NCBI RefSeq assembly: GCF_002259595.1
Contig: NZ_MWWU01000002.1
Location: 806,001 to 870,000 of the forward strand
DNA from: Aeriscardovia aeriphila
GTDB taxonomy: Bacteria; Actinomycetota; Actinomycetes; Actinomycetales; Bifidobacteriaceae
DNA: 64,000 nucleotides
Direction of reading: 5' to 3'
Part shown: positions 1-64,000 of the stretch, in pieces
Position numbering within the stretch: the stretch's first letter is position 1
Layout: the number at the start of each line of letters is the position of its first letter
The notes under the pieces: model-generated
Database searches by the model: none
What the model saw: the letters and a program-made list of their open reading frames with translations, nothing else
What the model was told of the DNA's origin: nothing
Translations under genes and position numbers: made by a program

Positions 1-768
1 GGAATGAGCGTGGAAACGAAGCCTAGCCGACTGCCACACTCTTTCCATGGTTATTTCGTCTCGTCGGGTGATATGAGTAAGCCGATCGACTACCGCGTGG
101 AAGTGCTGCGCGATGGTCGTAGCTTCTCCGAGCGTTCCATCCGCGCCTATCAGGGTGAGAAAACCCTGCTCACGGCAATTGCGAGCTTCCAGGTTGCTGG
201 CCAGAAAGGTTTGGCCTTTGCCGATCAGCAGCCCAGCGACGTTCCTGACCCGGAAAGCTTGCCCAGCTCGATTTCACTGATGGAACCCTTCGCCCAGAAG
301 TCTCCGTTGGCGAATTATTTCGCTAACGAGTCCAGCTGGGATATTCGCCATTGTGAAACCCCTGTTGTTCTGGCTCCGGATACGAGTGAGCAGGGCCGTC
401 GCGGTGTTCAGATGGTGTGGATGCGAGCGATGAGCGCTGGTATGGATGCTGATGCCCTCGCCCAGGTGAAGAAGGATCAGCTGCTGCAGCGTGCGCTTCT
501 GGCCACTGGCTGCGACCAGATTATGATGGAGCCTGCTCTTCGTCGTGCAGGTCTGAGCTACTCGATTCCTGGAATGAGTTTCACTTCTCTTGACCATTCG
601 ATGTGGTGGTACCAGTCAATCGATGTAACCCGTTGGCATCTCTACGTTCAAGATGCTCCTGTCGCCCGTCATTCTCGCGCTTTGTGCCGCGCTCGCGTTT
701 TCCAAGACGGCAAGCTTCGCGCCGAGATTACCCAGGAAGCCATGATCCGTGTACCGCAAACGCACTGA
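1..768 (+). CDS. tesB: Acyl-CoA thioesterase II (TesB), 5' end cut off by window
   Basis: TesB-type double-hotdog thioesterase, which hydrolyses acyl-CoA to free acid and CoA in the cytosol. The reading frame is open from base 1. The first visible Met (base 4) aligns with about residue 45 to 50 of family members, just before the conserved LPHSFHGYF block, so the true start lies upstream. The N-terminal hotdog continues through KPIDYRVEVLRDGRSF. In the C-terminal hotdog, counting from that Met, Asp197 (SLDHSMWW) and Gln244 (ITQEAMIR) match the catalytic Asp and Gln of E. coli TesB. About 255 codons are visible against about 286 in the family. It ends at a strong terminator, so it is the last gene of its unit. 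Confidence 0.9.
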   Translation, partial: GMSVETKPSRLPHSFHGYFVSSGDMSKPIDYRVEVLRDGRSFSERSIRAYQGEKTLLTAIASFQVAGQKGLAFADQQPSDVPDPESLPSSISLMEPFAQKSPLANYFANESSWDIRHCETPVVLAPDTSEQGRRGVQMVWMRAMSAGMDADALAQVKKDQLLQRALLATGCDQIMMEPALRRAGLSYSIPGMSFTSLDHSMWWYQSIDVTRWHLYVQDAPVARHSRALCRARVFQDGKLRAEITQEAMIRVPQTH

Positions 769-806
769 GCAGAACCGCTCGTAGAGTAAGTGAACTGAAA
801 TTTCTT

Positions 807-852
807 GAGATTACCACAGCGCATATTCCCCTGTGGTAATCTCCTTTCTTTA
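807..852 (+). terminator. Rho-independent terminator after tesB
   Basis: A perfect 13-bp stem (807-819 with 831-843, GAGATTACCACAG arm) has an 11-nt loop and is followed by CTTTCTTT. It lies 39 bp after the tesB stop. The lower stem (GAGATTACCA) is two mismatches from the dispersed AGATTATCAG word found across the window and may be a diverged copy. Confidence 0.85.
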
Positions 853-1074
853 TGTTCTCTGGTTGCTGTTGCGAAGTGTTAATCTTCCTGCGTGTTGAGA
901 ACTACGGTTCCCATAATCAGATCAGCAATAGTTTGCTTATTTGACGTCACCAATGGAAAAAAGAAAAAGAAGTACACGTCTATTATCTCTCCACAGGGTG
1001 CGCTTGAGTAGCGTGCAGCAAGGGATACAACAAGTTGAGGAAGAAGCAGCCAAAACAGCAGAGAGAAAACGCTC
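853..1074. other. Intergenic, nothing recognised
   Basis: This lies between the convergent tesB and the lysine-rich hypothetical gene. There is no convincing ORF, hairpin or promoter. It is A/T-richer than the flanking genes. Confidence 0.6.
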
Positions 1075-2145
1075 TCAGCGCTTGCGGCGAGTTTTCGCCT
1101 TCGACGAGCTCTTTGTCAAACCGGTAGCACGCTGCGAAGAGGACGCAGAAGAGGACGAAGAAGCGCCCGCTTTACGCGAAGCTTTCTTCGCCGCCACCTT
1201 CACACGCGGAGCCAAACGGTTCGCCAGATTCGCCACGGTGACCGGCTTGCCATCTTTCAACTCGTCCAAGGCCTCATTCACCTGGTCGGTGGAATCCTGC
1301 TGGTCGCCCACCACCATTTGCGGGCCACGCCACGAGCGCACCTTCACCAAAGCGGGAGTATCCGAATTGACCGCCTGCTCTGCCTTGGGAAGAGAGCCGG
1401 AAGCCTGCGAGCGAATCCAATCAGCCAGCTGCTGGTCATTGTGGAAGACCAACATGTTGGAATCCTTCACCAGCCTGGAAATCTGGCGGTATGTAGGAAA
1501 GTCAAGGTCGTTATTCATCGACTTGCGCAAACTGGCCACCTGCTCGGCAACCTCCGAGTTTTCACCAAACTCGGCGACCAAAGCCTCCAGAAGGGCCGTC
1601 ACTCCCCTGTAGCACGTGATCGGATCCTTGCTCACATTCGAGCGCGAGTAGACGTTCACTACATACCAGGCCTGCGGGTCGATGCGCGTGTGTGCCAAAG
1701 GCTGAGCTTTACGCCAATTATTGCCCTTCAACACGTCAGTAACAGCAGGAGCGTCACGCTGAACCAGTAAGGCGAGTACCTGCTGCTCCATATGCGTCCA
1801 CAAATCGCGCGCATCCACATAGCGCGAGCCGACAGAACCCGAACCGTCCGAGACTACTTTCACTGCGCGACGCGTCAGAGTTCGCAAAGTGACAGAAGGG
1901 TCTTTCGCTGCTGCTTGAGCCTTCTTATTGCTGCCCGGCTTCACACCTTCAGGGCCAAAGCCAGCCACCACATCGAGAAGGTCGACAAAAAGGTTTCCCA
2001 GCTCGTTGTGGTAGCGATCCGTCAGCAGCGGGTAGGTTTGCTGAGCTGGGTACACTTCTACGCGCTCAGCTCCCGTTTCCGTATCGGTCATCACCATAGC
2101 GACGGAATTGTTGTCGCGAGCTGCAGTCAGTCGATAGTTCTTCAT
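1075..2145 (-). CDS. Unrecognised 356-aa protein with Ser/Lys/Arg-rich tail
   Basis: I do not recognise the family. The protein is soluble, with no signal peptide or membrane segment. Residues 1 to about 310 look folded: mixed composition, with YRLTAARDNNSVAMV at the start and a W-rich middle. The last 45 residues are low-complexity Ser/Ala/Lys/Arg ending TRRKR, like a nucleic-acid or polyphosphate-binding tail. It is the last gene of the minus-strand ftsH-fol run, 24 bp after DUF3180, so probably co-transcribed. Codon use resembles its neighbours, and the long uninterrupted frame supports a real gene. Confidence 0.7.
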   Translation of the reverse strand: MKNYRLTAARDNNSVAMVMTDTETGAERVEVYPAQQTYPLLTDRYHNELGNLFVDLLDVVAGFGPEGVKPGSNKKAQAAAKDPSVTLRTLTRRAVKVVSDGSGSVGSRYVDARDLWTHMEQQVLALLVQRDAPAVTDVLKGNNWRKAQPLAHTRIDPQAWYVVNVYSRSNVSKDPITCYRGVTALLEALVAEFGENSEVAEQVASLRKSMNNDLDFPTYRQISRLVKDSNMLVFHNDQQLADWIRSQASGSLPKAEQAVNSDTPALVKVRSWRGPQMVVGDQQDSTDQVNEALDELKDGKPVTVANLANRLAPRVKVAAKKASRKAGASSSSSASSSQRATGLTKSSSKAKTRRKR

Positions 2146-2169
2146 ACTTCTATTGTGTCATCTCTTGAG

Positions 2170-2733
2170 TCAATTATTACGGGAAGAGGGAAAATGGCAG
2201 GACTTTTTCTTCACTTGCTCTTCCTTCTTTTGCATCGCGTCGGCAACAGGACGCTTCTGGTTGGCTTTCACCGTTGGGTTTTCTGGCCCATCGATCGGTG
2301 GCAACTCACACCAATGCTCGACCACAATTCCCACGATCAGGTCCACCAGGCTCGCCAGCGCTGCAACGCCGCATTCCACCATGGTGTGCTGCGCCCACGG
2401 AGAGTCCGGGTGAACGGCGATAACGAGCAACTGGCCCACATACCAGCCCATCAGCGCGGGCCCTACAATTTCCAGCGCCTTGCCGAAAGCCAGCGTCATG
2501 AAAGCTCGCTGAGGGTCAAGAGAGGGCAGGTCTCCCTTGACGTAGCGATGCACTTGCCAGCCGAACACGCCGACAACAATACCCACCAAGATTAACAGCG
2601 CAGGAACCAGCCAGTTCGCGCCCAGCAGCGTCACAGGAAGGTTCTGCGTGAAGAGCGCGAACAGTGCGCCGACAATCAGGCCTGCTACGCCGGCTAACGC
2701 CATAACGTACCACGCAGTTCGGCGAATCTTCAC
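2170..2733 (-). CDS. DUF3180 family membrane protein
   Basis: A 187-aa protein of the actinobacterial DUF3180 family, which sits beside the folate genes in many actinobacteria; its function is unknown. Four hydrophobic segments are visible, near residues 9-30, 40-60, 82-106 and 122-145, followed by a Lys-rich cytosolic tail. I take the GTG at 2733 as the start. It falls one base after the folBK stop, with the Shine-Dalgarno AAGGAG inside the folBK 3' end. The upstream ATG that lengthens the frame lies deep inside folBK. The tight spacing implies translational coupling. Confidence 0.8.
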   Translation of the reverse strand: MKIRRTAWYVMALAGVAGLIVGALFALFTQNLPVTLLGANWLVPALLILVGIVVGVFGWQVHRYVKGDLPSLDPQRAFMTLAFGKALEIVGPALMGWYVGQLLVIAVHPDSPWAQHTMVECGVAALASLVDLIVGIVVEHWCELPPIDGPENPTVKANQKRPVADAMQKKEEQVKKKSCHFPSSRNN

Positions 2734-2734
2734 C

Positions 2735-3910
2735 TTATTCTCCTTCCTCAGAAGTCGGGATGTCATTGACGGCATCATTGCCCAGAATCCAGGTTTGCGA
2801 CACCATTTCCACACCATCACGGTCAGGAGCGTGCTTGAGAAGCTCCGTCACCGGGCCACCATGCTCGCCGGTGAATTCAAAATCAGGGTCGATATCAGCC
2901 AAAGGTGCAAGCACGAAAGCCCTCTGCCAAGCGCGCGGGTGCGGAAGAGTGAGGTCAGGGTGAGTCGAGACTATGCCGTCGAAGTCGATGATGTCAAGGT
3001 CAAGTGGGCGGGAACCCCAATGCACTTCACGTGTTCTACCGTGTGCTGCTTCGATGAGCTGGAGAGCTTGCAGTAGTTGAGGCGCGCTCATCGTGGTGTC
3101 GAGTTCCACTACAGCGTTGAGGAAATCAGGAGTGTTTTCTTCCATCCCCCACGGCGTGGTGCGATACAGTGGCGAGATTCCTACAATCTGGTTTCCTTTG
3201 AGCGCGTCCATGCTCACCACTGCTTGGCGTAGGGTGCTGGCGACATTTCCCAAGTTGCCGCCCATGGCGATGATGGCGTGGTGGACTCGCGGGCTGTGCT
3301 CGCCTTCTGGCTCCTGTGCAGCGTCGGCGTCGTAAGCTGCAGTCGTCTCTCCACCTGTTCCCGCGCTGTCGACAACATCGCGCGCAGCCATCTCTCGCCC
3401 AGCGGCCACCTCTCGCTCAGCCGATCGCCTACTCGCTGCCATCATCTCGCGCGCATCAGCTTCCTGACGGGCGTTCACACTCGAGCCGTAGAGCACCTCA
3501 TCAGTCTCGCCCGCCTCCTCGCGCGCCTGCTCGCGCACTGAGCGGATCGGCATTTGCGTGCGGTGAATGCTCACACTCACATCGCTAAACGGCACGACCA
3601 GCGGCGCTTGCGGCTTATGGATTGTCACATCCACCGCTTCAATGGCCGCAGTGAGAAGAATGGCGGTGGCAATCTTGTTGGCTAAATACTCGAGCAAGTT
3701 CACCTGTTCACTTTTCACCGTGGAAACGATGCGGCGAGCGATCTGGCCATAGTCGACGGTGTCGGATAGCTTGTCGGAAAGCCCGGCCTTGCTCAAATCG
3801 AGGTGCAGGGTTGCGTCGACGATGAAGGTTTGCGGGTATTGCTTTTCCTTGGCAAGAACGCCGTGTGCCGCTTCGATGCGGATTCCGGTGAGCGTAATGG
3901 TGTCGCTCAT
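2735..3910 (-). CDS. folBK: Bifunctional dihydroneopterin aldolase / HPPK
   Basis: A fusion of two consecutive folate enzymes. Residues 1 to about 120 are FolB: Glu13 in the GIRIEAAHG motif, Tyr54 in the VDYG block, and the catalytic-type Lys99 in IHKPQAP. Residues 215 to about 370 are FolK (6-hydroxymethyl-dihydropterin pyrophosphokinase): MGGNLGN, the HWGSRPLDLDIIDF signature and HPRAWQRAFVLAPL. An Ala/Glu/Arg-rich linker of about 90 residues joins them. The fusion converts dihydroneopterin to the pyrophosphate that FolP uses. It directly abuts folP (no gap) and is followed by DUF3180. FolB-FolK fusions are known in bifidobacteria. Confidence 0.93.
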   Translation of the reverse strand: MSDTITLTGIRIEAAHGVLAKEKQYPQTFIVDATLHLDLSKAGLSDKLSDTVDYGQIARRIVSTVKSEQVNLLEYLANKIATAILLTAAIEAVDVTIHKPQAPLVVPFSDVSVSIHRTQMPIRSVREQAREEAGETDEVLYGSSVNARQEADAREMMAASRRSAEREVAAGREMAARDVVDSAGTGGETTAAYDADAAQEPEGEHSPRVHHAIIAMGGNLGNVASTLRQAVVSMDALKGNQIVGISPLYRTTPWGMEENTPDFLNAVVELDTTMSAPQLLQALQLIEAAHGRTREVHWGSRPLDLDIIDFDGIVSTHPDLTLPHPRAWQRAFVLAPLADIDPDFEFTGEHGGPVTELLKHAPDRDGVEMVSQTWILGNDAVNDIPTSEEGE

Positions 3911-4867
3911 TCACTCCTCCTCGGTTTTCGCTTGTTCGCTCGTGGTCGCCGGCTGATTCGCGTGAGTCAGGTCGGAGCAGGCCGGCGCGGTAGAGTGCTC
4001 AAACTGGCGGGCGGTCTCCCACACAGCGAGCGCGTCACGGCTGGCTTGAACATTATGCACGCGCACCGCCCACGCACCCTTTTGCGCGGCCAAAACGCTG
4101 ATCATCGCAGTGGCCACATCCAGCCTGTCGTTACTCACTTCTTGACTCACTTCTTGCGGCTCAAGATTATCAGTACGAGCACTTCTCCCCAGCCCATCAT
4201 CCAGCAGCGTCTTTTTCACGAAGCGCTTGCGGCTCGCCCCGATCAACACGGGGAAACCCAGTTGTTGCAGCTCTTCAAGGTGTTCGATCAGCGGGTAGTT
4301 GAGCTCAGGGCCGGGCTTGGAAAAGCCCAGGCCCGGATCAGCGATGATCTGTTCGGGTTTCACGCCCGAGTTGAGCACGCTGATAATCTGGCGGTGTAAT
4401 TCGGTAACAGTATCAGCAACAACGCCATACTCGTACTTCGAAGAGTCGCGACCATCAAGCCAGCCGCGCCAATGCTGGACGATGTACGGCTTGCCGGTGC
4501 GGGCCAGAAGCTGAGGCATGTGAGGGTCGAGAGTGCCGCCAGAAACGTCGTTAATAATGTCAGCACCTTCGTCGAGAGCAGCCTGGGCGACGCTTGCACG
4601 AGTAGTGTCAATGGAGAGCTGGACGTGATGAGCGTGAGCATCCTCACGAATTGCTTGAAGAGTACGCGTGATGCGGTTAATCTCCTCGCTCTCGCTCACC
4701 CTCTTGGCTCCCGGACGCGTTGATTCTGCGCCGATGTCGATGATGTCAGCACCCTGCTCGATGAGAGTGTGGGCATGCGCTGCGGCGGCTGAGGTGTGCA
4801 AGTAGAGGCCACCATCGGAGAAGGAATCCTCGGTGACGTTGAGAACGCCCATGATTAACGTGCTCAT
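3911..4867 (-). CDS. folP: Dihydropteroate synthase
   Basis: Condenses hydroxymethyl-dihydropterin pyrophosphate with p-aminobenzoate, and is the sulfonamide target. Both family signatures are present: MGVLNVTEDSFSDGG at residues 6-20, and GADIIDIGAESTRPGA near residue 40. It has 318 aa, a little long, with a charged tail of about 40 residues. The gene carries two copies of the dispersed word (4164-4173 and 4380-4389), translated as RTDNLE and RQIIS in two different frames. Its stop touches the folBK start. Confidence 0.95.
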   Translation of the reverse strand: MSTLIMGVLNVTEDSFSDGGLYLHTSAAAAHAHTLIEQGADIIDIGAESTRPGAKRVSESEEINRITRTLQAIREDAHAHHVQLSIDTTRASVAQAALDEGADIINDVSGGTLDPHMPQLLARTGKPYIVQHWRGWLDGRDSSKYEYGVVADTVTELHRQIISVLNSGVKPEQIIADPGLGFSKPGPELNYPLIEHLEELQQLGFPVLIGASRKRFVKKTLLDDGLGRSARTDNLEPQEVSQEVSNDRLDVATAMISVLAAQKGAWAVRVHNVQASRDALAVWETARQFEHSTAPACSDLTHANQPATTSEQAKTEEE

Positions 4868-4888
4868 ACAATCCTTTCACCATACACA

Positions 4889-4918
4889 AAGGCCGGCGGC
4901 TGTGAAGCTCACCGGCCC
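4889..4918 (-). terminator. GC-rich hairpin between folE and folP, possible attenuator
   Basis: GGCCGG (4891-4896) pairs with CCGGCC (4912-4917), and on the minus strand it is followed by TTTGTG. The U-tract is short, so it is at most a weak terminator within the folate operon. Confidence 0.35.
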
Positions 4919-4924
4919 TCGCGC

Positions 4925-5677
4925 TTAGTTGTTCGACAGACGAGCAGAATTGAGGATCAAACTCATTGCTTCTGCACGTGTTGTCGGGTTGACCATACGG
5001 CCTCGGATAGCCGAGGTGATGGTGCGCGCATTCGCCTTACGCACTCCGCGCATTGCCATGCACATGTGTTCTGCTTCGGTGACGACGATCACTCCGCGAG
5101 CGTCGGCGTACTTCATCAGCGCGTCGGCAATCTGAGCGGTCATCTGCTCTTGCACTTGCGGCCTGCGGGCGTATACGTCCACCAAGCGCGCGAGTTTCGA
5201 CAGGCCCAACACGCCTTCTTTGCCGGGGAAGTAGCCGACGTGGGCAACTCCGAAGAAGGGAAGCAGGTGGTGTTCGCACACCGAGTAGAACTCGATGTCG
5301 CGAACGAGAACCATCTCTTCTGAGTTGACGGGGAAGCGCTTTTCCAAAATCTCGCGCGGATCGGTGGTCAAGCCTTCGAACAGTTCGGTACTGGCGCGAG
5401 CGATCCTGTCAGGAGTTTCCCGCAAGCCCGGACGGTCAGGGTCGTCACCGATCGCCTCGAGGTAGAGACGAACGGCTTGGCGAACCTTGGCTTTGTCGAC
5501 TGGCGGATACTGGCGCTCCAGCGAATCCTCAGCGGCCTGAGCGTCACCGACCTGAGTGTCACCAGCCTGAGTGTCACCAGCCTGAGCGTCACCGACCTGA
5601 GCTGCCTCAGCGGCCTGTGGCTCGCCAGCTTTCAGGCGTAAAGCGCTGGAGTTTTCCTCAACACAGGACGAACTCAT
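4925..5677 (-). CDS. folE: GTP cyclohydrolase I
   Basis: First step of folate synthesis, GTP to dihydroneopterin triphosphate. Zinc ligands are visible at Cys134 and His137 ([10 protein letters not shown]) and Cys206 (EHMCMAMRG). The catalytic domain begins near residue 57. The first 56 residues are unusual and low-complexity, with tandem pentapeptides of the form (V/A)GD(A/T)Q encoded by a 15-bp DNA repeat. The start overlaps the ftsH stop by 4 bp (ATGA), so translation is coupled. The ftsH-folE order is common in Gram-positives. Confidence 0.95.
5536..5601. repeat. 15-bp tandem repeat inside folE
   Basis: Four units of CCTGAGYGTCACCRR at 5536, 5551, 5566 and 5581, then a partial unit. The order of variants is A-B-B-A. 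The unit is in frame (5 codons), so copy-number change alters the FolE N-terminus without a frameshift. Confidence 0.85.
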
Positions 5678-7797
5678 TGCTGCTTCAGCCTCTCCTCTTC
5701 ACGCTCTTCAGCTTCCTTCGCATACTTGCGTAGCTTTTCAGGAATGGCAACCGGTGGGCGGTCAGAATCAGGCCTATTCGGGTCGGACAGCCACTGCCTG
5801 CGTTCAGGAGCCTTCTTAATGGTCGAGAAGATGCGCTTGAGGTCCTTTTCGTTCAAGGTTTCCTTATCCAGCAACTCGGTGACCATCTGGTCGAGCAGAT
5901 CACGGTTATCGTTGAGAACCTTCCACGCTTCCGTGTGAGCGTTCTCGACGAGCTCGTGAACCTCGTCGTCGATAATCTCCTGCGTCTTCTCCGAATACGG
6001 GTGAGGAGCGATGTTGGAAATGTCATCACCCTGAGGTTCAGCAGAATTCCACTTCACCGCGCCCAAACGAGTGGAGAAGCCATATTCCATGATCATCGTG
6101 CGAGCAATGCGCGTGGCCTTCTCAATATCGTTGGAAGCGCCAGTCGTTGGATCGTGGAACACGATTTCCTCAGCCGTGCGGCCACCCATGGCGTACGCCA
6201 TCTGGTCGAGCAAGCCTTCGCGCGACTCCGAGTAGCGATCCTCGGTTGGCATGACTGCGGTATAGCCCAAAGCCCGCCCTCGAGGAAGAATCGTGACCTT
6301 TGTGACTGGGTCCGTGTGATGCATGGCTGCAGCAACCAGAGCGTGACCAGACTCATGGTAGGCGGTGTTACGCAGCTCTTCCAAAGCCATGGAGTGCGTG
6401 TGGCGGCGCGGGCCTTCCATCACGCGGTCGATGGCCTCGTCAATAGCACGATTATCAATGAGCTGAGCATTCGAACGAGCCGTGAGCAAAGCTGCTTCGT
6501 TGAGCACGTTAGCGAGGTCAGCACCAGTGAAGCCTGGCGTGCGCACAGCGATCATATGCAAATCGATATCCGGAACGAATGGCTTGCCCTTCGCGTGAAC
6601 GCGCAGAATAGCTTCGCGGCCTTCCAAGTCAGGAGCTTCCACACCCACCTGGCGGTCGAAACGGCCTGGGCGCAGCAGTGCGTTATCCAACACGTCCGGG
6701 CGGTTGGTTGCGGCAATGACAATCAAGCCGGTGTTGTTGTCGAAACCATCCATTTCGACGAGCAACTGGTTGAGCGTCTGCTCGCGCTCGTCATGGCCGC
6801 CGTTCATGCCGGAACCACGCTTGCGGCCCACAGCATCAATTTCATCGATGAAGATGATCGCCGGAGAGTGCTTCTTGGCTTCGTCGAAGAGTTCACGCAC
6901 GCGGGAAGCACCGAGGCCGACGAACATCTCGACGAAGTCAGAACCAGCCATAGCGTAGAATGGCACGCCTGCTTCGCCTGCAATTGCGCGGGCGAGAAGA
7001 GTCTTACCTGTTCCTGGAGGGCCGTAGAGCAGCACGCCACGAGGAATGCGAGCGCCGAGGCGACGGTACTTTTCTGGGTCCTTCAAGAAGTCCTTAATCT
7101 CTTCGACTTCCTGAACGGCTGCTTCCTCACCGGCGACATCAGAGAACTTGGTCTTAGGGATCTCTGAGTCAGGAACGCGCGATTTATCAGCGCCTCCGCC
7201 CATGCCGAACAGGCCTTGGGAGCCGCCCATCGAGCGCGTGACCCACCACATCGCACCAATGAGCAAGAGCATTGGCAGCAAAGTGGTAATCAGAACGTTG
7301 ATCCACGATTCACTCGGCACTTCGGAGTTAAACGTGTAATCCGAGTTGGTCTTGGTGACGTCTTCGACCGCCTTGACCACCTGGGTTGACTGGCCGAACA
7401 CGTAGTAGAAGACGACGCGCTTGCCGTAGTTGACTTCGCGCTTGTTGACGGTCTTCTTGAAGTCGGACTTGAGCTCCAAGCTGACGGTTTGGTGGCCTTC
7501 TGTGATGGTTGCGCGCTTGAGTTGCTCAGGCTGCTTCATCAAGATTGTCAGGCCGTCTTGGGTGCTAATGGTTTTTGGAGCCAGAGCGCGGTTGACTTGC
7601 AAGCCAACGAGTGCGGCGAGGATGAGAACGACGATCCACACCCACACCTGCTTATACCATGGCTTGTTTGGCTTGTTGCCCTGCGGAACGTTCATGTTGT
7701 TTCGCGGGTCGCGAGGGTCGTTGCCGCGGCGAGGGTCATTGCCCCTGCCTGGTCCAAACCCCTGAGGTCCACCGGGACCTCCTTGCGGAAATGTCAT
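5674..7797 (-). CDS. ftsH: ATP-dependent zinc metalloprotease FtsH
   Basis: A membrane-anchored AAA+ protease for misfolded membrane proteins and regulatory substrates. Order: Gly/Asn/Arg-rich N-terminus (1-45), TM1 (51-68), extracytoplasmic domain, TM2 (166-186), AAA module with Walker A GPPGTGKT (259-266) and Walker [10 protein letters not shown] (314-322), then the zinc site HESGH (481-485). At 707 aa it is within the actinobacterial range. It heads the ftsH-folE-folP-folBK run. The 370-bp region upstream probably holds its promoter, because hpt ends in a terminator just before it. Confidence 0.97.
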
Positions 7798-8027
7798 TAT
7801 GCCTTCCCTTCGCGGGCGAATACCTTGCCATCCACACTAGTGAAACAGTGCATACACTGATCCTGTGGTGGCACCGTGTTCTAGTTTTCCATGGATGAGT
7901 GACTGGAAGTTGAAATTATCCTGAAAGCTGTCTGATAATCCAGCATCGAACTGCACTTCAGCAGAGGCGTCGAGATGTGCGCAGTCTATGCACTGATCAT
8001 GCGTCGGTTACCAATCAGGCAACGCAA
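7798..8027. other. Upstream region of ftsH, no gene
   Basis: There is no ORF with coding character. It probably holds the ftsH promoter, but I cannot point to a convincing -35/-10 pair. A near-copy of the dispersed word (CTGATAATCC) lies around 7932. Confidence 0.5.
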
Positions 8028-8055
8028 AAGGCTTCTGACATGAGCCAGAAGCCTT
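8028..8055 (-). terminator. Rho-independent terminator after hpt
   Basis: A 10-bp stem AAGGCTTCTG (8028-8037) pairs with CAGAAGCCTT (8046-8055). On the minus strand it is followed by TTTTGCGTT. It separates the tilS-hpt unit from ftsH. Confidence 0.8.
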
Positions 8056-8166
8056 CAACGGTATGAAAAGTAAGTCTCAGCGCACGTCGCTCGTGCGGAC
8101 AGCTGCAGTTTCCCGAGCGAAGTGTCAGCGCACGAATGAGCACAGTGACAAGTTGAGGTATACGCC

Positions 8167-8724
8167 TTAGTTTGCATAGACTTTCGGGTCAAGAACACCA
8201 ATAAAATCAAGGTTGCGGTAGTGATCGTTGTAATCCATGCCGAAGCCAACGACGAACTCGTTAGGAATCGTGAAGCCCAAGTAGTCGATCGGCACCTCGT
8301 ACTCGCGACGCTCCGGCTTGCTCAACAACGCCATCACCTTCACGGAGGCGGCACCACGCCTCTTGAGCTCGGCAATCAGCCAGTTGAGCGTGTAGCCAGA
8401 GTCGACAATGTCCTCCAAAATCAGGACGTTCTTACCGGCGACGTCAGTAGTGAGATCGGAACGCACGGTAATGGTGTGACTGGATTCCATACCCGAGCCG
8501 TAGCTGGACAGGGACATAAAGTCGACGGGGGTGGAGATGCTCATGCGGCGGGTCACCGAGACGAGCGTATAGGCAGCACCCTTGAGAACGCCGATGCACA
8601 AAAGATTATCAACGTCGGCATAATCCTGGGAAATCTGTGCGGCAAGCTCGTCAAGCTTGGAATCAAGCTCCTCATGGGAGATGAGCACCTGGGAGATGGA
8701 ATCTTTCACGTCATCATATTTCAT
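8167..8724 (-). CDS. hpt: Hypoxanthine phosphoribosyltransferase
   Basis: Purine salvage, hypoxanthine or guanine plus PRPP to IMP or GMP. The PRPP-binding loop LILEDIVDSGYT is at 101-112, LKGA at 48-51, and the C-terminal FVVGFGMDYN block is present. 185 aa is normal for the family. It lies downstream of tilS in the conserved tilS-hpt-ftsH order. A 9-mer copy of the dispersed word (8603-8611) encodes part of VDNLL. Confidence 0.95.
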   Translation of the reverse strand: MKYDDVKDSISQVLISHEELDSKLDELAAQISQDYADVDNLLCIGVLKGAAYTLVSVTRRMSISTPVDFMSLSSYGSGMESSHTITVRSDLTTDVAGKNVLILEDIVDSGYTLNWLIAELKRRGAASVKVMALLSKPERREYEVPIDYLGFTIPNEFVVGFGMDYNDHYRNLDFIGVLDPKVYAN

Positions 8725-8757
8725 GGTTTTATCCTGCCAATCTTTCGTTACTGCCAG

Positions 8758-10029
8758 TTAACAAAACGTGGGGTTCCTGTGAAATTCGATGCGCAGGTCG
8801 GTGATTGCCCTGGCTGCTGACGCGGTGGCTGCGGCAGGCACTGTGGTTGCGCTGGCTGAGGTTCGCAGACTTTTGCTTTCCTGCGTCTTCACCCTCTTGA
8901 AGCTCACCACTCTCCCTCGACGGTCAAGAAGGCGCAGTTCTGTGTTGAGCGTCGGTCTGCTGGCCAGATTCAGCACTTGGCGAACTTTCTCACGGTTAGG
9001 CTCCACATTTGCCCGCTTGAGCAGGCGCATCACAAGCCTTGAGCCCAGCACCTCGTCGTCGGTGAGCACTGAGGCTGGCAACTCGAGATTATCAGTGCCC
9101 TCAAGTCGCTTCACGCAGGTGCGTTCCAGCTCGTCGACTCGCCTTTCCAGGCTCGTACGAAGAGCTTGCTCGTGGTGGGCTACGCTCGCCAGATGCTCGC
9201 TCACGCCTTCCCCACCGAGTTCCTTCATCAGTGGAATCAGCCGCTGGCGAATCTGGGAACGCAGAGGAAGGTCGGAAGTGCTGAGGGCTGAATCGCCATT
9301 GGTGGGGTCATCCCACCACTGAACCCCGAAGGCTTCGCAGATGGCCGTAGTCTGGGCGCGTGTGATGTGTAAGAGCGGGCGAAGGAAGGCGACGTCATGG
9401 CGAATGAACGCGGGTGGCATCCCGACGAGCGCATCGGGGCCTGCAGAGCGCAGCAAACCCAGAAGCACAGTCTCAGCCTGATCATCCAACGTGTGAGCAA
9501 GAAGCACTGCGCTCGCCTGAATCCGCTTGGCGTGTGCTGCAATCGCGCGATATCGCGCGGCACGAGCGGCGGCTTCTGGCCCGCCGCGGCGAGGGTCAAC
9601 GCTGATACTGATAATCTCAGCGTGTTCGCAACCTAAACCCAGCGCAACCTGACGAGTGTTGCGGGCGACCTGGGTAGAGCCGGGCTGCATGTGGTGGTCA
9701 ACGCAGACGGCGGCGACGCGCCAGTTAAGCTCGCGCCCGGCGAGAATGGTAACGGCGAGGAGAGCCAGAGAATCGCGACCACCGGAGACGGCGACCAGCA
9801 CCAGCGGCTGGGCAGGCTCAGTGTGCTGCGCGGGATGGGAGGACGGGGCGGTCTCAACGTGCTTAACGGACTGGGCGTGCTGAGAGTGCTGCGTCAGGGT
9901 CTCTTGTGCGCGAAGGCTTGCGAGCACGGCCTCTCGAGCGAGGCGAACTGCCTGCGATTTGCGCGGGCGAAAATCAGCAATTAAGTGCGGGCGGCGAACA
10001 GAAGAAGCGGGAGCCTCATCACAATCCAT
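8758..10029 (-). CDS. tilS: tRNA(Ile)-lysidine synthase
   Basis: Modifies C34 of the tRNA-Ile CAU anticodon to lysidine. The ATP-binding P-loop SGGRDS is at 82-87, and HTLDDQAETVLLGLLR follows. The protein is 423 aa, with a Thr/Ala-rich C-terminus. Two copies of the dispersed word lie inside it: 9086-9095 (peptide TDNLE) and 9608-9617 (peptide EIISIS, another frame). The N-terminal 75 residues before the P-loop domain are longer than usual and His/Gln-rich. Confidence 0.93.
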   Translation of the reverse strand: MDCDEAPASSVRRPHLIADFRPRKSQAVRLAREAVLASLRAQETLTQHSQHAQSVKHVETAPSSHPAQHTEPAQPLVLVAVSGGRDSLALLAVTILAGRELNWRVAAVCVDHHMQPGSTQVARNTRQVALGLGCEHAEIISISVDPRRGGPEAAARAARYRAIAAHAKRIQASAVLLAHTLDDQAETVLLGLLRSAGPDALVGMPPAFIRHDVAFLRPLLHITRAQTTAICEAFGVQWWDDPTNGDSALSTSDLPLRSQIRQRLIPLMKELGGEGVSEHLASVAHHEQALRTSLERRVDELERTCVKRLEGTDNLELPASVLTDDEVLGSRLVMRLLKRANVEPNREKVRQVLNLASRPTLNTELRLLDRRGRVVSFKRVKTQESKSLRTSASATTVPAAATASAARAITDLRIEFHRNPTFC

Positions 10030-10038
10030 GCGCGCCTC

Positions 10039-11568
10039 CTAAGCTGCAATCAGGTCAACGAGGAGCTTATCAATAGCGCGGCTCGCCGCATAATGGCTCG
10101 GCGGATTGTTCACAATCACACTGACCATCACCACTCCCCCGCGCTTGGTTTCAATGCTCGCGACCATACTCGTCACATCATCGAGCGAACCCGACTTCAG
10201 ATGGATCACACCGTGGTCACCATCAGTGAACGCGCGCAGATCACCCGTCGTATCAATCTCGCCGGATACGGGCTGGCCTTCCCAGGCGCTCGCCCCCGCT
10301 GAGTTGAGAAGCTTACCCTGAACAGCAAGCAGGGTGCGTGGGGTCAGAGCCGAGCCGTCAGAAAGGCCGGAAGTATCGGAAAGATTCGCCCCGGCAAGGT
10401 CCACACCTAACTTTTTCACCTTGTCATATACGGCTTTACGCGCCCCCGCCGGCGAATTCTCATAGCCCAGATGGTGAGCAACAAGACGGCCAAACAGCTC
10501 GGCTAGCGTGTTATCCGAGAGGGTGAGCGTCAAATGCAAGATCTGCCACAGCGGAGCAGAGTGAACAACCGCAATCGAGCGCTGAGAAGCAATCGCCTTC
10601 CTCTGGCTGGCACTCGCCTCCTGCTTGCCGTCAGCTCCCTGCTTCACCTGAATTCCCTGCTGGTTCAAGCTCGCGGCAAAGCTCGCCACCGCGGCAGGCA
10701 CTGGGTTTTCTTCGCGAGGAGCATACGCCATCGCTTCAGAATCGGGAACGCCATTCTTCTGCCAGTCACCAAACTGCTTGCCCTGGTCGATGGCCATCGC
10801 GCTCGTCGGCGTGAAATAGCCGATTTGCAAGTATTCTGGCGGCATATGCGCAGGCATGGAACGGGTGAAGAAGCTCTCGTCGACAGCAAGGCTCACTTGA
10901 GTGACTTTCTGCTTCTTGAGTTTCGCGACCGTCTCCTGCGCTAAGCTCGCTAGGCCTGCTCTTCCGGTCACATGCTGAGGGTCACTGATACCACTTCCCA
11001 GCAGCATGTCACCCTGGCCCTTGATTATCAGCGTGGCCTGCCCACCCTGCTGGTTAAGTTCATACACCTCAGTAGCCAGCGTGGAGCTCATATCGAGCGT
11101 ATGAACGGCAGCGAGCGCGGTAAGCGATTTCAGCGTTGAAGCTGGAGTGTACGCCGTGTCAGCATTGTGGCTGCTGACTTCCCTGCCGCGCCCGTCGGAG
11201 ATGGCGAAGCCGTATTTATCGCCTAAATCTGGGGTCTTCTGGAAGTCGTCGACGGCCTTCTTCACGACGTTCATGTCCAGGTCGTATTTGCGCGTGGCAG
11301 CTGTGACGCTGGGAGTGACCTTTCTGCTCGCTACTGTTTCGAGCAAGCTTGCTGGCTGGTAAGGCACATTTTTTGAAGCGCCAGCGTTTCCAGCGCCAGA
11401 AGCGTTACCAGCACCAGCCCCGCCGACAAGGCTCGCTCCGCCCAACATGCCGCGCGTCACCATCTGGTTGTGGTCAGCGCAAATCAGGCCGGAGCCCACC
11501 ACGAGCGCGAGCGCAGCAGAGAGCGTCACACGCGCAGTGCGGGACGCGATTTTTCGCAGCTTCGTCAT
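10039..11568 (-). CDS. dacB: D-alanyl-D-alanine carboxypeptidase/endopeptidase, PBP4 type (S13)
   Basis: Trims peptidoglycan stem peptides outside the membrane. A Sec signal anchor spans residues 12-30. The active-site SxxK is S144TLK147, with SDN (LSDNTLAE) and a KSG triad (HLKSGSLDD) further on, so all three penicillin-binding motifs are present. An Ala/Gly-rich stretch (43-66) follows the signal. 509 aa is in range. It lies 9 bp upstream of tilS and overlaps the GT2 stop by 4 bp, an arrangement typical of actinobacterial dacB-tilS-hpt. Confidence 0.93.
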   Translation of the reverse strand: MTKLRKIASRTARVTLSAALALVVGSGLICADHNQMVTRGMLGGASLVGGAGAGNASGAGNAGASKNVPYQPASLLETVASRKVTPSVTAATRKYDLDMNVVKKAVDDFQKTPDLGDKYGFAISDGRGREVSSHNADTAYTPASTLKSLTALAAVHTLDMSSTLATEVYELNQQGGQATLIIKGQGDMLLGSGISDPQHVTGRAGLASLAQETVAKLKKQKVTQVSLAVDESFFTRSMPAHMPPEYLQIGYFTPTSAMAIDQGKQFGDWQKNGVPDSEAMAYAPREENPVPAAVASFAASLNQQGIQVKQGADGKQEASASQRKAIASQRSIAVVHSAPLWQILHLTLTLSDNTLAELFGRLVAHHLGYENSPAGARKAVYDKVKKLGVDLAGANLSDTSGLSDGSALTPRTLLAVQGKLLNSAGASAWEGQPVSGEIDTTGDLRAFTDGDHGVIHLKSGSLDDVTSMVASIETKRGGVVMVSVIVNNPPSHYAASRAIDKLLVDLIAA

Positions 11569-12830
11569 GCTTCCTCACTCTCTGAATTGCTGGCAGTGAC
11601 AATCTGGCGGCCTTGGTGAGCAATAGGCTTCCACTGAGGCTTAGAAATGAGGGCAAGAATTGAGATTGGCACCAGCGACATAAAGTACACCGGGAAACTG
11701 AGGCAATAACCCAACAGTTCCTTATTCGACGCTTGAATTTTGTCGCGCTCCAAAATGCAACACAACACGGCAAGTGCCATCATCAGAAGCATGCCGCCGA
11801 CTAGGCCGATAATCCAGTTGATGAGCACCTGGTTTTGCGAGCTCACCGTAATGAAACCGAGAGCCGCGAAAACGTAACCAATGATGATGCGCAAGAACCA
11901 CATCGCCGTGAAAGGTGCCAAAAACAGCGAGAAATCAAGAGCGGAGAGATCACGCTCACGGACCATATGCTCCACCAAAGCACCCGCATAGTAGCGCCAC
12001 ACCTGCAAGTAGCCCACCGACCAGCGCAAACGCTGCTGCCAGGATTGACTGAAACGCACCGGCTGCTCGTCATACAAAATAGCGGAATTGCAATAGCCGA
12101 TGCGAATACCGTTGAGCACACAGTTCAAGCCAAATTCCGCATCCTCGGTGAGCAAGTGGAAACGCCAGCCGTCGTTCATGCGCATCACGGCTTGACTGAA
12201 CATGAAACCGGTTCCACCCACCTGAGCGGAGTTACCCAGAATCATGCGCGAAGAGTTAACGAAGCGCATTTCGCGCAGCCACCAAATTCCCGAGCCGGAG
12301 GACACCCAATTTTGGTCGAAGTTCGAAGCGGTTCTAAAACTGGTGACCACCGGGAAGCCTGCTTGGAACACCTTATTCATTTCGGTGAAGTAGTTCGGCT
12401 CGACGAAGTTATCTGCATCGAAGACGAAGAAGGCGTCGTATTGAGAGGCTTGCCCGAGTGCCATCATCTTGTTGAGCAGGAAGGTGAGAGCATAGCCTTT
12501 GCCGATGTGCTCGCTGTCGAAGCGTTCGACGACGTGTTCGCCTAGGTTCTCCACCACTTGAGCGGTGTTGTCGGTGCAGTTGTCGGCGACAACCCAAATA
12601 TCGATGAGGTTTTGTGGGTAGTCATTAGCTCGCAGGGATGCGATGAGGTGCGGTAGAACGTTCTCCTCGTTGCGCGCGGAGACGAGCACGGCGAAGCGTT
12701 GATCTTTGGCCGCCTCGGGGAAGACGCGAGGTTTAGCGAGGAGCGCGACCAGAATGTAGACCACTTGGTAGATGAGCGCTCCCGTGCCCAGCACCATGAG
12801 CAGAATGTCGAGTAGCTGAAGAACCAGCAT
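11565..12830 (-). CDS. Membrane glycosyltransferase, GT2 processive type
   Basis: A polysaccharide-synthase-like GT2 enzyme acting at the inner face of the membrane. There is one N-terminal TM (4-30), then the nucleotide-sugar motifs DNCTDNT and FDADNF, an acceptor-site TEDAE, and QQRLRW (the QxxRW of processive enzymes), then about four C-terminal TM segments. 421 aa. It resembles hyaluronan/PNAG-type synthases, but substrate and product cannot be read from sequence. It overlaps dacB by 4 bp and the AI-2E family gene by 1 bp, so it is in the same operon and probably has an envelope role. Confidence 0.85.
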   Translation of the reverse strand: MLVLQLLDILLMVLGTGALIYQVVYILVALLAKPRVFPEAAKDQRFAVLVSARNEENVLPHLIASLRANDYPQNLIDIWVVADNCTDNTAQVVENLGEHVVERFDSEHIGKGYALTFLLNKMMALGQASQYDAFFVFDADNFVEPNYFTEMNKVFQAGFPVVTSFRTASNFDQNWVSSGSGIWWLREMRFVNSSRMILGNSAQVGGTGFMFSQAVMRMNDGWRFHLLTEDAEFGLNCVLNGIRIGYCNSAILYDEQPVRFSQSWQQRLRWSVGYLQVWRYYAGALVEHMVRERDLSALDFSLFLAPFTAMWFLRIIIGYVFAALGFITVSSQNQVLINWIIGLVGGMLLMMALAVLCCILERDKIQASNKELLGYCLSFPVYFMSLVPISILALISKPQWKPIAHQGRQIVTASNSESEEA

Positions 12831-14527
12831 TAGCGGTGAACCTCCGAGGTCGACTCAAGATTATCACCGCTGTTGTGTTCCTCGTCCGTGTGCGCAGACG
12901 CGCTCGCGAGGTTCTGCTTCATCAGATCCTGCGTCACCATGTCGGGCGAGGCCTGAGCTTCCTGGTTCTTCCTCCACTGCGCGCGCAGCGAACCGGCAGA
13001 ACGCTTCGCCAAAGCAACCGTTTCCGTCGCATCCAGCTCTTCAGCACTCATGAACGGGTGGCCAGGGAAATCGCGCTCATGGTTGGCTTCGCTATTCTCC
13101 TCCGAGTAATCAGCAAACTGCTTCTCTGCTTGAAGAATCTGGAGGTCAGTAGCAGTGATAATCCTGCCGGATGTGGAGCGAACAACACGACCTTGGTCAG
13201 TAAGCTTCTGGGAGAGCAACTGTGCCGAGCGGGCGAGCTTGGACTTCGCCACCTTGCCCGAGCCCACGTCGAGCAAAGTCGAATCCACCAACTCCTGACG
13301 CTGCAAGTAAGCAGTCATCACCACCTGAACCGAAGCGACCACCGGCAGGGCGAGCAAAGCACCCAACAAGCCAAACAGGTTAGAGAAGGCAAACACAGCC
13401 ACCAGGCCCACAGCAGGGTGAACTGCCATCGTATTCTCCTGAATCTTCGGAGCGATGAGCATGTTCTCTATTTGCTGGTAGACCAGCGTATACACAACAA
13501 TCAACAGCGCGGACTTGAGCCCTTGGTCACTCCAGGCGACGATCACCGGCAAAATAGCGCCGATAATGCCGCCAACCATCGGCACAAACTGGGAAATGAT
13601 CGCGTACATCATCGCCAATGGCAGCCAGTAAGGAATGTCCGTCACGCGCATATAAATGCCCATGCAGATGGCTGAAATCACCGCAAGAATGACGCGAGAG
13701 CTCAAGAAGGAGGACACCTGGCCCTCAATCACGCTCCACACCACCAAGAACCTGCGCTGGGAACGCTGAGGAAGCCAGGAGCAAATGCTGCGGCGCATAT
13801 TGGGAAGCCCCGCCGAGAAGTAATAGGTGACGAAGAGAATGACCATCAGTGAGGTGCCAAACTCCATCAGCCAGCTGGCCGCACCTGCCGTCGAACCCAG
13901 AATGTCGGTAATCCAGGAAGTCTGAATATTCTGAGCAATGAGGTTACCTAAAGCGTTGAATGCGGGCAGCTGATAATCAAATTGTGCCCTCACAAAACTG
14001 GCGAGCTCCGAGTACAGGTGAGGAATGCCGGAAATCAAGCCCGTCACCTGCTGGACGAACATGGAGCCAAACATCGCCACCAAAATGCCCACCACAATAA
14101 GCACAGCAAACCACACGCTCAGCGCCGCCACTGAGCGTTTCCACCCGTGACGAACCAGGCCCGCAACAGCAGGTTCCATCGCCAATGCGATAAACAGGCA
14201 GATGATGACGTTAACGAAAAGGCCTTCCACATTCCCCCAGTACTGGTAAATAAAAATACCGAGGAAAATGGCGACCATCACCATCAGGATGGCGCGAGGA
14301 AGCCATGCCGGAGGTTTGCGCGGGTCATTCTCAGCCAGGAAGAGGCGGTTGACGTCGTACTTACGCCTGGCCGACTCCCCTGTTTCACCAGCAGCCTCTT
14401 GAGCTGCTCGCACTTGGTTGAGTTCCACCTGCTTGGTGCGCTCTTTGGCGATCTGCTCTTCTGGCGTGCCTGGCAGCACTACTTTTTGCTGCTCGCCAAT
14501 CTGAGGGATTGCTTTCTGGCTTTTCAT
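12830..14527 (-). CDS. AI-2E/PerM family transporter
   Basis: A 565-aa PerM/AI-2E-family membrane protein. Hydrophobic segments run from about residue 80 to 385 in the usual pattern (a TM pair, a long periplasmic loop, then a cluster). Charged cytosolic tails lie at both ends, the C-terminal one about 150 residues and acidic. Family members export small signals or ions; this substrate is unknown. I chose the ATG at 14527 (MKSQKAI) because upstream in-frame codons read through a region holding the dispersed word (14548-14557). The tail ends GDNLEST, a 9-mer copy of that word. Confidence 0.82.
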   Translation of the reverse strand: MKSQKAIPQIGEQQKVVLPGTPEEQIAKERTKQVELNQVRAAQEAAGETGESARRKYDVNRLFLAENDPRKPPAWLPRAILMVMVAIFLGIFIYQYWGNVEGLFVNVIICLFIALAMEPAVAGLVRHGWKRSVAALSVWFAVLIVVGILVAMFGSMFVQQVTGLISGIPHLYSELASFVRAQFDYQLPAFNALGNLIAQNIQTSWITDILGSTAGAASWLMEFGTSLMVILFVTYYFSAGLPNMRRSICSWLPQRSQRRFLVVWSVIEGQVSSFLSSRVILAVISAICMGIYMRVTDIPYWLPLAMMYAIISQFVPMVGGIIGAILPVIVAWSDQGLKSALLIVVYTLVYQQIENMLIAPKIQENTMAVHPAVGLVAVFAFSNLFGLLGALLALPVVASVQVVMTAYLQRQELVDSTLLDVGSGKVAKSKLARSAQLLSQKLTDQGRVVRSTSGRIITATDLQILQAEKQFADYSEENSEANHERDFPGHPFMSAEELDATETVALAKRSAGSLRAQWRKNQEAQASPDMVTQDLMKQNLASASAHTDEEHNSGDNLESTSEVHR

Positions 14528-14648
14528 ACGCACTGGCCTCACTGTTACTGATAATCTCTGTGTTCTATTATGCTCAAGAAGCCTGATTGTATGCTCAAAA
14601 GCGGGCAAATGTGAAGGTAGTGTCATATTCGCCGATAAAGTAGGATTT

Positions 14649-15827
14649 ATGCTTTCCGTATCGATCATCATCCCTGCATGGAACGAGGCAGAACATATTG
14701 CCGACTGCCTGACTTGCGCCACTCGTCAAACCGTGGCTGCTGCGGAGGTGCTCGTCGTCGATAATAATTCGACTGATAATACGTGTGACATCGTGCAGCA
14801 GTTTATTGACGAGAACCCCGATGCTCACGTCAAGCTGATGCATCAAAGTGCTGAGCAGGGGCTCATTCCTACGAGGAATTACGGTTTTAACCATGCCAGC
14901 GGCGATATTTTAGGCCGCGTTGACGCCGATTCGATGTTGCGCCCCGACTGGGTGGAAGCGGTGAGCACCCTGTTTACTGAGGACCCTCAAGCTATGGGCG
15001 CTTCCGGGCCGGTGGCGTATTATGATATGCCTGCCCGCCAATTCTCGCTGAAGGGTGATGCTGCTATTCGCAAGCATATTTACAAGGCCGACCATGGCCA
15101 GAGCTTGCTTTTTGGCTCGAATATGGCTGTTCGTGCAACCGCGTGGAAGCAGGTTGCCAACGAGGTGTGCCCAGACAAGGAAGATGTGTTGCATGAGGAT
15201 ATTGACCTCTCCTTGCATCTGATCGGTCACCATTTCAAGACGGTGTACTGCCCTCGCATGGTGGTAGGTATTTCGGCTCGCCGTATGGATACGAGTTTTG
15301 AGTCGTTTAAGGCGTATATGCAGCGCTTTAAGAACACTTTTGATGCGCATCCGGAGCATTCGCGTTCGACGCGCCCGGAGTACTTGTTCACCGCGATGTA
15401 CCCGATTTTGCATTTGTGGTACCCGATGTACCAGAAGGTGCTCGATTCTAATGACATCAATCCGGCTGCGCGCGCGTGGCTTAAGCAGCAGATGGAGCTT
15501 TCTGAGGACGATGCTCTCGATACGTGGTCGGAGTTCACGGGCGACACGGAGGACACTGACCCGCAGGAGATGATGAACCGTTCGTTGGGCTTGTCAATGG
15601 CTAATTGGCAGCTCAAGCGCGCAACGGCTCGCCAGGAGAAGGCGCAGGTCAAGCTGGAGAAGGCTCAGGCCAAGTTGGAAAAGGCTGGTGACAAGCTCGA
15701 GAAGGCTGGGGAAAAGGCTCAGGCGAAGCTCGAGAAGATGGAAGCGAAGGCTGAACGTAAGGAAGCCAAGGCTGAGGCGAAGGTTGCGAAGCGCTTGGAG
15801 AAGATTAACAAGAAGTCTGCTGAGTAA
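14649..15827 (+). CDS. GT2 glycosyltransferase with Lys/Glu/Ala coiled-coil tail
   Basis: A soluble GT-A fold: SIIIPAWNEAEHI at the start, DNNSTDNT (metal and UDP contact), RVDADS as the DxD site, and HEDIDLSLHL. Residues 1 to about 315 are catalytic. From about 325 the protein is an almost pure K/E/A heptad-like coiled coil (LEKAQAKLEKAG repeats), highly basic and probably surface- or nucleic-acid-associated. There is no membrane segment. It is a single-gene unit reading away from the AI-2E operon, and it ends at a terminator shared with galE. Confidence 0.85.
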   Translation: MLSVSIIIPAWNEAEHIADCLTCATRQTVAAAEVLVVDNNSTDNTCDIVQQFIDENPDAHVKLMHQSAEQGLIPTRNYGFNHASGDILGRVDADSMLRPDWVEAVSTLFTEDPQAMGASGPVAYYDMPARQFSLKGDAAIRKHIYKADHGQSLLFGSNMAVRATAWKQVANEVCPDKEDVLHEDIDLSLHLIGHHFKTVYCPRMVVGISARRMDTSFESFKAYMQRFKNTFDAHPEHSRSTRPEYLFTAMYPILHLWYPMYQKVLDSNDINPAARAWLKQQMELSEDDALDTWSEFTGDTEDTDPQEMMNRSLGLSMANWQLKRATARQEKAQVKLEKAQAKLEKAGDKLEKAGEKAQAKLEKMEAKAERKEAKAEAKVAKRLEKINKKSAE

Positions 15828-15902
15828 CGCTAGTGAGTTGAGCGCTGGCTTAGCGCTGCGCGCGCGAGATTAGCACTGCTGTTGAACGCAGCCAGAAACG
15901 CA

Positions 15903-15932
15903 AACTGCCCGCACCAAAAGGCGCGGGCAGTT
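15903..15932. terminator. Bidirectional terminator between GT2 and galE
   Basis: AACTGCCCGC (15903-15912) pairs with GCGGGCAGTT (15923-15932). A short T-rich run follows on the plus strand (GTTTATG), and TTTGCGTTT on the minus strand. It lies between convergent genes. Confidence 0.75.
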
Positions 15933-16013
15933 GTTTATGCGCTCAAGCTTCACGACGGTGCGCGATGAGGCGCGGTGATAATCTCAAGCCAAGTGGTTGC
16001 GGTAGGCGTGAGG

Positions 16014-17024
16014 TCAGTCGACCTGCTTCCAGTTGTCGACGTCGATGTGGTGGTTCGGGTTAGCCTGCCATGCCTTCCACGCAGACTCGACGATCTCCTC
16101 GACGTCATACTTGGCGTGCCAGTCCATCACTTCGTTGATGCGCTTGGGAGAGCCGATGAGCAGCGGCGGGTCACCAGCGCGGCGAGCTTCCACTTTCTCT
16201 TGGAATGGCAGACCAGTGACGCGGCGAACCTCTTCGACGATCTGACGCACCGAAGTGCCCTTGCCTGTGCCAACGTTGAAGGCCGAGTATGGGCGGTCGT
16301 CGCGGTCGAGGTAGCTGATAGCAGCAATATGGGCGTCGGCGAGGTCGGAGACGTGGATGTAGTCGCGCACGCAGGTGCCGTCCTCAGTGTCGTAATCGGC
16401 GCCGAAGATTGCGGGAGCCTTACCCTTCTTCAGGTTGTTGAAGACCATCGGGATGAGGTTGAGGATTGCTGGGTCTTCCAGCTCGACTGGGCCGCAGCCT
16501 GCCACGTTGAAGTAGCGCAGGGCGCAGAAGCGGATGCCGTGAGCCTTGGCGACGGCGTTACCCATCCACTCGCCAAAGAGCTTGGTCTGGCCGTAAGGGT
16601 TGATTGGCAGCATTGGCACAACGTCCTCTGGCACAACTGGTACCGGTGGAACACCGTAGGTTGCTGCAGAGGAGGAGAAGACGAGCTTTTCTACACAAGC
16701 GTCAACCATGGCACCCAGCACGTTAAGCATGCCGTTGAGGTTTTGCTGGAAGTAGTAGAGAGGCTTTTCCACCGACTCGCCCACCTGCTTGCGAGCGGCG
16801 AAGTGGATGACGGCGTCCACCTTGTACAGGCGCATGACTTGTGCGAGCACCTTGCGTGCTTCTGGTGCGGCGACGTCCTGAACGACGAGAGGGTTGCCGA
16901 AGGCATGTTCCTTGGTGCCATAGCTCAGATCGTCAACGATGACGACCTGTTCACCGCGTTCCTTCAGGGCATGAACAACGTGACCGCCAATGTAACCGCA
17001 GCCACCCGTGACGAGAACTGTCAT
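16014..17024 (-). CDS. galE: UDP-glucose 4-epimerase
   Basis: Interconverts UDP-galactose and UDP-glucose (Leloir pathway and envelope sugars). The N-terminal NAD-binding TGGCGYIG is at 6-13. SSSAATYG and the catalytic YGQTK follow. 336 aa matches the family exactly from the ATG at 17024, which has AAAGGA seven bases upstream, so I reject the longer frame start. It is monocistronic. A 9-mer copy of the dispersed word (15976-15984) lies just past the stop. Confidence 0.96.
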   Translation of the reverse strand: MTVLVTGGCGYIGGHVVHALKERGEQVVIVDDLSYGTKEHAFGNPLVVQDVAAPEARKVLAQVMRLYKVDAVIHFAARKQVGESVEKPLYYFQQNLNGMLNVLGAMVDACVEKLVFSSSAATYGVPPVPVVPEDVVPMLPINPYGQTKLFGEWMGNAVAKAHGIRFCALRYFNVAGCGPVELEDPAILNLIPMVFNNLKKGKAPAIFGADYDTEDGTCVRDYIHVSDLADAHIAAISYLDRDDRPYSAFNVGTGKGTSVRQIVEEVRRVTGLPFQEKVEARRAGDPPLLIGSPKRINEVMDWHAKYDVEEIVESAWKAWQANPNHHIDVDNWKQVD

Positions 17025-17289
17025 GGTATTCCTTTCTTCCGGTGCTTCTATTATGACCGGTTGACACGTCAAACCCTTGTGTGTGCGTCGTTGACGTGTT
17101 CTGTGCTTTAGTATAACAAGAACTGTTCGCTTTTGTTCTCTTATGTTCGTTTTTGTTCGTTTTATGTTTCTGCGTACTGGGAATCTTGGTAATTGCTGGC
17201 AAATCTCTGTCATCTGCCCGTCACCTTCCTGTCACCTTCCCGTCGCTCCACTTGCAACACGCGGAAAAAACATTTCTTGCCACAAGCTC

Positions 17290-17318
17290 TTGCCAAGTCA
17301 GAAAGCTCCCTGTAATAT
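17290..17318 (+). promoter_or_regulatory. Promoter of tRNA-Glu
   Basis: TTGCCA (17290-17295), a 17-bp spacer and TAATAT (17313-17318) make a near-consensus vegetative promoter 13 bp before the tRNA 5' end. Confidence 0.7.
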
Positions 17319-17331
17319 CGAATCTTGGCTT

Positions 17332-17403
17332 GGCCCCGTCGTCTAACGGTTAGGACATCAGACTTTCACTCTGACAACGAGAGTTCGACTCTCTCCGGGG
17401 CTA
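17332..17403 (+). tRNA. tRNA-Glu (anticodon TTC)
   Basis: Acceptor GGCCCCG pairs with CGGGGCT (terminal G-U). The anticodon arm CAGAC-TTTCACT-CTG gives TTC, and the T-arm holds GTTCGA. CCA is not encoded. Confidence 0.95.
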
Positions 17404-17564
17404 CTTTTCATTTCTCTTTCTTTGTTTCCCCTATTTCTCCCTCGGGTTAAGTGCGCCTTGCCGCACCCTCGCTCAACGCCACCCGCTCAATTCCCAGCGC
17501 AGTCTCTGGCCCTCGTCCAACGCTCCCTCGCCCCATTTCAACATGCCGTCTTTTTATCTATATC

Positions 17565-17576
17565 CTTATCGATAAG
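17565..17576. promoter_or_regulatory. 12-bp palindrome upstream of the GH3 gene, possible operator
   Basis: CTTATCGATAAG is a perfect dyad 86 bp before the beta-glucosidase start. Sugar hydrolases of this family are often under local repressor control. No repressor gene lies nearby, so this is only a candidate site. Confidence 0.35.
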
Positions 17577-17661
17577 ATAGAAAGCACTGCCAGGCAAAGT
17601 AGCCCGCAGGTGCAATACAGAAGTACATCTATAAGTACAGAAAGCACAGATTGGAAAGACT

Positions 17662-19989
17662 ATGACAGACTTCCCATTTAGAGACCCTAACCTTCCGATC
17701 TCTGAGCGCGTCGAAGACCTCCTCTCCCGCATGAACGTTGAGGAAAAGGTCGGCCAAATGATGCAGCTCGACGCTCAGCAAGACCTCAACGACCTTATCT
17801 TCACCAAGCACGTGGGCTCCATTCTGCACACCTCCCCAGCTCGCCAGCGCGAAGCCTACGAAATGAACGAAAAGACGCGACTGCGCATCCCTCTGCTCGT
17901 CGGCGACGACCTGATTCGCGGCTTCAGCTTCTGGCCAGGCGCCACCATCTTCCCCGAGTCGTTGGGCCAAGCAGCTTCCTGGGACCCTGAGCTCGTGGAA
18001 AAGGCTGCTCGCGTGACAGCTATCGAAGGTTCTGCCGCTGGTGAGCATTGGGCCTTCTCCCCTGTTCTGTGCATTGCTCGCGATACCCGTTGGGGTCGCG
18101 TCGACGAAACCTTTGGCGAGGATCCGTACCTCATCGGTGAGATGGCTTCCGCTCAAGTCCGCGGCTTGCAAAAGGGAGCTAAGGCTGGTGAACCTCTCGC
18201 TTCTGACGCTCTGCTCGCTACTGCCAAGCACTTCGCTGGCTACTCGGAAACCTGGGGTGGTCGCGATGCTTCTGAGGCTTCTCACACCAAGCGTCAGATG
18301 CTCTCTTGGTTCCTTCCTCCGTTTGAGTGCGTTGCTCGCGAAGGTGTCGGCTCCTTCATGCTGGGCTACTCCTCTATTGATGGCACTCCTGTTACCGTCA
18401 ATCACTGGCTTCTTCACGATGTTCTTCGTAAGGCTTGGGATTATCAGGGTACTCTGGTCACCGATTGGGATAATGTTGGCCAGCTCGTTCACACTCAAAA
18501 GCTCCAGCCTGATTACACGCATGCTGCTGCTGCAGCAGTGAAGGCTGGTAATGACATGATCATGACCACTCCAAAGTTCTTCGAGGGCGCTCTCGAAGCT
18601 TTGAAGGAAGGACTGATTAGCGAAGAGGAAATCGACGAGGCAGTTCGCCGTATCCTCACCTTGAAGTTCCGCTTGGGCTTGTTTGAGAACCCTCGTCTCG
18701 CTGATGAGGCGCGCATCAAGGCTGAGATTGGCAAGCCAGAACATGGTGAGCTGAACCTGAAGCTTGCTCGTGAGTCGCTGGTTTTGCTGCACAACAATGG
18801 TCTTCTCCCCTTCACTGCTCCCCTCGATGGTGCAGCACAACATGACACCGAGCAACCGAGTGCAGCACAACAGCAGAATTCTCCTCTCAAGAAGAGCATC
18901 GCTTTGGTTGGCCCGCTCATCGACGACGCTCAGGAGCAGTTGGGCGATTGGGCTGGCGCTTCTGGCCAGGTCAACTGGATGACGAAGGAGAACCCAGAGC
19001 CTCGCGAATGCACCACTACTATTAAGGATGCTTTCGAAGCCCTGCTGCCTGAGGATTGGACGCTTCGTACCGCTCGTGGTGCTGACATTGTGCGCATGGA
19101 GAAGGACCCTGCTGGTGATACTTTCCCCGATGGTCAGCCTCGCCCTCAGGTTGCAGTTTCTTGCCCAGTTGACCCTCGCCAGATCGAGGAAGCTGTGGAA
19201 GCTGCAGAAAAGTCGGATATTGTCGTCGCCGTCGTTGGTGACACCATTGAGCTCACCGGTGAGGGCCGTTCTACCGCCACTTTGGAGATGCTCGGTGGCC
19301 AGAATGCTCTGTTGGATGCTCTGGCAGCTACTGGCAAGCCTCTGGTCGTGGTGCTCATGTCCGGCAAGCCACTCATCTTGCATGAGTCTGCGATGAACGC
19401 GGATGCCCTGCTCTGGGCTCCTAAGCCGGGTATGAAGGGCGGTCAGGCGATTGTTGAAACCCTGTTGGGCCTGAACAACCCATCGGGCCGTTTGACGATC
19501 ACCTTCCCTCGTCACGTCGGCCAGCTTCCTGTGTTCTACAACATGGTTCGCGGCCAGCATGGTTATCGTTATGCTGATTTGACCCAGGAGCCAGCTTTCG
19601 CCTTTGGTGAAGGCCTCTCTTACACTACTTTCAGCTATTCGAACCTCACCATCGAGGATAATGACACGCCATTTAGCACCTCTGATACGGTTCGTGTTCA
19701 TGTGGATGTGACGAATACTGGAAAGAGGGCTGGTACAGAAGTGGTTCAGCTCTACCTCTCTGATGTGGTGACGTCGGTGACGTGGGCTGATCGTGAGCTG
19801 AAGGGCTTTGCTCGCGTCCATCTTGCGCCTGGTGAGACGAAGAACGTCACCATTGATCTTCCTGTCTCCTCCTGCTCGCTGGTCAACGCCGAGGATAAGC
19901 GCGTGGTCGAGCCTGGTGAATTTGACGTTTTGGTTGGTCACTCCAGCCTTGACAAGGACCTCATCTCCACTCGCTTTAGCGTTGCGTAA
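17662..19989 (+). CDS. Beta-glucosidase-type glycoside hydrolase, GH3
   Basis: A 775-aa cytosolic enzyme with no signal peptide. The GH3 N-terminal barrel has KHFAGY (transition-state Lys-His) and the nucleophile Asp268 in LVTDWDNVG. The alpha/beta sandwich follows (about 350-600, with VVAVVGDTIELTGEGRS), then the C-terminal fibronectin-III-like domain (about 660-760). It probably releases glucose, or another terminal sugar, from plant or host oligosaccharides; the exact linkage is not readable. GGAAAG lies upstream of the ATG. It is monocistronic with its own terminator. Confidence 0.92.
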   Translation: MTDFPFRDPNLPISERVEDLLSRMNVEEKVGQMMQLDAQQDLNDLIFTKHVGSILHTSPARQREAYEMNEKTRLRIPLLVGDDLIRGFSFWPGATIFPESLGQAASWDPELVEKAARVTAIEGSAAGEHWAFSPVLCIARDTRWGRVDETFGEDPYLIGEMASAQVRGLQKGAKAGEPLASDALLATAKHFAGYSETWGGRDASEASHTKRQMLSWFLPPFECVAREGVGSFMLGYSSIDGTPVTVNHWLLHDVLRKAWDYQGTLVTDWDNVGQLVHTQKLQPDYTHAAAAAVKAGNDMIMTTPKFFEGALEALKEGLISEEEIDEAVRRILTLKFRLGLFENPRLADEARIKAEIGKPEHGELNLKLARESLVLLHNNGLLPFTAPLDGAAQHDTEQPSAAQQQNSPLKKSIALVGPLIDDAQEQLGDWAGASGQVNWMTKENPEPRECTTTIKDAFEALLPEDWTLRTARGADIVRMEKDPAGDTFPDGQPRPQVAVSCPVDPRQIEEAVEAAEKSDIVVAVVGDTIELTGEGRSTATLEMLGGQNALLDALAATGKPLVVVLMSGKPLILHESAMNADALLWAPKPGMKGGQAIVETLLGLNNPSGRLTITFPRHVGQLPVFYNMVRGQHGYRYADLTQEPAFAFGEGLSYTTFSYSNLTIEDNDTPFSTSDTVRVHVDVTNTGKRAGTEVVQLYLSDVVTSVTWADRELKGFARVHLAPGETKNVTIDLPVSSCSLVNAEDKRVVEPGEFDVLVGHSSLDKDLISTRFSVA

Positions 19990-20031
19990 CCTCTAAGATT
20001 GTCAGCACGCTAAAAGGCTTGCTAGTACAGG

Positions 20032-20058
20032 AAAGGGCGGCTTCGGCCGCCCTTTTTT
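20032..20058 (+). terminator. Strong terminator after the GH3 gene
   Basis: AAAGGGCGGC and GCCGCCCTTT form a 10-bp stem around the stable TTCG tetraloop, followed by TTT. A CTGACAATCT-type variant of the dispersed word (reverse orientation, 19996-20005) lies between the gene and this terminator. Confidence 0.93.
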
Positions 20059-20170
20059 GCATATTAAGACATACTTTTACAACCGTCTCCACACCATCAA
20101 TCTCAGGCTTGAGCATTCACACTACTTCGTTTCTAGCTACTTTCTCACGCACTGAGTGGAGAAAACATAA

Positions 20171-21178
20171 CTAGAGAGAATGTGTTATTTGTGCATCCAT
20201 GAGAGTCATAAAACGCTGGAGGAATGTATCGCGCTGATAATCTAAGGCAACTCGAGTAGAAGAGTGCTGGAAGAGATTATCACGGTTAGCAATAGTGCGT
20301 CCCCTGGTCGGCCCATCAAGCTCAATGCACAAGTCGCGGGAAAGCCAGTTCGTTACCAAGCTCTCATCCAGCGTGATCGCCATGGCCAGAGGGTCAGGCA
20401 AAAAGCAGCCATGGAGAGCAGGGAAATTCACGGCATATGCCCTTTGGTAGAAAGCCGCCATCTGGCCAAGAAGGAGGCCAATGGGGCTTCCAGATTCCTT
20501 CCAACGCAGAGGAACATCCGTTGCCAAATGCGTGACAGCAGTCACGTCACGACCCACTATCACCAAAGGAAGCCCCGAGCGAAGAACAGTATCTGCAGAT
20601 TCAGGATCTTGTGACACATTCGCTTCCGTCCAGGCATTAACTGACCCAGGAACAGTGAGCGCGCAACCCATCACTACAATGCGGCCCGCCTTCGCCATAG
20701 CTTCAGGCGCGCGAGTAATGGCAGCAGCCAGAGAAGTCAACGAACCTGTGGCAAGAATGGTGAGTTCGCTTCCATAGCGGCGAGCTGATTCGATGAAGAA
20801 TTCATCTGCAGGCATTTTTTCAACCTCGCGAGCACTGTGAGGTAGTTCAACATCACCCACCCCGTTGAGCCCGTGGATGAATGCAGAACCAGGTGAAACT
20901 TCAAAACTGCGTGCACCCAGAGCATGTTCATGGCCAAGGAACACAGGAACATCACTGTGGCCGAAGAGGTCAAGAAGGTCAAGGCTGTTGCGGGCGGATT
21001 GCCGAGCAGTCGTATTGCCAAAACTTGCCGTTACACCAATCAGCTCGACAGGGTTACTCGAATCTGCAGCACCAGGAATGCCAGCCAAACCATGCTGAGT
21101 CGCATCCATGCTGGTGAGAAGGTAAATCAAAGCGAGTGCGTCGTCAATGCCGGTATCACAGTCCACAATCAGTTTCAT
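20171..21178 (-). CDS. Inosine/uridine-preferring nucleoside hydrolase
   Basis: Hydrolyses ribonucleosides to base plus ribose. The N-terminal DCDTGIDDALAL (Asp6, Asp8, Asp12, Asp13) is the calcium-binding signature. FIHGLNGVGDVELP and ATGSLTSLA follow. 335 aa. Two neighbouring copies of the dispersed word (20234-20243 and 20274-20282) fall in the last 40 residues, encoding LDYQRD and NRDNLF. It is monocistronic and separated from the MFS gene by a terminator. Confidence 0.9.
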   Translation of the reverse strand: MKLIVDCDTGIDDALALIYLLTSMDATQHGLAGIPGAADSSNPVELIGVTASFGNTTARQSARNSLDLLDLFGHSDVPVFLGHEHALGARSFEVSPGSAFIHGLNGVGDVELPHSAREVEKMPADEFFIESARRYGSELTILATGSLTSLAAAITRAPEAMAKAGRIVVMGCALTVPGSVNAWTEANVSQDPESADTVLRSGLPLVIVGRDVTAVTHLATDVPLRWKESGSPIGLLLGQMAAFYQRAYAVNFPALHGCFLPDPLAMAITLDESLVTNWLSRDLCIELDGPTRGRTIANRDNLFQHSSTRVALDYQRDTFLQRFMTLMDAQITHSL

Positions 21179-21221
21179 ACCTATCAGATTATCGAAGCTT
21201 CACTACCACAGAATCTGGCAA

Positions 21222-21251
21222 CAAAAAATCCGCGCCCAGCTGAGCGCGGAT
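21222..21251 (-). terminator. Terminator after the MFS gene
   Basis: ATCCGCGC (21228-21235) pairs with GCGCGGAT (21244-21251). On the minus strand a run of six T follows. Confidence 0.88.
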
Positions 21252-21312
21252 ACACAGATGAGAACAACTGATTGAGCTCACGCAAACGCGGGCAAAAATC
21301 AGGCTGACAATC

Positions 21313-22554
21313 TTAAGAAAGACGAGTGCGCTGATAGGTAAAAGCAACCAAGCCCAAAACTGTAGCCAACACGTAGCCGACAAGAGTGAGGCTAAAGGAG
21401 AGCAGGTAAGACTTACCCGTCACGTCATAGAGCACACCGTGCAAGCCCGTCGACAAGGCGAGCATCACGTTGGAAACGAGCGCAGCACGAGCGTAAATCT
21501 GCGCATAATGGCCAGCGCCAAAATGCTCGCGAATCATCCACGGAATCGCAACCAACAGATAGCCCTGCCCAATGCCAGCGAGAACACCACCGAGTGTTGC
21601 AAGCGAAGGCACGTGAATGAAGAGGATGATCAGCCAGCCTGCCACACCGAAGAAGACGTAAGTCAGCACTACTACAACCGCATTAAAGCGATCGAGAAGG
21701 GCACCAATGCTGCCTTTACCAACGGCAGCACCGATCATAATGCCTGTCACCACAGAAGCTGCAGCTAAAGGTGCCAAGCCCATATCCTTCTCAAACGTAG
21801 CCACATGCTGAACTAGGCCAGAGGCAATCTGAAGCAAAACCATCGACAGGACAAAGAAAGCAAAGGCCCAGGAACGGAAGGCTTGACGAGGGGTAACGCC
21901 ACTACCTGCAGCTGTTGGCTTCTGCGTGTGCTCTTCTTCATCGTGGCCATACGCAAACTCACCTCGGCTCTTATCAGGAGCAAAACGCAGGAGAAGAGTG
22001 CACGGAAGAGCGATCAGAGCAAAAAGCCCTGCGGTCAAAGCGTACGATCCTCTCCAACCCAGAGTGCTCATCCAAGCCACAACAATAGGCTGGAACAACG
22101 CTCCAGCAAGGCCAGACAAGCCTAAAGCGATGCCCATCACCATGCCTAAACGTTTCTCAAACCAATTAGAAAGCAACGCCTGCGGAGCGAGCAGAACAGG
22201 AATTGCGTAAGCCGCACCCATAATGGCAAAGATCACATAGAACTGCCAAAAGGCAGTAACAAAAGAGCAGGCGAGAAAACTGAGAGCGACAACAGCAACA
22301 CAGAGGAAGAGCACTTTGCGTGAGTCGTAGCGTTCGAGAATTTTACCGCCAACCACGAGCATAAGGCTTCCCATCAGCATCTGTACTGTCACAGTGAGGG
22401 CCACTGCTGACTGAGACACGTGGAAGACGGCCCTCAACGTAGAGAAGTACTGACCAGGCGTGTTAACGATGACACCAAAGCCTAAGAAACTGAGAACACA
22501 GCAGCCGAGAAACACCAACCATGGTGCTCTGCGTGCAGATGCGGATACCTGCAT
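21313..22554 (-). CDS. MFS transporter, oxalate/formate-antiporter-like
   Basis: A 413-aa inner-membrane protein with about 12 hydrophobic segments and the MFS loop GGKILERYDSRKV after TM2. The central cytosolic loop (DKSRGEFAYGHDEEEHTQK) is acidic. The overall shape is like the OFA/monocarboxylate group, but the substrate is unknown. The start is the ATG at 22554, preceded by GGGAGGAA; the longer frame would run through a tRNA gene. A variant of the dispersed word, CTGACAATCT (21304-21313), touches the stop. Confidence 0.85.
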   Translation of the reverse strand: MQVSASARRAPWLVFLGCCVLSFLGFGVIVNTPGQYFSTLRAVFHVSQSAVALTVTVQMLMGSLMLVVGGKILERYDSRKVLFLCVAVVALSFLACSFVTAFWQFYVIFAIMGAAYAIPVLLAPQALLSNWFEKRLGMVMGIALGLSGLAGALFQPIVVAWMSTLGWRGSYALTAGLFALIALPCTLLLRFAPDKSRGEFAYGHDEEEHTQKPTAAGSGVTPRQAFRSWAFAFFVLSMVLLQIASGLVQHVATFEKDMGLAPLAAASVVTGIMIGAAVGKGSIGALLDRFNAVVVVLTYVFFGVAGWLIILFIHVPSLATLGGVLAGIGQGYLLVAIPWMIREHFGAGHYAQIYARAALVSNVMLALSTGLHGVLYDVTGKSYLLSFSLTLVGYVLATVLGLVAFTYQRTRLS

Positions 22555-22610
22555 GTCATTCCTCCCTGTGAGCACAAGCGGTGCGAGCTCACACGTGAGC
22601 AGTAGGTCAG

Positions 22611-22684
22611 GCAGACGCATGAGCCAACTGGGCGCAGACGTGTGAGCCAACCCTGTGCGCAAACGTGTGTGCAGCCGTATGAGC
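22611..22684. repeat. 23-bp imperfect tandem repeat upstream of the MFS gene
   Basis: GCAGACGCATGAGCCAACTG (22611) recurs as GCAGACGTGTGAGCCAAC (22634) and more loosely from 22657. It lies in the 5' region of the MFS gene, 57-130 bp before its start. The role is unknown. Confidence 0.6.
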
Positions 22685-22847
22685 AAAACACGCACCCTCT
22701 TGTGCGATCTATGAAGAGTCCAGCATGACAAAAAATTGTGCGCACTGTGTGGAAATAAGAAGGGAAAAAGCAAAGCAGGTGCAAAAACTTCAAAATTCCT
22801 ACACCTGCTTGCTTTCTTTGTTCTCTCATTGCAGCCCCAAAACGCGA

Positions 22848-22873
22848 AAAGCCGGAACTTTCGTTCCGGCTTT
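22848..22873 (-). terminator. Terminator after tRNA-His
   Basis: AAAGCCGGAAC pairs with GTTCCGGCTTT (11 bp, 4-nt loop). On the minus strand it continues TTCGCG. Confidence 0.85.
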
Positions 22874-22883
22874 CCCCTACCAG

Positions 22884-22957
22884 GGTGGATAACGTGGCTC
22901 GAACACGCGACCTCCTGAACCACAATCAGGTGCTCTACCGACTGAGCTATATCCACC
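22884..22957 (-). tRNA. tRNA-His (anticodon GTG)
   Basis: On the minus strand, acceptor GTGGATA pairs with TATCCAC. The extra G at -1 (22957) faces C73, the histidine hallmark. The anticodon loop ATTGTGG gives GTG, and the T-arm holds GTTCGA. Confidence 0.95.
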
Positions 22958-23262
22958 ATGCATTGCATATAGCAACAGGAGACTATGTTACACGAAATCC
23001 GAAGAAAGGGAATACCTCATTCACTTTCGGTGTGTTGCCCAGGGCAAACAGTGAAACACATCCGCATATACCCACTGCTTTTCCCTTGTCCTTCCATGAA
23101 CAAAATACCAGAACTAGTGTTGCAGACTCTTTTTATCAGCTGCATTTATGAACTCCATCTCTGAACTCCATCACACACCGTTTTCTGTTTTGCTCCGAAG
23201 GTTTGTGTGTTGCCGCTGTTCATGTGCTATGGTTAACTCTGTTCGAAAGCTGTCGTAGCTTT
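22958..23262. other. Intergenic between tRNA-His and tRNA-Val
   Basis: No gene. It is A/T-richer than average. A short direct repeat TGAACTCCATC occurs twice around 23150-23171. Promoters for the two divergent tRNAs must lie here, but I see no clear -35/-10 pair. Confidence 0.5.
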
Positions 23263-23336
23263 GGGCGATTAGCTCAGTTGGCTAGAGCGCCACGTTTACA
23301 CCGTGGATGTCGGGGGTTCGAGCCCCTCATCGCCCA
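23263..23336 (+). tRNA. tRNA-Val (anticodon TAC)
   Basis: Acceptor GGGCGAT pairs with ATCGCCC, discriminator A. Anticodon arm CCACG-TTTACAC-CGTGG, T-arm GGGGGTTCGAGCCCC. CCA is not encoded. Confidence 0.95.
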
Positions 23337-23461
23337 CTTTTCTCTTTATTCCACCTGTCGCCCCCCCCGTAGAATTAGTGAGCTTTCACCGTATTCTGAG
23401 CTCCTTCGCTCATTAATCGCCTGGAAGTTGGCCTAACCTTCATTTTCGAGTCGGAGTAATG

Positions 23462-24331
23462 ATGCCTGCTCAACGTAAGATACGAATTATTGGATGGATT
23501 GTAATCGCCTTTATCGCCATAGCGATCATAGGTGCAATTGCAGAAGCTATTGACCCTCCCAAGCCGATAAAAGTTCCCTCTGTAATCGGTATGGAATATA
23601 AAGACGCTGAGGAAAAGCTAAAAAAGACCGGCTTCACCAATGTTGAAGAAAAGCGATCAGGAAAATCCTTCTATTCCGACGGCATTGTGCAGAAGCAGTC
23701 CCCGCAAGCGAAAAAATCGGTCGTCCCCGATACGAAGATTATCTTAGAGACGAAGTCACAATTACAGATCAATGCAGAGATACGCGAGAAAGCTCAACAA
23801 GCAGAACAAGAATTTAAGAACTACGCTCAGACCCTTGTGCATATGAATGGTTTGGAAGCACTCGGCAAAGCAAAAGAAAAAGCGTCGAAAGTTTCTCTCT
23901 CTGCCGAAAACAAGACTGAGCTCACTGAAGATCGCTTGAAGAGTGACCATAACATGGGTGTCGAATGGGAAGTTACCCAAGCTTTGGCGGATGATGATGA
24001 GATCAGCCTGACTATGGATACGGTTGATAACATCAAGGCAAAAACTGAGAAAGAGAGCCGAGAAAAGAACCTTGAAGCAAAGCTAAGCAAAGACTCAGCA
24101 ATGGCAGCTTGCGAACTTTATGGAAAAGACCAGTATCCTGCCGGTTTCAAGATGCACTCTATTCTCGGAGTTCTTCAAGAAATTACCCCGAAGGACGACA
24201 ACACTTGGTTCTATAAGGTTAAAGTCGACGTAACGAATGAGTTGGGCGTGAAGCTTAAGAATAGAACCCTCGAATGCTCGATTTCGGGAACAACAAGCAG
24301 CCCCGACGTCGTTCAATTTGACGTTTACTGA
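23462..24331 (+). CDS. Membrane-anchored PASTA-domain protein, function unknown
   Basis: 289 aa. One N-terminal TM (about residues 7-28) exports the rest. A single PASTA domain follows at about 38-95 (VPSVIGMEYKDAEEKLKKTG, then IVQKQSPQAKKSVVPDTKI), a fold that binds peptidoglycan stem peptides in serine/threonine kinases and PBPs. Here there is no kinase. The middle is a Lys/Glu/Ala-rich helix, and the last 80 residues form an unrecognised small domain. I prefer the second of two adjacent ATGs (23462), five bases after GGAG. The gene is richer in A and K codons than its neighbours and lies just after tRNA-Val, suggesting acquisition. Confidence 0.75.
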   Translation: MPAQRKIRIIGWIVIAFIAIAIIGAIAEAIDPPKPIKVPSVIGMEYKDAEEKLKKTGFTNVEEKRSGKSFYSDGIVQKQSPQAKKSVVPDTKIILETKSQLQINAEIREKAQQAEQEFKNYAQTLVHMNGLEALGKAKEKASKVSLSAENKTELTEDRLKSDHNMGVEWEVTQALADDDEISLTMDTVDNIKAKTEKESREKNLEAKLSKDSAMAACELYGKDQYPAGFKMHSILGVLQEITPKDDNTWFYKVKVDVTNELGVKLKNRTLECSISGTTSSPDVVQFDVY

Positions 24332-24369
24332 TCGATGTCAATTCAATCGTCAGTTGACTGCTCATAACA

Positions 24370-24410
24370 GGCAAGGAAGTCGCACAGGCGCGTGCTTCCT
24401 TGCCTTTTTT
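24370..24410 (+). terminator. Terminator after the PASTA gene
   Basis: GGCAAGGAAG pairs with CTTCCTTGCC (10 bp, 15-nt loop), followed by six T. Confidence 0.92.
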
Positions 24411-24433
24411 CTTTACACGCAACATCGCATAAC

Positions 24434-24460
24434 AAAAAGCGGAACACGTGAGTGTTCCGC
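24434..24460 (-). terminator. Terminator after the DUF3052 gene
   Basis: GCGGAACAC (24439-24447) pairs with GTGTTCCGC (24452-24460). TTTTT follows on the minus strand. Confidence 0.85.
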
Positions 24461-24475
24461 GGGAGAAATTCATGC

Positions 24476-24503
24476 TGACAATCATAAATCGTACTGATTG
24501 TCA
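24476..24503. repeat. Inverted repeat of a variant word 3' of DUF3052
   Basis: TGACAATCA (24476-24484) and TGATTGTCA (24495-24503) form a perfect 9-bp inverted repeat ten bases before an exact copy of the dispersed word (24513-24522). TGACAATC is the CTGACAATCT variant seen at three other places. Confidence 0.6.
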
Positions 24504-24525
24504 CGCTGCGTACTGATAATCTAGG

Positions 24526-24948
24526 TCAGTGTTCACCGTTACCGAACTGGTTGAGCTTAATGCCATTCCAGTTGCGGCTGACAGTTTTATTAGCAGCGCA
24601 ATTCATACCAGCAGCCTTTGCAGCATTATTGATAGTAAAGGAACTTGCTGCACCTTCGCGACCTGGCTTCGGAGTGATAACCCACAACGCCGCGCCTTCT
24701 TCCAAAGGAGTGGAGGCATCAACAATCGTGTCGGAAAGAGTATCCTCATCATCACCGTCACGCCACCACAGAATAGCGCCATCGACAGGTCCGTTATAAT
24801 CTTCGTCTTCGAGGTCCGTACCTGTAATATCCGCAATTGCCTCGCGGATATCCTCATCGACGTCGTCATCCCACATCCATTCCTGGATCACGTCGCCGGT
24901 CTTGAAACCGAATTCCTTCGCATTATTAGTAGAGGTTTCGTTAGCCAC
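24526..24948 (-). CDS. DUF3052 family protein
   Basis: A 140-aa acidic cytosolic protein of the actinobacterial DUF3052 family. Seen: FGFKTGDVIQEWMWDDDVDEDIREAI near the start, then GAILWWRDGDDED and ALWVITPKPG in the core. No catalytic motif is evident and the family's role is unknown. It is monocistronic, with its own terminator 66 bp downstream. An exact dispersed word lies 4 bp past the stop. Confidence 0.82.
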   Translation of the reverse strand: MANETSTNNAKEFGFKTGDVIQEWMWDDDVDEDIREAIADITGTDLEDEDYNGPVDGAILWWRDGDDEDTLSDTIVDASTPLEEGAALWVITPKPGREGAASSFTINNAAKAAGMNCAANKTVSRNWNGIKLNQFGNGEH

Positions 24949-25124
24949 GTGTTCAGCATATCAAGGCCTCACGATTGCACCAGCTCCACACGCGCAAATT
25001 TTTCCGTTGTTTACGTGAAGAGAGATCAGTAGAAACACAAGGAAAGCCGGCGATGGCTTCGCACGCTGCTCGTGCTAAGCTCTCGTTAGCCTCGCGACGA
25101 CCTCACGCCAGCGAAAGGATGGCA

Positions 25125-25165
25125 CCTCGCGCTAACCTCGCGCTAACCTCGCGCTAACCTCGCGC
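25125..25165. repeat. 11-bp tandem repeat spanning a stop codon
   Basis: CCTCGCGCTAA occurs three times in tandem (25125, 25136, 25147) with a fourth partial unit to 25165. The TAG of the Lon-like protease gene (25154-25156) lies in the third unit. Confidence 0.85.
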
Positions 25166-26113
25166 CGTGCAATGCGGCAAACTTGTAGCCTTACCCTGTC
25201 CGATGGCGACAACAGCGTCGTACGCCTCGCTCAACGTGGAAACGCGCACGTCACGAATGCCTTCAGGAATATGGCCGTACGCCTCAGCGCAGTCCGAGGC
25301 AGGGACCAAGAACCATTTCGCACCATCACGGCGAGCACCCAGCAGCTTCAAGCGCACGCCACCAATCGGCCCAACTTTTCCGTCCTTCTCCATCGTGCCC
25401 GTACCAGCAATCGTCACACCGTTGGTTTCATCCTCAGGGGTGACGCGCGTAATCGCACCCAAGGTGAACATCAAACCTGCAGAAGGGCCGCCCACATCGC
25501 CCGCACCCAAGGTGAAGCGCGCAGCGGAAGCGTCAATCCCCTTCTCGCTCAAGAACTTCTTGGCTTGCAACACGGCTGAACTTTGAGCGCTACTCATCTG
25601 CTTCTTCTGCTCAGCCTCATACTCTCCGCCCGTCTGCTCGGCAGGGAAAAACACTTCCGAAGGGTAAACCACCGCGTGAGGACTCACCCAACCCCACACG
25701 TTCTCAGCAACAAGGCTTGGCTGCTCCGGAATTCCCTCCACATTGACGGTGGTGAAAAGCAGCTTGCCGCTCTCTTTATGCGTTTTCACACCTGTGACCT
25801 GGATGGCGGCGACCGCATTCTTGCCGCTGGCACCTACTTGTTGCCCAAGATTACCAAGGACGTTTTGCGTAGGCCCTGGCATTTCAATGGTGAAACCGGT
25901 AGGAAGCGCCAAGCACACCACGCACACCAGAGCGAAAACTCTCCACGCGCTCGCAGTAAACCAGCGGTAGGTGCGCACGAAAACGTTGGTGGAGCGAAGC
26001 GAGTGCTCGTTTTGCGTGCTGATAATCTTGGTTTGGCCTGTATTCAGGCCAGCTGTTGAAGCTTCTGGTGAGATTTCGCCTTTATCCCTATGCATTTGCG
26101 CCATATCATTCAT
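25154..26113 (-). CDS. Lon-like (S16) membrane serine protease, YlbL type
   Basis: 319 aa. A cytosolic N-terminus (1-50) is followed by one TM (about 55-75) and an extracytoplasmic protease domain. The catalytic Ser211 is in GGPSAGLMF and Lys256 in GGVRLKLLGA, spaced 45 apart as in Lon Ser/Lys dyads. YlbL relatives usually carry a PDZ domain between TM and protease; the 100 residues here do not show one clearly. The cytosolic tail carries the dispersed word (26019-26028, peptide TKIIST). It is divergent from the DUF2342 gene. B. subtilis YlbL has been linked to quality control of envelope proteins. Confidence 0.85.
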   Translation of the reverse strand: MNDMAQMHRDKGEISPEASTAGLNTGQTKIISTQNEHSLRSTNVFVRTYRWFTASAWRVFALVCVVCLALPTGFTIEMPGPTQNVLGNLGQQVGASGKNAVAAIQVTGVKTHKESGKLLFTTVNVEGIPEQPSLVAENVWGWVSPHAVVYPSEVFFPAEQTGGEYEAEQKKQMSSAQSSAVLQAKKFLSEKGIDASAARFTLGAGDVGGPSAGLMFTLGAITRVTPEDETNGVTIAGTGTMEKDGKVGPIGGVRLKLLGARRDGAKWFLVPASDCAEAYGHIPEGIRDVRVSTLSEAYDAVVAIGQGKATSLPHCTARG

Positions 26114-26149
26114 AGTATGGCATAAGGCTCAAAATGCTCTGACAGTTGA

Positions 26150-27712
26150 ATGAACGGATGTGACATGGACAGCGAAGAACTTCACCAATGGATGCTGGAC
26201 AGCTTTGGTGCTGAAGGCGGAGAAGAAGCCTGGCAGAATTTCCAGAAGATGCCAGAGAGCATTCGCGAGCAGATGATGCAGCAAGCGCAAAGCAACGGCC
26301 TACCCAGCCCTGACGAAATGCACTCGTTTATGGATTCGCTGCGATCCGTGAACTTGCAATCGCTCTCCCCCGACTTGGGAAGCCCTATTAACCGTAAGCT
26401 CTACAACACGATTGCTCACGGCTCGGTCAACGACCCAACCTCCGCAGCAAGCCAGGCTGGCCATGTGATTACTGCCGGCACTTTCCAGCGTTACACGCAG
26501 GCTCTCTCAGAAACCTCCTTGTGGCTGGATTCTGCTACTGATTTCACCCCAGCTCCGGGCAAGACGGGCTTGATTTCGCGCTCGGAATGGATTGACTCGA
26601 CTGCTGACACGTGGATTAACCTCGCCACTCCTGTTGCTAAGGCGACCACGGAAGAGCTCTCCTCCGTGTTTGATGAGAACTTTGGTGGCGCAAGCTTTGG
26701 CGGCTTGGGCAGCGACTCTGACGGTGCGGACGGCGAAGATGGTGATAATCAGGTGATCGGCGTGTTTGCTGGGCCTGTTCCGATCCAACTTCCTGACGGC
26801 GTGAAGAAGCCGTCAGATATTATGCGCATGCTGGGTGTGACGAGTTTCTCCATGCAGATGGGCGTCAACGCGGCCCAGCTTTCTAAGGAAGTGTTCGGCT
26901 CCTTCGACCAAGGTATTGCCATGGTCAACAATGCTGCCGGCGCGGTGCTGCCGCAAAACATTGATGAGTACGCGCGCCGCCTCGATATTCCTCACTACAC
27001 GGTGGTGAACTATTTGGTGTTGCGCGAGCAGGCTTTCGCTCGCCTCTACTCTGCCGCACCGTGGTTGCCGACCCGCATTCAGGTGTTGGTGGAGAAGTAC
27101 GCGCGCGGAATTAGCGTCGACCGTGATGCTATCGAGCGTGAGTTGCGTGAGTCGACGGAGATGAGCCCGCAGGGTATTTCTGGGGCTGTCAACATGTCGA
27201 ATATCGCCATGAAGGAGACTGACGAGCAGAAGGAAGCCAAGCGTAGCCTCGAGACTTTGCTCGCCTTGGTGGAAGGATGGGTGGATTGCGTCACCTGGCG
27301 TGCTGCTCAAGCGTATTTGCCGCAGTTGGATGCTCTGCGGGAGATGTTGCGTCGTCGTCGCGCGGTGGGCGGACCTGCTGAGCAGACTTTCGAGAACCTC
27401 TTGGGCTTGGAGCTTCGCCCTGTTCAAGCGCGCGAGGCCTGCCAGCTGTGGGAAGAGCTCACTGCTCAGGAAGGTATTTCCGGTAGGGATGCTCACTGGC
27501 ATCACCCTGATCTGTTGCCAACTCTCCCCTCTTCTGAGCCTGTTGGTGAGCAGAAGCCTGCTACCCCTCAGCCTCGCCAGCACGATTGGGACTCTGCTCT
27601 CGACTCGCTGCTTGCTGAAGAGTCTGGTGATGAGCAAGACAAGAGTGATGGTCACGATGGTGGCGACTCCAGTTCTGACAATCAGGGTTCAACCCCAGAT
27701 TCTCAGAACTAA
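26150..27712 (+). CDS. DUF2342 (zincin_2) family protein
   Basis: 520 aa, actinobacterial DUF2342/zincin_2 family, annotated elsewhere as putative hydrolase or F420-associated protein. Seen: the helix LVLREQAFARLYSAAPWL, and EKYARGISVDRDAIEREL downstream. In typical members the first helix reads REAAHxRL; here the His position is Phe, so metal binding is doubtful. Residues 463-520 are an acidic Asp/Ser/Gly tail. The start could be 26150 or the ATG at 26165 (MDSEEL); neither has a good ribosome site. It is divergent from the Lon-like protease, with a 36-bp gap. Confidence 0.78.
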   Translation: MNGCDMDSEELHQWMLDSFGAEGGEEAWQNFQKMPESIREQMMQQAQSNGLPSPDEMHSFMDSLRSVNLQSLSPDLGSPINRKLYNTIAHGSVNDPTSAASQAGHVITAGTFQRYTQALSETSLWLDSATDFTPAPGKTGLISRSEWIDSTADTWINLATPVAKATTEELSSVFDENFGGASFGGLGSDSDGADGEDGDNQVIGVFAGPVPIQLPDGVKKPSDIMRMLGVTSFSMQMGVNAAQLSKEVFGSFDQGIAMVNNAAGAVLPQNIDEYARRLDIPHYTVVNYLVLREQAFARLYSAAPWLPTRIQVLVEKYARGISVDRDAIERELRESTEMSPQGISGAVNMSNIAMKETDEQKEAKRSLETLLALVEGWVDCVTWRAAQAYLPQLDALREMLRRRRAVGGPAEQTFENLLGLELRPVQAREACQLWEELTAQEGISGRDAHWHHPDLLPTLPSSEPVGEQKPATPQPRQHDWDSALDSLLAEESGDEQDKSDGHDGGDSSSDNQGSTPDSQN

Positions 27713-27733
27713 TGAATCTCATTTCAGGACACT

Positions 27734-27772
27734 GAAAGCCGTCGTTATCTTTACGATAACGGCGGCTTTCTC
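27734..27772 (+). terminator. Terminator after the DUF2342 gene
   Basis: GAAAGCCGTCGTTATC pairs with GATAACGGCGGCTTTC (15 of 16 pairs) around a 5-nt loop, with a short T-rich tail. Confidence 0.8.
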
Positions 27773-27918
27773 ATACCCGATCCGTCGCTGCATCCTTTAC
27801 TTCAGCACGCATTATGCTCGTATATTCAACAGCAACAAGCCGTATCTACGCCCGCCAACATCATCACCACACCAACCAAGCGCCAGAAAGCACGACGCAG
27901 GTGATGAGTTCAGGTATG

Positions 27919-27957
27919 AAAAAGGCTCCTTCACCGAAGCTTTCGAAGAAGGAGCCT
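27919..27957 (-). terminator. Terminator after the DUF1304 gene
   Basis: AGGCTCCTTC (27923-27932) pairs with GAAGGAGCCT (27948-27957). On the minus strand a T run follows. An exact dispersed word (27966-27975) lies between this hairpin and the gene. Confidence 0.85.
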
Positions 27958-27983
27958 GAAGCGCGCTGATAATCTTGAGAAAC

Positions 27984-28355
27984 TCAGACGAGGAACAAGA
28001 AGATCAAGCCCAACAGTGGCAAGAAGCCCTGCTTCACAGCAGCGGCGCGCTTGTCAGGTGAAGTGAAGAAGAGCAGCAGCGAGGCGGCGAGCATGGAGCC
28101 CAAGCCAGCACCGATCAGTGCCACACCAGCAGGCTTGACGAAGAAGAACAACACCAAGCCAACGGCAGTAATCAAGCCCAAGAAGAGGTTGTAGAAGCCC
28201 AAGTTAAAGGCAATCTCTTTTGTAGACTGTGCCTCCTTGGCCGTATGGCCGAAGACCTTGGTAGCCTGCTTATCCCAAGAGAAAGCTTCCAAATACCAAA
28301 TAAAAACACTCAGCAGAGCAGCCAAGCCGGAGAAAACAACCATAAGCCAGACCAT
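27984..28355 (-). CDS. DUF1304 family membrane protein
   Basis: A 123-aa, four-helix inner-membrane protein. The family pattern is visible: an N-terminal TM, WYLEAFSWDKQATKVFG, then NLGFYNLFLG in TM2 and KQGFLPLLGLI in the last helix. Function is unknown. It is followed by a dispersed-word copy and its own terminator, and is probably monocistronic. Confidence 0.85.
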   Translation of the reverse strand: MVWLMVVFSGLAALLSVFIWYLEAFSWDKQATKVFGHTAKEAQSTKEIAFNLGFYNLFLGLITAVGLVLFFFVKPAGVALIGAGLGSMLAASLLLFFTSPDKRAAAVKQGFLPLLGLIFLFLV

Positions 28356-28430
28356 GAGAACTCCTTACAGATACAACTCACATCGCACGAGCCACTTTAA
28401 CGCTCTTTCTGCGTTAAAACTCTTTCTGCG

Positions 28431-29105
28431 TTAAAACTCTTTCCTCGCAAACAGCTTCGCGGAGACCAGATAAGAAACGTAATAAAGAGCCACGAAAATA
28501 ATGGAGACTACGAGCATAATCCACCACAAATGCGTGACAATATAGCCCAAAACTGCCAATCCCTTATCGCCAACGAAGCCCATACCGACGCCACCGGCAA
28601 TGCAGATGATGATGTACGGGATGATCGCCGCATACTGGCCCTTCTGGTAGCCCATGCCAAAGTAGATCGGCAGGGTAATCGAAAAGTCAAGAATGGCGAA
28701 GAGGATAGCGGTGAGAGCGCAGAAGAAGGACACTTTCGCATCGATCATTTTCAGCTCAGGATTACCAAAGCCCAGAAGGTCGGCACCCACAGAAATGAGG
28801 TAGCCGTAGACCAGGCCGACCAGAGTCGTCACCACCGCGAAAAGCAGTGAGGAAATATAACGGCCTCGCACCACGTCCTTGCGCGAAATGCCCAAAGTGA
28901 CGTACCAGGCGTTCATATTCGTCTTTTCACCGTAGAGGAACGGCATGGTTGCAGCCGAGGTTCCGACGAGCACACCCATATAGGCACCAGCCAGCGAGCC
29001 GGCGGAAACGGCGATGAAGGCGCCGAGGACTAGCCAGAGGATGATGTATTTCCAGGAGAGCAACATCTTGTTGACCATCCAGTCGAGCCAGAGGATCTTC
29101 TTCAT
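28431..29105 (-). CDS. ABC-2 type permease subunit
   Basis: 224 aa with about six hydrophobic segments, the membrane partner of the upstream ATPase. The start is the ATG at 29105 (MKKILWLDW), six bases after AAGGAG; a frame start at 29123 would precede that ribosome site. It lies 14 bp after the ATPase stop. The layout (cytosolic start, TM pair, conserved small-residue TM3 to TM4) resembles bacteriocin or antibiotic exporters of the BcrB type, but the substrate is not deducible. Confidence 0.82.
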   Translation of the reverse strand: MKKILWLDWMVNKMLLSWKYIILWLVLGAFIAVSAGSLAGAYMGVLVGTSAATMPFLYGEKTNMNAWYVTLGISRKDVVRGRYISSLLFAVVTTLVGLVYGYLISVGADLLGFGNPELKMIDAKVSFFCALTAILFAILDFSITLPIYFGMGYQKGQYAAIIPYIIICIAGGVGMGFVGDKGLAVLGYIVTHLWWIMLVVSIIFVALYYVSYLVSAKLFARKEF

Positions 29106-29119
29106 AGTGGTCTCCTTAC

Positions 29120-30049
29120 TCACTTTTCTGGGGATAGAGTTGATGGTGTGGCCGAGGATGCGGCCAGGGATGCGGTCGGTGCAGTGGTTTTTCTCGTGGC
29201 ACGCGAGAAGGACACCACAATGTCATCCAGCGATGCAGGGTGGGACGTGCACGAATCGGGAAGCTGCTGATAATCTAAAGCCTCACGAGCAATGAGAGCG
29301 TCAAAGCGACCAGCATGCTCATGCCAACCCACCAGCTGGGCTTTAAGCTGCTCGCTCACCTGAGCGGCCTCCCCTTCCACAGTCATGTACTTTGTCAGCA
29401 ACTCGGCCTTGGTACCGGTGTAGAGAATTTCGCCGTCGCGAATGAAAGTGATGTCATCGGCGGTTTTCTCCAGGTCAGTGGTGATATGCGTCGAGTAGAA
29501 AACTGCATGATTGCCGTCGGAAACGAAATCTTCGAGCATTTCACCAATGTCGTCGCGAGCCAGAGGGTCTATACCTGAGGTTGGCTCGTCCATGATGAGC
29601 AGTTGAGCGTCATGGCTCAAAGCTGCGGCAATCTGCAGTTTGACAGACATACCGCGGGACAGCTCTTTCACCTTCTTGTTCTTGTCGAGGCCAAATTCGT
29701 TCAGGCGGGCGTAGAACGCTGCAGAATCCCAGTTGTCGTACACGTGTTTGCAGGCTGATTCCACTTCGGTGAGTTTCCATTCGCCCGAGTAGTACGGTGA
29801 GTCCATGACGACGCCGATTTTGCCGACGACATCAGGGCTATACGGCTTGCCGAAAAGCTCGATGCTTCCTGCTTGAGGGAAGACGATTCCCAGAATCATT
29901 TTGATAGTGGTTGTTTTACCGGCTCCGTTACGCCCCACGAAGCCCATGATGCGCCCGAAGTTGAGTTCAAAACTGACATCCTGCATGTGGAACTGGCCGT
30001 AGGTTTTTGCCAGTCCTTGCACCTTCAATGCTGCTGTTGCCTCCACCAT
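29120..30049 (-). CDS. ABC transporter ATP-binding protein
   Basis: 309 aa. Walker A GRNGAGKTTT at about 39-48, signature LSRGMSVKLQ at about 134, Walker B LLIMDEPTSGIDPLA at about 152, and the switch His in STHITTDLE. It belongs to the drug/peptide exporter ATPase group paired with ABC-2 permeases. The C-terminal 80 residues are variable and hold the dispersed word (29267-29276, peptide LDYQQL). It forms a two-gene operon with the permease. Confidence 0.9.
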   Translation of the reverse strand: MVEATAALKVQGLAKTYGQFHMQDVSFELNFGRIMGFVGRNGAGKTTTIKMILGIVFPQAGSIELFGKPYSPDVVGKIGVVMDSPYYSGEWKLTEVESACKHVYDNWDSAAFYARLNEFGLDKNKKVKELSRGMSVKLQIAAALSHDAQLLIMDEPTSGIDPLARDDIGEMLEDFVSDGNHAVFYSTHITTDLEKTADDITFIRDGEILYTGTKAELLTKYMTVEGEAAQVSEQLKAQLVGWHEHAGRFDALIAREALDYQQLPDSCTSHPASLDDIVVSFSRATRKTTAPTASLAASSATPSTLSPEK

Positions 30050-30212
30050 CCACCTCCTTGTAGTTCATTTAGGCTCTATTCTTCCATACTTATGTTTCGT
30101 ACGCCCAGGAAGGTAAAACTGACGGATTTGAGGCAGCGGGCGGGCGGCGGCGAGGCTGTGACAGCGCAGATAGGGCAACGCAGGCGAGTCAGCTGCAGCG
30201 CAGGCCTTAGCC

Positions 30213-31712
30213 TCACCCTCCCTGTGTGAAGCGACTCGGTTCGCGCTGATAGGTGGAGTATTCGTCTTTCGTGCGCGAGTAGCTGATCTCAACGTTCTTC
30301 TTTCCTCGCGTCAACGCAACATAGAACAAGCGGCGCTCTTCCTCAATGTTCTCCGTACCAAAAGGAATCATGCCGTCACTGGAGCCGATGATGAACACAT
30401 AATCCCACTCCAAGCCTTTCGACGCATGAATCGTAGTGAGCGTGACCATCGGAGTGTTCAACGAGGTGATAGCACCCGAATCCACTCCCTTTTGAATGGC
30501 TTTGGCGAAGCTTTCCTTCGTTTCTCCCTGCCTATCAGCATGGCGAGAACGGTAGGCAATCAGCTTTTCATCCAATTCCTGTTGAATGACGGGAAGCTGA
30601 GCGTTAATGCGCGAAAGCACAGCAATATCATCCAAGGACACTCCCTTTTGAGCCAGCGCTTGAATGCTCGCAGCTACTTCCTGTGCTTCCCGCTTTTCTG
30701 TGGCGTAGGTTTTCATGAGCACCTTAGCGCCCGCACCTTTATTTGCTTTCAAGGTGACATACAGGTCAGGGTGTTCCGAATGAGATAGCACGCGGTTCGC
30801 ATAGGAAATAATCGAACCGGTGGAGCGGTAGTCTGTGTCCAAACGAAGGTCAGCAGAAAGAGGGGCAAACTCCTCACCAAAATGGCGCAAATAATAGCTG
30901 GTCGCACCATTAAACGAGTAGATCGTTTGAGCAGGGTCCCCCACCACGCAAATATTGTGCTCCGGGGCCACCCACAAGCTGATCAGACGGTGCTGCAGTG
31001 GAGAAATATCCTGATACTCATCCACCGTGATCCAGCGCATAGAACGATGCACTGTTTGCCTCGCCTCTTCGCTCACACTCAGCAAATGAATGAGCAGGAG
31101 GAGAATATCGTTGAAATCAAAGGCGCGCTGATGTGCCTTGCGCCTCTCAAACGCGCGAATCACTTGAGCCATCTGTGCGTAAGAGAGCCCAGCTGGGTGC
31201 GGGCGATTTTCCTGTGCGGCAATAGTTTCATAGACTTCGGGCGTGAGAAGGCTTACCACTGACCAGTCGATTTCAGCGCGAATATCGTTGATCTCTCGCT
31301 TTGTCAACTCAGACTGCAGCTTCACCACCTCTTCCACTGAAGGGACGATGAAGCGCGAGGTTTTCGTGTCGAGGTCGGGAAACGGTTCTTCCACAAACTC
31401 CGTCCACAGTTCTCGCAACTGCTGCAACGCCAGAGAATGAATAGTAGAAACGTGCACGCGAGTCACTCCCAAGCCTCGCAAACGCTCGCGCATCTCCTGA
31501 GCAGCCTTCCGCGAGAACGTCACCGCATAGGTGAGGTCCTCTTGCCATGCTCCGATAGCGCAGGCATAGGCGATACGGCGAGTAATCGTCCGCGTTTTAC
31601 CCGCGCCCGCAACGGCAAGAATGCGCACTGGACCCGAAATTTGGGTGGCAGCCTTGCGCTGAAACTCATCCAAACCATCCAGGATGGCCTCAGCTCGCTT
31701 CAAACCAGACAT
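30213..31712 (-). CDS. UvrD/Rep-family DNA helicase, UvrD2-like
   Basis: A 499-aa superfamily 1A 3'-5' helicase. Motif I is AVAGAGKTRT (33-42), then motif Ia TFSRKAAQEM, motif II VDEYQDIS, motif III GDPAQTIYSFNGA, motif IV TDYRSTGSI, motif V LTTIHASKGLEWDYV and motif VI LFYVALTRGK. It stops soon after motif VI, so it lacks the C-terminal HRDC and cysteine regions of mycobacterial UvrD2 (about 700 aa). Role: DNA repair and removal of blocks. It is divergent from the APH-like gene. Confidence 0.9.
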   Translation of the reverse strand: MSGLKRAEAILDGLDEFQRKAATQISGPVRILAVAGAGKTRTITRRIAYACAIGAWQEDLTYAVTFSRKAAQEMRERLRGLGVTRVHVSTIHSLALQQLRELWTEFVEEPFPDLDTKTSRFIVPSVEEVVKLQSELTKREINDIRAEIDWSVVSLLTPEVYETIAAQENRPHPAGLSYAQMAQVIRAFERRKAHQRAFDFNDILLLLIHLLSVSEEARQTVHRSMRWITVDEYQDISPLQHRLISLWVAPEHNICVVGDPAQTIYSFNGATSYYLRHFGEEFAPLSADLRLDTDYRSTGSIISYANRVLSHSEHPDLYVTLKANKGAGAKVLMKTYATEKREAQEVAASIQALAQKGVSLDDIAVLSRINAQLPVIQQELDEKLIAYRSRHADRQGETKESFAKAIQKGVDSGAITSLNTPMVTLTTIHASKGLEWDYVFIIGSSDGMIPFGTENIEEERRLFYVALTRGKKNVEISYSRTKDEYSTYQREPSRFTQGG

Positions 31713-31904
31713 TGCACGCTCCTTCTCGCCCTTTGCCTCCTAGCCTAGCGTGCCCGGACAATCGAACAAGATTATTCGACACATGTGGATAACTTTCGTG
31801 CTGATAATCTTGAGCCGCACGAAAGCGAGAAGGAAACTGATCGGATTGCGCGTCAAATTGCTCAGAAGCACGCCAAAAAGAATGTAAGCCAGTAGAGTGG
31901 AAGT

Positions 31905-33626
31905 GTGAAGATTCTGCCTGCCTACTATGTTTCCGCTCTGGCCAGCGCCGCCGCGCCGAAACTGGCGATTACTGCGGTGACGCCGCTCGAGCGCGCTGCC
32001 CGCTCCAATGATGCGGAGGGCATTGCCATTGCAACGATCCACGACGCTCGCGGTGAGGAATTTGACGTGTCCGCAGCGACGGGAGATGCCAGCAATGCCA
32101 CCCTCAAAGAGCGTTTCCAAGCAGGCCAAGCCGTAGCGAAAACGTCCCAGCGCAGCAAGCTCGACTTTTCCCTCGAGCTGCCGTATGTGTATAAGGAGAT
32201 CCCGCTGCACGAGCAGGGTTCTGAGTTTCGCGCGGTGATGATCGCGGCGCATAACGTTGGTCATACCTCGTATTTGACGGCGTTGAGCAACGCGCAGGCA
32301 ACGGCTTTGGGCTGGGCAATCGCGAGAATCCACCAGCTCGACGCGAATTATTTGTTGAGTGCTGACTCACAAGCTTATTCGGGCTCAATCGTCCGCGCGC
32401 AACTCGCACAATGGTTGCGAGCCTTGCAATCTCGCCAGCTCGTGGCTCCGGCAATCATGCACTCCTGGCAGCAGCTTCTCGACATGGAGCACGTGTGGAA
32501 GTATGCGCCGGCGGTCACGCATGGCGATTACGAGTCGGCTGATATTTTGTTTACTTCTTCTGACGCGGTGAGCGCGATTCTCAACTGGGAGCACTACCAG
32601 GTGGGCGATCCGGCTCGCGATTTTGCGTGGCTGACCGACCCGATTATCCCTGGCTCCTTGCGCGACCGCGTGTTGACGAGTTATGCGCAGGCGATGGACG
32701 CTCGTATGGACGGTTCGATTATGCCGCGCGCTCGTTTGTGGCGGCAGATGGGTTTGGTCAGCGACTTACTGGCTGGGCTTGACCAAGCTGATCGTAACCG
32801 TGTTGCTGCTGCTCGTCAGGCGTTGGATGCTGAGGCTCAGGCTTTGGCTCCTGAGGTTGAGGCGGTGGCTCCGCACCGCTCGTCGCAGGCTGCTTCAGCT
32901 GATTCTGGGGTTTCTAGGGCTGATGGAACTTCCCGGGCCTCTGATGTTCAAGGCGCTGCTGGTGGCCAAGGTGTTTCTGGTGGTCAGGGTTCTCCGGATG
33001 CTCACGGCTCTTCAACGGCTCCAGATTATCAGCACAATGTCAATCAGGATGCCGATGATTCGACCCGCTCGGGCGAAATCCCAGATCACTCTTCGGTGAA
33101 CTTCTCCGCTGTTTTTGGCAGTGCATCTGAGGATGATTCGCCTTCCTCGGCAAGCCAGCCGTCGGCTCGGATCAGCCTCGACGAAAAAGGTGGGCTCGAG
33201 CGTTCTGGCTCGTGGGCACCTGACGTCACTTCCGCGAGCTCAGAGGCTTCTGCTGATGGCAGCTCGGCCAATACGTCCGACAGAACTGATGCCAACGTGG
33301 CGTCATCACCTGCTCAGAGCAAAGAGAGCAGTGATAATCTTGCGTCCTACCGAGCGGTGAGTTTGGGCTACGACCAGCAGCAAGTGGTTGCCAGCGACCC
33401 CACCCCGAGCTCTCCTGCTTCCGTCAATGTTGCTGATGCGGTGAGCCAGGTGATCAACCGTGTCACCGGCTCGAACACCCAAGAAAGCTTGGGAAATGAC
33501 GCCGAGCCGAGCACCGTCGCCTTTGACGCGCAAGCAGTTGCTCAGGGCCGTGCGAAAGCGCAGAATTATCCGATTCACATTCGCGATAATTCAGGCGTGT
33601 CGGAACGTCCCCGCGATCACAGGTGA
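31905..33626 (+). CDS. APH-like kinase with long low-complexity tail
   Basis: 573 aa from a GTG start. Residues 1 to about 290 are an aminoglycoside-phosphotransferase (choline-kinase-like) fold: the catalytic loop THGDYESADILF holds Asp208, and NWEHYQVGDPARDFAWL replaces the IDWE...GDP motif. The usual catalytic-loop Asn is Asp here. Residues 310-573 are Ser/Ala/Asp/Gly-rich and disordered, with two copies of the dispersed word (33023-33032 and 33332-33340). An APH-like gene next to uvrD2 recurs in actinobacteria. The substrate is unknown and a resistance role is unlikely. Confidence 0.75.
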   Translation: MKILPAYYVSALASAAAPKLAITAVTPLERAARSNDAEGIAIATIHDARGEEFDVSAATGDASNATLKERFQAGQAVAKTSQRSKLDFSLELPYVYKEIPLHEQGSEFRAVMIAAHNVGHTSYLTALSNAQATALGWAIARIHQLDANYLLSADSQAYSGSIVRAQLAQWLRALQSRQLVAPAIMHSWQQLLDMEHVWKYAPAVTHGDYESADILFTSSDAVSAILNWEHYQVGDPARDFAWLTDPIIPGSLRDRVLTSYAQAMDARMDGSIMPRARLWRQMGLVSDLLAGLDQADRNRVAAARQALDAEAQALAPEVEAVAPHRSSQAASADSGVSRADGTSRASDVQGAAGGQGVSGGQGSPDAHGSSTAPDYQHNVNQDADDSTRSGEIPDHSSVNFSAVFGSASEDDSPSSASQPSARISLDEKGGLERSGSWAPDVTSASSEASADGSSANTSDRTDANVASSPAQSKESSDNLASYRAVSLGYDQQQVVASDPTPSSPASVNVADAVSQVINRVTGSNTQESLGNDAEPSTVAFDAQAVAQGRAKAQNYPIHIRDNSGVSERPRDHR

Positions 33627-33815
33627 GCGCACGCCTTTGGTAGCGCACGCCTTTGGTAGCGTAAGCCAGCCAACCTCATAGCTCGCAGGCCAAGCGCGTC
33701 GACTGTCGAGCTGCTCGCTGAGAGGTGAAATTACAGTCGAAAGCAGCGAAATCGCGGCCTGCTGGCACCGAGCGATTAGAATAAACTCCTATACTCCGTT
33801 TTGAAAGAAGGATTT

Positions 33816-34043
33816 ATGGACGTCGAACTGGGAATGATGCACTGCCCTCACCCTGTCACTTTTTCCACTGATTCCAGTGCTGAGGAAGTGAACGCCGCTC
33901 TGGTCGAGGCTCAGATGAAGGGATCCGTGGCCGATCTCGTTGATGACAAGGGCCGTCACATTTTGGTAAACGGCGCTGCTCTGGGTTACGCCATCGTCGG
34001 TTCGCAAACCCGCCGCCCGGTTGGCTTCGGCTCGTTGGAGTAA
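33816..34043 (+). CDS. DUF3107 family protein
   Basis: A 75-aa member of the actinobacterial DUF3107 family, recognisable from the DVELGMMHCPHPVTF start and the RPVGFG end. Function is unknown. The start is the ATG at 33816, three bases after AGAAGGA; the upstream TTG is not needed. It is probably monocistronic and ends at the terminator built from two dispersed words. Confidence 0.85.
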   Translation: MDVELGMMHCPHPVTFSTDSSAEEVNAALVEAQMKGSVADLVDDKGRHILVNGAALGYAIVGSQTRRPVGFGSLE

Positions 34044-34067
34044 AGCTCAGCCTTTACTTATTTTCAG

Positions 34068-34123
34068 CGCTCCAGATTATCAGGATGCTTATGCCATTCG
34101 TACTGATAATCTGGAGCGTTTTT
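34068..34123 (+). terminator. Terminator built from an inverted pair of the dispersed word
   Basis: CGCTCCAGATTATCAG (34068-34083) and CTGATAATCTGGAGCG (34103-34118) form a perfect 16-bp stem with a 19-nt loop, followed by TTTTT. Each arm contains one exact copy of the 10-mer. It lies 24 bp past the DUF3107 stop. Neisserial uptake sequences form terminators in the same way. Confidence 0.93.
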
Positions 34124-34124
34124 G

Positions 34125-35246
34125 TTACTCCACCACCGGCAACACGCCGCGCGTCACAATAGCCTGCAGAGTTTGCGGGTCGGTGAGATTCTCCCCCAAC
34201 AGGTTGGGCTTACCGTGAGGCCCATGCCAATCCGAACCGCCCGTGGCCAACAATCCCAAGCGAGAGGCGAGTTTGAGCAGGCGCACCCGTTGCTCAGGCG
34301 AATTCTCGCGATGCCACACTTCCAGCGCATCCAAACCCAGATCGGCAAAATGGCGGATATCCTGGTCGCTCAAAATTTCCTTGTTGCGCGCAAAAGAGCC
34401 AGCATGGGCAATCGCGACAACGCCTCCCGCATCCTTGACGATGGTAATCACCTCATCGACTTGCGGGGAGATCACCGGCAGGTAAAACTCCGACTTGCTC
34501 GACACCGGGCCTAAGAAAGCCTCGGAACGGGTAGCAAACAAGCCTTTCGCCACCAAGGTGTCGGCAATATGCGGCCTGCCGATCGTCGTCTGAGCGGTGC
34601 CACCAGCCTGCTTGAGTACATCCTCCCAGGTGATGGGGTATTTTTTGCCCATCATTTCCACCATTTTCTTGGTGCGACGCACGCGGTTAATGCGAGTAGT
34701 GCGAAACAGTTCAGCCAGCGCTTCATTCGTGGGATCGTACAACCAGGCGAGCATATGCACGGAGGTGTGTCCCCATTCTGCGGTGATTTCCGTTCCGCGA
34801 ATCAGAGGCATGTTCAGCTCGCGAGCGCGCTTTTCGGCTTCGCTCCAGCCTTGTGCAGAATCGTGATCGGTGAGCGCAATGCCTGCAATCCCAGCGTTCT
34901 TCGCCAGCTCGATCGCCTCACTGGGTGTGCACTGGCCGTCGGAAAACACAGTATGAGTGTGCAAATCCCAACCTTGGGAGTGCTCAGGCGACTCATGCCA
35001 AGCGAGGGCTGCGCGCACATGCGTACCAAGCTGACCTGCGCCAAGTTCGGCGCGAAGGCCGCCAGTTGCATCGCCGCGCTCGCCACGGAGCTGACCGTCA
35101 CCCTCGCCGCCGACTTCGCCGTCAACGTGGCCGTGCAAAAGCGCGCGCTCCGCCTCGCTCATGCCGCCAGAATAGTCAGGCAGCATATCCGGCTGAGAGT
35201 CAGCTGAGAGATGGCGCTTTTCGCTGGTTTCGAAATCCGATTTCAC
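34125..35246 (-). CDS. PHP-domain metal-dependent phosphoesterase
   Basis: 373 aa. The PHP core starts at about residue 97: DLHTHTVFSDG (metal ligands), ALTDHDSAQGW, AHAGSF and GGSDWHGPHGKP. It is of the TrpH/YciV type, whose members are 5'-3' exoribonucleases or 3',5'-bisnucleotide phosphatases. The first 95 residues are Gly/Glu-rich and uncharacteristic, so an internal start such as Met21 or Met29 is possible. It is convergent with DUF3107. Confidence 0.83.
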   Translation of the reverse strand: MKSDFETSEKRHLSADSQPDMLPDYSGGMSEAERALLHGHVDGEVGGEGDGQLRGERGDATGGLRAELGAGQLGTHVRAALAWHESPEHSQGWDLHTHTVFSDGQCTPSEAIELAKNAGIAGIALTDHDSAQGWSEAEKRARELNMPLIRGTEITAEWGHTSVHMLAWLYDPTNEALAELFRTTRINRVRRTKKMVEMMGKKYPITWEDVLKQAGGTAQTTIGRPHIADTLVAKGLFATRSEAFLGPVSSKSEFYLPVISPQVDEVITIVKDAGGVVAIAHAGSFARNKEILSDQDIRHFADLGLDALEVWHRENSPEQRVRLLKLASRLGLLATGGSDWHGPHGKPNLLGENLTDPQTLQAIVTRGVLPVVE

Positions 35247-35284
35247 GCTTCTATGCTAACCCAGACGCCTGCTAGTATAGAGGC

Positions 35285-35941
35285 ATGGAAGAAACTGAGA
35301 CTACCCACACTCTCGACCTCGATGCCGCATTCTCGTGGATGAAAGGCTGGAGACATTCATCCACGTGGCTCTACCTGGTGATGCTGATCAGCTCAGCAGT
35401 TGCCTTGTTCTCCTCGTTCGTGCTTTCTGCTGACACGCTCTACATCGCCCGCCATCCCAATGCGCGCTTGAGTTGTGACATTTCCGGCGTGATCTCTTGC
35501 ACTCAGGTCGCACAAAGCTGGCAGGCCGAGCTGTTGCATTTTGGCAATCTCAGCATTCCTAACGCTTTCTTGGGAATTGCAGCAGAGTCGGTCTTTGTCA
35601 CGATGGCCGTCATTGGTCTGACGAAAATGGTGCAACCTCGTTGGTTGGTTTTCTGCACGTGGTTAGGTGGAGCGGCAGCTTTGTGCTATTCGCTGTGGCT
35701 GTCCTCGCAGTCGGTTTTCGTCATCGGCGCGCTCTGCCCCTGGTGCATGACGCTGCTCTTCTCCACACTCATACAGTTCATGGCCTTAAGCCACGCGACA
35801 GTCACGGTTCAGCATCTGCCTCACCGCGGCTTCCTCTCGGGCTACTACCGGCCGAACCTTGACCTCATGGTCGACATTTTGGTGGTACTCGCCCTGGTTG
35901 CCGTCGTTCTCATTCACTACGGGCCTCGCCTTTTCGCTTAA
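35285..35941 (+). CDS. Vitamin K epoxide reductase (VKOR) family protein
   Basis: A 218-aa membrane protein with about five TM segments. The CxxC active site is GALCPWCM (about residue 153), and a second cysteine pair lies in the first loop (SCDISGVISC, about residues 60-68). Bacterial VKORs reoxidise DsbA-like thiol oxidases using menaquinone, giving disulfides outside the membrane. No fused thioredoxin domain or dsbA partner is visible nearby. It is monocistronic. Confidence 0.9.
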   Translation: MEETETTHTLDLDAAFSWMKGWRHSSTWLYLVMLISSAVALFSSFVLSADTLYIARHPNARLSCDISGVISCTQVAQSWQAELLHFGNLSIPNAFLGIAAESVFVTMAVIGLTKMVQPRWLVFCTWLGGAAALCYSLWLSSQSVFVIGALCPWCMTLLFSTLIQFMALSHATVTVQHLPHRGFLSGYYRPNLDLMVDILVVLALVAVVLIHYGPRLFA

Positions 35942-35992
35942 GCTTGCTCAGTTTGTATACTTTAAGATTTTCACCGCGCTGAAACAGAAACG

Positions 35993-36056
35993 GCACTGCA
36001 ACAAAACAGCACTGCAACAAAACAGCACTGCAACAAAACAGCACTGCAACAGAAAG
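35993..36056. repeat. 16-bp tandem repeat, four units
   Basis: GCACTGCAACAAAACA at 35993, 36009 and 36025, and a fourth unit changed at the end (GCACTGCAACAGAAAG) that runs into the terminator stem. It is intergenic, between VKOR and ileS. Confidence 0.9.
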
Positions 36057-36090
36057 CGGCTCACTCCTGAGGAGTGAGCCGCTTTCTTTA
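36052..36090 (+). terminator. Terminator after the VKOR gene
   Basis: A 16-bp perfect stem GAAAGCGGCTCACTCC (36052-36067) with 36071-36086, a 3-nt loop and TTTA. It is a very stable hairpin, 111 bp past the stop, next to the tandem repeat. Confidence 0.88.
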
Positions 36091-36182
36091 CCTTGCAGGC
36101 AGTTGAAGTGAGGGCCGCAGCGAGGTGGGCTACTCAGCGAGTGGCCCGCCTCGAGCCGCGACATCAGCCGCGCTGATAATCT

Positions 36183-39100
36183 TTATTCGTCCTCGTCCTT
36201 ACGAACCGACACCTGCAACTGAGTGGCAGACGGATCATCAGGAGTGCCGACCTCGAGGTGGTTAGCCAAGGTCTCCGCACAAATGAGCTTGGCAAACTGC
36301 TGAACCGCTGCGATACCCAGAGTGTCGGTGTGAGGAACGCCCAAGCGCAACCAAATGCGATCGGAAACTTGCAAGTGAGCTTCCTTACGAGCGTCCTGAA
36401 CGGCACGAATCGTATCGCGAGCCCAACCTTCCTGCTCGAGCTCAGGCGTCAAGGCCGTGTCGAGAAGGACGAAGCCACCATTAGCCAACTGAGCCGAAAC
36501 GGTCTCCTTGGCCAGCGCCTCATCCTTTTCCTCCACCTTGTTGGTCAGCGTGTACTCGGCAGGCTCCAGCGCAATAGCCCCATCAGGGCCGTCCACACTC
36601 ACCACACCGGTTGCAGGGTCCTGATGCCAAGCGCCCGTCTTCGAACCGCGAATAGCGAACTGGACGAGCTTGCCCAAACGAGGGCCAGCAACGCGCGCAT
36701 TCACACTCAACTGGTGCACCAGGCGCAGGCCATGCTGGTCAGCGTCCTGAGCAGAACTGAGCTCAACAGCCTTCACATCCAGCTGGTTTTCCAACAGCTC
36801 GCGGTACAGCTCAACTTCGTCGACGTTCTCGGTGACCACGGTCAGGCGAGCCAGAGGCTGGCGAACGCGAATCTTCGACGCCTTGCGCAGCGAAAGCGCA
36901 GTGGAGACGATATCGCGAACAGTGCCCATCGCTTCGACGAGCTCAGGGTCGTCCACCAGAAGCTTGCCCAACGCGGTGTCAGGCCCATCAGGGTTGGAAG
37001 AATCCTTACCCGATGGTGCGTCGAGAGGCTCGGTGACGTATGGCCAGTTGGCCAGATGCACGGACTCGCCACCCGTCAGGCCGCGCCAGATTTGCTCCGC
37101 TTCCATGGGAAGCAGTGGGGCGACGGCGCGAGTGAATGCCTCGAGAACCGTATACAGAACATCGAAGGCGTGCGTATCCTCATCCCAGAAGCGCTCTCGA
37201 GAGTTACGAATATACCAGTTCGTCAGCGTGTCGATGAAGGCCAAAGCCTCGTCACACGCATCGGAAATAGCGAGCGTGTCGAGGTCCTTTTGCATGGCCA
37301 GAATCGTGCGGCGCAAACGGGCGAGCAGGTAACGGTCCATCTGCGGCAGGCTGGCCACCTCGTCGGCGGCAATCGGTTTGGCAACATAGCCCTTGCCGTT
37401 GTTGGCAGCGTTGGCGTAGACGGTGAAGAAGTAGTAGCTCGACCACAATGGCAGCAGCACTTGGCGAACCGTATCCTTGATGGCCTTTTCGGTCACAATA
37501 AGATTTCCACCGCGCAGAATCGGCGAGCTCATCAAGAACCAGCGCATGGCGTCAGAACCGTACGTGTTGAATACGCCGTTGACGTCCGGATAGTTGTGAA
37601 GATGCTTACTCATCTTCTCGCCATCGTCACCCAGCACAATACCGTGGCACACCACATTCTTGAAGGCAGGCTTGCCAAACAGGGCGGTGCTCATCACGGT
37701 GAGCAGGTAGAACCAGCCGCGAGTCTGGCCCACGTATTCGACCACAAAGTCGGATGGGAAGTGGGTTTCGAACCATTCCTTGTTTTCGAAGGGGTAATGC
37801 TTCTGAGCGAAAGGCATGGAACCAGAGTCGAACCACACGTCGAGAACATCAGGAATGCGATGCATCATCGACTTGCCTGTTGGATCATCCGGGTTTGGAC
37901 GAGTCAACTCATCAATCCATGGACGGTGCAGGTTCACTTCACCCTTGTCGTCGACTGGGTAGCGGCCAAAGTCGCGCTTGAGCTCTTCCAAGGAACCATA
38001 CACGTCGATGCGCGGGTGGGCAGGATCATCGGAAACCCACACAGGAATAGGGCTACCCCAGTAGCGATTGCGGGTGATGGACCAGTCGCGAGCATTGGCA
38101 AGCCACTTGCCGAACTGACCGTGCTTGACGTTTTCTGGGATCCAGTTGATCTGCTCGTTGACGTCGAGGAGCTGATCCTTGATCTTGGTGACGGCGACGA
38201 ACCAGGAGGTCACTGGCTTGTAGACCAGTGGGGTGCCGCAACGCCAGCAGCGTGGGTAGGAATGAACCATGGACTTGCTTTGCACGAGCAGTGCACGCTG
38301 GTCTTCAGGAACGCTTGCCACGATGCCGGTGTTGTGACGAAGGTCGCGCAAGATCGGTGTATTCGCGTCGAAGACTTGCGAGCCCTGATAATCTGGGACC
38401 AGCGAGGTGAAGCGTGTCGCATCATCTGTCACATCGGTGACGTGGATGTTGTGCGCTTTCAACGTGTTCATATCGTCTTCACCGTAAGGAGCCTGGTGAA
38501 CCAAACCAGTACCTTCTTCGGTGTCGACGTAATCGGCAGCGTACACAGTGTAAGCGTTCTCGCCTGGCTGAGCGCCTGCCTGCTTGGCCAGTTCGGTCTC
38601 GAGGTATGGCATGGCCGGGTAGTAGCGGCGGCCCACGAGTTCGGAACCCTTGAGAGTGCGAAGAACCTGATAATCTTCACCCAATTCCTTAGTGAAGTCA
38701 GCGACGCGAGCCTGAGCGAAGTAGAGCTTCTTGCCAGCAAATTCGCCGGAAACAGGCTGGACTTCGACGTAATCGATGTCGTTACCCACCACGACGGCCA
38801 TGTTGGATGGCACGGTCCATGGGGTGGTCGTCCAATAGACGAGGTAGGCGTCTTCATCGCGCAAACGCACGCCCAGGACGACGGTTGCCGTCTGCTCGTC
38901 GGTGTACACGTCGCCGTCCATGCGCAGCTCGTGTGCTGAGAGCGGGGTTTCATCCTTCGGGCAGTATGGCAGAACGCGGTTGCCTTCGTAGATGAGGCCC
39001 TTGTCGTACAGCTGCTTGAAGGCCCAGATGACGGATTCCATGTAGCCAACGTTCATCGTCTTGTAGCCGCCGTCGAAATCAACCCAGCGAGCCTGGCGGT

Positions 39101-39575
39101 GAACGTATTCTTTCCATTCGCCGGAGTACTTCATCACGGAGCGACGGCATGCGTCGTTGAAGGCTGCCAAACCGAGCTTGTCGATCTGGTCTTTGTTGGT
39201 AAAGCCCAGCTCTTTTTGAGCCTCCAATTCTGCTGGCAAGCCGTGAGTATCCCAGCCGAAGACGCGCTCCACGCGACGGCCTTTCATGGTTTGGTAGCGT
39301 GGGATGACGTCTTTGGTGTAGCCGGTCAGAAGGTGACCGTAGTGTGGCAGGCCATTGGCGAATGGCGGGCCGTCGAAGAACACGTACTCATTGTGGGCTT
39401 TTTGACCAGATGGGTTGATTTTCAGTGACTTTTCGAAGGTCTGGTCTTTGTCCCAGTAGCTGATGACCTTTTCTTCCGCTTGTGGGAAGTTTGGGCTTGG
39501 ATTAACGCTACGGCTTTCACCTTCCACAACAGCCTTGGGGTAAACTCCCTGCTGTTCCTGCTTCGGTGTGCTCAT
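36183..39575 (-). CDS. ileS: Isoleucyl-tRNA synthetase, long (eukaryote-like) type
   Basis: Charges tRNA-Ile. It has 1130 aa from the ATG at 39575, preceded by GGGAGG; the longer frame enters the leader. The HIGH motif is HYGH (78-81) and KMSKS is KMSKH (654-658), with the CP1 editing insertion between them. The length and KMSKH form fit the long IleS class; bifidobacterial enzymes of this class are known to give natural mupirocin resistance. Two dispersed words lie in the editing region (38385-38394 and 38667-38676), both read as a DYQ peptide. Another touches the stop (36173-36182). Expression is controlled by a T-box. Confidence 0.96.
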   Translation of the reverse strand: MSTPKQEQQGVYPKAVVEGESRSVNPSPNFPQAEEKVISYWDKDQTFEKSLKINPSGQKAHNEYVFFDGPPFANGLPHYGHLLTGYTKDVIPRYQTMKGRRVERVFGWDTHGLPAELEAQKELGFTNKDQIDKLGLAAFNDACRRSVMKYSGEWKEYVHRQARWVDFDGGYKTMNVGYMESVIWAFKQLYDKGLIYEGNRVLPYCPKDETPLSAHELRMDGDVYTDEQTATVVLGVRLRDEDAYLVYWTTTPWTVPSNMAVVVGNDIDYVEVQPVSGEFAGKKLYFAQARVADFTKELGEDYQVLRTLKGSELVGRRYYPAMPYLETELAKQAGAQPGENAYTVYAADYVDTEEGTGLVHQAPYGEDDMNTLKAHNIHVTDVTDDATRFTSLVPDYQGSQVFDANTPILRDLRHNTGIVASVPEDQRALLVQSKSMVHSYPRCWRCGTPLVYKPVTSWFVAVTKIKDQLLDVNEQINWIPENVKHGQFGKWLANARDWSITRNRYWGSPIPVWVSDDPAHPRIDVYGSLEELKRDFGRYPVDDKGEVNLHRPWIDELTRPNPDDPTGKSMMHRIPDVLDVWFDSGSMPFAQKHYPFENKEWFETHFPSDFVVEYVGQTRGWFYLLTVMSTALFGKPAFKNVVCHGIVLGDDGEKMSKHLHNYPDVNGVFNTYGSDAMRWFLMSSPILRGGNLIVTEKAIKDTVRQVLLPLWSSYYFFTVYANAANNGKGYVAKPIAADEVASLPQMDRYLLARLRRTILAMQKDLDTLAISDACDEALAFIDTLTNWYIRNSRERFWDEDTHAFDVLYTVLEAFTRAVAPLLPMEAEQIWRGLTGGESVHLANWPYVTEPLDAPSGKDSSNPDGPDTALGKLLVDDPELVEAMGTVRDIVSTALSLRKASKIRVRQPLARLTVVTENVDEVELYRELLENQLDVKAVELSSAQDADQHGLRLVHQLSVNARVAGPRLGKLVQFAIRGSKTGAWHQDPATGVVSVDGPDGAIALEPAEYTLTNKVEEKDEALAKETVSAQLANGGFVLLDTALTPELEQEGWARDTIRAVQDARKEAHLQVSDRIWLRLGVPHTDTLGIAAVQQFAKLICAETLANHLEVGTPDDPSATQLQVSVRKDEDE

Positions 39576-39870
39576 AGGCCTCCCTCTACGCTGGATATTC
39601 CTCATATTCCAACGCGAGGACGCTTCTCCCCTTGTGGTGAGCGCGCGGTACCACCTCGCTTGCTGCTCGGCTTGGCTTGGCCTTGCTTTTGCTTGCCTTG
39701 CCTGTGCAGCCTCTCTTGTTGGCTATGTCGGGCCTTCCCGCTGGTTCTACTAGGCGGCTCGCTCAAGATTATCAGTGCGCTTTCTCCTTCTGCTTCGCAG
39801 CAGGAGCAGCAGCTTGCATCTTGGTCGGGCGCTGTTCTTCCAGAAGACTCCCCGGTGATGGCGGATCTTC
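39576..39870 (-). promoter_or_regulatory. T-box riboswitch (isoleucine), translational type
   Basis: On the minus strand a short Stem I (39843-39870, GAAGA/TCTTC base) carries the specifier ATC at 39859-39857. The universal T-box bulge AGGTGGTACCGCG is at 39656-39644. The region to the ileS start then has GGGAGG as the controlled ribosome site, with no U-tract, as expected for translational T-boxes of actinobacterial ileS. Uncharged tRNA-Ile should free the ribosome site. An exact dispersed word (39766-39775) sits in the linker between Stem I and the antisequestrator. Confidence 0.88.
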
Positions 39871-40009
39871 GTCTGTGCGCTTCATTTTACTGAGCCACTG
39901 TGACGAGTGCACGCCGTTTCGCTCCCTTCGCAACTGAGGCTGTCTGCGCGCGACTGCGTCTCGGGCGTGCGTGGCACCCGGGCGGGCGCACCACCGCGCG
40001 GGAGCCCTC

Positions 40010-42436
40010 TCACTCGCTGTGCTCGATGTCGAAGTAGATTGCGTTCACACTGTCGTGCAGCGTGTTGTACGGTTGCAGTTCTCGCACTTCGCCACCGGCC
40101 AAGCCAGTGAGTTCAAAGCGCGGAATCGATCTTGCACCGCTCCCCTGTTGTGCCGACTGCTGTACCGCTTCCGCCGGCTGTGCCATTTGCTGGGCCACTG
40201 GCTTCATATGCTGATCAACCTGCTTAACCCACTGCTCAACCGGCTCGTCGACGGTAAGTTTCGCCCGTTGAGCCGTCTGCGCGTCATATGTAGCCACTCG
40301 CACAAGGATTCCACCGTACTGATAGTTCGCCTTCGGGTCGCTGTCACTCAGCGCTTCGCCCAGAACGTCGGGGCCGTATTGGAAGGCAACCCATGCCGGG
40401 TTATCTTCGTGACTGATTGCTTTCGCTGCTCGTTCATAGTTGAGCACGAGAGTTTCACCTGCTTCAATGTGCACGTGCACCCAGCTTTCGCGTGGGGCGA
40501 GTACGAGGTCATCATCGAGTGAGTAGACCACCATGGATGTCGCCCAATCAGGTACGCGCAGTTTCAATGACAAGTTCGTACCTGCAGGCGCGTCGAGGGT
40601 GAGCCGGATGGTGCCGTCCTGGCTGAGCTGGTCCTTCTGGGTGAGAGTCATGGTGCTGCTAATCTGGAGCGTCGAGGTGAGAGCGCGAGCAAGGTACACG
40701 CTGTCCCCGTCGCTGAAATAGGCTGCTTGCCCCAGAAGCGTCCAGTTTTCGAGGCCGGTTCCTTGGCAGCACCAGAATTCGCCGCGTGCCGGGCCGTAGA
40801 CTTTCGCGTAGCCGGCGCGCATGGGTTGGAAGTAGGTGACCATGCCGGTGTGCGGATCGCGAGAGCCCAGGATCGCGTTGCGGTGGAGCACTTCGGCGCG
40901 GTTGGCGTAACTCGCTTCACCGCTCAAGCTCATCAGCAGGTAGCTCAAGCGCAGCAGATTGTGTGCGCAGCAGGTTTCGCAGGTGGAGGGGTTACGATAC
41001 CCGCCGTCCTCGTCGCCCGACTGGTTGGCTGCGGCCCACATGTGGTCAAGCTCGTGGAAATGTTCGGCTTGGCTGGGAACCCCGATGGCGTAGGCGTAGG
41101 GACCGGTGGCGAGCTGCCAGAAGTTGCGCGCCGCGGCGAAATACACGCCGAACACGAGGCTTGCATCCTCATCACTGACCGGCGTGAGATTATCAGCACG
41201 GTAAATCTCGCGAGCCTTCTCATCCAGTTGCTTCATGTCGTAGCGCGGCAGCTGGTCGAGTGCGATGTGAAGCTTCGCTGCATGCTCGCGAATGTCGTCG
41301 GCAATGCCGTCCATGCTCTGGCTGTTGCGGGCGAACACTTCGAGGGCTCGTGCTGCTCCGATGAGTTTGGGGATTGTGGTGTTGACGTGCAAACCGGGCA
41401 GGCAGTCTTCCCCAGCTGCGAGGCGGATGAACAGGTCGAGTTCGTCGAAGAGATGCGCGGTGCGGGCGGCGAGTAGTTCTGCGTGCTGGGCGGAAAGCTC
41501 TGGCGCCTGCAAACTACTCTGTTCTGGCGTCTGCAAACCATGCTGCTCGAGTTCTTCTTCCGTACTCACCGCACGAGCGTCGGCCTGAACCTGGCTGTCA
41601 GTTTCCCCGCGCTTCCTTTCGGCGAGCGCCAGATTGTACAGCGCTTCATTCATTCCGCCGTATTCGGTGTCCAGCAGGGCAACATCCGGGTTTCGCGCAT
41701 TCCACGTGCTGATGAATTGCGCAAAATCACGGGCAGTGCGCAGAGCAACCTCAGCCACCTTTTCGCTGTTGTTGTGTACTCCATAGGCTTCAAAATCCAC
41801 GGAGGACAGGTCGATCAGGCCTTGCAACACTTTGTGCAGATTGTAGAAAGGCACCATCACACCATCAGCACCGCCAGGCAGCGCTGCCACAGGGTAAGCC
41901 GGCAAATAACCAGCATCTTCAGGGTTTGCTGCAGCGAAGGCGAGCTGGGTTTCGCGAAGCCCCAGCACTGCGCTTGCCGCCTTCTGCGCAAGTTCGTGAC
42001 GCTGGGAATCATTGATGTTACTTGAGTGCAGGGCGTGCTCGCAGGCGCGCATCCAGTGGCCAAAATAGTGGCCGGTAAAACGCAGAGGCTTCTCTTTGCG
42101 CCCTTCTTCTGAGCTAATGGCTTGCAGGTCACCCGTTTTTTCGCGTAGCTCTTGGTCGGCTGGGTATTCAGCATCGTCAGGGTTGTCCTCAGCCAGGCTT
42201 CCTGCTTCCCAGCCTCCGTAGGTGGTCAGACCCTTAGTGTCGAGGCCTGCGTTGCGGCGGAATTCGACGAGGAAACGTTCGGGGTCGAAGCTCAGAAGGT
42301 AGTCCACCTGCATCGTGAAGGCTTGCGCTAAATTCTCATCATCAACCTGGGCGGTCAGGCCCTGAAGAGGCTGTTGGAAGTGAGAGAAGGATGGAAACGC
42401 TTCATTGCGCTTCTCGTTGTCGTCAGTATGCACCAT
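40010..42436 (-). CDS. GH127/GH146-type beta-L-arabinofuranosidase
   Basis: 808 aa, cytosolic, DUF1680 family. Seen: GHYFGHWMRA near residue 125, GGMNEALYNLA, the zinc-site block STCETCCAHNLL, and FWCCQGTG with Cys556-Cys557. In B. longum HypBA1 the matching Glu and three Cys bind zinc, and one Cys is the nucleophile. It probably removes beta-linked arabinofuranose from plant glycans or glycoproteins. The C-terminal 60 residues are Gln/Ala-rich. The dispersed word lies at 41187-41196 (peptide RADNLT). Upstream are another copy and a LacI-type operator. Confidence 0.88.
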   Translation of the reverse strand: MVHTDDNEKRNEAFPSFSHFQQPLQGLTAQVDDENLAQAFTMQVDYLLSFDPERFLVEFRRNAGLDTKGLTTYGGWEAGSLAEDNPDDAEYPADQELREKTGDLQAISSEEGRKEKPLRFTGHYFGHWMRACEHALHSSNINDSQRHELAQKAASAVLGLRETQLAFAAANPEDAGYLPAYPVAALPGGADGVMVPFYNLHKVLQGLIDLSSVDFEAYGVHNNSEKVAEVALRTARDFAQFISTWNARNPDVALLDTEYGGMNEALYNLALAERKRGETDSQVQADARAVSTEEELEQHGLQTPEQSSLQAPELSAQHAELLAARTAHLFDELDLFIRLAAGEDCLPGLHVNTTIPKLIGAARALEVFARNSQSMDGIADDIREHAAKLHIALDQLPRYDMKQLDEKAREIYRADNLTPVSDEDASLVFGVYFAAARNFWQLATGPYAYAIGVPSQAEHFHELDHMWAAANQSGDEDGGYRNPSTCETCCAHNLLRLSYLLMSLSGEASYANRAEVLHRNAILGSRDPHTGMVTYFQPMRAGYAKVYGPARGEFWCCQGTGLENWTLLGQAAYFSDGDSVYLARALTSTLQISSTMTLTQKDQLSQDGTIRLTLDAPAGTNLSLKLRVPDWATSMVVYSLDDDLVLAPRESWVHVHIEAGETLVLNYERAAKAISHEDNPAWVAFQYGPDVLGEALSDSDPKANYQYGGILVRVATYDAQTAQRAKLTVDEPVEQWVKQVDQHMKPVAQQMAQPAEAVQQSAQQGSGARSIPRFELTGLAGGEVRELQPYNTLHDSVNAIYFDIEHSE

Positions 42437-42481
42437 TGCTCTGCTCTTTCACTGTGTTTGGTTAGAGATTATCAGAAACAT

Positions 42482-42493
42482 TGAAACGTTTTA
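42482..42493. promoter_or_regulatory. LacI-family operator-like site upstream of the GH127 gene
   Basis: TGAAACGTTTTA is one change from the palindrome TGAAACGTTTCA typical of LacI/GalR operators. It lies 46 bp upstream of the arabinofuranosidase start. No regulator gene is present in the window. Confidence 0.5.
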
Positions 42494-42526
42494 CAACCAC
42501 CCTTGTGGCAACATAAGGCAACTTCA

Positions 42527-43699
42527 TCACTTTGCTTCTGCAGGGTGTGTTGCCTGCCAGTAGAACTCGACAAGGAGGTTCATATACCTCTTCACAATGG
42601 GATCAATGTCATAGAACAATTCATGTCGCGCACCTGGGAAAAAGAACGCTTTAAACGCAAGGCCAAGCTCGTGAGCTTTCTGCGCTACCTTTTTCTGCGC
42701 GGGAACATCCACATAAGCATCCTTTCCTGCGGTCATGAGCAAAACAGGGATTTTCACCTTGGCGAGCTCTTGCGTACTGGTAATCTGGGCGTCCATATTC
42801 AGAGCTTGGTCCACCCAACCCCATGTTGGGTTCAAGGTATGCTCCACCAGCTTGCTCTTGCGCACCTCGCGGAAATTGTGCTGGCGGGCAGCAGAACGCG
42901 AACCACGGTCTTTACCTTCACGCACGTTTTCCTCTTCCTGAGCCATGGCCGAGTCAAACTCTCGCTTACCTAGGGCAGGCTCCTCAGCCTTTCCAGCCGC
43001 GACATATCGACGCGCAAGCCAGTGCGTAACACTCGTGGGAACACCTGTTCGAGGCAAGTACATCGGAGAGGAGAAAACAGCTGCACTGAACAGATTGGGG
43101 TATTCTTCCACCACTCCCGTTGCAATTGCGCCGCCCATGGAGTGGCCCCACACGCACAGTGGCGCGCGCAGGTGGTGCATTTCATACGCATGCAAGCAAC
43201 TTTGTGCAAAGTCAGAAATATAGCAGTGCCAATCTCTGATGTGCACTGAGGTAAGGTCCGAAGTTTCTCGAAGCGAGTAGCCATGGCCGCGGTGTTCGAC
43301 AACGATCACGTCAATGCCGGCACTGAGCATATACCACGCAAATTCAGGGTATTTATCGGCGCAAGAGGTAAAGCCTGGGGAAATGGCCAGCACTGCCCAC
43401 GAAGGACCCTGCCATACCTGCTGCTGCCCAATCGCTTGTTCAAAGCTGTGCTGATGCTTGTGGGTTAAGGCTTGGAAATCACTAACACAGTATGTCACCG
43501 TGTGAAGAGAGGTTTCACTCGGTTTATCCTCATCGCTGGGCACATGATTATCAGGTATATTGCTGTCATCCGTAGACGAGGTGACGCGAGTCCAGTCATG
43601 GTGAGCGATACTCGCCATGAGAGAGCGAATAAGTGGGAGGCGGTCAGGTACCTGAGCCTCTGTGAGAGGAATAATCTGTGGAATTTCAGTGCTACCCAT
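42527..43699 (-). CDS. Alpha/beta hydrolase, lysophospholipase/monoacylglycerol lipase type
   Basis: 390 aa. The nucleophile elbow is GHSMGG, with the acid in MTAGKDAYV and the His in GARHELF near the end. VVEHRGHGYS is the oxyanion-side motif of the PldB/MGL (hydrolase_4) group. There is no signal peptide, so it is cytosolic or peripheral. The ATG at 43699 (MGSTEI) is a likely start, six residues inside the longest frame. It is divergent from xseA. Confidence 0.85.
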   Translation of the reverse strand: MGSTEIPQIIPLTEAQVPDRLPLIRSLMASIAHHDWTRVTSSTDDSNIPDNHVPSDEDKPSETSLHTVTYCVSDFQALTHKHQHSFEQAIGQQQVWQGPSWAVLAISPGFTSCADKYPEFAWYMLSAGIDVIVVEHRGHGYSLRETSDLTSVHIRDWHCYISDFAQSCLHAYEMHHLRAPLCVWGHSMGGAIATGVVEEYPNLFSAAVFSSPMYLPRTGVPTSVTHWLARRYVAAGKAEEPALGKREFDSAMAQEEENVREGKDRGSRSAARQHNFREVRKSKLVEHTLNPTWGWVDQALNMDAQITSTQELAKVKIPVLLMTAGKDAYVDVPAQKKVAQKAHELGLAFKAFFFPGARHELFYDIDPIVKRYMNLLVEFYWQATHPAEAK

Positions 43700-43930
43700 A
43701 GTTTGATTCTTGCACAAGCTCAGAGCTTGCGCCTTGCGCTTTTTCTCCGCGTTTCTCGCCTACCGAAAAATGGCGTAACTGTGTCAGGACCCACAAAATT
43801 GCGTAGGAATTTTATTTTCCATGGTTTTCTTGGGGCTGATAATCTCAGTAATTGCAACGAAAAGAAACTTATCCACAATTTTTCTGAGCCTCTTGATTCT
43901 GTCGACTCTCACCGCCAAGCTGGAAACATG

Positions 43931-45217
43931 ATGAACATGAACTCTGAAGAGCCACCTTTGCAGCCTGACCCGAGTAGCTCGGTCTCTCGCCAAGTCGTGC
44001 CTCGCGCGGCAATGACGAGCCCGGAGCACCCATGGCCTGTCACCATGGCGTCCTGGACGTTCTCTCAAGCAATCAGCACTTGGCCAAGTTTTTGGCTGGA
44101 AGGCCAGATTCAAGAGATCAACGCCCGTCGTGCTGGCTCCACCTACATCACATTGGCCGACTCCCAAGTGTCCAACACCACCTTGGAAGTTGTGGCTTTT
44201 GGCGCTACCTCTGCTCAGGCAGCCCAGTTCCATCAAGGTGATCGCGTTCTCATTCACGGCAAGCCCAACCTCTATCAGCGCTTCACTAAGCTGAGCTTTC
44301 TCGCCCAGGAAATTCGCCGTATTGGTCAGGGTGACTTGAAGCAGCAGATCGAAGAGTTGAGGAAAAAGCTGAAGGGTGAAGGCCTTTTCGACGCCGATCG
44401 TAAGCTTGCTTTGCCTGAGTTTCCACACCATATTGGCCTGATTTGCGCTCCTCAAGCTCGCGCTGAGGGTGACGTGAAGCGCAATGCGATGCTTCGTTGG
44501 CCGACGATCCAGATTACTTCAGAATATGTTCATGTTCAGGGTGAATCCTGCCCTCCTGATGTAATCGCTGCCGTCAAGAAGCTCGACGCTGACCCCGATA
44601 TTGACGTAATTATCATCGCCCGTGGCGGCGGCGCTTTTGCTGACCTCGTTGGTTTCTCCGATGAGGGTGTTGTTCGCGCGGTGAGCGAATGCTCTACTCC
44701 CGTGGTCTCGGCTATTGGCCATGAGGATGATTGGACGCTGCTCGACCTCGTTGCTGATTTGCGCGCTTCTACCCCAACTGATGCGGCGAAGCGTGTTGTT
44801 CCTGATGTTCATGAGCAGCTTGAGTTGATTGACCAGTTGCGTTTCACGTTGCAGTCTGACTTGCAGTCTTTGGTGACGAGCCAGTTGCAGTTGATGCATG
44901 GTTATTTGACGAACCCACATCTGACGCATCCGATGAGCATGTTGGAGCCTTACTCTCAGCAGCTTGAAAGATTGTCAGAACGGTTGAATGCCTCCCTGCA
45001 TCAATATGTCGATAGCGAGACGAATGCTATTACGCGCTCTCAGGCGACACTGACTGCACTGTCTCCACAGAAGACGCTGGACCGTGGCTATTCCATCATT
45101 CGTGATGAGGATGGCCACGTGCTGAGTGATGCTTCACAGCTCAGTTCTGGTCAGTTGCTCGCGCTGCTTTTGCGTCACGGTAGTGCAACAGCACGTGTGG
45201 AAAACGTTCACGATTAA
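43931..45217 (+). CDS. xseA: Exodeoxyribonuclease VII large subunit
   Basis: 428 aa from the ATG at 43931, five bases after GGAA; ATGs at 43928 and 43937 are alternatives. An OB-fold occupies about 30-125 (WLEGQIQEI...GDRVLIHGKPNLY). The catalytic domain has GDVKRN, IIARGGGAFADLVGFSDE and SAIGHEDDWTLLDLVADLRASTPTDAA. A coiled-coil and tail end in RGYSIIRDEDG. It degrades single-stranded DNA in mismatch and crosslink repair with XseB. An exact dispersed word lies 86 bp before the start. Confidence 0.95.
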   Translation: MNMNSEEPPLQPDPSSSVSRQVVPRAAMTSPEHPWPVTMASWTFSQAISTWPSFWLEGQIQEINARRAGSTYITLADSQVSNTTLEVVAFGATSAQAAQFHQGDRVLIHGKPNLYQRFTKLSFLAQEIRRIGQGDLKQQIEELRKKLKGEGLFDADRKLALPEFPHHIGLICAPQARAEGDVKRNAMLRWPTIQITSEYVHVQGESCPPDVIAAVKKLDADPDIDVIIIARGGGAFADLVGFSDEGVVRAVSECSTPVVSAIGHEDDWTLLDLVADLRASTPTDAAKRVVPDVHEQLELIDQLRFTLQSDLQSLVTSQLQLMHGYLTNPHLTHPMSMLEPYSQQLERLSERLNASLHQYVDSETNAITRSQATLTALSPQKTLDRGYSIIRDEDGHVLSDASQLSSGQLLALLLRHGSATARVENVHD

Positions 45218-45280
45218 CACTGCGAACGAGTCAAATTTGCAGTTGAGATTGTGGGAATTGTTGTAATTAAGGAGAACACT

Positions 45281-45580
45281 ATGGCAGATGAGAATAAGAA
45301 GAACAGCATGCTCGACGGTTTGAGCGAGGAGCAGAAGGCTGAAATTGAGAACATGAGCTATGAAGAGGCTCGTGACAAGCTCGCCCAAATCGTACAAAGC
45401 CTTGACCAAGGTGGTCAAACTTTGGAGAGCTCGACTAAGGCGTGGCAGTATGGTGTCGCTTTGGCTCAGCATGCGCAGGCCTTGCTGCAAAAGGTTGCTG
45501 AGCAGTTGGCCGCAGTGGAGGAATCGCAGCGCGCTGCAGGTGAGTCTGCTGGTACGCAGGATAACTTGGCTAACTTCTGA
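45281..45580 (+). CDS. xseB: Exodeoxyribonuclease VII small subunit
   Basis: 99 aa, with the XseB signature MSYEEARDKLAQIVQSLDQGG and the long helix to ALLQKVAEQLAAVEE. The ATG at 45281 lies six bases after AAGGAG, 63 bp downstream of xseA, so it is a two-gene operon. The last 15 residues are a disordered Ser/Gly/Gln tail. Confidence 0.95.
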   Translation: MADENKKNSMLDGLSEEQKAEIENMSYEEARDKLAQIVQSLDQGGQTLESSTKAWQYGVALAQHAQALLQKVAEQLAAVEESQRAAGESAGTQDNLANF

Positions 45581-45669
45581 GTTTTCTGTACTGGACGCTT
45601 AGTTGAGTTCTGCTGTACTCTGCGCTCAACTGAACTGTGGCACACTGTTCGCGCAACTGAGTTCTGCGC

Positions 45670-46875
45670 TTACATGCGCGTAGCCTGCTTGGCCATGGCG
45701 AGGAACGCATCCACACTCGCATGTAGAGAATACTTCTCTCGTGCCAGCTGAGCATAGCGCGCAGAATACTCAGCGCGCTCGTTTGGGTGCTCGTACCACC
45801 AGTCGATCTGCTGGGCAAGCTGCTTTGCATTCCCCGCAGCAAACAGTGAACGCTGATGCAGGGAAAACTGAGATGCAGCAGAAAGTTCAGAGTCAGAGAT
45901 AACCGGCACCACACCGCAGGCGAGAGCTTCCAACACGGAGAGTGATTCCAGCTCGACCAGTGCAGGGTGGACGAAAAGGTCAGCACCGTTGAGCGCGCGT
46001 TGTAAAGCTCGAGAACTCAAATAACTGATAGTGAAATTCTCCAGCTTCTCCGTGCGAGCTAGAGCGCGAAGATGATGATACTTCGGCCCTGTTCCACACA
46101 TCTGGACGGAGATATGTGCGCGGTGTTTGCACAGGGCAAGTGCGCGCAGGAAGGTGTCGTAATCCTTCTCCCCTGCTAAGCGTCCTGAAGTGATAATCTT
46201 CATCATCCGCACAGTCAATGCGTGCTGCTGAGGTGGCTCAGCCTGTTGCTGAACCACCTCAGTTTGAACTTCAGCTTCCGCCTTCTCTTTCGCGCTATCA
46301 GGAGCCAGAACTTCAGTGAAGCGAGGGTTCACACCGTTAGAAAATACATGAATTCTGTTGGTATAGCCATGTTCCACCAGCTGAGTCTTGCCCATGCGGC
46401 TGGGAACATGGATATCGCTCACCCAGCGATACATCTGCTTCCAAAACAGGGTATATAGCCAGTTACTCGTCAGCCTTCTTAACCACGGAATCTTTCCCAC
46501 CAAACCCGCAGAATACAACACGTTTTGCGGCATCAAGTGAAAACCAGCAGTCACAGGAATATGACGAGAGCGAGCCATGCGCACTGCTAATCTTTCGAGG
46601 CTAAAAGGCAGATACACGTGCACAAGGTCCGCGCCATCTAAAGCACGAGCCAGCACAGCCTTATCAGCATGAGCAAGACGCATGCGCTGTTTATGTGCCA
46701 AGAAGCTGACCAGAGGAATTCGCTGCTCGCGCACCGAGAATTCCGGCGCACCAATGCCCACGAGGCGAACCTCAAACCCGCGTCGCTGCAACTCTTCAGC
46801 AAACTGGCGAGCAGAATTCGAGGTTCCATTGCCATGGTCGTTCACATCGTCACACACGAGAACGATGGTTTTCAC
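45670..46875 (-). CDS. GT4 glycosyltransferase, diacylglycerol-glucosyltransferase-like
   Basis: 401 aa from the GTG at 46875 (VKTIVLVCDD). GT-B fold: the N-terminal half has DDVNDHGNGTSNSARQFAEEL. The C-terminal nucleotide-sugar domain has TSGRLAGEKDYDTFLRA and the EX7E motif ELESLSVLE, in HPALVELESLSVLEALACG. It resembles processive or single glucosyl transfer to diacylglycerol, a membrane glycolipid step, but the acceptor is inferred. A 25-residue Gln/Glu/Ala-rich insertion lies in the linker. A 9-mer dispersed word (46191-46199) lies near it, out of the DNL frame. Confidence 0.83.
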   Translation of the reverse strand: MKTIVLVCDDVNDHGNGTSNSARQFAEELQRRGFEVRLVGIGAPEFSVREQRIPLVSFLAHKQRMRLAHADKAVLARALDGADLVHVYLPFSLERLAVRMARSRHIPVTAGFHLMPQNVLYSAGLVGKIPWLRRLTSNWLYTLFWKQMYRWVSDIHVPSRMGKTQLVEHGYTNRIHVFSNGVNPRFTEVLAPDSAKEKAEAEVQTEVVQQQAEPPQQHALTVRMMKIITSGRLAGEKDYDTFLRALALCKHRAHISVQMCGTGPKYHHLRALARTEKLENFTISYLSSRALQRALNGADLFVHPALVELESLSVLEALACGVVPVISDSELSAASQFSLHQRSLFAAGNAKQLAQQIDWWYEHPNERAEYSARYAQLAREKYSLHASVDAFLAMAKQATRM

Positions 46876-47230
46876 CCGATCACACCCCCGTTTTTCTCCT
46901 ATTTTCCTCCTCCACTGTACCCGCGAGATGCCTCTCACACGCAACCAGCACGCATTAGACAGCAGAGCAGAGCACAATAGAAGCAATTTCTTATGAACCG
47001 CTACAGTTATTGGAGTTATTGCAATATGTAAGCGCGAAACGCCCAAGGAACAGCCTGGTTTCAGCGATTTACTTAATTTTCAGAATAATATCGGCGAAAA
47101 CCACACGAACCCCGCTTCTCGGGTATATTCTGAAATCGCATTCACTGACGAATCAGACGTAAACCACAGTGCATCAGAACTGAATCACATGAGAATAAAT
47201 CTGATCAGAACCAGCAGATAAGGGAACACC
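46876..47230. other. Intergenic between GT4 and the acetylesterase gene
   Basis: A 355-bp divergent region without a coding ORF. It is AT-rich from 47060 to 47200 and must contain both promoters, but no clear -35 is visible. AAGGGAAC before 47231 is the ribosome site of the esterase gene. Confidence 0.5.
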
Positions 47231-49159
47231 ATGGTTGTGAGCTTCACCTACCCTCTCGGTAAACGAGTCGACTACTCACGTAAACTTGTTGCCGCAACAC
47301 TCTTCTCCGACCACATGGTGCTGCAACAAAACACAGAGATTCGCGTCTTCGGCTGGGCCAATGACGGCTGGGATGTTCAAGCTTGCCTCTCAGGTGAAGG
47401 CGTCGATGTTACCGCTCACGCCATCGTCGACCCACGCGGTAGGTTCACTGTCACCCTTCCCCCGCTCGACGCGTGTGGCCCGCTCACACTCACTCTCAGT
47501 AGCGAGCAGTGCGAGGAAAAGTACGAGTTTCACGATGTGTGGGTCGGTGAGGTCTGGGTTGCAGCCGGCCAGTCGAATATGGAGTTCCGCCTCAAGGACA
47601 GCACGGGTGGAAAAGAACTGTGTGATAATCCTGAGCCAGACTGGGAGAATATTCGCTACTTCGCTACTCCGGAAATCGGATGGTTCGACCCGCAGTTTGC
47701 TCAGCGGGAGAAGAACAACACCTGGCAGCCGGTGAACAAGGAGAGTATCAGCGGCGACCTTTCGGCTGTCGGCTTCCATATGGCTCGCGTTCTGCACGAA
47801 AAGCTCGGTATCGCCGTCGGCCTGCTGGAATGCTATGTGGGCGGCTCGTCGGCAAGCAGCTGGATTAGCACAGCGCGGCTCAAGGAGGACCCTCGCGGTC
47901 AGCGCTACATTGACGAGTACGCTGAGCAGATGATCGGCGTTACCAGCGAAAGCTGGATCAAGAAGACTGCCGAATGGCAAAAGGGTTTCGACCAGTGGAA
48001 TGCGGATGTCGCTCAGCTCAAGGAGCAAGAACCAGGCGTGTCGATGGAGCGCATCACCGAGAAGTTTGGTCCGTGCCCGTGGCCTCCTCCTGCTGGCCCA
48101 TACTCTAAGTATCGTCCTGGCGGAACCGTGGAGAGTATGCTCGAGCGAATCGCCGGCTACCCTGCCCGTGGCGTGCTGTGGTACCAGGGTTCTGCTGATG
48201 AGAACCGTTCTGAGGATTACCGTTGGCTGCTCACCGAGCTCATCACCTCCTGGCGCGAGCTGTGGCAGAGCAATGATATGGCGTGGATCATCGGCCAGCT
48301 TCCTCGCTTCGTTGACATTGACGAATGGCGTAAGCCTCGCAACCCGAGCACGTGGAGCCGCTTGCGCGCGGCCCAGATGAATATTGGTCAGGATTTCGAC
48401 TTCACCGAGTCTGACCTGTCCAGCGAACTGACCAGTAATCTATCCGACGAACTGACCGGTAACTTTTCCGACGACCTGACGGGAAACCTCTCCGATGAGC
48501 CGCAGTCGCGCTTCGCCGCGCTCTACTCGGAGCATGAGGAAAAGCCAGCTGTTCACCTGAGCAACGTTTACTGCTCAGTCAATCTCGACCAGGGCGAGTT
48601 CAACAATTTGCACCCTCTCGACAAGTGTCCTGTGGGCGAGCGCATGGCTGGTGTTGCGCTCACTCGCGTGTATAGCTTGCCTCAATTCTCCTCGTACGGT
48701 CCGCGCGTGGTGAGTGTTATCTCGGGTCAATCCGCTCAGATTGGTGCAAACCCGGAGTTGTTGGCAATGGCACGTTCGCAAACCTCTGACCTTGCCTCTT
48801 CGCTGATCGTTGTGTTCTCGCAGCCGGTTCATTTCGACCATTATTCTGACGAGGCTGCTTTCGAGCCTCAACCTCTGTTTGAGGATGCTGCGAAGTTTGC
48901 AAACACGGAGATGTCACGTAAACCATCGGATTCTGGTTTTGAAGTCGCTGGTGAGGATGGCATTTTCTACCCGGCACAAGCTGAGATTTTCACTGCCGAC
49001 CACAACCTTTCTGTTGCCGTGCGTTCTGCTCTGTGTGCTCGGCCCATAGCTGTTCGCTACGGTTTCCGTAACTGGGGTCCAGCACCTCTGTTTGATGAGA
49101 AGCTCTCACCGGCAGCTCCGTTCTCGACTCTGCTCGATGCACGTTTTCGCGTGTTGTAA
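47231..49159 (+). CDS. Sialate O-acetylesterase family protein
   Basis: 642 aa, SGNH/SASA-type esterase without a signal peptide. The nucleophile block is AAGQSNMEFRL (about residue 113). GGSSASSWIS and GVLWYQGSADE are the oxyanion and support motifs, and the catalytic His is in NNLHPLDK. It removes O-acetyl groups from sialic acids or other glycans; the target is inferred from family. Residues 397-423 are an inserted acidic repeat, (S)(S/D)(E/D)LT(S/G)N(L/F), encoded by a 24-bp tandem repeat, probably a surface loop. It is monocistronic. Confidence 0.88.
   Translation: MVVSFTYPLGKRVDYSRKLVAATLFSDHMVLQQNTEIRVFGWANDGWDVQACLSGEGVDVTAHAIVDPRGRFTVTLPPLDACGPLTLTLSSEQCEEKYEFHDVWVGEVWVAAGQSNMEFRLKDSTGGKELCDNPEPDWENIRYFATPEIGWFDPQFAQREKNNTWQPVNKESISGDLSAVGFHMARVLHEKLGIAVGLLECYVGGSSASSWISTARLKEDPRGQRYIDEYAEQMIGVTSESWIKKTAEWQKGFDQWNADVAQLKEQEPGVSMERITEKFGPCPWPPPAGPYSKYRPGGTVESMLERIAGYPARGVLWYQGSADENRSEDYRWLLTELITSWRELWQSNDMAWIIGQLPRFVDIDEWRKPRNPSTWSRLRAAQMNIGQDFDFTESDLSSELTSNLSDELTGNFSDDLTGNLSDEPQSRFAALYSEHEEKPAVHLSNVYCSVNLDQGEFNNLHPLDKCPVGERMAGVALTRVYSLPQFSSYGPRVVSVISGQSAQIGANPELLAMARSQTSDLASSLIVVFSQPVHFDHYSDEAAFEPQPLFEDAAKFANTEMSRKPSDSGFEVAGEDGIFYPAQAEIFTADHNLSVAVRSALCARPIAVRYGFRNWGPAPLFDEKLSPAAPFSTLLDARFRVL
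48419..48499. repeat. 24-bp in-frame tandem repeat in the acetylesterase gene
   Basis: Three full units at 48419, 48443 and 48467 and a partial fourth encode SSELTSNL, SDELTGNF, SDDLTGNL and SDE. Divergence at third positions shows the array is not recent. Confidence 0.85.
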
Positions 49160-49273
49160 TCAGGTTTGCTAGTTGCGAGGAGAGGGAACTGTTCTGCGCT
49201 CTGTTCAGTGGCTGTCCTGGGCTTCTGAGCGGAGAGTAGGTGGTTTGTTCTCCTTGCTGCTAGCGAAGTGATG

Positions 49274-49315
49274 AATGAGGACGCGAGAAACTCGTACATT
49301 CCTCGCGTCCTCATT
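49274..49315 (+). terminator. Terminator after the acetylesterase gene
   Basis: AATGAGGACGCGAG (49274-49287) pairs with CTCGCGTCCTCATT (49302-49315), a 14-bp stem with a weak T-run. It lies just before the tRNA-Arg promoter region. Confidence 0.7.
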
Positions 49316-49336
49316 TGCGCTACACTAAGTGAGTGC

Positions 49337-49409
49337 GCCCCGGTAGCTCAGTGGATAGAGCAGTGGACTTCTAATCCTCGTGTCGGGAGTTCGATTCTCC
49401 CTCGGGGCA
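49337..49409 (+). tRNA. tRNA-Arg (anticodon TCT)
   Basis: Acceptor GCCCCGG pairs with TCGGGGC, D-arm AGCTCAGTGGATAGAGC, anticodon loop CTTCTAA, T-arm CGGGAGTTCGATTCTCCC. The anticodon stem GTGGA/TCCTC contains a U-U mismatch at the 28:42 position, and the rest is normal. Confidence 0.92.
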
Positions 49410-49466
49410 CGTAAAAACGTTGGAAAATAACAACGATCTACGGTTCTTGTACCATCCTTGTTTGAC

Positions 49467-49583
49467 TTGTTCCGCGATGTTCTCGTGGGAAAGCCTGGTT
49501 TCTCTGGTCTCCTGGCAATCGATTACGCGCCTGGCGTCTATTCCGATGAGCTCCCCGCCTGCGGCTGGGTCAAAGAGAACTAA
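49467..49583 (+). pseudogene. Possible gene remnant (about 38 codons)
   Basis: A short stretch with coding character (LFRDVLVGKPGFSG, then LAIDYAPGVYSDELPACGW) ends at TAA 49581-49583. It has no start codon with a ribosome site and no recognisable family. It is downstream of tRNA-Arg in a gene-poor patch, so it may be the 3' end of a lost gene. Confidence 0.3.
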
Positions 49584-49698
49584 TCACGGCGATCGGTGAC
49601 ACGGAGCTACTAGTCACTACGGCAAAGCTTTTCTCCCTTCATCGCAGCTCTGTGAATTATCTGGTTTTCAGCTTTGACGAATGTGAAAGGGCTCTAAA

Positions 49699-49965
49699 AT
49701 GAGACACTATTATTTTGCCGGCGATTGTCGATATAACACCTATCTTATTGATCCTCTTTCTATGACTTTCAATGGCGATGACCCCCGAGTGCGGGTCTTC
49801 TCATCCAAAAAAGCGAGAGACACATATGTGAAAGGGCCGTCTGAAGCCTGTGCGCTCCCGGCGCGGATAGCTCACACATGGATAGACGCCTATACATGGG
49901 AGTACGCGCACACGGTGGACGATTATCTGCGCCGATACCCGCAAAACGATTTACGCTGCCTGTGA
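49699..49965 (+). CDS. Small hypothetical protein, 88 aa
   Basis: No family recognised. It is rich in Tyr, Arg and Asp, with no TM (RHYYFAGDCRYNTYLIDP at the start, DAYTWEYAHTVDDYLRRYP at the end). GAAAGGG lies ten bases before the ATG. It is in the accessory patch between tRNA-Arg and dnaG, and its composition differs from the flanking core genes. Confidence 0.5.
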   Translation: MRHYYFAGDCRYNTYLIDPLSMTFNGDDPRVRVFSSKKARDTYVKGPSEACALPARIAHTWIDAYTWEYAHTVDDYLRRYPQNDLRCL

Positions 49966-50060
49966 TTTTCGTCGCATGGTGCCCGGCCATTGGTGGGGCA
50001 CCATGTTGCGGAAACATCTCGCAACTGTTAAAACCGTAATAAGCAAAAGAGCACACAATT

Positions 50061-50303
50061 ATGACGTGTATGAGGGGTGATCTTATGGGCTTTTGGATCG
50101 GTCTCGGGTTTTTGCTCAATACCATGATGACAGCAGACCAGTGGGGCGGGCCTCACTGGCTGGTTAGTCTCGGTCAAGGGATCTGCACATTATCGATACC
50201 GGCGGGGGCCATCGCCGGCATCTGGTCTATCTGTCATGACGTGAGGACGACTCCAACACATTCGGAGCCGTCCCACGATGACCGACAGAGTAAAGATAGG
50301 TGA
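50061..50303 (+). CDS. Small hypothetical membrane protein, 80 aa
   Basis: Two hydrophobic segments (about residues 9-24 and 38-58) and a polar, charged C-terminus (HSEPSHDDRQSKDR). No family recognised. An internal start (MGFWIGLGF, Met9) after GGGGTGATC is possible. It follows the 88-aa gene in the same patch. The coding status is uncertain. Confidence 0.4.
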   Translation: MTCMRGDLMGFWIGLGFLLNTMMTADQWGGPHWLVSLGQGICTLSIPAGAIAGIWSICHDVRTTPTHSEPSHDDRQSKDR

Positions 50304-50346
50304 TGACCGTTCTGGCAGTTCTCTGCTGTTTCACCACACAAACTTC

Positions 50347-52923
50347 TTAGAATGCGGCGATATCCTCTTCATCCCCGTCTTGGTCAAAGGTAGGCGGAAG
50401 CATATTCGGATCAATCGGCTGCACAGTCACTTCGCTGGACTGCTGAGCAGGAGCAGCTGGCTGCGGGGCTTCCACCACGCGTACCGCGCCCGCAGTAGTA
50501 CGAGGAGCTGAACCGGCTGAAACAGCAGAAGGCACAACCTGGCTTTGCTGAACGGAAGCGATGCTGCTTTCCACCTGATGCAGCCAGCCGAGCTTGGGGT
50601 CAAACTTTTGCGGCTCAATATGCATCTGCTTCAAAGCAGCATTCATCTGAATACGCGCCGTCTCCAACGTGTTCACTTTTTGCAGCAATTGCAGCTGTTC
50701 CTCGGAGCTGGCTGCGCGCATCCTATTCTTCAAACGCGCAATGCGCCCAGCATAGCCCGTGACAATCAAAGCCACAATCTGCTCGGTAATCCAGAACTGT
50801 TGTTCCGGGCTCACCTCGGGGAAGGTTTGTTCATGGCGCAGCTTGCTAATCTGCTCTTGCGAAGGAGCAGAAGCACCGGCAGCTCCAGCAGAAGAAGCGC
50901 CCGGCCCGCCGGCAGGTACAGCAGGCCCAGCCGCACCCGGCCCAGTAACGCCGGAACCACCGCGGCCACCAGCCGCGCCAGCGCCACCGCGCCCGCTAGG
51001 CCCACCACCAACACGAGCGCCGGGAAGCACACCGCGCTCGGACGAAGAATCAAAATCAAGCGGCAAACGCAGAACAATCAGCGCATTCACCACCGGTTCG
51101 AGAGCAGGGCCCACAGCCTTCCTTACTGCGTGCTGCCAATCTGGAATCGGCATACCAACAGAAGGCAAAGCCCCCAACGACTTGAGGCGAGTGAAAAGTT
51201 CAGCGAAAACCGTGTGAGGGAAAAGGTCAGCCGCCATATAGTTTTCCCACAAATCAGCATTCACCGCCTGCGGCATCTGCAACAAACCGGCCAGAACCCA
51301 CTGCTCATTCTCCGCCAGCGCATCATGAACCAAGAAGCCGGACGCATTCGACCACGGCATCGACACTGATTGTACGGAGGAGAGCAATCGTGTGAAATAC
51401 TCCCTATTCGACATCGACACATACGCCGGATTCGACGCATCCTCCAACGCCTTCTGCCACGGGCTCACTCGCGAGCTCGCATTCGAACGCCGCGGCCACT
51501 GGTAGTTCGACGAGTTCGCCGAAGTTCCCGCAATCGAATGGTAAATGCGCATCACCGAATCACGGTCCATACCCGTAATCTTCGAAATGGTGAGAAGCAT
51601 GCCCTCACGCGCCACGCTCGAGCGCACCGACAAAATAATGCGCACTCCCCTATCCACCGCGGCACGCTGCTGCAGCTGATTGGAAAAATCGTAACCCGTC
51701 AACTGCTTGCGCAACACATACTCATGCAACGGCACCGGCTTGCTCGTATTCTGCGTGGAGAACAGAGCACGCACCGCCTCGTCTCCTCTTTGCAAACGCA
51801 GATCGCACGGGTCAAGGTTATCGGGGGCAACCACCACATAACTTTGCGTCAGCAGCTCCGAGTCAAACTGGTAGGTGCGCAACGCCGCCTTCTGCCCGGC
51901 CGCATCACCGTCGAAGGTAAAGTAGATTCGCGCCGCAGGAGAGATCGCCCCTTCATGCGAATCCTCACTCATTCCTGCTAATCCGGAGAGGGAATCGTCG
52001 AGAACCAAACGGCGGATGATCTTTTGATGGTTCATACCAAAAGCCGTACCGCAGGTCGCCACCGCCGTCTTAATACCGGCGAAATACATGGCCATCACAT
52101 CGGTATAGCCCTCAACCACCACCACATGGCGCGTTTTGAGAATGCTCTCCCTCGCCTTGTCGATACCAAAGAGAATTTGATCCTTGTGGTACAGCTGCGT
52201 GTCCGGCGTGTTGATGTACTTGGCTTCAATCTTGTCCTCATCGTACAGCTTGCGCGCACCGAAACCCAGCGTCCTGCCAGTAATATCGCGAATCGGCCAG
52301 GTCAGACGCCCGCGGAAATAGTCGTACACACCGTTATTGCCTTGGCGCGCGACACCAGCATCCACCATTTCCTTGTAGGTAAAGCCCTTGGAAGCCAAGT
52401 GGCGCACCAAATTGTCCCAGCCGAGCGGCGCATAACCGCAGCCAAACTCCTCACCTTGAGCCTTGGTAAAGTTGCGTCCGGCGAGCAGCTGGCGGGCTGG
52501 CAGGGCTTCGTCGCTGAAAAGATTATCAGCAAAGAATTTCTGCGTCTCCTCGCACACTTGCAACAGGCGCGAACGTGGCGAGCCTAACCTCTGCGGATTG
52601 GCAGAGTTACCGCGCGGGGTTTCGTAATGCAAAGTGATGCCGTATTTATCGGCGAGAATCTCCACCGCATCGGCGAAACCGACAGAATCACGTTCTTCGA
52701 TATAGCCGAAAACGTCACCGCCTTTACCGCAGCCGAAGCAGTGCCAGGTTCCCATACTCGGGCGCACAGCGAAGGATGGTGTTTTTTCGTCATGGAAGGG
52801 ACAGAGGCCCATGTATTCGCCTGCCCCAGATCGGCGTAATTGCACAGTTTCACTGACGATCTCGTTAAGGTCAGCACGCTGGCGTACCAGTTCGATATCT
52901 TCTTGCTTGATTCGTCCTGCCAT
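50347..52923 (-). CDS. dnaG: DNA primase
   Basis: 858 aa, makes RNA primers for replication. The zinc-finger domain has Cys41, His44, Cys62 and Cys65 (CPFHDEKTPSF...WHCFGCGKGGD). The primase core includes TOPRIM motifs VVVEGYTDVMAM and FTFDGDAAGQKAA. The C-terminal third holds a Gly/Ala/Pro-rich linker (about 640-700) and a helicase-binding-like end. It is unusually long (about 600 in most bacteria), as in bifidobacteria. An exact dispersed word (52520-52529) encodes FADNLF. It lies 2 bp downstream of dgt. Confidence 0.95.
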   Translation of the reverse strand: MAGRIKQEDIELVRQRADLNEIVSETVQLRRSGAGEYMGLCPFHDEKTPSFAVRPSMGTWHCFGCGKGGDVFGYIEERDSVGFADAVEILADKYGITLHYETPRGNSANPQRLGSPRSRLLQVCEETQKFFADNLFSDEALPARQLLAGRNFTKAQGEEFGCGYAPLGWDNLVRHLASKGFTYKEMVDAGVARQGNNGVYDYFRGRLTWPIRDITGRTLGFGARKLYDEDKIEAKYINTPDTQLYHKDQILFGIDKARESILKTRHVVVVEGYTDVMAMYFAGIKTAVATCGTAFGMNHQKIIRRLVLDDSLSGLAGMSEDSHEGAISPAARIYFTFDGDAAGQKAALRTYQFDSELLTQSYVVVAPDNLDPCDLRLQRGDEAVRALFSTQNTSKPVPLHEYVLRKQLTGYDFSNQLQQRAAVDRGVRIILSVRSSVAREGMLLTISKITGMDRDSVMRIYHSIAGTSANSSNYQWPRRSNASSRVSPWQKALEDASNPAYVSMSNREYFTRLLSSVQSVSMPWSNASGFLVHDALAENEQWVLAGLLQMPQAVNADLWENYMAADLFPHTVFAELFTRLKSLGALPSVGMPIPDWQHAVRKAVGPALEPVVNALIVLRLPLDFDSSSERGVLPGARVGGGPSGRGGAGAAGGRGGSGVTGPGAAGPAVPAGGPGASSAGAAGASAPSQEQISKLRHEQTFPEVSPEQQFWITEQIVALIVTGYAGRIARLKNRMRAASSEEQLQLLQKVNTLETARIQMNAALKQMHIEPQKFDPKLGWLHQVESSIASVQQSQVVPSAVSAGSAPRTTAGAVRVVEAPQPAAPAQQSSEVTVQPIDPNMLPPTFDQDGDEEDIAAF

Positions 52924-52925
52924 AT

Positions 52926-54281
52926 TTACTGTGCGTCCTTACCCACATACCGAGCTGACTGTTGTTCCATAAACGTCGACGTTTCAAAAACATCATGATG
53001 CAAGCGCAAAGCTGAATTATCCGTCAAGCTTGCCACCTGGTCGATTGCCACGCGCAACCGCTCCCCATCGTTGTTCGCCTGCGCCCAGTCTTCCGCAAAC
53101 TCGGGTTCCAGGAAGGGCGACGGCTTCTCCCCTTTTTCCATGAGAAGCGAGACGAGGTCTTGAATGACTTGCAGCTGGTAGCGATGGTAGTAGAGCTCTT
53201 CGCGCGGCTGCATGACGTAGTGCACTGCGATGCCTTTCATCGCAATAATCTCGTACTCCGTCTCTTCAGGGATGACGAGGCTCGCCGAATAGCGCGTCAG
53301 AGGGTCGTTACCGTAGGTGTCGCGCGTCGCCTGCTCTACGCTCGAGCAGAACCGGCCAATAAGGCTGCTGGTCAGGTTTTTAAGCGCGGCCAGAGAGCGC
53401 CTGGCTGCCCGATAATCCAGCGCGTCTTGCCACGCTTCGAGGCGTGCTAATCTCAAGTAAGCCTGTGTGAGCTTTTCTGCTTTCCACTTTTTTCCGTACC
53501 AATTTTGGGTGTCCTTGATGATGCGCTCAAGATTATCAACCTGCGCTACGTCTGCCAGCGAGCACAAGTTCATCACCACTGCATCCTCAACGTCATGCAC
53601 GCTGTAGGCGATGTCGTCGGCGAGATCCATGACTTGGCCTTCCATCGGCTTGACCACATGGCTTGGCATACTTGCCGGAGCCCCGAGCCTGAGCCAGCGG
53701 AAAGCTTCTTCATCATCGGGGTAGATGCAGAATTTGAGCGATCGAGCATCGGTGGAAAACTCAGGAGCTTGAGCATACGTCCACGGGTATTTCACCGTCG
53801 CGTCGAGGGCTGCGCGCGTGAGGTTCACTCCAGCTGACCTGCCATCAGGGAAGAAAACTTTGGGCTCGAGGCGCGTGACGATGCGGAAAGTTTGAGCATT
53901 GCCTTCGAAACCACCAATGGCGGTGGCAATCTGGGCAAGGGCTTTCTCTCCGTTGTGGCCGAACGGAGGGTGGCCCAGGTCGTGAGCTAAGCAGGCACAG
54001 TCCACCACGTCCGGGTCGAGGCCGAGGGCTTCGCCGATTTGACGGCCAATTTGTGCAACTTCCAACGAGTGAGTAAGGCGGGTGCGAACGAAGTCGTCGG
54101 TGCCAGCGGTTTGAATCTGTGTTTTGGCGCCGAGCCTGCGCAGTGCGGAGGAATGTATGAGGCGTGCCCGGTCACGTTCAAACTCGGTGCGCTCTTGCGA
54201 TTTCGCCGATTCGGGCGCCCAACGCTGCTCGTCCGTGTCAGAGTATCCCTCGAAACGGATTCGGTCAGCTGCTGTTGGCAT
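52926..54281 (-). CDS. dgt: dGTPase-like HD-domain nucleotidohydrolase
   Basis: 451 aa. HD motifs: RLTHSLEVAQIGRQI, then CLAHDLGHPPFGHNGE (HD pair), and DDIAYSVHDVEDA. The dgt/deoxyguanosinetriphosphate-triphosphohydrolase family trims dNTP pools to deoxynucleoside plus triphosphate. The dgt-dnaG pair is conserved in actinobacteria. The ATG at 54281 (MPTAADRIRFEG) follows AGGAGC. The longer frame runs into a G9 tract and is rejected. A 9-mer dispersed word lies at 53530-53538 (VDNLER). Confidence 0.92.
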   Translation of the reverse strand: MPTAADRIRFEGYSDTDEQRWAPESAKSQERTEFERDRARLIHSSALRRLGAKTQIQTAGTDDFVRTRLTHSLEVAQIGRQIGEALGLDPDVVDCACLAHDLGHPPFGHNGEKALAQIATAIGGFEGNAQTFRIVTRLEPKVFFPDGRSAGVNLTRAALDATVKYPWTYAQAPEFSTDARSLKFCIYPDDEEAFRWLRLGAPASMPSHVVKPMEGQVMDLADDIAYSVHDVEDAVVMNLCSLADVAQVDNLERIIKDTQNWYGKKWKAEKLTQAYLRLARLEAWQDALDYRAARRSLAALKNLTSSLIGRFCSSVEQATRDTYGNDPLTRYSASLVIPEETEYEIIAMKGIAVHYVMQPREELYYHRYQLQVIQDLVSLLMEKGEKPSPFLEPEFAEDWAQANNDGERLRVAIDQVASLTDNSALRLHHDVFETSTFMEQQSARYVGKDAQ

Positions 54282-54327
54282 AGCTCCTCCTTTCACGCTG
54301 TAAGACGCTCGCACGGTTGAACACCTG

Positions 54328-54344
54328 CCCCCCCCCAAAAAAAA
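54328..54344. repeat. Adjacent homopolymers C9 and A8
   Basis: Nine C (54328-54336) are followed by eight A (54337-54344). On the minus strand this reads T8G9, 47 bp upstream of the dgt ATG, inside its 5' leader and directly after the alr terminator stem. Confidence 0.9.
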
Positions 54345-54393
54345 CGAGGCGGGCGTGTGTTCAGCATGCACATCATGCTCGTGTGAACGCCTC
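54337..54393 (-). terminator. Terminator after alr
   Basis: On the minus strand GAGGCG (54393-54388) pairs with CGCCTC (54351-54346), with an inner AGCATG/CATGCT stem, then T8. The long imperfect hairpin is followed at once by G9. Confidence 0.65.
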
Positions 54394-54481
54394 TTCTATT
54401 CTCTCGCAAAAAATCGATTCGAACAGATTTTCTGTTGCGTCGTGGAAAAGCTCAGCAAACCATACTGTTTACTGCGTTTCG

Positions 54482-56008
54482 TCATTTGCCCAGAGCGATA
54501 CCGGCGTGTTCGAGCATCGCAAGGTCAGCGTCGGTCAGCACTTCACGCGCATTCTCGTAGATGCGTGGGAAGCGCGAGCCCAATCGTGTCAAAATCTCGT
54601 AGGTGATGGTGTTCGCACTTGCTGCCCATTCCTCGAGGTTGGGTTCACCATACTCGCTGCCGCGGCCAGGGCCAAAGAGCAGGACGGTATCGCCTTCGCG
54701 AATCTGGGAAATGAGGGACTGATAATCTGAAGCGCTTAATTCAACCAGATTGCCAGAATGATCGCGAATTTCCACCGTTTCCGCAGACAAGGCGAGCATA
54801 AATTGGTCCATGCACACCCTACCGGCAACATGGGCGATGACACCGGCCTCACTACCATTGCGCAGACGCACAGTTCCTAGCAAAACAGGGCCACCTTGAT
54901 GCTCGGTGTGCTGCCAGCCTCGCTCGTTGAAGCCGGAGGCAGAACGAGGAATGCCGTCGGAGTAGCCTACCGGAACAATGGCCAATAATGACTCATGCTG
55001 TGTGATATAGGTACGCCCGTAGCCAATCGCATGGTTGGCCGGAAGCGTGCGGACCGTCGCCAGCTGAGCTTGCAGGCGAAGAGCAGGCTTCAAGCCATAA
55101 GCCAAGCCCAAACCCATTGCAGGGTCGGCACTATAACCATAAATTCCAATGCCGGGGCGGACCATGTCCAAGCTAATCTCGGGGCGTGTCAAACTGGCCG
55201 CAGTGTTCGCCAAGTGACGCACGGAAGGGGTAAGCCCCACCTGATCCAGCTGCTCGCTGAACCATTGATACGTGTTAATCTGCTCATCAGTCGAGGCGAC
55301 GGAGAGCGGGTCATCAGGCGCATCAGCGACGGCAAGGTGGCTAAACTGGCCGACCAGCAGCAACGGCTTATCAGCAACCTCATCAGCAGGGTCGGTGGAC
55401 GCAAGCTTTTTCAACAGGTCAAGCGCTTCAGGCAAGGCTTGTGGGGTGAAACCATTGCGCCCAAAACCGGTGTCGCACGCCACGTGAATGCGCACACGCT
55501 GGCCAATCTCATGAGCAAGCTGGGCAAGCTGGCGAATTTGAGAGAGCGTACTGACCGAAAAATCAATGTCGGCACGGGCAATAGCGGCAAGGTCTTCCGT
55601 AGCCGTCCACATCCAGGTGATCATATGCGCACGGTCGGCGCCAATACCCGCCTCACGCAAAATGAGGAGATCATGCGGCTGAGCAGCTCCGAACCAGGTT
55701 GACCCGCCGGCAAGAGCGGCAAGAGCTGTAGGCAGGAAGCCGTGACCGTAACCGTTGGCTTTGATCACTGTGAGAACTTGCGCATTATTGTTGCGCTCGC
55801 GCAGGCTGCGCACGTTGTCGCGGATGGCAGCGAGGTCAACAATGATCTGTGCTGGGTAGCGTGTGGTGGCCTGCGGGTAAGGGTTGTCAACAGGGCTAAA
55901 ATCGAGTGCGCGCTCACCATGGAAGGTGTGAGAAAGATTATCAGAGTGCATTTCCTCGTGCATGAAACTATCTGTGTCGCCCGAATCCTGAGCTTGCTGT
56001 GTACGCAT
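54482..56008 (-). CDS. alr: Alanine racemase
   Basis: A PLP enzyme that makes D-Ala for peptidoglycan. The Schiff-base Lys is in VIKANGYGHG, with RPGIGIYGY and the catalytic Tyr in AIGYGRTY region; VGYSDGIPR and GRVCMDQ follow. 508 aa is long (usual about 370): an N-terminal extension of about 50 residues and an acidic C-terminal region are added. The ATG at 56008 follows TAGGAGG. Dispersed words at 55935-55944 (HSDNLS, in the extension) and 54719-54728 (SDYQSL). It is divergent from the gntK-coaX fusion. Confidence 0.93.
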   Translation of the reverse strand: MRTQQAQDSGDTDSFMHEEMHSDNLSHTFHGERALDFSPVDNPYPQATTRYPAQIIVDLAAIRDNVRSLRERNNNAQVLTVIKANGYGHGFLPTALAALAGGSTWFGAAQPHDLLILREAGIGADRAHMITWMWTATEDLAAIARADIDFSVSTLSQIRQLAQLAHEIGQRVRIHVACDTGFGRNGFTPQALPEALDLLKKLASTDPADEVADKPLLLVGQFSHLAVADAPDDPLSVASTDEQINTYQWFSEQLDQVGLTPSVRHLANTAASLTRPEISLDMVRPGIGIYGYSADPAMGLGLAYGLKPALRLQAQLATVRTLPANHAIGYGRTYITQHESLLAIVPVGYSDGIPRSASGFNERGWQHTEHQGGPVLLGTVRLRNGSEAGVIAHVAGRVCMDQFMLALSAETVEIRDHSGNLVELSASDYQSLISQIREGDTVLLFGPGRGSEYGEPNLEEWAASANTITYEILTRLGSRFPRIYENAREVLTDADLAMLEHAGIALGK

Positions 56009-56199
56009 GCCTCCTATTGTGCCTCGAGGTGAGGTTGTGCCACGCGAAACAGCAGACTCGCCTGCTCTGGCTTTCACATTTTATTCAGCTTTGGGCAAGC
56101 GTTATCAGTCTTCCACCACAAACGCTCATTAATACGCATACCACTGTTTTTCGGCTACGATCGAGTAAGACAACGAATCGCAGCCTCGGGAGGTTGAGT

Positions 56200-57834
56200 A
56201 TGACCACGCGCACCGAACAGCGCACCACCTCGGAACAGCGCAGCTCACAACAGCACGACTCTGAGCACACTAACTCCAGTCACCGTAACACCCACCACGC
56301 CACCGAGCGCTACGCCGAGCACTATTCCCCCTCTCGTCCGCACCGCCGCCCGCGGATGAAGCGCGCACCCCACCGTATTCTGCGCTCTTGGGAACACGAA
56401 CCCCTCCAAATCGTCGTCATGGGAGTTTCCGGCTCCGGCAAATCTCACACTGCGCGCAACTTGGCCGAACAGTTGGGTTTTGAGTTCGTCGAAGGCGATG
56501 AGCTGCACCCTCAAGCCAATATTGAGAAAATGGCGTCTGGCACTCCCCTCACTGACGAGGACCGGTGGCCGTGGCTCGACTCGATGAACCACATCATGCA
56601 AGAAAACGCAGAGAAGGGTGTAGGAACTGTCATTTCCTGTTCTGCGTTGAAGAAGGCCTATCGTCGTCGCTTGGAAAACAATATGTTTGATGGCGAGGTC
56701 GTTTTCATCCAGCTTGCCGCCCCGCGCGAAGTTGTGGCTTACCGCATGTCTCGCCGTCACGGTCACTTCATGCCCGCTGAGCTTCTTGATTCTCAGTACG
56801 ACACTCTCGAGCCTCTCGAAGCGCAGGAGAACGGTTTCGCTGTTCAGGTGACTTTGCCTCCTCGTCGTGTGCAAGAGTCGATTCGCACGCGTTTGGAGTT
56901 GGGTGTTGATTCCGATGGTTTCGCCGATTACACGCAAGACGAGCAAGATTGCGTATTCCTCACGCTCGATATCGGTAACACCACGGTGGAAGCCTCGCTG
57001 GTGCGCGATGGCGATGTCTTCTACCGCGACCGCTTGGACACTGCTGACCTTCTGGCCGCCGAGGAGAACCACACGTCAATTCGTGAGTTGAGCGCCTTCA
57101 TGAAGGATGTGGTGGCTGGTACTCCGATTTATGCGACGGTGATTTCCTCGGTCGTTCCTCGCTTGAGCTTGTCTGCTCTGCGCGCGAGCCAGTATATTCC
57201 CGCTCATTTGGCCACGCCTGTCGTTGTGGACCCTGAGCTTTCCCGAGTGTATGGCGTGAACATTCCTGTTGATCCGCGCCCGATCGGCCATGATCTTCTC
57301 GCCGATTGTGTTGCTGCTGTTCCGCAGTCGAAGAAGCAGCCGGTGATCATTGTCGATATGGGAACCGCGACAAAGTTTTTGGTACTCGTTGACGGCGTTT
57401 TCGTCGGCGCAAGTATCGCTCCTGGCATGCGCATGATGGCCGACTCTCTGACCGCCGGCACAGCGCAGCTCCCCCAGATTTCCTTGGACGAGCCTTCTGC
57501 TGCTATCAGTTATGACACGGAAAGTTGCATGTGTTCCGGCGTCTATTTTGGCGCTGTAGGAGCAATTCGCGAGACGGTTGCTCGCATCAGCGACGAGCTG
57601 GCAAGCCCCGATTTTGCGCGCACCTTTACTCAGAATTTCCCCGAAGTGACGCTGAACTCAGAAGTCCTGGCCAAAGCTCCACTCGTGGTGGGTTGCGGTG
57701 GCTACCACCATCGAGTGGAGAACTTTAAGCTTTTCGGCACCACCACCTCAACTCTGGTTCACCAGGGCCTCGAGACTATCGGCGTGTCAACACTCACTTG
57801 GCTGTACTGCTCAACGCCTTCTGAAAATCACTAA
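56200..57834 (+). CDS. Gluconokinase / type III pantothenate kinase fusion
   Basis: 544 aa. Residues 1-66 are His/Ser/Arg-rich and disordered. Residues 69-232 are a GntK-type gluconokinase: Walker A GVSGSGKS (75-82), VEGDELHPQANIEKM, CSALKKAYR, and LDSQYDTLEPLE. Residues 253 to about 535 are CoaX: phosphate loop LDIGNTT (256-262), RPIGHDLLADCVAA, VDMGTATKF, and APGMRMMADSLTAGTAQLP. The short linker has no stop. Gluconate is phosphorylated for the pentose pathway; pantothenate is phosphorylated for CoA. The fusion looks unusual. The ATG at 56200 follows GGGAGG. Its 3' end overlaps the convergent lipoprotein gene by 41 bp. Confidence 0.88.
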   Translation: MTTRTEQRTTSEQRSSQQHDSEHTNSSHRNTHHATERYAEHYSPSRPHRRPRMKRAPHRILRSWEHEPLQIVVMGVSGSGKSHTARNLAEQLGFEFVEGDELHPQANIEKMASGTPLTDEDRWPWLDSMNHIMQENAEKGVGTVISCSALKKAYRRRLENNMFDGEVVFIQLAAPREVVAYRMSRRHGHFMPAELLDSQYDTLEPLEAQENGFAVQVTLPPRRVQESIRTRLELGVDSDGFADYTQDEQDCVFLTLDIGNTTVEASLVRDGDVFYRDRLDTADLLAAEENHTSIRELSAFMKDVVAGTPIYATVISSVVPRLSLSALRASQYIPAHLATPVVVDPELSRVYGVNIPVDPRPIGHDLLADCVAAVPQSKKQPVIIVDMGTATKFLVLVDGVFVGASIAPGMRMMADSLTAGTAQLPQISLDEPSAAISYDTESCMCSGVYFGAVGAIRETVARISDELASPDFARTFTQNFPEVTLNSEVLAKAPLVVGCGGYHHRVENFKLFGTTTSTLVHQGLETIGVSTLTWLYCSTPSENH

Positions 57835-58762
57835 CCAGAGCACTCATCCACTCCAAGGTCGTGGCGTACTTTTCTGGCCTGGTTTCGGTCAATTCCACAG
57901 TAGGAACGCCCGCCTTCTTCGCTGCTGCGAGCACTTGCTTGGCTGTCGAGTCCAGCTCTTGCTTGTTCACGACGAGAACGTCCACCTTTTTACTGGTTAA
58001 GAGCGTTTCAAAGGAGTGTAAATCTGAAGGTGCCGGCTCAGACTCGTTTTGCACGGCTTGCGCGTAACCTCGAGGCGTGCGGTCCGTCAAGCCCAAGTCG
58101 TGCGCCAAATAGTCGGCAACTGACTCGGTGGCCGCATACGTTAAGCCCTCGGATGTCGTCGAGTTTTTCTCGAGATTATCACGAATAGCAGTAATCTCCT
58201 CTTCGACTTTCTTCTCCTTCTTCAGCCATGCGTTGTAGCGAGAAGAGTAGTCGGCCTTGTGCTTACCGTCGAGCTTGACCAGCTGCTCGTAAACTCCCGA
58301 GGCCAGGGTGCGGCGAGCTTGGGCAGAGAACCACAAATGAGGATTATCACCGTCTTCAGTGCCGTTCTCCTGGGCTGCAGAGACGAGCTTCGCATTACCG
58401 GTCTGAGCGGCGTTCTTAGCCCACGTGTCGTAGCCGGCGCCGTTGAGAACGACGAGCTGAGCCGAGGAGATGCGAGAAACATCTTGGGCTTGAGGCTCAA
58501 AATCATGCGCGTCAACAGAGGGGCTGGAGAGAATAGTTTGAACGTCAGCGTTATCTCCTGCAATCGCTTTTACCACAGAGGACCACTGGTTGACGCTCAC
58601 CACCACGGAGAGCTTGCCCTCACTCGAGGAGGGGGCGAGCGGGCTTGAGCAGCCGACCATGCTCAGCACTGCGGCGAGAACGAATGCGAGCAGCGCGATC
58701 ACACGCGCACGGTTGTGAGTTGCTTGCTTGAGCGTTTCTTTCATCGATTCGTTGCGAGTCAT
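57794..58762 (-). CDS. Zn/Mn-type ABC substrate-binding lipoprotein (ZnuA/TroA family)
   Basis: 322 aa. The lipoprotein signal has lipobox SMVGC (Cys38). Metal-site histidines are in VDAHDFEP and NPHLWF. ESVADYLAHDLGL and the ELTETRPEKY region give further ligands, though the third His of the usual motif is not obvious. It binds zinc or manganese outside the membrane. No ATPase or permease gene is adjacent, so it is an orphan here. GGAAGG lies six bases before the ATG. A 9-mer dispersed word (58173-58181) encodes RDNLEK. Confidence 0.85.
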   Translation of the reverse strand: MTRNESMKETLKQATHNRARVIALLAFVLAAVLSMVGCSSPLAPSSSEGKLSVVVSVNQWSSVVKAIAGDNADVQTILSSPSVDAHDFEPQAQDVSRISSAQLVVLNGAGYDTWAKNAAQTGNAKLVSAAQENGTEDGDNPHLWFSAQARRTLASGVYEQLVKLDGKHKADYSSRYNAWLKKEKKVEEEITAIRDNLEKNSTTSEGLTYAATESVADYLAHDLGLTDRTPRGYAQAVQNESEPAPSDLHSFETLLTSKKVDVLVVNKQELDSTAKQVLAAAKKAGVPTVELTETRPEKYATTLEWMSALVSDFQKALSSTAK

Positions 58763-58964
58763 TACATACCTTCCGGTTTACTTTTCCGTACCAAAACGTT
58801 GCCCTGATCGTAAAACTGTTACTATCGCTGGTGTACTGAGCTGTGCTCGTCGATCAACGGTAGCGAAGGGTTATTCTCACCTGCGCGCTGAAGAGAACCG
58901 ATCAGATTAACGAAGTTCGATGGTCTCGCGCAAGAGGTGACCCTCCACAAGCCCGTATTTTCGC

Positions 58965-59894
58965 TCACAGCTCAATTTGGCTGTGGAACACTCTCTCCTC
59001 CCCTGTCAGCGGATCGGTAAAACGCATGCGTCTGGCCACGAGAGCGAGCGGCGAAGAGAAATCGTCGTAGGCGCGGTCAATCACCGTGGGGTACAGATCA
59101 TCGCCGAGCATCGGGCAGTTCAGTGCATTCATGTGCACGCGCAACTGATGAGTTTTACCCGTGCGCGGCCAGAGTTGGTAAATCGCCATATGCGGATTGC
59201 TCGCGAGTGTCTGCTTCTCGTGTTCACTCAGCTGTTCCTGCGGTTTGACAGCGATCAACGTTGTTGCATTGACAGAGTGCATGCTCACAGAATTGACACC
59301 GTCAGCGCCATCAGAACCACCAACAGCGTCAGCATCCTCACGATCCCCCAGCCCGAGTTCCGCAGCCTGGAAGATACCCACGGTTTTCTCAATATGCGAG
59401 CTGAGTTGCAAACCCCATCTGCGGGCATCCCTAGCATCTTCACCCTCATGAACCGCCACAAACTGGGCTCGATGCATGCCGTCTTCGTTCAACCGCTGAA
59501 CTAGCTGCTCGCCCCGGCGAGGATTGACAAGAGCGCGCGCCAGCTCATCAGATGCCACGCACTCGTACATTTTGTGCACGGCTCGGCTTTCAAAAAGCTT
59601 TTGGTATGCTCCCCGCACGCTCTTGTGCGTGGTCATAACGAGAACTCCGGCAGTCGCTCTATCGAGGCGATGGGCAAGGCTGAGCTCCTCATTTCCCGTT
59701 TTCTCACGCATCTGGATGAGCGCAGTCTGGCGGTACCACATTCCTCTGGGCATGCTGGCCAGGAAATGCGGCTTGTCAACGACCATCAGATTGTCATCGC
59801 AATACAGCTGCTCGCAAGAAAAGGGGATCTGCGGCTCATTCATCACCCAGCGATGCTGCTTGAGTGTGCCATTGCCGATCGTTTTATCGCTCAT
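58965..59894 (-). CDS. RluA-family pseudouridine synthase
   Basis: 309 aa. The catalytic-loop HRLDRATAGVLVM holds the Asp nucleophile; YQLWPRTGKTHQLRVHM and GDDLYP follow. It isomerises uridine in rRNA or tRNA; which site is not readable. There is no S4 domain. A 30-residue Asp/Gly/Ser-rich insertion lies near residue 190. Met18 (MNEPQIPFS) is an alternative start. It lies 6 bp after nnrD on the same strand. Confidence 0.9.
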   Translation of the reverse strand: MSDKTIGNGTLKQHRWVMNEPQIPFSCEQLYCDDNLMVVDKPHFLASMPRGMWYRQTALIQMREKTGNEELSLAHRLDRATAGVLVMTTHKSVRGAYQKLFESRAVHKMYECVASDELARALVNPRRGEQLVQRLNEDGMHRAQFVAVHEGEDARDARRWGLQLSSHIEKTVGIFQAAELGLGDREDADAVGGSDGADGVNSVSMHSVNATTLIAVKPQEQLSEHEKQTLASNPHMAIYQLWPRTGKTHQLRVHMNALNCPMLGDDLYPTVIDRAYDDFSSPLALVARRMRFTDPLTGEERVFHSQIEL

Positions 59895-59900
59895 ACTTAA

Positions 59901-60968
59901 TCATTCTTGCCCACTCACACTCTCCCGCGCTTGCAGGAGCACACCGTAGGCTTGCGCGATATGGTCTACCACCGTGCTTGCGGTCAGCGGTTGGCCCAGC
60001 TGTGCGACATCGTCAAGCTCAGCATCACCTCGCAGCAGCTGCACTGCAGACTCTGGTGTGATCACTCTGCTGGCCAAAGCTCCCGCAACACTATGCAGCA
60101 ACACTGAGGTAGCGCACACAGTAGCGAGGCTGACCTTCCCGTCGCGCAGTTTCGCACTATTGTGCGCAATGAGAGCGCCCAAAATTCCGGCCAGAACGTC
60201 ACCCGTACCCGCACTGGCCAGCCAGGTCGTCGGCGAGCTCAGCTCGTACTGCTCCTCAGGCGCGGCAATATACGTCGTATTGCCTTTCAGCACGACGACG
60301 CACCCCAGATTATCAGCAACATACTGTGCACACTGGCGAGGCTGTTCTTCCACTTGCTGATGAGTCCAGCGCTCCGAGGTGAGCGCTGTCATCACCCGCG
60401 CCATCTCCCCCGTATGTGGAGTAATCACAAAGCGCGGAGCCGAATCTTCAGTGGAAGTTCCAGCCTTTCTCGCCTTCCTCGCTTCGACAAATGCCAACAG
60501 CGCACCCGCATCAACCACAACGTACTCAGACGCAAACTCAGAGGCAGACGCCGAGGCGGAATCAGCGGCGCGAAGCGCGCCAGCCTCAACAACGGCCGAT
60601 GATGAAGCGCACTGATAATCTTGAGCGAAAAGCTGGGAAATAAGGGGAAAGCGAGGTTCAGAAGCATCAAGGCCAGCGAAACCGGAGCCTACAACCCAGC
60701 AAGAAACACGAGATAACACGGAAGTAAGGCTCTCCTCATCGTCAAAAACGAGTTCAGGATGGGAAAGCAAAAGGCAAGCCTGAGCCTGAGCAGGCCCCCA
60801 GAAACGGCAGTAACCAGCGCCAGCCGAGCAGGCAGCTGACGCCGAGAGAATGCCTGCGCCAGGGTAGCGCTCAGAACCAGTCAGGAGAGCCACTACCCCG
60901 CGCGAATATTTCGAATCTGTGCGCAAGGGTACGCTTACGCACGCCTCACGAACAGAGAAAACGGTCAT
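59901..60968 (-). CDS. nnrD: ADP/ATP-dependent NAD(P)H-hydrate dehydratase
   Basis: 355 aa, C-terminal (dehydratase) domain only; the usual N-terminal epimerase NnrE is absent. Seen: ALLTGSERYPGAGILSA near the start, VITPHTGEMARV, VVLKGNTTYIA, and the ATP-site ASAGTGDVLAGILGAL. It repairs hydrated NADH. An Ala/Ser/Glu-rich insertion lies at about 127-170. Two exact dispersed words: 60612-60621 (AQDYQC) and 60307-60316 (ADNLG). It overlaps the glmS stop by 4 bp. Confidence 0.9.
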   Translation of the reverse strand: MTVFSVREACVSVPLRTDSKYSRGVVALLTGSERYPGAGILSASAACSAGAGYCRFWGPAQAQACLLLSHPELVFDDEESLTSVLSRVSCWVVGSGFAGLDASEPRFPLISQLFAQDYQCASSSAVVEAGALRAADSASASASEFASEYVVVDAGALLAFVEARKARKAGTSTEDSAPRFVITPHTGEMARVMTALTSERWTHQQVEEQPRQCAQYVADNLGCVVVLKGNTTYIAAPEEQYELSSPTTWLASAGTGDVLAGILGALIAHNSAKLRDGKVSLATVCATSVLLHSVAGALASRVITPESAVQLLRGDAELDDVAQLGQPLTASTVVDHIAQAYGVLLQARESVSGQE

Positions 60969-62851
60969 TCCACCGTCACCGACTTTGCCAAGTTACGAGG
61001 CTTATCAACGTCATTACCCTTCGCCTCAGCCATGTACATGGAGAAGAGCTGCAACGGGACGACGTCAACCAGCGGGCTCATCAAAGTCGGGCACGCAGGC
61101 CTGTAGAAAACGGTATCCGCATACTTTTCAGCATCCGGATCGCCTTCCTCAGCAACAGTAATCGTGTACGCGCCACGAGCCTTCACCTCTTCGATGTTGC
61201 TGATCACCTTAGAGTGCAGCACATTGCGGTTGCGAGCGCTCGGCACAATCACCACCACCGGAGTGCCTTCATCCACCAAAGCGATCGGGCCATGCTTGAG
61301 CTCGCCGGCTGCGAAACCTTCCGTGAAGGTGTAGGCAATCTCCTTGAGTTTCAGCGCGCCTTCCAAAGCCACCGGGTAGCCCACATGACGGCCGAGGAAG
61401 AGGAATGCCTTCGAATCGACGAGCTTGTGAGCCGTCTTCTTCACCACGTCAACGTCGTTGTCGAGAACCCACTGGATCTTCTGCGGCATCTGACGAAGAG
61501 AACGCAGAACCTCCTGGATTTCATCAGCAAACATAACGTTCTTGACCTGAGCCAAGTACAAGCCCACCAGGTAGGCGGCAGTAATCTGGGCGACGAAGGC
61601 CTTCGTCGAAGCGACAGCAACCTCAGGGCCAGCATGCGTATACAACACGGCATCCGACTCGCGAGGAATGGACGAACCCTGCGTGTTGCACAACGCCAGA
61701 ACCTTGCTGCCTTGCTCGCGAGCGTGACGAATAGCCATCAGCGTGTCCATGGTTTCGCCCGACTGGGAAATAGCAATCACCAGCGTGCGCGGCGTCAAAA
61801 TCGGGTCGCGATAACGGAACTCGTGAGCGAGCTCCACTTCCACAGGAATGCGCACCCAATGCTCGATGGCGTACTTGGCCACTAAACCAGCATAGGAAGC
61901 AGTACCGCAGGCAACGACGATGATCTTGTCGACGCTCTTGAGCTCCTCCACCGAAACGTGCAGCTCGTCAAGAGTGATGTGGCCTTGCAGGTCGAAGCGA
62001 CCCATCAGGGTTTCGGCAACAGCCTGAGGGTCCTCATGGATCTCCTTGTCCATGAAGCTTGGCCATCCGCCCTTTTCTGCAGCAGAAGCATCCCAGTCCA
62101 CGGTGAAATGCTGTGGCTCAACGCTGTTGCCGTCAAAATCGGTAATCTGAATGTCGCCACCTTCAATGCGCACGACTTCATCCTGACCCACCTCGATAGC
62201 CTTATTCGTATAAGCCACGAAAGCAGCCACATCAGAGCCCAGGAAGCTTTCGCCATCGCCTTCACCCACGACGAGTGGGGAATCATGACGAGCGCCGACA
62301 ACGACCTGAGGTTCACGCACGTCAACAGCGAGGAGGGTGAAAGTACCTTCCAGCATCTTGGCGGTACGGCGCATCGCCTCCATCAGGTTAGCTTTACCCT
62401 GCTCTTGCTCGACTTGGTTTGCCACCACACCGAGAAGCTTCGCCGCAACTTCAGTGTCCGTATCAGAAATGAAGTTTATACCTTTTGCTTGCAGGTCAAA
62501 CTTGAGCTTGTTGGCGTTTTCGATGATGCCATTGTGGATTACTGCCACACGGTTATCAGCGCTCAGATGAGGGTGGGCGTTCACATCGCTTGGCTCACCG
62601 TTGGTCGCCCAGCGCGTGTGACCAATGCCCACAGTTGCTTCTGGCAGTGGGTGACGCTCGAGTTCCTTCTCCAAGTTGGAGAGGCGACCAGCCTTCTTTT
62701 CGTAGGCGATATGGTGCATACCAGGAGCGACGAGAGCGACACCTGCAGAGTCATAACCGCGATATTCGAGCCTTCCTAAACCTTGAAGGCAGACTTCCAG
62801 CGGTTTGGTTGAAGCGGTCAGTGGACCAGAAAAACCAATAATTCCACACAT
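60965..62851 (-). CDS. glmS: Glutamine-fructose-6-phosphate aminotransferase
   Basis: 628 aa, first step of UDP-GlcNAc synthesis. The N-terminal nucleophile Cys2 (MCGIIGF) and GHTRWATNGEPS mark the glutaminase domain. Two SIS domains follow (ISQSGETMDTL, and GRHVGYPVALEGALKLKE), and it ends DKPRNLAKSVTVE. No ribozyme-like leader is evident upstream. It is coupled to nnrD by an ATGA overlap. Confidence 0.97.
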   Translation of the reverse strand: MCGIIGFSGPLTASTKPLEVCLQGLGRLEYRGYDSAGVALVAPGMHHIAYEKKAGRLSNLEKELERHPLPEATVGIGHTRWATNGEPSDVNAHPHLSADNRVAVIHNGIIENANKLKFDLQAKGINFISDTDTEVAAKLLGVVANQVEQEQGKANLMEAMRRTAKMLEGTFTLLAVDVREPQVVVGARHDSPLVVGEGDGESFLGSDVAAFVAYTNKAIEVGQDEVVRIEGGDIQITDFDGNSVEPQHFTVDWDASAAEKGGWPSFMDKEIHEDPQAVAETLMGRFDLQGHITLDELHVSVEELKSVDKIIVVACGTASYAGLVAKYAIEHWVRIPVEVELAHEFRYRDPILTPRTLVIAISQSGETMDTLMAIRHAREQGSKVLALCNTQGSSIPRESDAVLYTHAGPEVAVASTKAFVAQITAAYLVGLYLAQVKNVMFADEIQEVLRSLRQMPQKIQWVLDNDVDVVKKTAHKLVDSKAFLFLGRHVGYPVALEGALKLKEIAYTFTEGFAAGELKHGPIALVDEGTPVVVIVPSARNRNVLHSKVISNIEEVKARGAYTITVAEEGDPDAEKYADTVFYRPACPTLMSPLVDVVPLQLFSMYMAEAKGNDVDKPRNLAKSVTVE

Positions 62852-62937
62852 GGGCTCTAGTCTATCGGTAGGTCATGGCTTTTGCGTGAAGTTCAGCTGA
62901 TAATTGAGCTCGTGACGTACTGGCGGCTAGTGCGCGT

Positions 62938-62982
62938 CGCACTCCATCGAACCGCACTCCATCGAACCGCACTCCATCAAGC
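62938..62982. repeat. 15-bp tandem repeat between smpB and glmS
   Basis: CGCACTCCATCGAAC occurs twice in full (62938 and 62953) and once partially (62968). It is intergenic, just past the smpB stop on the minus strand. Confidence 0.8.
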
Positions 62983-63000
62983 TCGCGCCTCGTCCCAGCT

Positions 63001-63495
63001 TTACCTTCTGCCCGACCAGTCTCGCATGTTGCGCAACCTCAAAGCTCTTTGCATGGCACGCTTATCTTCCGCTTCCTTGAGCGCGGCTCGCTTGTCGTAT
63101 TCCTTCTTACCGCGTGCCAGAGCCACTTCCACTTTGACACGCCCGTCTTCGTTGAAATACAGGCTCAGCGGCACCAAAGCCTCACCCTTGGCTTCAACGG
63201 CACGTCCCCACTTGACCATTTGACGCTTGTGGAGCAACAGCTTCCTTTTACGCCTGGGCGCATGGTTGGTCCATGTTCCGTCCAAATACTCGGGAATATT
63301 GGCGTTTTCCAGCCACATTTCCCCGCGCTTGTCGACGGAGACGAAAGCTTGTGCGAGGGAGGCTCGCCCTTCCCTCAGGCTTTTCACCTCGGTGCCGGTC
63401 AGTGCAACGCCAGCTTCCAGCGTCTCTTCGATTTCGTAGTCGTGTCGCGCACGCTTGTTGGTGGCGATAGTCTTTTTATTGTCTTGTTTCTTCAT
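63001..63495 (-). CDS. smpB: SsrA-binding protein SmpB
   Basis: 164 aa, the tmRNA partner in ribosome rescue. Family features: [54 protein letters not shown], and a basic C-terminal tail. The ATG at 63495 follows AGGGGAA. No tmRNA gene is visible in the window. An exact dispersed word (63536-63545) lies 41 bp upstream in the leader. Confidence 0.96.
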
Positions 63496-63582
63496 TTCCC
63501 CTGGTCGATCTTTCCTGAGGAGTTTGTATTTCTTGAGATTATCAGTTCTCTTACTCGCTGCTGTTGCTATTCTATCGCATGC

Positions 63583-63616
63583 AAAAAGGCTAAGCTTATT
63601 TCCCAAGCTTAGCCTT
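63583..63616 (-). terminator. Terminator after the CHAP-domain gene
   Basis: AAGGCTAAGCTT (63586-63597) pairs with AAGCTTAGCCTT (63605-63616), a 12-bp stem. On the minus strand TTTTTGC follows. Confidence 0.9.
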
Positions 63617-63643
63617 CTGCGCAAGAGTTGATGACAGCTACTC

Positions 63644-64000
63644 TCAGTGGATGAACCAGTGCCCTGGAGCGTACAGGGTGCGGTTGGAAATCACACCCAG
63701 ACCACGAGCATTGGATTCAGAGATGAGAATCCTATTGCCGTAAACTGCTTCGACGATGGCGACATGCCCATACACAGGATCAGCACCATCCTGGCCTGGA
63801 GCGAACACGATCACTGCACCCACGGATGGAGTTTGGTCAACACGATAACCATGAGCGCGTGCTGAATTCGCCCACTGTGCACCGTCACCAAAGTAGGAGC
63901 CTACTGGCAGACCGAGCTGGTGGCGACGAACATAAGCCCACCACGTGCACTGACCCCATGGATAAGCATTGCCGGAATCACCAGAGCTGAAACCAGGGTT
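63644..64000 (-). CDS. CHAP-domain peptidoglycan hydrolase, 5' part outside window
   Basis: The last 118 codons of a minus-strand gene that enters from the right edge. CHAP (cysteine, His-dependent amidohydrolase/peptidase) core: [14 protein letters not shown] with the catalytic Cys, [20 protein letters not shown] with the catalytic His, SESNARG, and APGHWFIH at the end. It cuts peptidoglycan cross-bridges or amide bonds outside the cell; any signal or coiled-coil region lies beyond the window. It ends at its own terminator before smpB. Confidence 0.88.

Follow-up and report, generated by a model that had tools for sequence, protein, structure and literature searches.

Two inverted copies of an abundant 10-bp word lie immediately downstream of the DUF3107 gene in the gut bacterium Aeriscardovia aeriphila LMG 21773 (Bifidobacteriaceae). 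Do they form the transcriptional terminator of this gene, do such pairs terminate transcription in general, and what is the word for? The pair is located in a stretch of 64,000 nucleotides, hereafter called the window, and a first-pass annotation had read it as a rho-independent terminator, pointing to the inverted uptake sequences of Neisseria as a parallel. The published draft of this genome, from a strain whose source is pig caecum, comprises 12 contigs and 1,631,097 bp (PMC5540593). The stretches sampled here cover 864 kb of the 1.63 Mb; part of them were picked for holding pairs, and unselected stretches served to check the expected number of pairs.

Results

The Hairpin Downstream of the DUF3107 Gene

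The features of the site are listed in Table 1. Read directly from the window, the hairpin consists of 16 perfect base pairs and a 19-nt loop, and is followed by T5 and then a G; the perfect 16-bp stem and T5 previously annotated 3' of the DUF3107 gene are exact to the base. The hairpin starts 25 nt past the DUF3107 stop codon, and the gap between the two 9-mer cores is 21 nt, within the 16-24 spacing class described below. The plus-strand RNA folds at -30.9 kcal/mol (z = -5.95 versus shuffles), and the hairpin is the most stable among the 18 pairs of this orientation in the genome. The minus-strand RNA folds too (-28.2 kcal/mol), without a U-run: the T-run is present on the DUF3107 strand only, and the strand in the sense of the PHP-domain gene reads CTGAAAATAAG. 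Since the minus strand folds but lacks a U-run, the element would be a one-way terminator serving DUF3107, and transcripts of the PHP gene would contain the hairpin but no U-run. A terminator scan of the 81-nt gap between the two genes found no second terminator. The site therefore has the anatomy of an intrinsic terminator, that is, a stable hairpin with a U-run directly after it, 3' of a gene, and we consider it very probable that positions 34068-34123 are the intrinsic terminator of the DUF3107 transcript.

Table 1. Coordinates of the features discussed in the text. Positions are those of the window unless a locus (L), genome (G) or contig (C) is given; G000 and G002 are the two word-bearing genomes.
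Feature	Position	Strand	Remarks	Basis
Nearest single word copy	33023-33032	-	Followed by GGAGC	
DUF3107 gene (PF11305)	33816-34043	+	Stop at 34043; terminator would serve this gene	E 8.6e-19
Left arm, CGCTCCAGATTATCAG	34068-34083	-	Minus-strand word (34074-34083) and flank	Sequence, fold
Loop, GATGCTTATGCCATTCGTA	34084-34102		19 nt	Sequence
Right arm, CTGATAATCTGGAGCG	34103-34118	+	Word (34103-34112) and GGAGCG flank	Sequence, fold, flank consensus
T5 run	34119-34123	+	Motif positions +15 to +19, A/T-rich patch in single words	
PHP-domain gene (PF02811)	34125-35246	-	Convergent; stop codon adjoins T-run	
Variant-word pair, AGATTACCA...TGGTAATCT	808-842		39 nt past stop codon, tail CTTTCTTT; second word-type inverted pair in the window	
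22-bp palindromes (G000)	C5:24298, 146665, 219169, 451193, 942329; C7:59501, 84754		T-run at 451193 only	
comEA-comEC-holA	L131, L130 (G000 C5:183156; G002 C2:61098)			
Tad/Flp pilus cluster	L138, L137 (G000 C1:157159; G002 C3:48425)		TadA-like ATPase, T2SSF proteins, Flp-like and TadE-like pilins	

The GGAGCG stretch of the stem had been described as a clamp added to the word. It is present, but single copies of the word normally carry a matching 3' flank (consensus CTGATAATCT-C-(A/G)-A-G), as does the lone copy at 33023-33032, and the stretch by this match is to be regarded as part of the extended word and not as an independent addition. The T-run likewise lies where single copies bear an A/T-rich patch. 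Since the clamp agrees with the usual flank and the T-run lies at the usual patch, few changes would have been needed to make a terminator. Two inverted extended words may by themselves account for part of the hairpin, and the word's own A/T patch may partly account for the T-run.

The DUF3107 3' End in Relatives

The hairpin is kept in the sister genome G002, whose nucleotide identity to the source genome is 94.3%, with one G-U pair at the inner end, some differences in the loop and an identical T5. Among the family and order members whose DUF3107 3' end was folded, six others (L055, L061, L065, L072, L076 and L082) have strong hairpins of -28 to -45 kcal/mol that are unrelated to the word. 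No strong hairpin, only weaker structures, was found after DUF3107 in five relatives, including the two other genomes of the genus. Because strong hairpins unrelated in sequence occupy this place in most of the relatives examined, the word pair appears to fill a standing terminator slot: a predicted terminator is common after DUF3107, and the two word-bearing Aeriscardovia genomes have one built from their own word. The order of evolutionary events at this terminator is one that we infer. The first-pass reading of this site, in which two inverted words make up a rho-independent terminator, is well supported by the hairpin, the T5, the convergent genes, the conservation in the sister genome and the hairpins of the relatives.

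Abundance and Extended Motif of the Word

The word CTGATAATCT is present in 27 copies in the window, where 0.08 are expected. Genome-wide there are 376 exact 10-mers, distributed 180/196 over the strands, and 0 copies of the reversed word, which served as a control. The sister genome contains 367 copies. The word is absent or at background level in the two other genomes of the genus and in 55 genomes of the family and order; the word-bearing genomes are two only, and they are close relatives. A de novo word search in six relatives did not reveal a comparable abundant word. In G003 (L034-L039), many copies of a repeat like GTGTTCCCCGCGCATGCGGGGATGATCC resemble a type I-E CRISPR array.

Enriched variants of the word differ at two positions (TGGTAATCT, TGTTAATCT, TGACAATCT and TGCTAATCT). 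When single intergenic copies were aligned on the core, an extended motif of ~30 bp emerged, gATtaaGCGCACTGATAATCTCAAGcaATtC, with A/T patches centred ~12-13 bp on each side of the core, about one helical turn; the sister genome yields the same motif. In the aligned parts of the two genomes, 94-96% of the 9-mer words are intact, versus 74-77% of scrambled 8-mers, and conservation of the word is alike inside and outside genes. Viral contigs gave 8 matches to the extended word, which by our own estimate is roughly chance level.

About half of the copies are intergenic, compared with an intergenic share of ~16% of the sample; genes were called with a simple script, and these placement fractions are approximate. 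Over the first 25 nt past stop codons the word density is ~6 per kb, and it drops to 0.7 per kb far from gene ends. Words are depleted about five-fold in promoter-only gaps (0.2-0.3 per kb versus 1.0-1.5); a density of 0.7 per kb is also given for these gaps, set against the post-stop value. Within 25 nt past stop codons, antisense words are about twice as frequent as sense words (26:15 and 28:13 in the 3' regions of G000 and G002). The longest word-free run seen spans 13.7 kb (L087 3362-17045; G000 C5:43362-57045); foreign DNA was ruled out as its explanation, as the stretch is the S10-spc ribosomal protein operon.

Inverted Pairs and Terminators Genome-Wide

Screening of the whole genome for word pairs within 30 nt revealed 18 oriented like the DUF3107 pair and 4 in the opposite orientation. 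A shuffle that kept the word-to-gene-end distances predicts 0.54 pairs per 400 kb in unselected stretches, or ~2-3 per genome. The excess over this position-matched chance is 6-8 fold, in one orientation only, and mere clustering of words at gene ends is ruled out as its cause by the position-preserving shuffle. In the sister genome there are 19 pairs of this kind, and several occupy the same loci as in the source genome. The expectation that inverted pairs would sit 3' of genes was confirmed (13 of the 17 pairs with tabulated context are located <=75 nt from a stop codon), but the accompanying one, that they would be followed by T-runs, was not: T5 or longer directly after the stem was found for 2/18 pairs (~0.14 expected), namely the DUF3107 pair and the pair at C5:451193, whose tails are T5 or T6.

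In both the source and the sister genome, the cores of a pair are 4-6 or 16-24 nt apart, and none of the spacings fall at 7-15. The extended motif would explain these two modes. At a spacing of 4 nt, each core would occupy the A/T-patch position of the other, and at 16-24 nt both cores would share one central A/T patch. Seven near-identical palindromes of 22 bp, AGATTATCAG-NN-CTGATAATCT, in each of which exactly 2 nt separate the 10-mers, were observed in G000. Inverted pairs of TGGTAATCT or mixed variants with T-rich tails were also seen, at 808-842 in the window and at ~17800 in L090, ~1000 in L095 and ~5860 in L089; some variant-word hairpin pairs have the opposite orientation.

We then looked at the terminators themselves. 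At the 266 gene ends sampled, 2 of the 92 strong terminators (2%) hold the exact word and 6 (6.5%) a one-mismatch word; scrambled words predict 0.03 and 0.7 in terminator hairpins, respectively. Within the 3' regions with a strong terminator, 49/53 words lie outside the hairpin. In Neisseria, 54-57% of the high-confidence terminators contain the DUS word, and in Pasteurellaceae 16-29% contain the USS (PMC1852404). Words thus enter terminators of A. aeriphila above chance, but far below the share in either of these groups. The Neisseria-like rule, with most pairs T-tailed and a large share of terminators containing the word, does not hold here, and the earlier generalization that inverted pairs act as terminators does not stand as a rule, being right only in part. 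Since 16/18 pairs are without a T-run, pairing alone does not signal termination.

Putative Competence and Pilus Genes

The genes comEA, comEC and holA lie in a row, all with open reading frames, in both word-bearing genomes, and words are present inside the cluster. The possibility that comEC is a pseudogene was ruled out, as the TGA that falls within the match is the regular stop codon closing the frame. Both genomes also contain a Tad/Flp pilus cluster, which suggests itself as a place to look for a candidate receptor of the word. Competence and pilus genes are also found in relatives without the word; therefore, such genes are not specific and do not explain it.

Discussion

The explanation that best accounts for these results, and which we regard as likely, is that the DUF3107 terminator is made of two words, that the word is of the uptake-signal type, and that pairs arise through packing, a few of them having been taken over as terminators. 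Polymerase leaving the DUF3107 gene would make the 16-bp hairpin followed by U5 and be released before reaching the convergent PHP gene. The word itself would be a DNA-level tag present at hundreds of sites, tolerated mainly just past stop codons and presumably recognized by the competence pilus. Inverted pairs would arise and persist mainly since two full extended motifs pack at certain spacings, and the few that gained a T-run, such as the DUF3107 pair, would have been taken over as terminators.

Several features expected of an uptake sequence were found: a high copy number balanced between the strands, phased A/T flanks, an excess at gene ends together with inverted pairs, maintenance of the word, and genes for the machinery. 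With the extended phased motif, the gene-end and orientation biases, the two spacing modes, the conservation and the competence and pilus genes, the analogy with uptake sequences drawn by the first-pass annotation has become stronger. Whether the word is an uptake sequence nevertheless stands, in our judgement, in even balance.

Comparison with known systems shows how far the analogy reaches. The USS pairs of Pasteurellaceae (H. influenzae AAGTGCGGT; PMC1852404) are alike in that an abundant short word is embedded in a longer motif with A/T patches, pairs up at gene ends in inverted form with one orientation favoured, yields some T-tailed terminators, and has two spacing classes. These are ~8 and 19-22 nt there, also explained by the extended motif (PMC1852404), and 4-6 and 16-24 nt in A. 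aeriphila. Unlike the USS, the word belongs to another phylum and is unrelated in sequence, its A/T patches flank the core on either side and not on a single side, and it is present in 2-6% of the terminators versus 16-29%. The DUS pairs of Neisseria (GCCGTCTGAA; PMC1852404) are likewise inverted, located 3' of genes in one favoured orientation and in part T-tailed; however, there are hundreds of paired copies there, and in A. aeriphila 18 pairs, 2 of them T-tailed. The available part of a study on the actinobacterium Micrococcus luteus describes transformation that uses comEA, comEC and a Tad/Flp pilus (PMC6370729), the same gene set as that found in A. aeriphila; an uptake word is not mentioned in that part, and competence of A. 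aeriphila is putative, being deduced from its genes.

Other explanations of the pair and of the word have to be weighed. The pair might be kept as a two-way DNA signal of packed extended words, with the hairpin as a by-product and termination incidental or absent. This would agree with the 16/18 pairs without a T-run, with spacings that leave both extended motifs intact (4-6 or 16-24 nt, none at 7-15), with long loops, which are poor for terminators, and with the near-identical 22-bp palindromes that make up 7/18 pairs, six of them without a tail. The DUF3107 site itself argues against it: its hairpin is the most stable of all the pairs, its T5 is on the appropriate strand, and the 81-nt gap holds no other terminator. 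The hairpins that most of the relatives examined have in this position argue against it too. We consider this reading unlikely for the DUF3107 pair.

The remaining alternatives concern the nature of the word. It could be the site of a chromosomal DNA-binding protein (a regulator, nucleoid or segregation factor), the pair being a dimer operator; the 22-bp palindrome AGATTATCAG-NN-CTGATAATCT recurs, and TGATAATC resembles part of the Fur box. This is improbable: words are depleted in promoter-only gaps and located past stop codons, around half of them are intragenic and face either way, single copies predominate, and the strand skew that Chi- or KOPS-like signals would show is missing. More doubtful still is an RNA-level 3' UTR element acting in processing or stability instead of a DNA tag: the dense packing <=25 nt past stop codons and the antisense excess there would fit, but words occur in both orientations, half of them intragenic, and the motif is equally conserved inside genes. 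A dispersed mobile repeat (MITE or REP), with the DUF3107 pair as one inverted copy, could account for the high copy number, the intergenic excess and some of the palindromes. We give it very little credence, since the conserved part is only ~30 bp with graded flanks in unrelated surroundings, variants are tolerated at set positions, and the position matrix contains no longer element shared around the word copies.

To our knowledge, only two Gram-negative families have so far been found to use 'self-DNA' uptake tags. Our search for an actinobacterial uptake word found none in open-access papers. On the uptake-signal reading, Aeriscardovia would have an uptake sequence of its own, read by a Tad/Flp-type competence pilus and without precedent among Gram-positive (monoderm) bacteria; it would be of independent origin and convergent with those of Neisseriaceae and Pasteurellaceae in extended-motif design, gene-end placement and occasional reuse in terminators. 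Going by sequence, we see this proposal as equally open to either outcome. If it is true, an uptake word can evolve in a cell that has neither an outer membrane nor a classical type IV pilus, and gene-end placement, inverted pairs and terminator reuse would have a third independent instance, which would help to separate the effects of uptake bias from selection for termination. A. aeriphila is available as a cultured type strain, which makes the uptake idea testable.
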